A stretch of 36,118 bases of DNA from positions 1-36,118 of the forward strand of contig JAOUEE010000005.1 in NCBI GenBank assembly GCA_029858875.1. The letters are read 5' to 3'. Both the position numbers and the translations under genes were made by a program. Positions within the stretch are counted from its first letter, which is position 1; each line of letters starts with the position of its first letter. Shown piece after piece: positions 1 through 36,118 of the stretch. The notes under the pieces were generated by a model that saw nothing but the letters and a program-made list of their open reading frames with translations, made no database searches and was not told the origin of the DNA. Origin of the DNA: Acidimicrobiia bacterium (GTDB lineage Bacteria; Actinomycetota; Acidimicrobiia; Acidimicrobiales; SHLQ01).

Positions 1-980
1 GATGATCCCACCTCGGGTCCGACCCACCAGCGCCCATAGGCGCTGAGAAGGAGGAAGGCCACCCCGGCGAGCAGCAACCCGACGGGAAGCACGGCGGCTC
101 GGAGGGCGTCGCGACGGGGGAGCGGGGTGTAGGCCAGCACCAGCCCCACCACCAGCACCACGGCGTAGATCGTGGCCATGACGGGATTGCCGCCAATTCC
201 TTCGAACGTGGCGACCAGGGCGGTCTTCATGAAGCCGACCATCTCGGCCAGGTCGGTGCCCCGACCGTAGGGATCCTCGATGATCTCGGGGCCGATCGTC
301 AGATACCACACGCCGTACACCAGACCGAGGGGCACGGTGTTGAACACCGCCGGCCGCAGACCGCGCCGCACCAGGACGACGGCGCCGATCACCACGGTGA
401 TGAGTGGGGTGAACCCCGACGAGAACAGGCCGATGAACCCGAGCGCGAGGCCCACGCCGTCGCGCCACGAGATGGGGCCCTCGTGATCGGCCAGCAGCAG
501 GTGGGCCAAGCCAAGTACCAGCGAACCGGTGAACCCGATCTGGAACGCCCAGATGATGTTCTCCTCACCGGGACCGAAGAGGATGAACACCGATGCCGCG
601 GCGGTGGCGATCCAGGGGTTCACCTGGCAGCGCCGGATGATCAGCCACAGCAGGACGACGGCCGTGAGGTGGAGCACGATGACCGGCAGTTGGTACGGGC
701 GGTAGCTCTCCAGCCCCCACAGCCGGAACATGCCCCGGAAGGCCAGGATGGGAACCGACACCAGGTGCTCGTTGTGCGGCTCGACCAGTTGGCGGAGGTC
801 GCCGCCGTCGCGGTTGGCCAGGAACTGCCAGTCGTCGCCGTTGAACCAGTAGTACCGACTGATCTCGGAGACCAGGGCGACGAAGCCGACGACGATCGCT
901 GCCGCGAACACGATGATCGACCATCGGTCCGACGCCGAGCGCGCCGAGTCGGGTGGAGAGTCGACGTCTACGGCGGACAC
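1..980 (-). CDS. Polytopic membrane protein, glycosyltransferase-39/87-like (partial, runs off window start)
   Basis: Hand translation of the reverse complement from GTG at 980: VSAVDVDSPPDSARSASDRWSIIVFAAAIVVGFVALVSEISRYYWFNGDDWQFLANRDGG... open to base 1; many hydrophobic helices and a DDWxFL motif. Not in ORF track because it has no stop in the window. Confidence 0.75.
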   Translation of the reverse strand, partial: MSAVDVDSPPDSARSASDRWSIIVFAAAIVVGFVALVSEISRYYWFNGDDWQFLANRDGGDLRQLVEPHNEHLVSVPILAFRGMFRLWGLESYRPYQLPVIVLHLTAVVLLWLIIRRCQVNPWIATAAASVFILFGPGEENIIWAFQIGFTGSLVLGLAHLLLADHEGPISWRDGVGLALGFIGLFSSGFTPLITVVIGAVVLVRRGLRPAVFNTVPLGLVYGVWYLTIGPEIIEDPYGRGTDLAEMVGFMKTALVATFEGIGGNPVMATIYAVVLVVGLVLAYTPLPRRDALRAAVLPVGLLLAGVAFLLLSAYGRWWVGPEVGS

Positions 981-987
981 GGCGCCG

Positions 988-993
988 AGGGTA
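988..993 (-). promoter_or_regulatory. Candidate -10 (TACCCT) 7 nt before GTG of the membrane protein at 1..980
   Basis: TACCCT-cggcgcc-GTG on minus strand. Confidence 0.45.
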
Positions 994-1394
994 CCAGCGC
1001 CGTCCCGGTCGCTCGGCGGCGCCTCCCGAATACGTCACCTGACGAAATATGTCGTGGGCGGTCGGTGGTGGTGGGCCTGTCAGGGAGAAACCCGGTGCTG
1101 AGGACGCGCCGGCGCCGAAGCGCTCCGTCTTTGGTGCTATGGGTCGATCAGGGGCGCCGACAGCAATCACAGGACAGCCGCGCCGACAACGCCGCACGGC
1201 TTGCGAGACGAGTCGTTTCGCCACGGGCGGCGATTTCGCCTGCTTCATCGAGATCGGGCCGTCGGGGCGGGAATCCCGGGATGCGACCGCGCGGTCCAGG
1301 TTCCCCGTCTACTTTACATAACGAAGATTTCCGGCGCCCTGTCGGGTTCCAGGGGGTCACGGCATGGCGGTCCCCGGCCGGTCATGATGGGCCG

Positions 1395-2462
1395 GTGAGC
1401 CAAGGACCCACACCCGGCTGGTATCCCGACCCCGAAGGCACCGGCCAACTGCGCTGGTGGGACGGCCAACAATGGACGGCGACCTACCGACCGACCATCG
1501 CCCAGGCGCTGCCGCCGGCCCCCACCGACTGGGCCGGCTCAGGCCGCTATCGGCCCATCAACGGGTGGTTCACCCACATCTTCGGGCTCCTCGGCGATCG
1601 CATCGGCCATTTGTTCACCATCGCCGCCGTCACCCTGCTGCCGTTCACCGTGGTCTTCTTCGTCAGCATGTGGCAGGCCCTCGACGGCGTCGATGTCACC
1701 ATCGTCGACGACGACATCGAGGTGATCGGTTGGACCACGGGCGCCACCACCGCGCTCGTCGTCGGTGCGCTGGCCATGGTGTTCGGCTCGCTGTGGTTCA
1801 CCACCGCCGGTCAGCATCAGTTGTGGGCCAGCGCCGTTGGTCATCCCAGCTCCTGGTCGCGATCGATCATTCGAGGCCTCGTCTACCTCCCCCGCCTGGT
1901 GGGCTGGTCCCTCGTGATCAGCGCCGGCCTCGGTTTCGCCGTGGCGATCGTGGTGCTGGCCGGGCTAGTGGTGGCGCCCGCACTCGCCGTGTTGCTCGGG
2001 CTCGTGCTGGTCGCCGGACTGGTCTGGATCATGGTCCACCTCCAGTTCCTCATGGTGTCGGTGGTGAGCAGCCGGTCGAATGCCCTCACCGCCGCCTTCG
2101 GCATCGCTCGGGGTCGCTGGATGGCCACCTTCGGCCGCACCCTGCTCACCTGGATGGTGGCCGCCGCGGCGTCGTTGGCCTTCGCTTTCGTCGGCCAGAT
2201 CGTGTCGGTCATCGGCGGCGCCGGTTCGGGTGGAGCCGTCGAGTCAGTCGGTGGCGTCGACACCATCCACCTCGGCGATCTGTACCCCAACGTGGGGGCC
2301 GCCATCGTCTTCGGCATCGTGACCGCCCTCCAATCCGGTGCCAGCCAGGCCGTCACGATGGCCAGCCTCGCCTCGATGTACGTCGACGCCGGTGGGCCGA
2401 GCGACCCGAGCCTGGCCGGTTACGGGTCGGAATCGGGTCCCGCCCGCGCTCCCATCGCCTGA
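1395..2462 (+). CDS. DUF2510-domain integral membrane protein
   Basis: In-frame GTG at 1395 gives VSQGPTPGWYPDPEGTGQLRWWDGQQWT (DUF2510 motif) followed by several TM helices; the upstream part of ORF 483..2462 is antisense to the membrane protein at 1..980 and to intergenic DNA. Confidence 0.8.
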   Translation: MSQGPTPGWYPDPEGTGQLRWWDGQQWTATYRPTIAQALPPAPTDWAGSGRYRPINGWFTHIFGLLGDRIGHLFTIAAVTLLPFTVVFFVSMWQALDGVDVTIVDDDIEVIGWTTGATTALVVGALAMVFGSLWFTTAGQHQLWASAVGHPSSWSRSIIRGLVYLPRLVGWSLVISAGLGFAVAIVVLAGLVVAPALAVLLGLVLVAGLVWIMVHLQFLMVSVVSSRSNALTAAFGIARGRWMATFGRTLLTWMVAAAASLAFAFVGQIVSVIGGAGSGGAVESVGGVDTIHLGDLYPNVGAAIVFGIVTALQSGASQAVTMASLASMYVDAGGPSDPSLAGYGSESGPARAPIA

Positions 2463-2511
2463 GCCGGTCGGTGCCTGCCGGCGGGCCTATGTGATGCCCG
2501 GGGCCAACCAC

Positions 2512-2517
2512 TAGCGT
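2512..2517 (+). promoter_or_regulatory. Candidate -10 (TAGCGT) 8 nt before ATG of RD-repeat gene
   Basis: TAGCGT-ggtcgcct-ATG; -10 lies in the loop of ACCAC-tagc-GTGGT. Confidence 0.45.
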
Positions 2518-2525
2518 GGTCGCCT

Positions 2526-4022
2526 ATGTCGAGGCGTCTCGAAGTCGAACTGACCAGTGTCCGTGATGACGGCAGATGGACCTGGAGGGCCGCCGGCGCG
2601 AAGCAGCCGAAGGGCGAGGTCGATGCCGTCCTGCTCTTCGACGGAGCCAAGGTGGGTGACGTGGTCAAGGTGGAGGCCGAGTTCTTCATCGATGGGATCA
2701 GCGTCACCCAGGTGTTCCCGCCGAAGCAGAAGGTCCGCAACGAGCCCGAGCGACTCGAGTTGTTGGGTTCGGAACGCGAACCCGGTGGGGTCACGACCCA
2801 GCTGGTGGGTAAGAAGGGCCGACGCGGCGACGACCGAGGCCGAGATCGTGATCGCGACCGCGATCGCAAGCGCAAACGCCCTGATCGCAAGGACCGAGGC
2901 GACGGCCGCGACGCCAAGGAGCGTGATCGCGGGTCGCGACCGCGCCGCGAGCAGGCGCCGGCCCCGGAGCGGCCGAAGGTGCCGCGACTCAAGGCCGGTC
3001 GGGCCCACCGCAAGGCGGCGCTCGAAGCGCTGCCCGAGGTCCAGCGTCCGATCGCCGAGCAGCTGCTGCGGGGTGGCATTCCCGCGCTGCGCCAGGCCGT
3101 CGACAAGCAGAACGAGGTGGCCAAGGCCGAAGGCAAGCCGCTCGTCAAGGCCGACCCGCTGGTCGGACTGGCCGAGCAGATCTACCCGGCGCTGCGGACC
3201 GCCGAGTGGCGGGACCGGGCCGACGCGGCCATGGCCGGCATCGACGAGGTCGATCTGCGCGACCTGCGGTCGGTCGTGGTCGCCGCTGACACCGCCGCCC
3301 GAGACGACGAGACCCGTGCGCTGGCATCGGATCTGCGCGAGGCGCTACTGCGGCGGGTCGATGCCGAGCACAACAACTGGTTGAGCGAGATCGCCGGCAC
3401 ACTGGCCGATGGTCGAACCGTGCGCGCCCTCCGGCTCAGCTCGCGCCCGCCCAAAGCCGGCGCCCCGCTGCCCACGGACCTGGCAGCCCGACTGGCTGCC
3501 GCCGCCAGCGAGGGCCTGGCCGCAGACACCGGCCAGGAGCGCTACGCAACCGTGCTCGACGCCGTGGCCTTCTCTCCCGTGCGGACGCTGGTCACGCCGG
3601 CGGCGGTGCCCGACAAGCCCGGTACCGAGCTGATCGAGGCCGTCACCCGACTGTCGAGTCGGATCCCCCAGGTTGCCGGCCTGTTCGGGATCGAGCCCAG
3701 CGAGGCACCGTCCTCGGCCCGGCGACGCCCCAAGCGCTCCTCCCGCACGGGTGGCGCGAAGCCCATCCCCCCTCCCCCGCCGGCTGCCGACACCGCGGCC
3801 GAGCGGCCTGCTCCGGCATCCACCGCTGAGCACCCGGAGCCCACCGCCGAGCCGGCCGGCGAGGCCGATGTGGCGTCCCCACCAGCCGATCCGAGCCCCG
3901 AGGTGTACGAAGCGACTGCTCCCCCGTCCGAGACCCATGAGCCGGTCGCATACTCGGAGTCACCAGCGGAGCCGGCCGAGGCGCCCGCGGCCGCCGAGTC
4001 ACCCGCCGACGGCACGCCATGA
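2526..4022 (+). CDS. Conserved hypothetical: N-terminal TRAM/OB-like beta domain, Arg-Asp (RD) repeat linker, helical domain, Pro/Ala/Glu-rich tail
   Basis: ORF 498 aa; RGRDRDRDRDRKRKRPDRKDRGDGRDAKERDRGSRPRRE segment; ATGA overlap with the downstream crotonase gene. Confidence 0.75.
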   Translation: MSRRLEVELTSVRDDGRWTWRAAGAKQPKGEVDAVLLFDGAKVGDVVKVEAEFFIDGISVTQVFPPKQKVRNEPERLELLGSEREPGGVTTQLVGKKGRRGDDRGRDRDRDRDRKRKRPDRKDRGDGRDAKERDRGSRPRREQAPAPERPKVPRLKAGRAHRKAALEALPEVQRPIAEQLLRGGIPALRQAVDKQNEVAKAEGKPLVKADPLVGLAEQIYPALRTAEWRDRADAAMAGIDEVDLRDLRSVVVAADTAARDDETRALASDLREALLRRVDAEHNNWLSEIAGTLADGRTVRALRLSSRPPKAGAPLPTDLAARLAAAASEGLAADTGQERYATVLDAVAFSPVRTLVTPAAVPDKPGTELIEAVTRLSSRIPQVAGLFGIEPSEAPSSARRRPKRSSRTGGAKPIPPPPPAADTAAERPAPASTAEHPEPTAEPAGEADVASPPADPSPEVYEATAPPSETHEPVAYSESPAEPAEAPAAAESPADGTP

Positions 4023-4786
4023 GCGTGGTCAGCTTCGAGGAGCGGGGTAACACCGCGATCATCCGCCTCGACCGGCCCGAGGCCCGCAATGCCGTCAACC
4101 AGGAGCTGGCCGAGGCGCTCGAGGCCGCGGTGGACCGCTTCGAGGCCGATGAGCGGCTGTGGACCGCGGTGCTCGCCGGCGACGGCCCTGCGTTCTGCGC
4201 CGGTGCCGATCTGAAAGCCATCTCCTCCGGTGCGGCCACCATGTTGGGCACCGAGCGCAGCGGCTTCGCCGGCTTCGTGCTCCACGATCGGACCAAGCCC
4301 GTGATCGCCGCGGTCGAGGGGCCGGCCGTGGCCGGCGGCACCGAGATCGTGTTGGCCTGTGACCTGGTGGTCGCCGCCGAGGGGGCCACGTTCGGGCTGC
4401 CCGAGGTCAAGCGATCGCTGGTGGCCGCGGCCGGCGGCACCGTTCGCCTGCCACGGTCGGTGCCCCTGAAGGTGGCCATGGAGATCGCGCTGACCGGCGA
4501 CCACATCAGCGCGCCGCGTGCGTACGAGGTGGGCCTGGTCAACGAGGTCTGTTCCAATGACGAGGCCCTGGATCGGGCCCTGGCCCTGGCCGCCCGCATC
4601 AACGCCAACGCTCCCCTGGCCGTCCGGGCGACTCGACAGGCCATTCTCGACGGGCTCACACTGGATGTGCGCGACGGCATCCGAGCGGCGTCACGGCTCA
4701 GCGCCCAATTGGCTTCCACCGCTGACTTCGCCGAGGGACCGCTGGCCTTCGTCGAGAAGCGGACACCGCAATGGAAGGGCGCCTGA
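4019..4786 (+). CDS. Enoyl-CoA hydratase/isomerase (crotonase) family protein
   Basis: Crotonase signature RLDRPEARNAVN, GDGPAFCAGADLK, GGTEIVLACDLVVA, FGLPEVKR; both catalytic Glu positions present. Confidence 0.92.
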   Translation: MSVVSFEERGNTAIIRLDRPEARNAVNQELAEALEAAVDRFEADERLWTAVLAGDGPAFCAGADLKAISSGAATMLGTERSGFAGFVLHDRTKPVIAAVEGPAVAGGTEIVLACDLVVAAEGATFGLPEVKRSLVAAAGGTVRLPRSVPLKVAMEIALTGDHISAPRAYEVGLVNEVCSNDEALDRALALAARINANAPLAVRATRQAILDGLTLDVRDGIRAASRLSAQLASTADFAEGPLAFVEKRTPQWKGA

Positions 4787-4877
4787 GGCGGTAGCCGCAC
4801 CTGCCGGTCATCGCGGCGGAAGGCGTCGCCCTGGCGGCGCGGCTTCGCGGCGGTGCGGTCGGATCGGTGACGATCGG

Positions 4878-5285
4878 TCAGACGATGGTGTCGATGATGT
4901 GGTTCTCGGCGAGGAATTCGGCCAGTCCGTCCACCAGATCCAGTTCGGCGACGTGTTCCAGCGGGATCCAGCCGGCACCCATGGCGTCGTCACCGGCGAC
5001 CGGCTCCTGGTGACCCAGGACGGTGACGTCGAAGTCCAGGATCACCAGGTGCGTACCCTCCGAGAACCGCTCCACCCAGCCGACGAAGCGGCCGCACACC
5101 GCCTCCACCCGGGTCTCCTCGGCCAGCTCGCGCACGACGGCTTCGGCCAGGAGCTCGCCGCCCTCGACCCGGCCCCCGGGAAGGGACCACCGGCCCTGGT
5201 CGGGTGGGGCGCCCCGTTGGATCAACAGCAGTTGCCCCTCGCTGATGGCGATGGCACCGACACAGACCTGGGGTCGATCGGTCAC
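4878..5285 (-). CDS. Nudix hydrolase
   Basis: Nudix box GGRVEGGELLAEAVVRELAEETRVEA; GTG at 5285 overlaps the TGA of the upstream GNAT gene; longer ORF start (5414) is out of context. Confidence 0.85.
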   Translation of the reverse strand: MTDRPQVCVGAIAISEGQLLLIQRGAPPDQGRWSLPGGRVEGGELLAEAVVRELAEETRVEAVCGRFVGWVERFSEGTHLVILDFDVTVLGHQEPVAGDDAMGAGWIPLEHVAELDLVDGLAEFLAENHIIDTIV

Positions 5286-5755
5286 CGGTCGATCGACCGA
5301 TGCACGACGATGGCCCGGGCCACCAGACCGTGCGTCTCGAAGAAGTTCTTGGTCGCCCGGTTGCCCGGCAACGCCAGACTGTCGACCCCGAAGCAGCCGG
5401 CGTCGGTGGCCCACGACACGATGGCGCCCATGAGCTCCTCCCCCACCCCGACACCGCGGGCGTCGGGCAGCACGTAGATGTCGGTGATCCGCCCCAGTCT
5501 GCCGCCGTCGAGCACGCTCTCGACGTGCACCATGCCGTAGCCCACCACCACGTCGTCGAGGGTGCCGACCACGACGAGGTGCTCTTCGTCATCCATGGCC
5601 AGCGACAGGCGATCGGTGGCCGGCAACGGCCCCGCTTCTCGTCGGGCCCACACGGCGCCACCCTTGGTCGGTGTGAGCTCGTCGACGGCCGCCTCGACCA
5701 ATTCGGCGAGGGTGGTCAGATCGGCGGGGAGGGCCGGTCGGCAAGCCTCGTCCAT
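5282..5755 (-). CDS. GNAT family N-acetyltransferase
   Basis: MDEACRPALPADLTTLAELV...ITDIYVLPDARGVGVGEELM...GNRATKNFFETHGLVAR; ATG at 5755 overlaps the TGA of the upstream gene. Confidence 0.85.
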   Translation of the reverse strand: MDEACRPALPADLTTLAELVEAAVDELTPTKGGAVWARREAGPLPATDRLSLAMDDEEHLVVVGTLDDVVVGYGMVHVESVLDGGRLGRITDIYVLPDARGVGVGEELMGAIVSWATDAGCFGVDSLALPGNRATKNFFETHGLVARAIVVHRSIDR

Positions 5756-6177
5756 CAGGATCGGAGCTGCTCCACCCGATTGAGTACCGTGGCCCGGTTG
5801 CGTCCGGCCCGCTCGTGGGCTGCCACCGCCTCGACCACGGCGGGCGGCTTCTGCGCCAGGAGCTTGACGATCTGGGCCGCGGTGAGGTGGTCGTAGCCCG
5901 GCCACGGCTCGGCAGGCGTCTCCGGCCCGCTGTCGGCCGAATCGGGGGTGAGGACATCCCGGAAGCCCGACACCGCCGCGTTGACGACCTTGGTGGCCTC
6001 GTTCTGGCCTCGTTGCAGCGCGAACCGTCCCACCACGCGGGCCAACGCCACCTGGCCCCGTCCTCGCTCGGCGAGCTTGGGAATGATCTCCCGGGCCTCG
6101 AGAGCCAGGCCGAGCGGCGCATAGACGAACAGGTCCAACGCCGTACCGACGAGATCGGACTCGTCGTCACGGTTCAT
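5755..6177 (-). CDS. Conserved hypothetical, lipid-droplet-associated/phasin-like helical protein (tentative)
   Basis: APLGLALEAREIIPKLAERGRGQVALARVVGRFALQRGQ plus C-terminal YDHLTAAQIVKLLAQKPPAVVEAVAAHERAGRNRATVLNRVEQL, a helical motif common in actinobacterial proteins. Confidence 0.6.
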   Translation of the reverse strand: MNRDDESDLVGTALDLFVYAPLGLALEAREIIPKLAERGRGQVALARVVGRFALQRGQNEATKVVNAAVSGFRDVLTPDSADSGPETPAEPWPGYDHLTAAQIVKLLAQKPPAVVEAVAAHERAGRNRATVLNRVEQLRS

Positions 6178-6187
6178 GGGACCGACC

Positions 6188-6706
6188 TCAGCGCCTGACG
6201 CGCTCGAGCGACGGGCAGGGGTCCTCGCCGAAGGGGCAACGCGGGTTCGTCCGGGACACGAACTGGCTGGGGCTCACGATGAAGAAGCAGCCGTCGCAGG
6301 TCCACTCGTCGTCGCGCTTGGGCGCCACCGGCTCGCCCTTGGCCACGGGGACGACCGGCGCCACGGGCCCGTCGTCTTCGTCCTCGTCGTCGTCGTCCTC
6401 GTCGTCGCCCGATGCGATTCGGTCCTTCAGGATGGTGTCGAGGTCGGCCTCGACATCATCGGGGTCGGGCTCGTCGTCGTCATCGTCGTCGCTCGCCGGT
6501 GCTCGGCGCGGCCCGGCCTCGTCGTCGTCATCCTCGTCGTCGTCATCGTCGATGATGTCATCGTCCTCGTCGATTCCGACGACCGTGTCGAAATCCTCGT
6601 CGAGATCCTCCTCGTCGAGATCCTCGTCATCGATGTCGTCGTCGTCGATGGCTTCGTCGTCGAGCTCGTCGTCTGACGCGGTGTCTTCTGTTTCGTCCTC
6701 AGCCAT
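6188..6706 (-). CDS. Highly acidic protein with C-terminal zinc-ribbon-like Cys motif (DUF4193-like)
   Basis: Asp/Glu runs over about 120 aa, then DDEWTCDGCFFIVSPSQFVSRTNPRCPFGEDPCPSL; resembles the DUF4193 architecture. Confidence 0.7.
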   Translation of the reverse strand: MAEDETEDTASDDELDDEAIDDDDIDDEDLDEEDLDEDFDTVVGIDEDDDIIDDDDDEDDDDEAGPRRAPASDDDDDDEPDPDDVEADLDTILKDRIASGDDEDDDDEDEDDGPVAPVVPVAKGEPVAPKRDDEWTCDGCFFIVSPSQFVSRTNPRCPFGEDPCPSLERVRR

Positions 6707-6771
6707 GGGGTCCTCGGGTGGCGCAACGTCGCGGGCCGGAGCATAGACAGATCAGGGCGCCCATCGTGCGC

Positions 6772-6799
6772 ATTCCGGACCGTTTTGTCGATTCCGGAC
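6772..6799. repeat. Direct repeat ATTCCGGAC x2, 19-nt period
   Basis: ATTCCGGAC at 6772-6780 and 6791-6799 between the LysM and acidic-protein genes. Confidence 0.55.
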
Positions 6800-6839
6800 A
6801 CCAAGAGGCCGCTCATCCGCCCACGGCGGTGGCATGTGG

Positions 6840-7673
6840 TCAGCTTGCTGAAGGGATTCGCAGGTACTGGTCGACCCGGATCTGGCCCTCGGACGTCAGC
6901 TGATTGGCCCGCAGGATCTCATCGATGGAGATGACGAACCGGGCGGCGATGCTCGTGGCCGTGTCCCCCCGCTGCACCTTGTAGATGCTGATGATGGCCG
7001 GCCCCGACGAGCTGTTCGGAGCGTAGGTCGGCGTCACGGGCGCCGGTGCCGCCGGTCCGTTGCTGGCCGGCGCGGTCGGGGTCGGCCCGTTGCTCGGCAG
7101 CTCGATCTTCTGGCCCGGTTGGACGGCATTGCCGTGCAGCCCGTTCACCGCCTTGAGCACGGAGACCGTGGTGCCGGTGGCCTGGGCGATCGACCACAAG
7201 GTGTCGCCGGCTGTCACCGTGTAGCTGCCGCCGAGCGCACCCGGGGATTCCGGTGCGTCCGGTTCATGGGCGTCGGTGGCGCCACCTTGTGGCCGATCGG
7301 CTGGTTTGGGGGGATCAGAGTCAGGTCGGTTGTCACCCGCCGGCGCCGCCGGGGATGGGGCGGGTCGATCAGGGCGTGGCGGTGGCGCACTGTCGGCGGT
7401 GGGGGCCGAGTCCTCGGCGGAGGCGTTCAGGTGCAGCTCCTGGCCGATCAGGATGAGATCGGGGTTCTGGATCCCATTGGCGCGGGCCAGGGCGCCAACG
7501 GTGGTCCCCTCGGCCTGGGAGAGGCTCCACAGCGTGTCGCCTTTCTTCACGATGTAGGTGCCGGCCGCCATCTGGCCGGCCAGGGCGGCCACCGCGACCG
7601 CGGCGACGGCGCGTTGGCGGGACCGGTGGCGGGGATCGGCCGGTTGGGGCGGAGTGGCGTCAGAGGATGACAC
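6840..7673 (-). CDS. LysM-repeat protein (three LysM motifs)
   Basis: GTYIVKKGDTLWSLSQAEGTTVGALARANGI, GSYTVTAGDTLWSIAQATGTTVSVLKAVNGL, SIYKVQRGDTATSIAARFVISIDEILRANQL. AGGAAGGA about 8 nt before GTG at 7673 suggests that start rather than 7694. Confidence 0.9.
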   Translation of the reverse strand: MSSSDATPPQPADPRHRSRQRAVAAVAVAALAGQMAAGTYIVKKGDTLWSLSQAEGTTVGALARANGIQNPDLILIGQELHLNASAEDSAPTADSAPPPRPDRPAPSPAAPAGDNRPDSDPPKPADRPQGGATDAHEPDAPESPGALGGSYTVTAGDTLWSIAQATGTTVSVLKAVNGLHGNAVQPGQKIELPSNGPTPTAPASNGPAAPAPVTPTYAPNSSSGPAIISIYKVQRGDTATSIAARFVISIDEILRANQLTSEGQIRVDQYLRIPSAS

Positions 7674-7769
7674 GACAGGGTCCTTCCTGTGCACTCCGCC
7701 CGCCGCGCGACCAAATACTAGCGACGGGCCGCGCGAATACCACCACGCACGGTGCGCGGATTTCGGGGC

Positions 7770-9392
7770 TCAGCTGGCGTCGACGGTGCGGGCCGCGCTG
7801 CGGCGCTCGGCGTCGAGTCGGCCCAAGGTGGGCTCCACCGAGTGATCGACGAACGACATCATCTCGGCGATGGCCTTGTGACCGGCCTGATCGGCGATGA
7901 GGCGGTGCATGTCCTGGCAGACGGCCCGGTACGCGGGGTGGCCTTGGGGGGTGGTGCGCAACTCGAGCATGTGCATGGCTTCGCGAGCGTTGAGCTGCAT
8001 CATGAATCGAACCTTGTAGGCCAACGACACGGCGTACACCGATTGATCGGGGAAGTGCTCGTCGAGCACGCCGTGGAGCTCGGCCGAGCGGTGCATGGCC
8101 TCGTCGAAGACGCCGGTCTGGCCAGCGGCATCGATCTCCGGGGGGCGGGTGTAGCCGTGGTGCGGTGCGAGGCGCTGCCAGTCGATGGTGAGCATGCGGT
8201 GGCGCTGGAGGTCGCGAAAGGCCCCGTAGTCGGCCAGGACGTCGAACCGGTAGGAGGGCCGCTCGAGACCACGACCAGGCTTGTGACGCCGGTTCTTGCG
8301 ATTCCCGACGTAGGCCCGCATCACCGACAGCCGATCGTCGACCGACATGGCCCGCACCCGCTGCTCGATCTGGCGTTCGGGCAGGTCGAGGTGGGGATAC
8401 AGCATGGCCGCCACCAGCTTGATCTCGGCATCGGGGTCGAAGTCGACCAACTCGACCTGCGCGGCGGGCAGCGGGGCCGGTTCATCGGCGAACAGCTCGG
8501 CGGTGACCCCCTCCATGGCGTCGCGGGTATCGCTGAGGTACTCGCTGGTGACCATGCCCCGGTCGGCCAGGTCGACGCGCTTGAGGAAGCTCGGAATGAC
8601 CTTGCGGAGCTCGTCGAGCATGAGGTCGGCGTAGCTACGGGCCTCGGGCAGGACGTGCGACCGCATGCGCAACAACAAGGCCTCGTAGGCCTGTCCGGTG
8701 CCGTAGATGCCGACGTTGGACAACGAGGCCGCCGGCAGGATGCCGCGTACCGAATCGAAGGCCCGGGCCCGGATGGCGGTGTGGTAGACGGTGTCGGGAT
8801 CGCTGGGGTCCTTGACCACGTGCTCGCGGTAGAAGTCGACCATGGCCGGAACCAGCTCGCTGTACGAGTCGAACAGGCGGTCCATGTCTCCCACGTAGCG
8901 GGTACCCAACGCCGAGGCCAGGATCTCGGGATCCCGGTAGTACCGATAACGCCCGCCGAGCCGCTTGTCGTAGCTGATGTAGCGGGTGGACTGCTCGAGG
9001 TACGAGGCCAACCGGCCCCACTCCAACACCTTGGTGAGCACATTGGACGCCTGCTCACAGGCCAGGTGCACCCCGCCCAGCTGGGCCACACTGTCGTCGC
9101 CGTACTGGAAGAACACCCGATCGTAGAGCTCCTCGGCTCGTCTGAGCCCGACGGTGGCGTCGATGGTCTCATCGCCGCTGATGTCGAGGTCGCCGACGAA
9201 TTCCTTCAGGAACAGGCGGCGCAGACTGAGCGAGGATCGCGAGTAGCGGGCGAACAAGGCCCCCTTGACCACCTCGGGCAGGTTGACGAGCGCGAAGACC
9301 GGCTGGTCGAGGTTGGTGAAGTAGCGACGGAGGATGTCGGCTTCATCGGAGGTGAATTCCTCGGCGACGTACGCAGTCACGGGCTCTGACAC
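7770..9392 (-). CDS. Tandem ThyX-fold protein (FAD-dependent thymidylate synthase homologue, two degenerate halves)
   Basis: 540 aa; N-half WGRLASYLEQSTRY and LPAASLSNVGIYGTGQAYEALLLRM; C-half LQRHRMLTIDWQRLAPHHGY and NAREAMHMLELRTTPQGHPAYR. Confidence 0.8.
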   Translation of the reverse strand: MSEPVTAYVAEEFTSDEADILRRYFTNLDQPVFALVNLPEVVKGALFARYSRSSLSLRRLFLKEFVGDLDISGDETIDATVGLRRAEELYDRVFFQYGDDSVAQLGGVHLACEQASNVLTKVLEWGRLASYLEQSTRYISYDKRLGGRYRYYRDPEILASALGTRYVGDMDRLFDSYSELVPAMVDFYREHVVKDPSDPDTVYHTAIRARAFDSVRGILPAASLSNVGIYGTGQAYEALLLRMRSHVLPEARSYADLMLDELRKVIPSFLKRVDLADRGMVTSEYLSDTRDAMEGVTAELFADEPAPLPAAQVELVDFDPDAEIKLVAAMLYPHLDLPERQIEQRVRAMSVDDRLSVMRAYVGNRKNRRHKPGRGLERPSYRFDVLADYGAFRDLQRHRMLTIDWQRLAPHHGYTRPPEIDAAGQTGVFDEAMHRSAELHGVLDEHFPDQSVYAVSLAYKVRFMMQLNAREAMHMLELRTTPQGHPAYRAVCQDMHRLIADQAGHKAIAEMMSFVDHSVEPTLGRLDAERRSAARTVDAS

Positions 9393-9423
9393 TAGGGCTT
9401 CTCGTGGGATGGGCCGCGGACGC

Positions 9424-10605
9424 TCACGAGCCGTGGAACGCCTTGGCGGCGTCGATGATGGACGGGTCGGTCCACAGGTCGATGATGGTCATGGCCATGG
9501 CCTTGGCGCCGTCGATCACGGCCCGATCACCGTGTTCGGAGCGGGAGTGGGTGGCGAATTCGGGCGTGTGGATGGCCGAGCCATCGGGGGCCACCTTGAT
9601 CATGGGGTGGATGGACGGCACGACATGGCTGACGTTGCCCATGTCGGTGCTGCCCACCACAGTGGCGGTGCGACTAGGCGCGACCGGTGTGCGGCCCAGG
9701 GCGGTGGCGTTGGCGGCATAGCAGGCCAGCAGCGGATCGTTGTCGGCCATGTCGGCGTAGGCCGGCTCCTCCCATTCGTACTCCAGCTGACAGCCCGCGG
9801 CATCGGCGCCGGCCTGGAGGCAGCCCAGCACCCGTTCCTTCAGCGGCTCGAGGCTGGTCAGGGTGGGACTGCGGACGTACCACTCGGCCGCGGCGCGCTC
9901 GGGCACGATGTTGGGCTTTTCGCCCGCATCGGTGAAGATCCCGTGGATGCGCTCCTCGGGCAGGATGTGCTGACGCAGGGCGGCGACGTTGTTGTACCCG
10001 AGGACAGCGGCATCGAGGGCATTGCGGCCCCGTTCCGGGGCAGCTGCGGCGTGGGCGGCGGTGCCCCGGTAGGTGGCCCGCAGTCGCTGGATGGCGATGG
10101 TGGACATGGTGAGCAGCTCATGCGCGGCGGGGTGGACCATCATGGCGGCGTCCACATCGGCGAAGGCGCCGCGGTCGATCATGTAGACCTTGCCGCCGCC
10201 ACCTTCCTCAGCCGGCGTTCCCAGGATGGTGATCCGCCCGCCTGTCTCGGCCGCGATGCTGGCTGCGGCCAGCCCGGCGCCCAGTCCGGCCGCAGCGATG
10301 ATGTTGTGTCCACAGCCGTGGCCCAGGCCGGGGAGCGCGTCGTACTCACAGCACACCGCCACGTTGGGACCCTCGACACCGGCCGACGCGGCGAAGGCGG
10401 TCTCGAGCCCGTACGCCGATCGCTCGACGCTGAGGCCGTGCGCCTCGATGGCGTCAGTCAACAGCTGGTGGGCGAAGTGCTCCTCGAAACAGAGCTCGGG
10501 GTGGTCGTGGATCTGATGGGAGATCTCGATGAGCGCATCGGTGTGATCGTCCACGAACTGCGCCGCTTGCTGCTTGGCCGGGGTCGATCGGTCCGAGGGC
10601 GCCAT
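9424..10605 (-). CDS. M20-family amidohydrolase/peptidase
   Basis: CCEYDALPGLGHGCGHNIIAAAGLGAGLA, GTPAEEGGGGKVYMIDRGAF, GTAAHAAAAPERGRNALDA, GSTDMGNVSHVVPSIHPMIKV. Confidence 0.92.
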   Translation of the reverse strand: MAPSDRSTPAKQQAAQFVDDHTDALIEISHQIHDHPELCFEEHFAHQLLTDAIEAHGLSVERSAYGLETAFAASAGVEGPNVAVCCEYDALPGLGHGCGHNIIAAAGLGAGLAAASIAAETGGRITILGTPAEEGGGGKVYMIDRGAFADVDAAMMVHPAAHELLTMSTIAIQRLRATYRGTAAHAAAAPERGRNALDAAVLGYNNVAALRQHILPEERIHGIFTDAGEKPNIVPERAAAEWYVRSPTLTSLEPLKERVLGCLQAGADAAGCQLEYEWEEPAYADMADNDPLLACYAANATALGRTPVAPSRTATVVGSTDMGNVSHVVPSIHPMIKVAPDGSAIHTPEFATHSRSEHGDRAVIDGAKAMAMTIIDLWTDPSIIDAAKAFHGS

Positions 10606-10611
10606 CGGGCC

Positions 10612-10617
10612 AGACTA
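10612..10617 (-). promoter_or_regulatory. Candidate -10 (TAGTCT) 6 nt before ATG of M20 gene
   Basis: TAGTCT-ggcccg-ATG. Confidence 0.45.
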
Positions 10618-10675
10618 TTTGGCTGTGCTGGGCCGCGCCGACCCGTGGGTCAGGAATGCGAGGATGGCGCAGTCC

Positions 10676-11287
10676 TCACACCACGACACCCAGCGCTTCG
10701 GGTTCGATCTCCACGGCCAGTCGTCGGACCCGCCGGTGCCGGCGGCCGTCGATGTAGACGTCGATCGGGCGCTCGAACGACCACTCCCCTGCCGTCACGC
10801 GCCGCTGAGCGATGCCGGGGTGCGGCACGTGCGTACCACCGGGGAGCCGTTGGCGGGCCTTCCATCGATCACCCCAGCCGAGATCCGCCTCGAGCACATC
10901 CAGGCGACCGTCGCCCGGGTGGGCGCGCGGGGCCACGTTCCAGCTGCCGAGAAACGCCGCGTTCATCACCCCGATCGTCGTACCCCGCCAGGCCCACCGT
11001 CGGGCGATGCAATGAGCGGCGAACCAGTGGTCTTGATCGTCGATGCGGGCCCGGCCGATGTCGACGGTGAGTTGCACCGCGTCGTCACCGACGAGACGTC
11101 GCCGGTCACCTCGACCACCCAGGGTGCGGCACAGGTCACCACCGACCAGACCCACGGGAGCCGGGTGGCGGTTCTCGAGGCGGGCCGACCGCACGTGATC
11201 GCTGACGGCGGCGTCGGAATCGCAGACGAACCCATCAGGGGCGAGGCGACCGGGCTCCCCCCATGGTTGGCCCTTCTCGAGGGTCAC
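10676..11287 (-). CDS. Diacylglycerol/lipid-kinase-like protein, C-terminal-domain only (tentative)
   Basis: MNAAFLGSWNVAPRAHPGDGRLDVLEADLGWGDRWKARQRLPGGTHVPHPGI...VYIDGRRHRRVRRLAVEIEPEALGVVV resembles the DAGK C-terminal half; no N-terminal catalytic domain with GGDGT. GTGA overlap with helicase stop. Confidence 0.55.
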   Translation of the reverse strand: MTLEKGQPWGEPGRLAPDGFVCDSDAAVSDHVRSARLENRHPAPVGLVGGDLCRTLGGRGDRRRLVGDDAVQLTVDIGRARIDDQDHWFAAHCIARRWAWRGTTIGVMNAAFLGSWNVAPRAHPGDGRLDVLEADLGWGDRWKARQRLPGGTHVPHPGIAQRRVTAGEWSFERPIDVYIDGRRHRRVRRLAVEIEPEALGVVV

Positions 11288-13821
11288 GACGCCTCGGCGT
11301 CGGTGGGCTCGTCGTCGATGGCGGTGGATGCCGCCACCACGCCGCGGTGCAGCGCATCGGCTGCCTGCCGGGCCACTGCGGCGGTTGCCGGCCGATCGGC
11401 CACGTGACCGAGCTGACGGAGGAGATCGATCAACTGCTTCATGTTGCGGACGAAGTCGCCTCCGGACAAGAAGTCGAGGTCGAGCAGGTCCTCCAGATCC
11501 TGGCCGGCCGTCCAGGCGTGGACAACGGCGAACAGCGTGGCGTCGGGTGATCCGCTGGCGGGTACGCCGTGATGGTCCTCGAGGGACTGGAGATCGCGAG
11601 CCAGGCGTTCGAGCCGAGTGGCCCGTCGACGGGCATCGGCATCGGGAAACCAGGGGCTGGGAGGGGGATCGGCGCTGCGGTGCTCGTAGGTGAGACAGGA
11701 GGCCAGCCCGGCGAGAGTAGGCGCGTCCAGCCCATCGAACAGGCCATCGCCGATGGCCAGGCTGATGAGCAGATCCCGCTCGTGGTAGATGCCGCGTAGG
11801 CGGTGGCCGGCTGCGGTGAGCTCCCAGCCCCGTCGGTGATCGGTGTCCTCGAGCACGGCCATCACGGCGGCGAACTGCTCGTCGATGGTGCCGGCCCGGC
11901 GGGTCATTGCCGCCCGTAGCCGTTTGACCTCGTCTTCGAGCCGATCGTACCGGCCCAACATGGCGGCTTCGCCGCCCGCTTCGGGTACGGCTTCACCCGA
12001 GGCGTCGGCCGGAGTTGCTCGGCGGAACCGGGACGTGCGCAAGCGGTGGGCGACGTCGTCCTGGAACCGCCGTTGGGCCGGCTCGTACGGTGCGGGAAGC
12101 TCGACGGCGCCCACGACGACCGGCGCCTGGGGCAGCTCGCCCTGGTCGAAGGTGGACACGTTGGCGTCGCGGTCGATGACCCGCAGCCGAACCCGGCCCT
12201 TGCCTCGATAGGCCACCGACAGCACGGCGGCGCGGTCGACGTCGGGCAGGCCGTCGACGACCTCGCCGGGCTGCAGCCGGCTGAGCGTGTCGGTGAGGTC
12301 AACGGCCTGCGTTCCCGACTGTGCCACTCGTTGGCGGACCGCGGCGATGTCACCGAGTCGCTCGGCCAGCTCGTTGCGCCGCCGTTCGCCACGGTCGAGA
12401 TCCTGCTGCATCCGTTCGAGCGTGTGTCGGGTCTGGAACTGGGCGAACGAGCTGGCCAGTAGCCGGTGGGCCTGCTCCTCCTCGTAGCGATTCACCAGGT
12501 TGGCGGCCATGTTGTAGGTCGGTCGGAAGGCCGACCGCAGCTCGAACTCCCGTGATCGGGCCAGACGGGCGATGTCGTCGAAGGGGACGTATGGCGACCA
12601 CAGCACCACGGCGGTGCCGAGATCGTCGATGCCCCGCCGCCCGGCCCGTCCGGTGAGCTGGGTGAACTGGCCCGGCGTGAGCATCTCGTGGTGCTCACCG
12701 GTGAACTTGGACAACTTCTCGATCACGACCGATCGGGCGGGCATGTTGATGCCCAGGGCCAGGGTCTCGGTGGCGAACACCACTTTGACCAGCCCGGCCA
12801 CGAAGCAGCGCTCGACGGCTTCCTTGAACGCCGGCACCATGCCTGCGTGGTGGGCGGCCACCCCGGCGCGCAGCGCCCGTCGGAGCTCATCGAATCCGAG
12901 GACGGCGAGATCGGTCGCGCACAGATGGCGCACCCGCTCGTCGAGGAGCCGGTCGATCTCGACCCGTTCGCCCTCGGTGGTGAGAACCAGCCCGGCGTCC
13001 AGGCAGCGCTGCATCGACTCGTGGCACGCGGCTCGACTGAAGATGAAGTAGATGACGGGCAACAGATCGGCCTTGCGCAGCGACTCGATCATCTCGAGGC
13101 GTCTGGGCGTGAAGTAGGGCCGGCGCGGTCGGCCTCGACCCCGGCGGCCGGGCGTCGGATCGAACCGGTAGCCCTCGCGGTTGGGTCGACCCTTGATGAG
13201 CGTCGGGATCAAGTGCGGTTTCGGCGCCCTTCGTTCACCGATCGCGTAGAGGTGGCGGAGCTCGACCGGCCGCCGGGTCTCCACCACGCACACCGTGGGA
13301 CCACGCACCGACGTCATCCATTCGGCCAGCTCGTCGGCGTTGGACACGGTCGCCGACAGACCCACGATGCGCACCGAATGCGGAAGGTGGATGATCACCT
13401 CCTCCCAGACCGGGCCCCGATAGGCGTCCTCGAGGTAGTGGACCTCGTCCAGGATCACGCACCCCAGGTCGTCGACGGCCCCCGAGTGGCCGTACAACAT
13501 GTTGCGCAGGACCTCGGTGGTCATCACCACGACCGGGGCGTCCGGATTGATCGAGTTGTCGCCGGTGAGCAGACCGACTCGGGCCGGCCCCAGCTGCTCG
13601 CGCAGATCGTGGAACTTCTGGTTGGAGAGCGCCTTTATGGGCGTCGTGTAGAACGACCGCTCTTCGTTGCGGAGGGCCCGGGCGATGGCGTGCTCGGCCA
13701 CCACCGTCTTGCCCGACCCGGTGGGTGCGGCCACCAGGACGGACTTCCCCCGATCGATCGCCTCGTGGGCCTGACGCTGGAAGCGGTCCAGTTCGAAGTC
13801 GTACTCGCCCAGTTCGCTCAC
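11284..13821 (-). CDS. helY: Ski2/Mtr4-like DEVH-box RNA helicase
   Basis: FQRQAHEAIDRGKSVLVAAPTGSGKTVVAEHAI, DEVHYL, GLSATVSN, QLTGRAGRRGID; syntenic with tatC/tatA as in other Actinobacteria. Confidence 0.93.
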   Translation of the reverse strand: MSELGEYDFELDRFQRQAHEAIDRGKSVLVAAPTGSGKTVVAEHAIARALRNEERSFYTTPIKALSNQKFHDLREQLGPARVGLLTGDNSINPDAPVVVMTTEVLRNMLYGHSGAVDDLGCVILDEVHYLEDAYRGPVWEEVIIHLPHSVRIVGLSATVSNADELAEWMTSVRGPTVCVVETRRPVELRHLYAIGERRAPKPHLIPTLIKGRPNREGYRFDPTPGRRGRGRPRRPYFTPRRLEMIESLRKADLLPVIYFIFSRAACHESMQRCLDAGLVLTTEGERVEIDRLLDERVRHLCATDLAVLGFDELRRALRAGVAAHHAGMVPAFKEAVERCFVAGLVKVVFATETLALGINMPARSVVIEKLSKFTGEHHEMLTPGQFTQLTGRAGRRGIDDLGTAVVLWSPYVPFDDIARLARSREFELRSAFRPTYNMAANLVNRYEEEQAHRLLASSFAQFQTRHTLERMQQDLDRGERRRNELAERLGDIAAVRQRVAQSGTQAVDLTDTLSRLQPGEVVDGLPDVDRAAVLSVAYRGKGRVRLRVIDRDANVSTFDQGELPQAPVVVGAVELPAPYEPAQRRFQDDVAHRLRTSRFRRATPADASGEAVPEAGGEAAMLGRYDRLEDEVKRLRAAMTRRAGTIDEQFAAVMAVLEDTDHRRGWELTAAGHRLRGIYHERDLLISLAIGDGLFDGLDAPTLAGLASCLTYEHRSADPPPSPWFPDADARRRATRLERLARDLQSLEDHHGVPASGSPDATLFAVVHAWTAGQDLEDLLDLDFLSGGDFVRNMKQLIDLLRQLGHVADRPATAAVARQAADALHRGVVAASTAIDDEPTDAEAS

Positions 13822-14624
13822 GTCTCGACAGTGGCCCGCTTGCGGCGACGACGAGCGGCCAGGATTCCGTACAGGATCGAGATCTCGTAGAAGAGGTACA
13901 TCGGCACCGACAACACCATCAGTGTGATGGGATCGCCGGACGGTGTGATGACGGCCACGAGGGTCACGATGCCGACCAAGGCGTAGGGCCGGTTCTTGCG
14001 CAGCGTTCGATTGTCGAGCAGGCCCGCCATCTGGAGGAAGATGAGCAGGATGGGGAACTGGAAGCCGAGACCGAACGCCAGCATCATCTTGGTGACGAAG
14101 CTCAGATAGGGCATGGGTGAGAACAGCGCCTGGAGGTTGGGTCCGCCGATGTTGGTGAGGAAATCCAGGGCCCGGGGAATGCTCCAGTAGGCGAGCGCCG
14201 ACCCGCTGAAGAACAACAACACCCCCGATACGACGAACGGAATGGCGTAGCGCTTCTCGTGGGGGTACAGGCCAGGGGTGATGAAACGCCAGGCCTGCCA
14301 GAGGATCACCGGTATGGCGAGGGCGATGCCCCCGTATCCGGCCACGGTCAACCGGGTGGAGAACTCCTCGAGCGGGTCGCGGGTGACCAGCACGCAGTTC
14401 TCCTGGGTGAGCAGCGCTCCCCCATCGTCGGCCAGGCGTTCGGCTTCGGTGGGGAGGGTGTCACAGTACGGCGACACCAGGACATCGAAGATCTGGTCGT
14501 AGAAGATCCAGCACACGAGGGCGCCGCCGGCCACAGCCAACACGGATTTGAAGAGACGACCCCTGAGCTCGGTGAGGTGCTCGATGAGGGTCATCCGGCC
14601 TTCGACGGCTTCGGTGTCGGTCAT
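13818..14624 (-). CDS. tatC: Sec-independent protein translocase TatC
   Basis: MTDTEAVEGRMTLIEHLTELRGRLFKSVLA...FITPGLYPHEKRYAIPFV...FGLGFQFPILLIFL; ATG at 14624 (ORF track start is too long). Confidence 0.95.
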   Translation of the reverse strand: MTDTEAVEGRMTLIEHLTELRGRLFKSVLAVAGGALVCWIFYDQIFDVLVSPYCDTLPTEAERLADDGGALLTQENCVLVTRDPLEEFSTRLTVAGYGGIALAIPVILWQAWRFITPGLYPHEKRYAIPFVVSGVLLFFSGSALAYWSIPRALDFLTNIGGPNLQALFSPMPYLSFVTKMMLAFGLGFQFPILLIFLQMAGLLDNRTLRKNRPYALVGIVTLVAVITPSGDPITLMVLSVPMYLFYEISILYGILAARRRRKRATVET

Positions 14625-14625
14625 C

Positions 14626-15069
14626 TCAGGTTGGCGCGTCGTCCCCTGCGGCGTCGACGGTCGGGTCCGGGTCGGCCCCGTCGCCGTTGCCCAGGTTCTC
14701 GGCGCGGTCGCTCCCGGCCGGCGATTGCCGGGACTCGGCGAAGCCATTGCGCGCGCCGAGGTCCTCCTCGGCTCCGTCTTGTTCGGCGCTCGACGAGCCG
14801 GTCACCAGCTTCCGGCTGCGCTGTCGGCGTTGGCTCTCGGTATCGACCGCCTCCGAGGAGCGGGTCGCGTCGTCGCCCGTGCTGTCGGTGTCGAGTGAGA
14901 CCTCGTCCATGGCCGCTCGCATCTCGTTCTGGAACCCGGCCGACAAGCGCTTGAGCTCACCCACCGCATTGCCGACCTGGCGTGCGGCCGTCGGGAGTCG
15001 GGACGGCCCGAGAACGAGCAGTGCGACCACCAGGATGACGAGGATCTCTCCTCCTCCGAGGTTGCCCAT
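14626..15069 (-). CDS. tatA: Sec-independent translocase TatA/TatB
   Basis: MGNLGGGEILVILVVALLVLGPSRLPTAARQVGNAVGELKRLSAGFQNEM; adjacent to tatC. Confidence 0.9.
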   Translation of the reverse strand: MGNLGGGEILVILVVALLVLGPSRLPTAARQVGNAVGELKRLSAGFQNEMRAAMDEVSLDTDSTGDDATRSSEAVDTESQRRQRSRKLVTGSSSAEQDGAEEDLGARNGFAESRQSPAGSDRAENLGNGDGADPDPTVDAAGDDAPT

Positions 15070-15075
15070 GGCCGG

Positions 15076-15081
15076 AGTCTA
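15076..15081 (-). promoter_or_regulatory. Candidate -10 (TAGACT) 6 nt before ATG of tatA
   Basis: TAGACT-ccggcc-ATG. Confidence 0.5.
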
Positions 15082-15136
15082 GTGAGCCTTCAGCAGAGTC
15101 GGTGAGCAACGCCGACCCGCGACGGGGCCGGGCCGG

Positions 15137-15475
15137 TCAGCGCTGGCTGCTGATGCTGTCGAGTGCCTCGACCAGGCGCCCCTCGTCCTGGAGCACCGCA
15201 TGGAAGTCGATGATGTCGTCATGGTCGATCGGCTTTCCGCTCATCGGCCGTTCGTGGAGCTCGGCCGGAAGGGTCCACGTGTCGAGATGGACGCCCGATG
15301 CCACCAACAGATCGACCGTGCGGGCCTCGGCCGGCTTGACCACGGTCATGGCGCACGCCGGGCACCGGAACGAGTAGTCACCCCGATCGTCGTCCAAGCA
15401 CACGCGGACACGGACGTCCTCGGTGGTCAGCTCGACGTCTCCGCAGCTTGGGCACGTGGCCCGAATCGTTGCCAT
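15137..15475 (-). CDS. Small zinc-ribbon protein
   Basis: MATIRATCPSCGDVELTTEDVRVRVCLDDDRGDYSFRCPACAMTVVK: two CxxC knuckles; ATG at 15475 with GGAGG-type SD. Confidence 0.75.
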   Translation of the reverse strand: MATIRATCPSCGDVELTTEDVRVRVCLDDDRGDYSFRCPACAMTVVKPAEARTVDLLVASGVHLDTWTLPAELHERPMSGKPIDHDDIIDFHAVLQDEGRLVEALDSISSQR

Positions 15476-15739
15476 TGGCTCGAAAGCCCTCCTCGTGTCT
15501 CCTCCTTGATCGGCACGATGGGGCTGGGCCTTAACGGGTCGAACGGCCCTTCGCCCTGAGTCGTCCGGCCGGGAGGGGCCGGTCGATCCCGGCCGGCTGG
15601 GCAATCGTCAGTGGTTTTCGGTGTGTTTCGAGGGCGGGAAGGGGGTGGATCGGTGCGGCGTACGGGCCGCCTCCACCGAGATTCCCCACCTGGGTCGCAT
15701 CGCTGTGTCGCCGACCGGGTACCGGCGCCCGGCGATGGG

Positions 15740-15745
15740 TACCGT
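15740..15745 (+). promoter_or_regulatory. Candidate -10 (TACCGT) 6 nt before ATG of GDPD gene
   Basis: TACCGT-ggccag-ATG. Confidence 0.45.
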
Positions 15746-15751
15746 GGCCAG

Positions 15752-16462
15752 ATGGCCACTCGCATCGCCGCCTTGTTGGACCCACCGATCGGATTCGCCC
15801 ACCGCGGGGCACGAGCCCATGCTCCGGAGAACACCCTGGAGGCCTTCTCTCTGGCTGTTCGCCTGGGGGCGACGGGTCTGGAGAGCGATGTATGGCGCAC
15901 CCGAGACGGCGTTGCCGTGCTGGATCACGACGGTGTCGTCGGCGGCCGATTCCGGCGCCGGCCCATCAGCGAGGTCGATCGAGCCGAGCTGCCCGATCAC
16001 ATCCCCACCCTGGCCGAGTTCTACGCCGAGGTCGGTGGTGGGCTGCCCTTGTCGCTCGACGTCAAGGATGCCGCGGCGGCCGATGCCACCGTGACCGAGG
16101 CCCGGCGGGTCGGCGCGTCGGAGAACCTCTGGCTGTGCCACCACCGAACGAGCGTCCTCATCGAATGGCGTGATCGATTCGACGAGGTGCGCCTCGTCGA
16201 CTCCACTCGCTACCAGCGCATCGAAGAGGGCGCCGAACGCCGGGCCGCCGACCTGGCCGCCGCCGGTATCGACGCCATCAACATGCGACAGGACGACTGG
16301 AAAGGCGGCCTGGTGGCCCTGTTCCACCGCTTCGAGGTGCTGGCCTTCGGCTGGGATGCCCAGTTCGAACGGCACCTCGACGACCTGCTCGACATGGGCA
16401 TCGACGCCGTGTACTCCGACCACGTCGACCGCATGGTCGACCGCGTCAGCGCCCACTACTGA
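15752..16462 (+). CDS. Glycerophosphodiester phosphodiesterase family protein
   Basis: MATRIAALLDPPIGFAHRGARAHAPENTLEAFSLAVRLGATGLESDVWRTRDGVAVLDHD (HRG..PENT, E.D, HD motifs). Confidence 0.92.
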   Translation: MATRIAALLDPPIGFAHRGARAHAPENTLEAFSLAVRLGATGLESDVWRTRDGVAVLDHDGVVGGRFRRRPISEVDRAELPDHIPTLAEFYAEVGGGLPLSLDVKDAAAADATVTEARRVGASENLWLCHHRTSVLIEWRDRFDEVRLVDSTRYQRIEEGAERRAADLAAAGIDAINMRQDDWKGGLVALFHRFEVLAFGWDAQFERHLDDLLDMGIDAVYSDHVDRMVDRVSAHY

Positions 16463-16499
16463 CCCGACCGCGCCGGCGGGATCACCCCGCCCGGGTCAG
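16459..16499. terminator. Bidirectional hairpin between convergent GDPD and lepB genes
   Basis: CTGACCCG accgcgcc GGCGGG atcac CCCGCC CGGGTCAG: nested perfect arms of 8 and 6 bp. Confidence 0.65.
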
Positions 16500-16512
16500 G
16501 GTGTGCGTACCG

Positions 16513-17436
16513 CTACAGGCGGCCGAAGGCGCCGAGGGGCCAGACCCGGAGCACGGCACGACCGACCATGAGGTCGGTGCTGACCGGCCCGAACGAGCGG
16601 CTGTCGACCGAGTTGCTGCGGTTGTCGCCCATCATGAACACATGGTCCGGTGGGACCTCGCAGGCGGAGCCATCGCCCTGCGGGTTGGCGCAACCCGATG
16701 ACCACACTCGACCGGCCGAAACCACCTCGGTGCCGATGTAGGGCTCGATCAGCCGCTGGTCGTCGATGAACAGGGTGTTGTCGCGGATGGCGATCGTCTC
16801 ACCCTCCAATGCGATGGTGCGCTTGATGAGCTCGTTCACGTCGTTGGTGGGAGCATTCGGCGGCCGCTCGAACACCATGAGGTCGCCCCTCTGCGGGCTC
16901 GTGTCCAGCTTGTACACCAGAATCCGGTCGTTCTCGTTCAGCGTCGGGGTCATCGACTCCGAGGGGATGTAGAAGGCCTGGAAGAGGAACGTCTTGATGA
17001 CCAGCGCCACGACCAGCGCACCGATGATGACAGCCGCCCACTCGATGGCGGACCGGACGCGAGGGTCGAGACCGGGAGAATCGTCGTCGTCGTCGGAGAA
17101 GAACTCGTCGATGGCTTCGTCGTCGTCCGGGAGATCGGCGGCGGGCCGGAAGCCCGGATCGTCGTAGATCGACCGGACATCGGGGGGTGTTCCGACGGCC
17201 ACCGCTTCGCCACCTGCGGACACGACCTGCGGCACCGAACCCCTGGTTTCGTCTGCCGGGGGCACGACCGGAACCGGGGTGTCGGGCGCCGCGGCTGGTG
17301 CGGGGGCAGGCGGTGCGGTCGTCATCGAGGGATCCGGTGACGGGTCCTGGCCACGAGCACGTGCCCGGGCTCGTGCCGCAAGCTTGGCGGCGAAGTCGGG
17401 GTCGTCCAGACTGGGACGCTGATCGTCTGAGGTCAC
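16513..17436 (-). CDS. lepB: Signal peptidase I with long disordered N-terminal extension
   Basis: TM helix then FYIPSESMTPTL (catalytic Ser), LIKRTIALEGET (catalytic Lys), FMMGDNRSNSVDSRSFGPV. Confidence 0.95.
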   Translation of the reverse strand: MTSDDQRPSLDDPDFAAKLAARARARARGQDPSPDPSMTTAPPAPAPAAAPDTPVPVVPPADETRGSVPQVVSAGGEAVAVGTPPDVRSIYDDPGFRPAADLPDDDEAIDEFFSDDDDDSPGLDPRVRSAIEWAAVIIGALVVALVIKTFLFQAFYIPSESMTPTLNENDRILVYKLDTSPQRGDLMVFERPPNAPTNDVNELIKRTIALEGETIAIRDNTLFIDDQRLIEPYIGTEVVSAGRVWSSGCANPQGDGSACEVPPDHVFMMGDNRSNSVDSRSFGPVSTDLMVGRAVLRVWPLGAFGRL

Positions 17437-17444
17437 TTCGGGCG

Positions 17445-17450
17445 ACCCTA
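17445..17450 (-). promoter_or_regulatory. Candidate -10 (TAGGGT) 8 nt before GTG of lepB
   Basis: TAGGGT-cgcccgaa-GTG. Confidence 0.5.
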
Positions 17451-17464
17451 CTCGTGGCGATGGG

Positions 17465-17502
17465 CGCTACCGGGTACAGGACCCGGAATTTCAGCGGTAG
17501 CG
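17465..17502 (-). terminator. Nested hairpins between pafC and lepB
   Basis: CCGGGT acagg ACCCGG inside/overlapping CGCTACCG...CGGTAGCG; right outer arm lies in the last pafC codons. Confidence 0.5.
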
Positions 17503-18432
17503 GGCCAGGATGCGACGGGCCGCGTCGGCGGTCAATCGATCGTCGAACCACCCCGAGTCGAGCACCTCCACGCTGGGACCCAGGCGCAGCAGCAGTCGCT
17601 CCAGCCACGATCGTCCGGTGACCGGCATGGCAACCTCGATGGACCCATCGGGTCGGGTGGTGACGCCGTTGTTGGGGTACTGATCGGCCACCCAGGCCGC
17701 CTCCGGGCGCAACAGAAGCCGCACCTCGGTGGTGTCGTCGGCCGAGAACACCGGCGTGGCATCGGGCGTGTCGGGCGGCGTGAAGCTGATGTCGGTGAGC
17801 GTAGCCGAACCGATCCGATCCACCCGGAACACCCGTTGATCCTCAGCCCGCCGGCAGAACGCGGCCACGTACCATTGGCCCTCGTCGGCGAAGAACCGGG
17901 ACGGCTCGATCCGACGTTGCACCCACTCGTCGCGGCTGTAGACGTAGTGATCGATGTCGACCATCCGGTGCTCGTCGACGGCCTGACGGAGCACAGCCAT
18001 GACCTCCTCGGCCCCCTCCCCCAGCCGCACCTGGAGCGGCACGGTGCCATCGCCGGCGCCCATCGCGGCGCCGAGTTTGGTGAGTCCCCGCAGCAACGGT
18101 CCGTCGTCGTCCCCGGTGATGGACAACATCGACTGACCGGCGGCCAGCAGCGCCACCGCCTGGGCCGGGTCCACCCGTAGCGGGCGGGTGAACCAGTCGG
18201 CGTAGCGGATCCACACCATGTCGTCGACGATCTCCACCTCGATGAGCGTGTCGGGGGTGAATGGGTACACCCCGACGTACTGGACCACTTCGAGGAGATC
18301 GGCCTCGAGGCGGTCACGGGGGTAGCCGAACCGGTGGGCCACGTCATCGAGGGCCACGCCGTCCTGGGCCACGACCCAGGGGATGACGGCCAGCAGCCGG
18401 TTGAGCCGCTCGCGGGAGGTGAATCGACTCAT
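17491..18432 (-). CDS. pafC: WYL-domain transcriptional regulator PafC
   Basis: HTH plus WYL domain (WYVAAFCRRAEDQRVFRVDRIGSATLTD); tandem with pafB downstream of pafA. Confidence 0.88.
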   Translation of the reverse strand: MSRFTSRERLNRLLAVIPWVVAQDGVALDDVAHRFGYPRDRLEADLLEVVQYVGVYPFTPDTLIEVEIVDDMVWIRYADWFTRPLRVDPAQAVALLAAGQSMLSITGDDDGPLLRGLTKLGAAMGAGDGTVPLQVRLGEGAEEVMAVLRQAVDEHRMVDIDHYVYSRDEWVQRRIEPSRFFADEGQWYVAAFCRRAEDQRVFRVDRIGSATLTDISFTPPDTPDATPVFSADDTTEVRLLLRPEAAWVADQYPNNGVTTRPDGSIEVAMPVTGRSWLERLLLRLGPSVEVLDSGWFDDRLTADAARRILARYR

Positions 18433-19349
18433 CGGATTCGTGCCTCCAGCCAGCGGGTCATGTCGTCGCGCAACTCAGCCGGCTCGAGGATCTCGGCGTG
18501 TTCGAGAAAGGTGAGGACGAACGACCGCAGAGCCTCCCTGTTGGTGACGTCGAGAGCGACCACCACCGATCCGTCATCGTGGGTGTCCACCACCGCGTCG
18601 GCCCCCAGATGGTGGGTGGCCCACGGCGCCTGGTCGGCATCGATCGCCACCAACGCCCGCACCGGCTCGTCATCACCCATCTGCCAGGCGGCCAGGCGGG
18701 ATGCGTCTCGCCGGGTGCTCGGTCTTGGCTCGGCGGCGGATCCCGTGTCGGTGACGTCGCCGAGGATGCGATCCACCCGGAACCGCCGTTCGGCCCCTCG
18801 AACCTGGTCGAATCCGGCCACGTACCACCGACCCTTGGCGAACGTGACCGTCCACGGCTCGAGCCGGCGGGTGTCGTCGCCGTAGCCGAAGGTGACGGCT
18901 CGAGCGTCCCGTGCCGCCGCGAACAGCGGGCCCAGCCCGGGGGGTGTGGGGAGATCGGCCACCGGTCCTTGTGCGCCCACCCCGGTGTCGACCAGACCGC
19001 CCAGCCGGCGCAGCGCATCCTCACCGTCCACTCCATCGAGCCGGACGAAGGTGGCCGCCAGGTGCAACGCGGCCAGCTCATCGGCCGCCAGCTGCGGGTC
19101 GGCGCCGGCGTACTCTCGGCGGTCGACCCGGTAGCCCTCGCGCGGCGGATCGGTCCCGGGAACCGGTGCCAGGGTGACCGGGATGCCCATGGTCCGCAGC
19201 TCGTCCTTGTCGCGCTCGAACGAGCGTTTGAACGCGTCGTCGCCGTCGGGATAGCCCTCGACGCGCTCGCGGATCTCCTCGATCAGCAGCGGCCGCGGCG
19301 TGTCGAGGAGGGCCGCGGTCAGGTTGAGGAGGCGTTCGAGCTTCGACAC
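18429..19349 (-). CDS. pafB: WYL-domain transcriptional regulator PafB
   Basis: SKLERLLNLTAALLDTPRPLLIEEIRERVEGYPDGDDAFKRSFERDKDELRTMGIPV plus WYVAGFDQVRGAERRFRVDRILG. Confidence 0.9.
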   Translation of the reverse strand: MSKLERLLNLTAALLDTPRPLLIEEIRERVEGYPDGDDAFKRSFERDKDELRTMGIPVTLAPVPGTDPPREGYRVDRREYAGADPQLAADELAALHLAATFVRLDGVDGEDALRRLGGLVDTGVGAQGPVADLPTPPGLGPLFAAARDARAVTFGYGDDTRRLEPWTVTFAKGRWYVAGFDQVRGAERRFRVDRILGDVTDTGSAAEPRPSTRRDASRLAAWQMGDDEPVRALVAIDADQAPWATHHLGADAVVDTHDDGSVVVALDVTNREALRSFVLTFLEHAEILEPAELRDDMTRWLEARIR

Positions 19350-19359
19350 GGCCGGCCGC

Positions 19360-20718
19360 TCACAGGGAGGCGATCAGCTTCTCGACCCGCTCGTCGTACG
19401 CCTTGAACGGGTCCTTGCAGAGCACGGTGCGCTGGGCCTGATCGTTGAGCTTGAGGTGCACCCAGTCGACCGTGTAGTCGCGCTTGCGTTCCTTGGCCCG
19501 ACGGATGAACTCGCCCCGTAGGCGGGCCCGAGTGGTCTCGGGTGGGTTCTCCACGGCATCGGCGATGTCGGAGTCGACACAGATCCGCTCGACCATGGCC
19601 TTCCTCTGCATCAGGTAGTACAGGCCCCGGTTGCGGTTGACGTCGTGGTATTGGAGGTCCAACAGACTGACCCGGGCATCGGACAGTGACAGGCCGTGTC
19701 GTTCGCGGTACCGCTCCACCAACTTGTACTTGATGACCCAGTCGCATTCGCGGTCGAGGTTCAGCGGATCCTTCTCGATCTGGGTGAGGCAGTGCTCCCA
19801 CATCGACAGTGCCTGGATCTCCAGCGGGCTCAAGGTGTGGTGCTCGGCGTAGCGCAGGGCCCGGTTGAGGTACTCGCTCTGGATCTCGAGCGCGCTGGCC
19901 TCACGACCGTTGGCCAATCGGACCCGGCGACGACAGGTCATGTCGTGGCTGATCTCGCGGATGGCCCGAATGGGGTTCTCGAGGGTCATGTCCCGCAGCA
20001 CGACGCGCGGCTCTTCGAGCATCCGCAACATGATGCTGGCTGCGCCCACCTTCAAGAAGGTGGCGTACTCGCTCATGTTGGAATCGCCCACGATGACGTG
20101 CAGCCGCCGGAACCGCTCGGCGTCGGCGTGGGGCTCGTCGCGGGTGTTGATGATCGGTCGGCTGCGGGTGGTGGCCGACGACACGCCCTCCCAGATGTGT
20201 TCGGCCCGCTGGCTGACGCAGTACATGGCGCCCCGGGCGGTCTGGAGGACCTTGCCGGCGCCGGCGTAGATCTGGCGACTGACGAGGAACGGGATCAGGA
20301 CCTCGGCGTAGGAACCGAAGTCGTCGCGGCGACTGGTGAGGTAGTTCTCGTGACACCCGTAGGAGTTGCCGGCCGAATCGGTGTTGTTCTTGAAGAGGAA
20401 GATGTCGCCGCGGATGCCCTCCTCCTGCAGCCGCTGCTCGGCCGACTCGAGCAGCTGCTCGAGGATGCGCTCGCCGGCCTTGTCGTGCACCACCAGGTCG
20501 TAGATGGAGTCGCACTCGGGGGTGGCGTACTCCGGATGGGAGCCGACATCGAGATACAGCCGAGCACCATTGGCCAGGAAGACGTTGGAGCTGCGACCCC
20601 ACGAGACCACCCGGCGAAACAGGTAGCGGGCCACCTCGTCGGGGCTGAGTCGACGCTGGCCGCGGAAGGTACAGGTCACCCCGTACTCGTTCTCGATGCC
20701 GAAGATCCGTCGCTCCAT
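19360..20718 (-). CDS. pafA: Pup--protein ligase PafA
   Basis: [38 protein letters not shown]...[18 protein letters not shown]...[12 protein letters not shown]. Confidence 0.97.
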
Positions 20719-20725
20719 CCCGATG

Positions 20726-20731
20726 AGGGTA
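20726..20731 (-). promoter_or_regulatory. Candidate -10 (TACCCT) 7 nt before ATG of pafA
   Basis: TACCCT-catcggg-ATG. Confidence 0.5.
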
Positions 20732-20741
20732 CTCGTCGGCG

Positions 20742-20764
20742 GTCGGCCAACGTGACAGGCCGAC
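20742..20764 (-). terminator. Hairpin between prcA and pafA
   Basis: GTCGGCC aacgtgaca GGCCGAC, perfect 7-bp stem. Confidence 0.45.
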
Positions 20765-20777
20765 GGGCGGAGCGCGC

Positions 20778-21455
20778 TCAGCCGATCAGCGCCGCCAGCT
20801 CGTCGCCCTCGATCCGTCGGAACGCCCGCCTACCGTTGCCGCGATCGAGCACGGCCACTTCGAGGTCCTCGGCGTGGAGCTCGCGGTCGGGTTCGGTGAG
20901 GCCGGCCACTGCGGCCGACAGCGCGTCGGGGAGGGACAAACCGGGCTGGTATCGCTCCTCGAACCGCTCCTGGATGGCCTTGGCGTCGCCGCCGAGCACC
21001 ACGTAGTCGGGGTGATCGCTGACCGAGCCGTCGTAGAGGATGTGGAACAGCTGATCCTCACCGTCGCTCTCGGCCAGCTCGGCCACCAGGATCTCCACCT
21101 CGAGCGGCTTCATCTCGTGGGTGAACACCTGGCCGAGGATCTGGGCGTACTGATTGGCCAGACTGCGGGCGTCCACATCCTGGCGGCTGAAGCTGTAGCC
21201 CTTCAGGTCTGCGTGGCGCACCCCGGCGATGCGCAGCTGGTCGAACTCGTTGTACTTCCCCACCCCGGCGAATCCGATGCGGTCGTAGATCTCGCTCACC
21301 TTGTGGAGCGTGCGCGACGGGTTCTCGGCGCACAACAAGATGCCGCCGGCGTACACCATGCCGATCAGGCTGCGACCCCGCGCGATGCCCTTGCGGGCAT
21401 AGTCGGCCATGTCGTTCATGCGCTGTTCGGGAGAGACGTAGAACGGCGTGCTCAC
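20778..21455 (-). CDS. prcA: Proteasome subunit alpha
   Basis: [51 protein letters not shown] overlap with prcB. Confidence 0.96.
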
Positions 21456-22285
21456 GACGGAGCCTTCTGCGAGAGGGCATTTCCGCCGTCGCTGCCGGCC
21501 GCCGCCGAGTAGCGGTCGATGAGCGCCCGGGTGCGCACGGCCAGGTCATCGTCGCTCACGCGGCTGAAGCCGTCGGCGTCGATGGTGGCGACCACCGGAT
21601 AGATGCCCCGGATGAGGTCCGGCAAGCCGCTGGCCGAGTCCTCGTCGGCAGCCTGGAAGAGGGCCTCGATGGCCAGGTCGATGACCGTCTCGCGGTCGAG
21701 GTCGTCCCGGAACTGGATCTTGATCACCGTGCCCGCGTGCAGGCTGCCCGACCCCGATGCGGCGTAGTCCCGCTCCTCGTAGCGGCCACCGGTGACGTCG
21801 TACTGGAACAGGCGCCCTTCGCCCCGGCCCTTGTCGTAGCCGGCGAAGATGGGCACCACGGCCAGGCCCTGCATGGCCGCCGGCAGGTTGTTGCGGACCA
21901 TCTGGCTGAGCTGGTTCGCCTTGCCCTCGAGGCTGAGGGCGTTGCCCTCGACCTTCTCGTAGTGCTCCAGTTGGAGCTGGAACAGGCGCACCATCTCCAC
22001 CGCCGGGCCGGCGGCGCCGGCGATGGCCACGCCCGAGTGGCGGTCGGCCTCGAACACCTTCTCGATCGATCGGTGGCTGATGAGGTGGCCCGACGTCGCT
22101 CGGCGATCGCCGGCGATCAGCGTGCCGGCGTCGTAACGGATGGCCACCACGGTGGTTCCGTGGGCCAGGGGGAACACGTCACCGACCGGGGTGTCGGGCA
22201 ACGGTGGCTCGAGATCGCTGGCTCGCAGCAGGCCGGTGAAGCTGGGGCCGGGATCGCGATCCGGCGAAAAGAGGGGAACGGTCAC
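21452..22285 (-). CDS. prcB: Proteasome subunit beta
   Basis: Propeptide ending ...FPLAHG|TTVVAIRYDAGTLIAGDRRATSGHLISHRSIEKVF with the catalytic Thr after Gly; GTG start. Confidence 0.97.
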   Translation of the reverse strand: MTVPLFSPDRDPGPSFTGLLRASDLEPPLPDTPVGDVFPLAHGTTVVAIRYDAGTLIAGDRRATSGHLISHRSIEKVFEADRHSGVAIAGAAGPAVEMVRLFQLQLEHYEKVEGNALSLEGKANQLSQMVRNNLPAAMQGLAVVPIFAGYDKGRGEGRLFQYDVTGGRYEERDYAASGSGSLHAGTVIKIQFRDDLDRETVIDLAIEALFQAADEDSASGLPDLIRGIYPVVATIDADGFSRVSDDDLAVRTRALIDRYSAAAGSDGGNALSQKAPS

Positions 22286-22291
22286 GCTGGC

Positions 22292-22297
22292 AGGCTA
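22292..22297 (-). promoter_or_regulatory. Candidate -10 (TAGCCT) 6 nt before GTG of prcB
   Basis: TAGCCT-gccagc-GTG; no SD seen. Confidence 0.45.
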
Positions 22298-22298
22298 T

Positions 22299-22311
22299 CG
22301 GGCGTCGCCCG
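22299..22311 (-). other. Short GC hairpin between pup and prcB
   Basis: CGGGC gtc GCCCG, 5-bp stem with 3-nt loop. Confidence 0.35.
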
Positions 22312-22359
22312 GACCGCCGATGAGCGCGAACGACGGCGCGCTCGTCCGACCGGCGTCGG

Positions 22360-22557
22360 TCACTCGCCGCCCTTCTGGATGTAGCTCTTCACGAAGTCCT
22401 CCGCATTGGTCTCGAGGACCTCGTCGATCTCGTCGAGGAGGTCGTCGAGCTCGCTCTTGAGCTTCTCGCCGGTGTCGGACGAGGCGGGTGCCTCGTCTTC
22501 GACGACCTCGTCGCTCTCGGTGGGAGCACTTCGTTTGATCTGTTCGCGTTCAGCCAT
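22360..22557 (-). CDS. pup: Prokaryotic ubiquitin-like protein Pup, C-terminus GGE
   Basis: 65 aa, ...SELDDLLDEIDEVLETNAEDFVKSYIQKGGE; SD GAAGGAGAACGCC-ATG. Confidence 0.97.
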   Translation of the reverse strand: MAEREQIKRSAPTESDEVVEDEAPASSDTGEKLKSELDDLLDEIDEVLETNAEDFVKSYIQKGGE

Positions 22558-22574
22558 GGCGTTCTCCTTCGGTC

Positions 22575-22591
22575 ACCCGCGACCTGCGGGT
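22575..22591 (-). other. Hairpin between dop stop and pup Shine-Dalgarno
   Basis: ACCCGC gacct GCGGGT, perfect 6-bp stem starting in the dop stop codon, followed by GAAGGAG and pup ATG. Confidence 0.45.
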
Positions 22592-24093
22592 CAATGCTGC
22601 AGTCGATCGATGAGCTCGGCCGGGGTCTGACATTCATCCAACAAGGTACCGACGTGCGCCTCGGTCCCGCGCGTCGGTTCCATCATCGGTACCCGGCGCA
22701 AGGGATCCTCGCCCACGTCGAACACCATCGAATCCCAGTTGGCGGCGACGATCGAGCCCGACCATCGCTTGAGGCACTCGCCTCGGAAGTAGGCGCGCGT
22801 ATCGAGTGGCGGGTCGACCATGGCCGGGCGGGCGGCGGCATCGTCGACCAAGCGCTCGTGGGGCAGACGCTCGAACAGCGACTTCTCGGGTCGCAGGTCG
22901 TGGTACTGGATGCCCATGGCCGCCAACCGGGCGTCGTCCCACGCCAGCTGGTGGCGTTCCCGGTAGCCGGCCAGCAACTGGTACTTGGTGACCCAGTCGA
23001 CCTGTCCGGCCAGGCTCATGGGATCACGCTCGAGATCGGTGAGGACCTGCTCCCAGCGGTCGAGGACCAGCAGTGCGGGGTCACCGCCCAGCGCTTCGGT
23101 GCCCCGTTCCTCGGCGTACTTGCGCGACCGCTCGTACAGTTCCCACTGCACCTCCAGGGCGGTGACGCTGGAACCGTCATCGAGTCGCAACGGCACCGAC
23201 AGACTCAGGTCGTGCGACACCTCACGCAGCGCCTCGACGGGGTTGGCGAAGCGGATCTCGGTGGGCAGCAGGTCGTCCTCGATGAGGGTGAGGACGAAGC
23301 CGGTGGTGCCCACCTTGAGGAAGGTGGCGACCTGGCAGAGGTTGGCATCGCCCACGATCACGTGCAGCCGCCGGTACTTCTGCGGGTCGGCGTGGGGCTC
23401 GTCGCGGGTGTTGATGATCGGTCGTTTGAGTGTGGTCTCGAGGCCGACCTCCTCCTCGAAGAAGTCGGCCCGCTGGGTGAGCTGGAAGGCGACCTCGTCG
23501 TTGGCGCGGCCCATGGCCTCGACCCCGACCTTGCCCGCTCCGGTGAAGATCTGGCGGGTGATGAAGTGGGCGGTGGCATGGACGACGATGCGGCCGAAGG
23601 GACAGGTGCGGTCCATCAGGTAGTTCTCGTGGCACCCGTAGGAGTTGCCCTTGCCGTCGGAGTTGTTCTTGTAGACCACCAGCTGCTGATCGGGGGGAAG
23701 CAACGATCGGGCCGCGGTCATCGATTCGATGGCGATGAGATCACCGGCGCGGTCATAGAGCACGGCGCTCAGGGCGTCGGCCACCTCGGGAGAGGACATC
23801 TCGGGATGGGCGTGGTCCACGTAGTAGCGGGCCCCGTTGGTGAGTACCGCGTTCACCAGGTGAGTCTCCACCTCGGGGGGCATGGCGCCGAGCGGCGTGG
23901 GGCCGCGAGCATCGTTGCCCGGCATCTCGTCCTCGAAGTCCCAGCCCACCCGGCGGGGCGGCCCGTTGCCCTCACTGGTGCTGAGATACGCGTTGATCAG
24001 CAGCGAGGAGGCGGCGATGGGGTTGCCGTCGTCGGCCCCGCGCAGCACGATCCCGTACTCCGTCTCGAGACCGAACGTCTTCTTGATCGCCAT
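22591..24093 (-). CDS. dop: Dop (depupylase; Pup deamidase homologue)
   Basis: FGLETEYGIVLRGADDGNPIAASSLLINAYLS...WDFEDEMPGNDARG (Dop loop) ...[21 protein letters not shown]. Confidence 0.96.
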   Translation of the reverse strand: MAIKKTFGLETEYGIVLRGADDGNPIAASSLLINAYLSTSEGNGPPRRVGWDFEDEMPGNDARGPTPLGAMPPEVETHLVNAVLTNGARYYVDHAHPEMSSPEVADALSAVLYDRAGDLIAIESMTAARSLLPPDQQLVVYKNNSDGKGNSYGCHENYLMDRTCPFGRIVVHATAHFITRQIFTGAGKVGVEAMGRANDEVAFQLTQRADFFEEEVGLETTLKRPIINTRDEPHADPQKYRRLHVIVGDANLCQVATFLKVGTTGFVLTLIEDDLLPTEIRFANPVEALREVSHDLSLSVPLRLDDGSSVTALEVQWELYERSRKYAEERGTEALGGDPALLVLDRWEQVLTDLERDPMSLAGQVDWVTKYQLLAGYRERHQLAWDDARLAAMGIQYHDLRPEKSLFERLPHERLVDDAAARPAMVDPPLDTRAYFRGECLKRWSGSIVAANWDSMVFDVGEDPLRRVPMMEPTRGTEAHVGTLLDECQTPAELIDRLQH

Positions 24094-24102
24094 GCGCGCG
24101 CC

Positions 24103-24108
24103 AACCTA
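24103..24108 (-). promoter_or_regulatory. Candidate -10 (TAGGTT) 9 nt before ATG of dop
   Basis: TAGGTT-ggcgcgcgc-ATG. Confidence 0.45.
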
Positions 24109-24124
24109 GCTTCCCCGGGTGACA

Positions 24125-24140
24125 TTCCCGTGTTCCCGTG
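24125..24140. repeat. Perfect tandem 8-mer TTCCCGTG x2 upstream of dop
   Basis: attcccgtgttcccgtgagc; overlaps the expected -35 area of the dop candidate promoter. Confidence 0.6.
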
Positions 24141-24209
24141 AGCGCCGAACCCGGCCGGGCGCTGGTCGGCGCCTGGCCGCCGGCAAGCGCCGCGCGGAGA
24201 GTGGGCCGG

Positions 24210-25964
24210 TCAGAGGTATTGGCCGGTGCCGACCCGTTCGATGCTGCGCCCGCCGCCCGGTGCGGAGTCCTCGCCGTGCGACACCAGGGTGCGCACGTAG
24301 ACGATCCGCTCGCCCTTCTTGCCCGAGATCTTGGCCCAGTCGTCGGGATTGGTGGTGTTGGGCAGGTCTTCGTGCTCGCGGAACTCCTGCGCCACCGCGT
24401 CGAGCAGGTCGTCGGTTCGGATGCCACGGGTACCGCCGCCGAGGATGCGTTTGATGGCCAGCTTCTTGGCCCGGCGGACCACGTTCTCGATCATGGCCCC
24501 CGAGGAGAAGTCCTTGAAGAACATGACCTCCTTGTCGCCGTTCTGGTACGTGACCTCGAGGAAGCGGTTCTTGTCGTCTTCGCGATACATGTCGACGACG
24601 GTCTCTTCGATCATGGCCTGGATGGCCTTGTTGGGATCGCCCCCGCCGAGTGTGGACACCACGTTGTCGTCGATGGGCACGGCGTCGGTGAGGTAGCGGC
24701 CGAAGATGGCCGTGGCCGCGGTTTCGTCGGGTCGCTCGATCTTGATCTTCACGTCGAGGCGGCCGGGGCGCAGGATGGCCGGATCGATGAGGTCTTCGCG
24801 GTTGGACGCGCCGATGACGATGACGTTCTTGAGCGTCTCGACGCCGTCGATCTCGGCCAGCAGCTGGGGGACGATGGTTGATTCGATGTCGGAGCTGATG
24901 CCTGATCCACGGGTGCGGAACAACGACTCCATCTCGTCGAAGAACACGATGATGGGCCAACCCTCGTCGGCCTTCTCGCGGGCTCTCTGGAAGACCAGGC
25001 GGATCTGGCGCTCGGTCTCGCCGACGTACTTGTTCAGCAGCTCGGGGCCCTTGATGTTGAAGAAGAAACTGCGGGCATCGGCGTTGCCGGTGGACTCGGC
25101 CACCTTCTTGGCCAGGCTGTTGGCCACCGCCTTGGCGATCAACGTCTTGCCGCAGCCGGGTGGGCCGTAGAGCAGGATGCCCTTCGGAGCGGGCAGATGG
25201 AACTCGCCGAAGAGATCCTGATGGAGGAAGGGCAGCTCGACGGCGTCGGTTATCTGCTCGATCTGGTCGTCGAGGCCGCCGACATCGTCGTAGGTGACAT
25301 CGGGAACCTCCTCGAGTACCAGTTCCTCGACCTCGGGGCGGGGCAACCGCTCGAGCAGGACCGAGGCTCGGCCGTCGATGAGCACATGATCGCCTGATCG
25401 CAGGGTCTTCGGCGGCACCTGCGCAGCCACGTCGACCACCCGCTCCTCGTCGGCCCGCCCCACGATGATCGCACGGCCATCGCTGAGCACTTCCTTGAGG
25501 GTGGCGATGTCGCCGGTGGTGTCGGCGCTGCGGGACAACACGATGTTGAGGGACTCGTTGAGGGCCACCTCCTGTCCCGGTTCGAGGGTGCCGTCCAGGT
25601 CGGGGTGCACCGCCACGCGGAGCTTGCGGCCCGCGGAGTACACGTCGACGGTGTCGTCGTCGTTGCACCCGAGCACGGTGCCGTAGGCCGAAGGAGGCAG
25701 GGTGAGCTTCTCCACCTCTTCGCGCAACGCCGTGATCTGTTCTCGGGCCTCCCGCAGGGTGTAGGTGAGCTTCTCGTTCTGGGACACGGCCTGGGACAGC
25801 TGTCCCTTCGTCTCGAGGAGCCGTTCCTCGAGCGTGCGTACCCGCTTGGGCGCGTCCTGGAGACGCTGGCGGAGGGTGGCGATCTCTTCTTCGAGGTCTC
25901 GGGCCTGGAGCTGGAGAGCGCGTAGCTCGGCTTCGAGTCGCTGCTGCTCGTTGACGGCAACCAC
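24210..25964 (-). CDS. arc: Proteasome-associated AAA+ ATPase ARC/Mpa
   Basis: Coiled coil, OB domain, Walker A GPPGCGKT, Walker [12 protein letters not shown]-terminal GQYL docking motif. Start uncertain: GTG 25964 assumed; ORF track begins at 26078. Confidence 0.94.
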
Positions 25965-26247
25965 CTCCTGGCGTCTGGCCCGATCGGGCGATTCGATGAC
26001 CCTACACGTCCCATTGTCGGCATCGGTGACGCCCCCGATGAGGAAACGACTGGTGATCCCCGGGCCTCCAGCCCCCATGTCGGCCCCACTCCGATGCAGC
26101 CCGAGCCGGGCTCACCGCTAGAGTGCAGCGAGACGGCCGCGTGCGGTCCGCGATCGGTCGTCGCCGGTTTCATACAGTTCCGGTGGCGCCTGGCCGATGG
26201 AGTCACGGCGGCAATCGACATCCCACGGAAAGAGTGAGCAAAACGCG

Positions 26248-26481
26248 ATGAAGGTCTGGATCGATCAGGATCTGTGCACGGGCGATGGACTCTGCGAAGA
26301 GATCGCCCCCGACGTCTTCAAGTTGCTCGACGACGGCCTGGCCTATGTGGCCGAAGGCGACAAGGTGTTCTCCGACCCTGGCGGTCCGGAGGGCCTGGCC
26401 AACGTTCCCGAGGGCCAGGAGGAAGCCGTCATCGAATCCGCCGAGGAGTGCCCCGGCGAGTGCATCTACATCGAGCTCTGA
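26248..26481 (+). CDS. Single-cluster ferredoxin
   Basis: MKVWIDQDLCTGDGLCEEIAPDVFKLLDDGLAYV...SAEECPGECIYIEL: CxxDxxC plus CP; ATG 26248. Confidence 0.9.
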   Translation: MKVWIDQDLCTGDGLCEEIAPDVFKLLDDGLAYVAEGDKVFSDPGGPEGLANVPEGQEEAVIESAEECPGECIYIEL

Positions 26482-26511
26482 CGCGGCGTCGAGCAGGGGC
26501 GCCGGCCGCAT

Positions 26512-26529
26512 CGCGCCGATCTGGGCGCG
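26512..26529. terminator. GC hairpin between convergent ferredoxin and trmI genes
   Basis: CGCGCC gatctg GGCGCG, perfect 6-bp stem. Confidence 0.4.
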
Positions 26530-26533
26530 GTCC

Positions 26534-27307
26534 TCAGGCGCCTATCCGGCGGGCGTGGGTGAGAAATCCCGTGTGGGCCACCATGCGGTGGTCGGGGCGC
26601 ACCGCCGCTCCCTCCACGTGCCAGCCGCGGTGGAGCACTTCCAGGGTCTCGGCCAACGCGTAGGGGCCCTCGGCCAGAGCGGCGCGGAACTGCTGGACCT
26701 GCACCATCGACGGCGTGTACGCCACCACGATGCCCCCCGGGCGTAACGCAGTCGCGAGGTGTGGGGTCATGCGCCACGGCTCGGGGAGGTCGAGGATGGC
26801 CCGGTCGAAGGGACCGTGGTCGATGCCTTCGTAGGCGTCGCGTATGTGGAGCTGGTAGCGGTCCTCATCGAAGGCATCGCCGAGGAAGCGTCGCACGTTG
26901 GCCTCGGCTCTGGCGGCGAAGTCCTCACGCAGTTCGTAGCCGACGATGTCGGCGCCGACCCGGAGCAGCGTCGTGGAGGTGGCGCCCGAGCCGATCCCCG
27001 ACTCGAACACCCGAACACCGGGCGCGATGTCGGCCAACAGGAGAATGGGCCCCAGGTCCTTGGGGTAGATCACCTGGGCGCCCCGAGGCATCTTCAGCAC
27101 GAACTCGGACAGGGTCGGTTTGATGGCGGTGTAGCGCGCGCCTCGGCTGGAGGCCACCGGACTGCCTTCGGGCCGCCCGATGATGAGGTCGTGGCCCACG
27201 ATGCCGGCATGGCTGTGGAACTCCTCGCCCGGCACGAGCGTGAACAGGTACCGACGGTTCTTGCGGTCGACGAGCATGACCTCGTCGCCGGCGCCGAAGG
27301 TGCTCAC
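26534..27307 (-). CDS. trmI: tRNA (adenine-58-N1)-methyltransferase TrmI
   Basis: KPTLSEFVLKMPRGAQVIYPKDLGPILLLADIAPGVRVFESGIGSGATSTTLLR...DRAILDLPEPWRM; in-frame GTG at 27307; TrmI lies next to ARC/Mpa in other Actinobacteria. Confidence 0.93.
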   Translation of the reverse strand: MSTFGAGDEVMLVDRKNRRYLFTLVPGEEFHSHAGIVGHDLIIGRPEGSPVASSRGARYTAIKPTLSEFVLKMPRGAQVIYPKDLGPILLLADIAPGVRVFESGIGSGATSTTLLRVGADIVGYELREDFAARAEANVRRFLGDAFDEDRYQLHIRDAYEGIDHGPFDRAILDLPEPWRMTPHLATALRPGGIVVAYTPSMVQVQQFRAALAEGPYALAETLEVLHRGWHVEGAAVRPDHRMVAHTGFLTHARRIGA

Positions 27308-27323
27308 GATGGGAGGTGGGGGA

Positions 27324-28265
27324 TCACTTGGGTACCCGTCTCTTGCGGTCGAAGTGGATGGGCTGGGGCTCGGTCGCCGCCCCCACCAGGCGGCAGAAGG
27401 CGCACACCTCTGCGCTGGTCGGCGCGCCGCAGCTGCCGCACCGGGTGAGACCGGGGCGATCGTCGTCGCCCGGTGCGAACCGGTCGGCGGCGCGGGCCAG
27501 ATAGCCGAAGTAGAAATCGAACTTCGCCCCGGCAGAGTCCCGTTCGATGGCATTGAGCGCGTCCTTGTAGCGGAGGTGCTTGTTGCCGCCGGCCATGGGG
27601 CACTCGTCGATGAGGTAGTCGATGCCACGGAGCACGCAGTACGCCGCCGTCTCCCGCTCGGTCAGCCGGATCAGCGGTTTGACCTTGCGGGGGAAGCCGT
27701 CACGGGCCTCCAACACGGGGTGCTGCCGGGCCAGGAAGTCGGTGTGCCAGTGCAAGACGTTGCCCATCAGAACCGCCGCTTCGTCGTCGAGGTTGTGCCC
27801 GGTGACCACGGCGTCGAAGCCGCCGTCGAGGGCGGCCTGATCGAAGAGGTGCCGTTTGGACAGGCCACACGCCGAGCACGGCGTGCGGCGGGCGGCGCGA
27901 CTCCCGTGGGGTACGTCGAACCCGTACTCGCGCCGGATGTCGACCTCGTGCAGCGTCAGCCCGCGGTCGTGGGCGAAACGGCGGGCGTGGTCACCGGAGG
28001 AGTCGGAGTAGGCGCCGATTCCGAGTCCGACATAGAACCCCTCGGCCCGGTATCCGAGCTCGATGAGGATGTCCCACACGGCCAGGGAGTCCTTGCCGCC
28101 CGACACGGCCACCAGGACGTGGGCCCCGGGCTCGAGCATCGAGAAGTCCTTGATGGCCTTGGCCGTCTGATCGCGGCACAGTCGCAGGAAGTGGTCGGTG
28201 CAGAAGTTGGCGTTGTGGCGCCGGATGTCGATGATGGCCGGCGCCTTGCACACCCGGCACTTCAT
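27324..28265 (-). CDS. ttuA: TtuA/Ncs6-like tRNA 2-thiolation enzyme (PP-loop, two zinc fingers)
   Basis: N-terminal CxxC, PP-loop [13 protein letters not shown]130SAC133, DEC222P by counting from the N-terminus, C-terminal [16 protein letters not shown]. Confidence 0.85.
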
Positions 28266-28465
28266 GACGCCGCTCCCCCGCTGATGACGCTACGCAGCTC
28301 GACCCGGCTGTCGTCGGGGAGGACCACGTCGCCCGGCACCAACGTTCCGTCCCTGATGACGAGGACGGCCTCGCGGTTGAGGTCGAAATGGGCCAGCAGG
28401 TCGATCACCGAACGTGGACCCTCGACCTCGACCTCCCGCGTGGGGTTGCGAAGGACGACGATCAT
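28262..28465 (-). CDS. TtuB/ThiS/MoaD-like beta-grasp sulfur carrier with C-terminal SGGAAS
   Basis: [70 protein letters not shown] 28465; ATGA overlap with the ttuA-like start. Confidence 0.82.
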
Positions 28466-28974
28466 GGGAAGTCGCGAATGGCCTTGCGGTCGAGCTTGTC
28501 GAGGATGCTGAGGGCCTCGACCTCGGACTTGGCCACCCGCCGTCGTTGGCGTCGGCTCAACTGCGACCGATCGAGATCCAGCGGTTCGAGCGGGGTGCGT
28601 CGGGACCCGAGGTCCGCGTTGGCCGCGGCGGCCCGCGTTCGGGTCCGGACGGCCTTGGCCACATTGGCGCGGCTGGGATCGGCATGGGCCCGACGGGCGG
28701 CCCGGTCGGCCTTGGCCGATGCCTTGGCGCCGGCTCGCACCGCCGAGGCGCGGGGCCGTGGTCGCTCGTTGACGATCTCGGTCCAGTGGCCGCTGGAGAC
28801 GCGCTCGCTGTACACCACCGGTGCGGGTCCCGTCTTGGTGATACGCCCGCCGAAGCGGCGGAGTCGGCCGGCGGCGTACACGCCGAGCCACAGCTTCGAT
28901 CCTCCGAGGAGGCCCTTGCGGGTCGCGTTGTACCGGACGTAGCGGCGGAACCCCTTGGGCGTGACGGGCAGCAT
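28462..28974 (-). CDS. Basic Ala/Arg-rich conserved hypothetical
   Basis: ORF 170 aa, 4-nt overlap with the TtuB-like gene; [44 protein letters not shown]. Confidence 0.65.
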
Positions 28975-28978
28975 CGGC

Positions 28979-29185
28979 TCAGATGCGGCGGATCTCGACG
29001 ATGGTGGACCGCTTGGTGCCCACCCGCTTGCCGACGAAGTACACCAGCAACAACACGAGGATGCCGCCGACGATGCCGGCGGGGATCAGGGTGCTCTTGG
29101 CGCTCTGCGTGCGCTGCTCCACGTTGGACTGCACCTCACGCAGCTTCACCTCGAGGTCATCACGGGTGATGGGGGTGTTGCTCAT
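28979..29185 (-). CDS. Small single-TM hypothetical protein
   Basis: 68 aa; STLIPAGIVGGILVLLLVYFVGKRVG TM helix; overlaps upstream gene by 4 nt. Confidence 0.65.
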   Translation of the reverse strand: MSNTPITRDDLEVKLREVQSNVEQRTQSAKSTLIPAGIVGGILVLLLVYFVGKRVGTKRSTIVEIRRI

Positions 29186-29478
29186 CTACCACTCCTCTTG
29201 ATCAGCATGGCGAACACGGCGCACAGCACCAGTGAGAAGGTGACGGCGATCAGGTAGGGGATCCACGAGAGGTTGCCGGTGACCCAGGATCCGCCGTCCT
29301 GGCCCATCCTGAGGACACCGAGCACGAGGAAGAAGGCCCCCAGGGCCGCGGCGATACCCCCGGGAACGCCGAACTTCAGGTACGGCCCCAGTGCCTTGAG
29401 CGGCTCGATCGTCTCCTGCTTGGCGTAGGCCTTGACGAGATCGACCGCTTCGTTGATCGGGTTTGCGTCCTTCGCCAA
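29182..29478 (-). CDS. Small holin-like/phage-holin-superfamily-III-like membrane protein (tentative)
   Basis: 98 aa, amphipathic N-terminus, two TM segments; TTG start. Confidence 0.6.
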   Translation of the reverse strand: MAKDANPINEAVDLVKAYAKQETIEPLKALGPYLKFGVPGGIAAALGAFFLVLGVLRMGQDGGSWVTGNLSWIPYLIAVTFSLVLCAVFAMLIKRSGR

Positions 29479-29559
29479 TGGTGCAGCCTCTCCTCCGAAC
29501 GAGCCGACACCATACCGCGGCGGCCGCCGACGACGTCGAAGGGCGCACCGCGCCGGTGA

Positions 29560-30183
29560 TCAGCGGAACCGGATGCGCGCGTCGAGGACCTCAACCTCTT
29601 CGCTGAGCATGGCGGCGAGCCGACTGGCCCGCGATGACCGGTCCGGGCAGCGCAGCAGCACCTGCTTGTCGAGTGGCCCGATCGGCGCCAGGGACGCGGC
29701 CAGGTCGACCACCACATCCGGCGGGGCATCCAGCTCGAGCGTGGCCGGGGCGGCCGCCTCCCCGAGCTCGGCTTTGCGAGCCAGCGTCGACCGCAGCAAC
29801 GCCTGGCACCGGTCGGCCTCCTCGTGCGTCGCCTCGGGAGGTTCGTGGGGCCATTCGACGGTCAGCGCCCAGGGATGGGGGTCGTCCGGCAGCCACTCGG
29901 TGACCCGGATGCGCTCGGTTCCGACCGCGATCAGCGCATACCGGCCATCGTCGAAGGCCTGCACCTCGCGGATCTCGGCCAGGCAGCCGACGTCGCTTCG
30001 CACATCGTCTCCCCCGACCTCGCTGCCCCGCTCGATGAGGACGACGCCGAACCGGTCGTCGCCTTGCACGACCCGTTCGACCAGGGCCCGGTAGCGGGGT
30101 TCGAACACGTGTAGGGGCAGCGCCCCGAAGGGCAACAGCACCGTGCCCAGCGGGAACATCGGGGTGCGTCGCGGCTCGGTCAC
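29560..30183 (-). CDS. LON peptidase substrate-binding domain protein
   Basis: MFPLGTVLLPFGALPLHVFEPRYRALVERVVQGDDRFGVVLIERGSEVGG; GTG 30183 overlaps the upstream stop. Confidence 0.9.
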   Translation of the reverse strand: MTEPRRTPMFPLGTVLLPFGALPLHVFEPRYRALVERVVQGDDRFGVVLIERGSEVGGDDVRSDVGCLAEIREVQAFDDGRYALIAVGTERIRVTEWLPDDPHPWALTVEWPHEPPEATHEEADRCQALLRSTLARKAELGEAAAPATLELDAPPDVVVDLAASLAPIGPLDKQVLLRCPDRSSRASRLAAMLSEEVEVLDARIRFR

Positions 30184-31598
30184 CCGCTGGGCGATTGTGG
30201 GCCCGCCTGGGCGTAGTCGGGGCCGTCGGGCCAGCTCACGAGGGCGCCGGCCAGCTCCTCCTGGAGAAGCTCGATGGCGGCTGCGTCCAGCAGAGGGCCG
30301 TTGACGACGAAGGCGAAGGTGAGGGTTTCGTCGCTGTGGGACCGGGCCAGGCCGGCCAGGGCGGACACGTCGTCGAGGCTGCCCGACTTGGCCGAGATGC
30401 GGCCGCGTATCGCGTCGTCGAGGAAGCGTCCGGCCAGGGTCCCGGTCTCCCCGCCGACGGCCAGGCTGGTGGCCAACGGGGACTCCGGGCCGTAGTGGTC
30501 GAGCACGCCGGTGAGCGTGGCACAGGTGGTGATGTTGTTGCGCGACAGGCCGGACCCGTCGGCCACGACCACCGTGGGCAGGCCGATGTCGGTCAGGGCG
30601 TCGACGACGACGGCGGCGCCGCCGGTCGTCGAGCCGAGAACGTCGTCGGCCACCGCCAACTCCTTCAACAGGAGCTCGGCCGTCGTGTTGTCGCTGTCGG
30701 TGTTCATCTGGAGGAGCACCTCGGCCAGCGCGGGCGAATCGACGGTCGCCACCGTGGTGGCGGTTGCGGGCACCGGTCCCGAGCCCGACCCTTCGGTGAT
30801 GCGAACACCTCTGGCCTCGAGCAGGTCGTCGAAGACGGCGGCGCCGTGAACGGCCGGGTCCTCGGCCGGCCTGGCCGAGAGATTGTCCGGGGTGTCGAGG
30901 GGGAACGACTCGAAGCCGTCGTTGACCATCAGGGCCGACAATGGTCCCGCTCGATTGGCGGCCGCGATCCCCTCCGTCCACGACCCCACCGATCGGGCCG
31001 TGTCGTAGCGGGATTCGTCACCGACGACCCCGCCCTGGATCTCGGTGAGGCCGGCCGCGACCACGTCGTCGGCCAACTGCTCCAGGTCGGTGGCCGGCCG
31101 AGCGTTGGGGAATCGGGCCAGGTATGTGGGGGTATCGAGGGCGGGGTCGCCGCCGCCGATCAACCAGAGGTCTCCGACCAGGATGCCGTCGGCCCCGATC
31201 GGGGTCGTGACCCGTACCTCGGTGGTGAAGTGGTGGTCCTCGCCGAGAGTCTCGAGGGCGGCGGCCGAGGTGAGGAGCTTCTGGGTGGACGCAGGCACGA
31301 CCCATCGGTCGCCGTTGTGGGCGTACACCTCGGTGCCGCCCCGCCTCACCACGAGACAGCTCCCGTCGGGACTGCGGGCCACGATGTCGTCGAGCAGCCC
31401 GGCGAGGGCGGCGTCGGCCTGGGGTTCCACCAGTAGCGCGGGCAGTCGGCGTGGCGACAGCACCGGCGTGGCGGCAGCTCGCGTGGGCTGGTCCGAAGCA
31501 CTCGATCGGTGATCGGATCGCTGGTCGGCGACCACCGCACCGACGACTGCGCCGAGGATGATCACGACCAGCACGGCGGGAAGCAGCACGCGTCGCAT
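30180..31598 (-). CDS. dacB: D-alanyl-D-alanine carboxypeptidase/endopeptidase (PBP4 family)
   Basis: VVPASTQKLLTSAAAL (SxxK), MNTDSDNTTAELLLKEL (SxN-like), DGSGLSRNNITT, GETGTLAGRF (KTG-like). Confidence 0.88.
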   Translation of the reverse strand: MRRVLLPAVLVVIILGAVVGAVVADQRSDHRSSASDQPTRAAATPVLSPRRLPALLVEPQADAALAGLLDDIVARSPDGSCLVVRRGGTEVYAHNGDRWVVPASTQKLLTSAAALETLGEDHHFTTEVRVTTPIGADGILVGDLWLIGGGDPALDTPTYLARFPNARPATDLEQLADDVVAAGLTEIQGGVVGDESRYDTARSVGSWTEGIAAANRAGPLSALMVNDGFESFPLDTPDNLSARPAEDPAVHGAAVFDDLLEARGVRITEGSGSGPVPATATTVATVDSPALAEVLLQMNTDSDNTTAELLLKELAVADDVLGSTTGGAAVVVDALTDIGLPTVVVADGSGLSRNNITTCATLTGVLDHYGPESPLATSLAVGGETGTLAGRFLDDAIRGRISAKSGSLDDVSALAGLARSHSDETLTFAFVVNGPLLDAAAIELLQEELAGALVSWPDGPDYAQAGPQSPSG

Positions 31599-31607
31599 GT
31601 CGGGCTC

Positions 31608-31613
31608 AGGCTA
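31608..31613 (-). promoter_or_regulatory. Candidate -10 (TAGCCT) 9 nt before ATG of dacB
   Basis: TAGCCT-gagcccgac-ATG. Confidence 0.4.
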
Positions 31614-31764
31614 TGCGGTCCGGGGACGGAGGCGGCGCCGGGTAACCGTCGGGCGGCGATCGGGGTCTGACCGGCGAGGAGGTGGAGGCCATGATCCCGA
31701 ACCAGCCGAATCGCAGGTCCGACGCCGACCGACATCGAGCCATCGTCGCACCGGGAGTGGCGCC

Positions 31765-32538
31765 GTGACCCGAACCGTGCTGGTGGCCGTGACGGTCGGG
31801 TTCGCCGTCACCCAGGTCGCCAACTTCGCCACCACGATCTACCTCCACCGGACGCTCGCCCATCGCGCCCTCACCCTGCATCCCTCCATGGCCGTGGGAT
31901 TCCGGGTGCTCATCTGGGTGACCACCGGGATCCGGCCCCGCCAGTGGGCCGCGGTGCACCGCAAGCACCACGCCTTCACCGACCGACCCGAGGATCCGCA
32001 CTCCCCGGCCCGACTCGGGTGGGTGCGGGTGCAGCTGACCAACGTGATGCTCTACCGCAGGGTCGCCCGCGATCGCGAGCAGGTCGTTCGCTACGCCGGT
32101 CGCGACCTTCCCCCCGACCGTCTGGACCGACTGTTGTTCGACCATGCGCTCCTCGGCCTCGGCCTCGGCTGGGCGGTGTTGATCCTGCTGTGCGGGTGGC
32201 CCATCGGGGTGTCTGCCGGACTCTTCCATGTCGTGCTGTACCTCGGGTTGTCCGGGTCGGTGAACGCCGTGGCCCACACCTTCGGTCCCCGCCCCTACGA
32301 CAACTCGGCAACCAATGTGCGCTGGCTGGCCTGGATGACCGCCGGCGAAGGACTGCACAACAATCATCACGCAGCGCCCACGTCGGCCCGCTTCGCGTTG
32401 GCTCCGGGGGAGATCGACCTCGGATGGTATCCGATCCGGTTCCTCGAGGCGCTGGGACTGGCCGGTGTGCGTCACCGGCAGCCGCACTTCGTCTCCTCCC
32501 GGCACCCGGCCGATCGCCGGCATTCCGACCACGGCTGA
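31765..32538 (+). CDS. Membrane fatty-acid desaturase (delta-9/stearoyl-CoA type)
   Basis: His boxes HRTLAH, HRKHH, HNNHH; GTG 31765. Confidence 0.9.
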   Translation: MTRTVLVAVTVGFAVTQVANFATTIYLHRTLAHRALTLHPSMAVGFRVLIWVTTGIRPRQWAAVHRKHHAFTDRPEDPHSPARLGWVRVQLTNVMLYRRVARDREQVVRYAGRDLPPDRLDRLLFDHALLGLGLGWAVLILLCGWPIGVSAGLFHVVLYLGLSGSVNAVAHTFGPRPYDNSATNVRWLAWMTAGEGLHNNHHAAPTSARFALAPGEIDLGWYPIRFLEALGLAGVRHRQPHFVSSRHPADRRHSDHG

Positions 32539-32554
32539 AGCACGGTCGAGCCGG

Positions 32555-32560
32555 TACGGT
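32555..32560 (+). promoter_or_regulatory. Candidate -10 (TACGGT) 8 nt before ATG of hypothetical gene
   Basis: TACGGT-tcgagccc-ATG. Confidence 0.4.
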
Positions 32561-32568
32561 TCGAGCCC

Positions 32569-32955
32569 ATGGACATCCTCGCTGCCCTCTACATCGACAA
32601 CCTCGAGCTTCGACCCGTCGACGGCGGGGCCACCCACATCGACATCACGGGGATCAAGTTCTCGGGTGCCGCGCCCGAGCCGGTGCCGTTCACGTGGACG
32701 CCGCACATGGTCGTGCTGGTCCGGTGCCCCCCGGACGAGTCCGGAACCGGTGCCCTCGAGGTGGTGTTCCGCATGGACGGCGACGAGGTCGCCCGGAACG
32801 CCCAACCGCTGCAGGTCGAGCCCGGCAAGTTCGCCTATCGCCTGGTGCAGGCCGAGCTGGAGTTCGCGGGCTACGACACCGTCGAGGCCCACTGCCGCAT
32901 CGACATGGGCCCGGTGACGGTCGTGCCCTTCACCATGCTCGAGCCGGCCGACTGA
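32569..32955 (+). CDS. Conserved hypothetical (DUF6941-like, tentative)
   Basis: 128-aa beta-rich ORF MDILAALYIDNLELRPVDGG..., codon usage and spacing fit a real gene. Confidence 0.6.
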   Translation: MDILAALYIDNLELRPVDGGATHIDITGIKFSGAAPEPVPFTWTPHMVVLVRCPPDESGTGALEVVFRMDGDEVARNAQPLQVEPGKFAYRLVQAELEFAGYDTVEAHCRIDMGPVTVVPFTMLEPAD

Positions 32956-32977
32956 TCGTGCGCGATCGAGCTCGGCC

Positions 32978-34132
32978 ATGACCCCCGGGTCGGCCCGCTT
33001 CGCGGCGGCGTCATCCGAGCATCCGTTGCCGTCCCATGCCATCGGCGAGGTGATCGGGCAGGTCATCGACGAGGTCGGGCCCGGGCCCGACCTGGCCGTC
33101 CTCTTCGTGACCGCCCCGCACACCGGGGTGATCGACGAGCTCGTCCTGGCGGTCAACGAGCTCCTGGTACCGACCCACCTGGTGGGAGCCTCCGCGGTGT
33201 CGGTGCTGGCCGGACCACAGGAACACGAGGAGGTCGCCGCCGTGTCCCTCTGGGCGGGCCGGGTCGGGCCGGTCGAGCCGGTCCGGCTCGAGTCGGTGGA
33301 CAGCCCGGACGGCACGGCGGTGGTCGGCATGCCCGAAGAGGCGACCGACGCCACGACCATGCTGTTGCTGGCCGATCCCTTCAGCTTTCCCACCGACCAG
33401 TTCCTCGATGCCCTCCAGACGCAGTACCCCGGGCTGGCCGCCATCGGAGGGTTGGCCTCGGCCGCGCGCGGCCCCGGCGGGAATCGGCTGATCATCGACG
33501 GCGAGGTCCACGATCGGGGCGCCGTCGGGGTGCTCTTCGGGGCGTCCACGTCCGTCGACGTGGTGGTGTCACAGGGCTGTCGACCCATAGGCGAGCCGCT
33601 GGTGGTCACCCGGGCCGAGCGCAACGTGATCTACGAGCTCGGCGGGCAGCCGGCGCTCGATCGGCTGCAACACCTCATCGACCATGCGACCGAAGGGCAG
33701 CGGAACCTCATGGCGCGCGGCCTCCACATCGGTTTGGTGGTCGACGAGCAGCAGGAGTCGTTCGACCGAGGGGACTTCCTCATCCGAGCCGTTCTGGGCG
33801 CAGATCGATCGGTGGGGGCCGTGGCCGTGGGCGACCAGCCGCCGGTCGGCTCCGTCGTCCAGTTCCAGGTGCGGGACGCCGACACGGCCGACGAGGATCT
33901 CCGGGTGCTCCTGGGCGGCCGCGCGGCCGGCGGAGCGTTGGTGTTCACCTGCAACGGACGGGGTCAGCACCTCTTCGGCGAGCCGCATCACGACGCGGAG
34001 ATCGTGCATCGCTCGGCCGGTGACGCCACCGCAGGCATGTTCTGTGCCGGGGAGATCGGCCCCATCGGCACCCGCAACGCCATGCACGGCTTCACCGCGT
34101 CGGTACTGCTCTTCGATCCCGCCGACGACTGA
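32978..34132 (+). CDS. FIST N+C domain sensory protein
   Basis: FVTAPHTGVIDELVLAVNELLVPTHLVGASAVSVLAG...AIGGLASAARGPGGNRLIIDGEV...GALVFTCNGRGQHLFGEPHHD. Confidence 0.88.
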   Translation: MTPGSARFAAASSEHPLPSHAIGEVIGQVIDEVGPGPDLAVLFVTAPHTGVIDELVLAVNELLVPTHLVGASAVSVLAGPQEHEEVAAVSLWAGRVGPVEPVRLESVDSPDGTAVVGMPEEATDATTMLLLADPFSFPTDQFLDALQTQYPGLAAIGGLASAARGPGGNRLIIDGEVHDRGAVGVLFGASTSVDVVVSQGCRPIGEPLVVTRAERNVIYELGGQPALDRLQHLIDHATEGQRNLMARGLHIGLVVDEQQESFDRGDFLIRAVLGADRSVGAVAVGDQPPVGSVVQFQVRDADTADEDLRVLLGGRAAGGALVFTCNGRGQHLFGEPHHDAEIVHRSAGDATAGMFCAGEIGPIGTRNAMHGFTASVLLFDPADD

Positions 34133-34414
34133 GCCTCGACCGGGGCCGCCGGTGAAGGGTTCGTTTGCCGAACGGGTGCGGCGCGCCCACGGGGTCGGCG
34201 ATGCCGAGCGTCCCGATCACCCACAGCGGTGCGCAGACCTCGGCCGGCCGGGCCGCTCCGGAGCCGGACCGTCGGCACATCCAGGCCGAGTGGCGCCACG
34301 GCGAACCCCCGGTGGGCTCGGGCACCGCCGGGACCCGACCGGGCAAAGTGCCACGCAGCCTGGTGGTGGTCGGTAGGGTCTGCTCACCGCCGACCAGGAG
34401 CCTGTCAGCCAATC

Positions 34415-36118
34415 GTGGAACCCGATCTGGAACGCCGCGCCATCGACGTCATTCGCGGGCTGTCGATGGATGCACCCCACGCCGCCCGCTCCGGCCATCA
34501 GGGCACGGCCATGGCTCTGGCCCCGTTGGCACACGTGCTGTGGACCCGGGTGATGACCTACGACGCCTCCGACCCGACGTGGGTCGACCGTGATCGGTTC
34601 ATCCTCTCGCCCGGACACGCGTCGATTCTGCTCTACTCCATGCTCCACCTCACCGGGCACGGCCTCGAGCTCGACGACCTGCGGGCCTTCCGCCAATGGG
34701 GGTCGGCCACACCCGGCCACCCCGAGGTGGGGCACACGGCCGGTGTCGAGGTCACCACCGGCCCGCTCGGCCAGGGCTTCGCCAACGGCGTGGGCATGGC
34801 CATCGCCGAGCAGTCACTGCGAGAGCGATTCGGTGCCGAGGTGTGCGACCACCACGTCTATGCCGCCGTCTCCGACGGCGACCTCAGCGAGGGCATCAGC
34901 CACGAGGCGGCGTCACTGGCCGGGCACCTGGGGCTGGGACGGCTCATCTACGTGTACGACGACAACCACGTGTCCATCGACGGGCCCACCGAACTGGCGC
35001 TGTCCGATGACGCGCCGGCGCGCTTCGCGGCATATGGGTGGCACGTGATCGACCTGGGCGAGGCGGGCGAGGATCTCGACGCCATCGAGGGGGCGTTGCT
35101 CTCGGCCAAGGCGGTCGAGGACCGCCCCAGCCTGGTCGTGCTGCGCACCCACATCGCCACGCCCTCCCCCACCCTCACCGATGACCCCGAGGCCCACGGT
35201 CTGGCGTTCGACGCCGAGGCGATCGCCGAGACCAAGGCGGTGATGGGCCTACCCGACGAGCCCTTCTGGGTTCCTGACGACGTCCTGGCCTCGTACCGCG
35301 CCGCCGGGCGCCGAGGCGCCGACGCTCGAGTCGCCTGGCAGGATCGGCTGGCGGCCTACACCGGTGACCGATCGGGGTTCGAGGCCGCCCTTCGCGGTTC
35401 GGGGCTCGACGGATGGACACAGAAGCTGCCCAGCTGGGAGCCCGGCGCCAGCGTGGCCACCCGCAAGGCCAGCGCCGCGTGCCTCGAGGCCATGATCGAC
35501 GTGGTCCCCGGCCTGATGGGCGGCGGGGCCGATCTCACGGGGAACACCGGCACCACGCTGCCCGGGGTCGGTCAGTTGTCGGCCACCGAACGCGGGGGCC
35601 GCCAGATCGCCTTCGGCATCCGAGAGCACGCCATGGGAGCAGTACTCAACGGTATGGCACTGCACGGTGGCGCCCTGCCCGTCGGCGGGACGTTCCTGGT
35701 GTTCAGCGACTATATGCGCCCTGCCGTGCGGCTGGCTGCACTGTCGTCGGCCAAGTCGGTGTTCGTCTGGAGCCACGACTCGGTCGGGGTGGGCGAAGAC
35801 GGCCCCACCCATCAACCCGTCGAGCAGGTGAGTGCCCTGCGGGCCATACCCGGACTGCCCGTGTATCGCCCCGCCGACGCCAACGAGACAGCGGCCTGTT
35901 GGGCCGCCATCGTCGACGGCACCGGACCCGCCGCGTTGGTGCTCACCCGCCAGGACGTCCCGGTGCTCGACGGCACCGCCGGGGCGCCGGTGACGCTCGG
36001 GGCCTACACGGTGGTGGACCCGGGCGGATCGCCCGATCTGATCCTGGCCGCCACGGGCTCCGAGGTGGCCCTGTCGGTGGTCGTGGCCGAGCAGCTCGCC
36101 GCCGAGGATGTGCGAGCC
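34415..36118 (+). CDS. tkt: Transketolase (partial, runs off window end)
   Basis: Hand translation from GTG 34415, open to 36118: VEPDLERRAIDVIRGLSMDAPHAARSGHQGTAMALAPLAHVLWT...DRFILSPGHASILLYSMLHLTGHG...; absent from ORF track because no stop lies in the window. Confidence 0.93.
   Translation, partial: MEPDLERRAIDVIRGLSMDAPHAARSGHQGTAMALAPLAHVLWTRVMTYDASDPTWVDRDRFILSPGHASILLYSMLHLTGHGLELDDLRAFRQWGSATPGHPEVGHTAGVEVTTGPLGQGFANGVGMAIAEQSLRERFGAEVCDHHVYAAVSDGDLSEGISHEAASLAGHLGLGRLIYVYDDNHVSIDGPTELALSDDAPARFAAYGWHVIDLGEAGEDLDAIEGALLSAKAVEDRPSLVVLRTHIATPSPTLTDDPEAHGLAFDAEAIAETKAVMGLPDEPFWVPDDVLASYRAAGRRGADARVAWQDRLAAYTGDRSGFEAALRGSGLDGWTQKLPSWEPGASVATRKASAACLEAMIDVVPGLMGGGADLTGNTGTTLPGVGQLSATERGGRQIAFGIREHAMGAVLNGMALHGGALPVGGTFLVFSDYMRPAVRLAALSSAKSVFVWSHDSVGVGEDGPTHQPVEQVSALRAIPGLPVYRPADANETAACWAAIVDGTGPAALVLTRQDVPVLDGTAGAPVTLGAYTVVDPGGSPDLILAATGSEVALSVVVAEQLAAEDVRA

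Follow-up and report, generated by a model that had tools for sequence, protein, structure and literature searches.

A domain-duplicated ThyX with FAD-side and dUMP-side residues divided between its two halves, the probable thymidylate synthase of an Acidimicrobiia bacterium

The 36,118-nucleotide stretch of Acidimicrobiia DNA analysed here (the window) encodes a protein with two Thy1 domains in one chain, that is, a domain-duplicated or double ThyX. Taken together, the sequence and genome evidence indicates that this protein is probably the thymidylate synthase of the organism. We consider it very likely that the fused protein serves as the flavin-dependent thymidylate synthase by means of composite sites to which both halves contribute. 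The features of the gene and of its two halves are collected in Table 1.

Table 1. Features of the double ThyX gene and its product (positions in the window; residues of the encoded protein; Mtb, M. tuberculosis ThyX).
Feature	Residues	Position	Strand	Remarks
Double ThyX gene		7770..9392	(-)	GTG start, 540 aa; orthologues in 56/59 genomes of the order
N-half Thy1 domain	84-268	8589..9143	(-)	Pfam PF02511
C-half Thy1 domain		7890..8441	(-)	Pfam PF02511
N-half GDDSVAQ	98-104	9081..9101	(-)	S101 aligns with Mtb S71; invariant 92/92 and 43/43
N-half signature WGRLASYLEQSTRY	125-138	8979..9020	(-)	E133, S135, R137, Y138 kept; R95-H96 replaced by W-G
N-half RGILP	216-220	8733..8747	(-)	conserved ThyX R-x-x-L-P motif; R216 in 43/43 N-halves, Arg missing from C-halves
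N-half second motif GTGQAYEALLLR	231-242	8667..8702	(-)	degenerate; Q234 aligns with Mtb R190
C-half NRRHKPGRGLER	367-378	8259..8294	(-)	subfamily motif; R374 (92/92) in place of the Ser aligned with Mtb S71
C-half signature RHRMLTIDWQRLAP	397-410	8163..8204	(-)	RHR kept (92/92), E/S/R/Y lost
C-half second motif NAREAMHMLELR	468-479	7956..7991	(-)	intact; R470 = Mtb R190, R479 = Mtb R199

The reading frame was uninterrupted by stops and had a GC content by codon position of 0.68/0.42/0.89. Membership of the Thy1 family (PF02511) held for the whole protein (117 bits) and for each half alone (~60 bits), against a gathering cut-off of 24.8, which bears out the original prediction of a double ThyX-fold protein at this locus. 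The TIGR02170 equivalog cut-off was not reached (44 vs. 87.9 bits). Profiles built from the N-half and the C-half showed no direct similarity to each other, yet both matched ThyX. Canonical ThyX/FDTS (Thermotoga maritima TM0449, M. tuberculosis, H. pylori; PF02511, TIGR02170) is a single chain of 200-300 aa with the complete RHR...S.RY signature, and its homotetramer has four equal sites. The double ThyX shares with it the fold, the FAD-side and dUMP-side residues, and a genome pattern without ThyA and DHFR, whereas its signature is split between two fused halves that, in the window protein, are about 16% identical to each other.

Structure prediction for the monomer gave a pLDDT of 78 and a pTM of 0.80, and the weakest, low-confidence parts of the model included residues 98-106 and 133-135; these loops may become ordered only in the oligomer. 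In a fold search of the PDB, all 50 matches listed were either ThyX or the related PolB. When the PDB was searched by sequence, the single sequence had no match and the profile matched H. pylori ThyX alone (E 0.006), and no solved structure of a double ThyX was found in this way.

Residues characteristic of ThyX were distributed unevenly over the two halves. Specifically, the N-half retained the nucleotide-side residues E133, S135, R137, Y138, and R216, and the C-half retained the FAD-side residues R397-H398-R399, R470, and R479. In an alignment of 92 full-length double homologues, the N-half residues S101, S135, R137, Y138, and R216 and the C-half residues R374, R397-H398-R399, R470, and R479 were each present in 92/92. 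No N-half among the 92 contained RHR; the corresponding positions read WGR (83), RGR (5), RPR (3), or WSR (1). The original prediction had described an N-half that keeps S..E.S.RY and loses RH and a C-half that keeps RHR and loses S..RY, and both descriptions agreed with residues 125-138 and 397-410 and with the 92-homologue alignment. It had also paired the later motif, NAREAMHMLELR in the C-half with GTGQAYEALLLR in the N-half; the positions were correct, but the ungapped pairing was not, as a one-residue gap is needed and the Arg of N-x-R then aligns with Q234.

The comparison was widened to 43 diverse doubles, drawn from other Actinomycetota, Chloroflexota, plasmids, and jumbo phages, and 29 single ThyX proteins, with the columns invariant in the singles scored for each half. 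A single-ThyX HMM put many C-half rows out of place, and a merged alignment was adopted instead. The columns invariant in single ThyX divided cleanly between the halves. Those retained solely in N-halves were S101, S135, R137, Y138, R216, and E250 (the last in 42/43). The S..R-Y residues were always in the N-half and R-H always in the C-half (43/43), and this direction was never reversed. R397 and H398 were found together in 43/43 C-halves; among N-halves, seven had the first-position R and one (L177) had the second-position H, never both. R399 and R479 were likewise present in 43/43 C-halves and were also retained in 33/43 and 27/43 N-halves, respectively. The S.RY stretch was deleted or replaced in 43/43 C-halves. 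No homologue examined contained the contiguous RHR-x7-S-x-R-Y of canonical ThyX in one domain, the N-half reading WGR...S.RY and the C-half RHR without S.RY. The arrangement defined in this analysis, FAD-side residues in the C-half and dUMP-side residues in the N-half, was found in 92/92 and in 43/43. Judging by their motifs, L177 (N-half QHR) and L178-L183 (N-half GHxSVAEH and NAR kept) look like less decayed states.

The published assignment of active-site residues to chains in M. tuberculosis ThyX provides a framework for this partition. In one site of that enzyme, subunit A gives RHR95-97 and R199, subunit B gives S71 and R190, and subunit C gives the Q103 backbone, R87, S105, R107, and the Y108 lid (PMC6514825). 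In the 43 doubles, the subunit-A residues RHR and R199 mapped to the C-half (43/43) and the subunit-C residues S105, R107, and Y108 to the N-half (43/43), with R-H, S, R, and Y reciprocally missing from the opposite half. A pocket formed by a C-half and an N-half would therefore have both FAD-side and dUMP-side residues, and one centred on the N-half WGR would have neither. The subunit-C residue R87 corresponds to N117 in the N-half of the window protein. As for subunit B, the counterparts of S71 are S101 (N-half) and R374 (C-half), and those of R190 are Q234 (N-half) and R470 (C-half). Other lineages have Arg at the R190 position of the N-half, and loss of this Arg was complementary (N only 9, C only 23, both 10, neither 1, of 43). 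Because S71 has its counterpart only in the N-half and R190 here in the C-half, the subunit-B role could be filled by one half only with a substitution (Q234 or R374).

These observations can be joined into a working scheme. Two chains would pair, so that the dimer is a pseudo-tetramer. FAD would be held by a C-half via RHR, R470, and R479, and dUMP would be bound by an N-half via E133, S135, and R137, with Y138 closing the lid. As in ThyX, methylene-THF would donate its one-carbon unit, which FADH2 would then carry to dUMP. Of the four ancestral sites, the two built around the N-half WGR would be dead, so that each dimer would have two composite sites. The idea that the fused halves rebuild a composite site, already put forward in the original prediction, thus draws strong support from the sequence and genome evidence and fits the published chain assignment. 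We regard as rather unlikely an extended form of the scheme, a regulated asymmetric ThyX in which the two composite sites are catalytic and the cavity of the two erased sites has been reused, via the subfamily NRRHKPGR motif, as a dedicated NADPH, folate, or effector pocket.

The genome context of the double ThyX was also investigated. In its own genome (94% complete), neither ThyA nor another ThyX was found, which answers the call of the original prediction for a check on a separate thyX or thyA and leaves the double ThyX as the sole thymidylate synthase candidate. Among the 59 genomes of the order, ThyA and DHFR (PF00186) were each found in none, and an extra single ThyX in one. DHFR absence is the classical ThyX-only pattern (PMC1971073). 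Thymidine kinase was present in 25/59 genomes and missing from 34; a homologue is encoded in the window's own genome, where salvage may therefore still operate. Acidimicrobiales orthologues matched at 55-83% identity over nearly full length in 56/59 genomes, a count that includes a few partial matches at contig ends and one of only 39% identity. Given the missing ThyA and DHFR and the order-wide presence of the double, the protein likely carries out thymidylate synthesis. Among the relatives, L086 (G012:C73:67387-68034) alone encoded a single canonical ThyX in addition to the double.

Of the 150 Actinomycetota genomes sampled, 44, belonging to several classes, had a double as counted by two Thy1 matches. 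None of these 44 had a single ThyX and one had a short thyA fragment; across the phylum, the double and single forms substitute for one another. In Chloroflexota, doubles were found in roughly 23/61 genomes, and those fetched showed the N/C motif partition. They also occurred in the jumbo phages Tunturi_5 and Vibrio Yong and on large plasmids of Euzebya, Miltoncostaea, Parabacteroides, Bacillus, and Paenibacillus, the plasmid proteins being named FAD-dependent thymidylate synthase in RefSeq. In a tree of the halves, all N-halves fell on one side of a branch and all C-halves on another (SH-aLRT 99 each), with the caveat that the N and C groups were pre-aligned before merging and that branches were long. 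Because N-halves and C-halves each form one group, the tree suggests a single fusion followed by long purifying selection on both halves.

Other explanations were weighed against the composite-site ThyX. It is improbable that the C-half alone is catalytic, holding FAD and performing the whole reaction with new residues in place of S.RY while the N-half serves as a structural or regulatory copy. The C-half does have the FAD-side residues and its own subfamily motifs (NRRHKPGR, WQxL); however, N-halves without exception retain R216 together with S135, R137, and Y138, which handle the substrate in ThyX, even in jumbo-phage homologues of ~23% identity. A purely structural copy would not need these invariant residues, which argues against such a role for the N-half.

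A shift to different flavin or methyl-transfer chemistry, such as the UMP reaction of PolB, with dTMP obtained from elsewhere, seems very improbable. The missed thyX equivalog cut-off and the thymidine kinase homologue in the window's own genome would be compatible with it, as would the presence of PolB, the UMP/dUMP methylase of Streptomyces cacaoi, among the fold neighbours. PolB is a solved single chain of 234 aa listed for UMP/dUMP, and the double ThyX showed no sign of that role. Against a different reaction stand the lack of ThyA and DHFR in all 59 genomes, most of which also lack thymidine kinase (34/59), the order-wide conservation of the double, and its exchange with single ThyX across Actinomycetota. 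The new flavin chemistry that had been offered as an alternative in the original prediction found no positive support and is not needed. Finally, the fusion or its motif pattern might have been an assembly artefact, a pseudogene, or chance, given that the draft genome behind the window is fragmented (547 contigs) and that a long mirror ORF lies on the opposite strand. This explanation is already refuted: the identical architecture occurs in complete genomes and in many independent assemblies, without stops and with invariant motifs.

The double ThyX is a variant of ThyX whose duplication was already known; an account of the motif partition was not found in the literature searched. The ThyX of C. 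trachomatis (CT632) is also of double length, at about 530 aa. The purified chlamydial enzyme has been assayed by an NADPH oxidation assay (PMC3498832), and if it shares the partition, the chemistry of double ThyX is already supported by existing biochemistry. Our search on duplicated ThyX, which covered mainly open-access papers, returned only a 2009 remark and neither the motif partition nor the composite-site logic. That remark (Valas and Bourne 2009, PMC3224940) concerns an uncharacterised domain-duplicated ThyX in Chloroflexi and a small number of other species. The architecture is the same as that of the window protein; the remark gives no residue partition or mechanism, and the distribution found here is far wider than the few other species it mentions. 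In this order-wide and apparently essential enzyme, the FAD-holding and dUMP-holding parts of ThyX lie on two covalently joined domains. Each part can thus be mutated independently, a separation that the homotetramer does not allow, and the split may help to place the folate and NADPH steps, which are still under debate. The double ThyX also illustrates clearly how duplicated copies can decay in complementary ways.

Several further observations were made among the homologues. L167, a double 45% identical to that of the window, comes from a Parabacteroides distasonis plasmid record of 278 kb, a host remote from the others. A very divergent double in Vibrio jumbo phage Yong MS32 (L173:1342-2727, +) is annotated as a hypothetical protein. 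Acidimicrobiia-type doubles (71-74% identity) appeared under Bifidobacterium breve MAG titles (L040, L045, L080), which look mislabelled. For one Actinomycetota genus, three genomes (G067, G108, G130) yielded no thymidylate synthase candidate apart from a single weak PF02511 match. PF02511 proteins of a third kind, ~290 aa with NTHRAFSRN..SSRA (PHROG 85), were encoded at L199:1504-2409 (+) and L198:224-1099 (-). Their sequence order seems to be that of a circular permutation, with the canonical N-terminal stretch (..SPLEH) placed after the C-terminal one; as the match to the second profile is weak, we regard this as a lead.

Within the window, the strand opposite the double ThyX gene contains an ORF of 545 aa (7752-9389, +), which probably mirrors the high-GC coding sequence. 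The neighbouring genes (M20 peptidase, LysM protein, helicase, TatC, and Pup-proteasome genes) were uninformative. The Pup-proteasome locus spans 16513-26078 and contains two Pup-ligase family genes, a proteasomal ATPase, and two PafBC-type WYL regulators.
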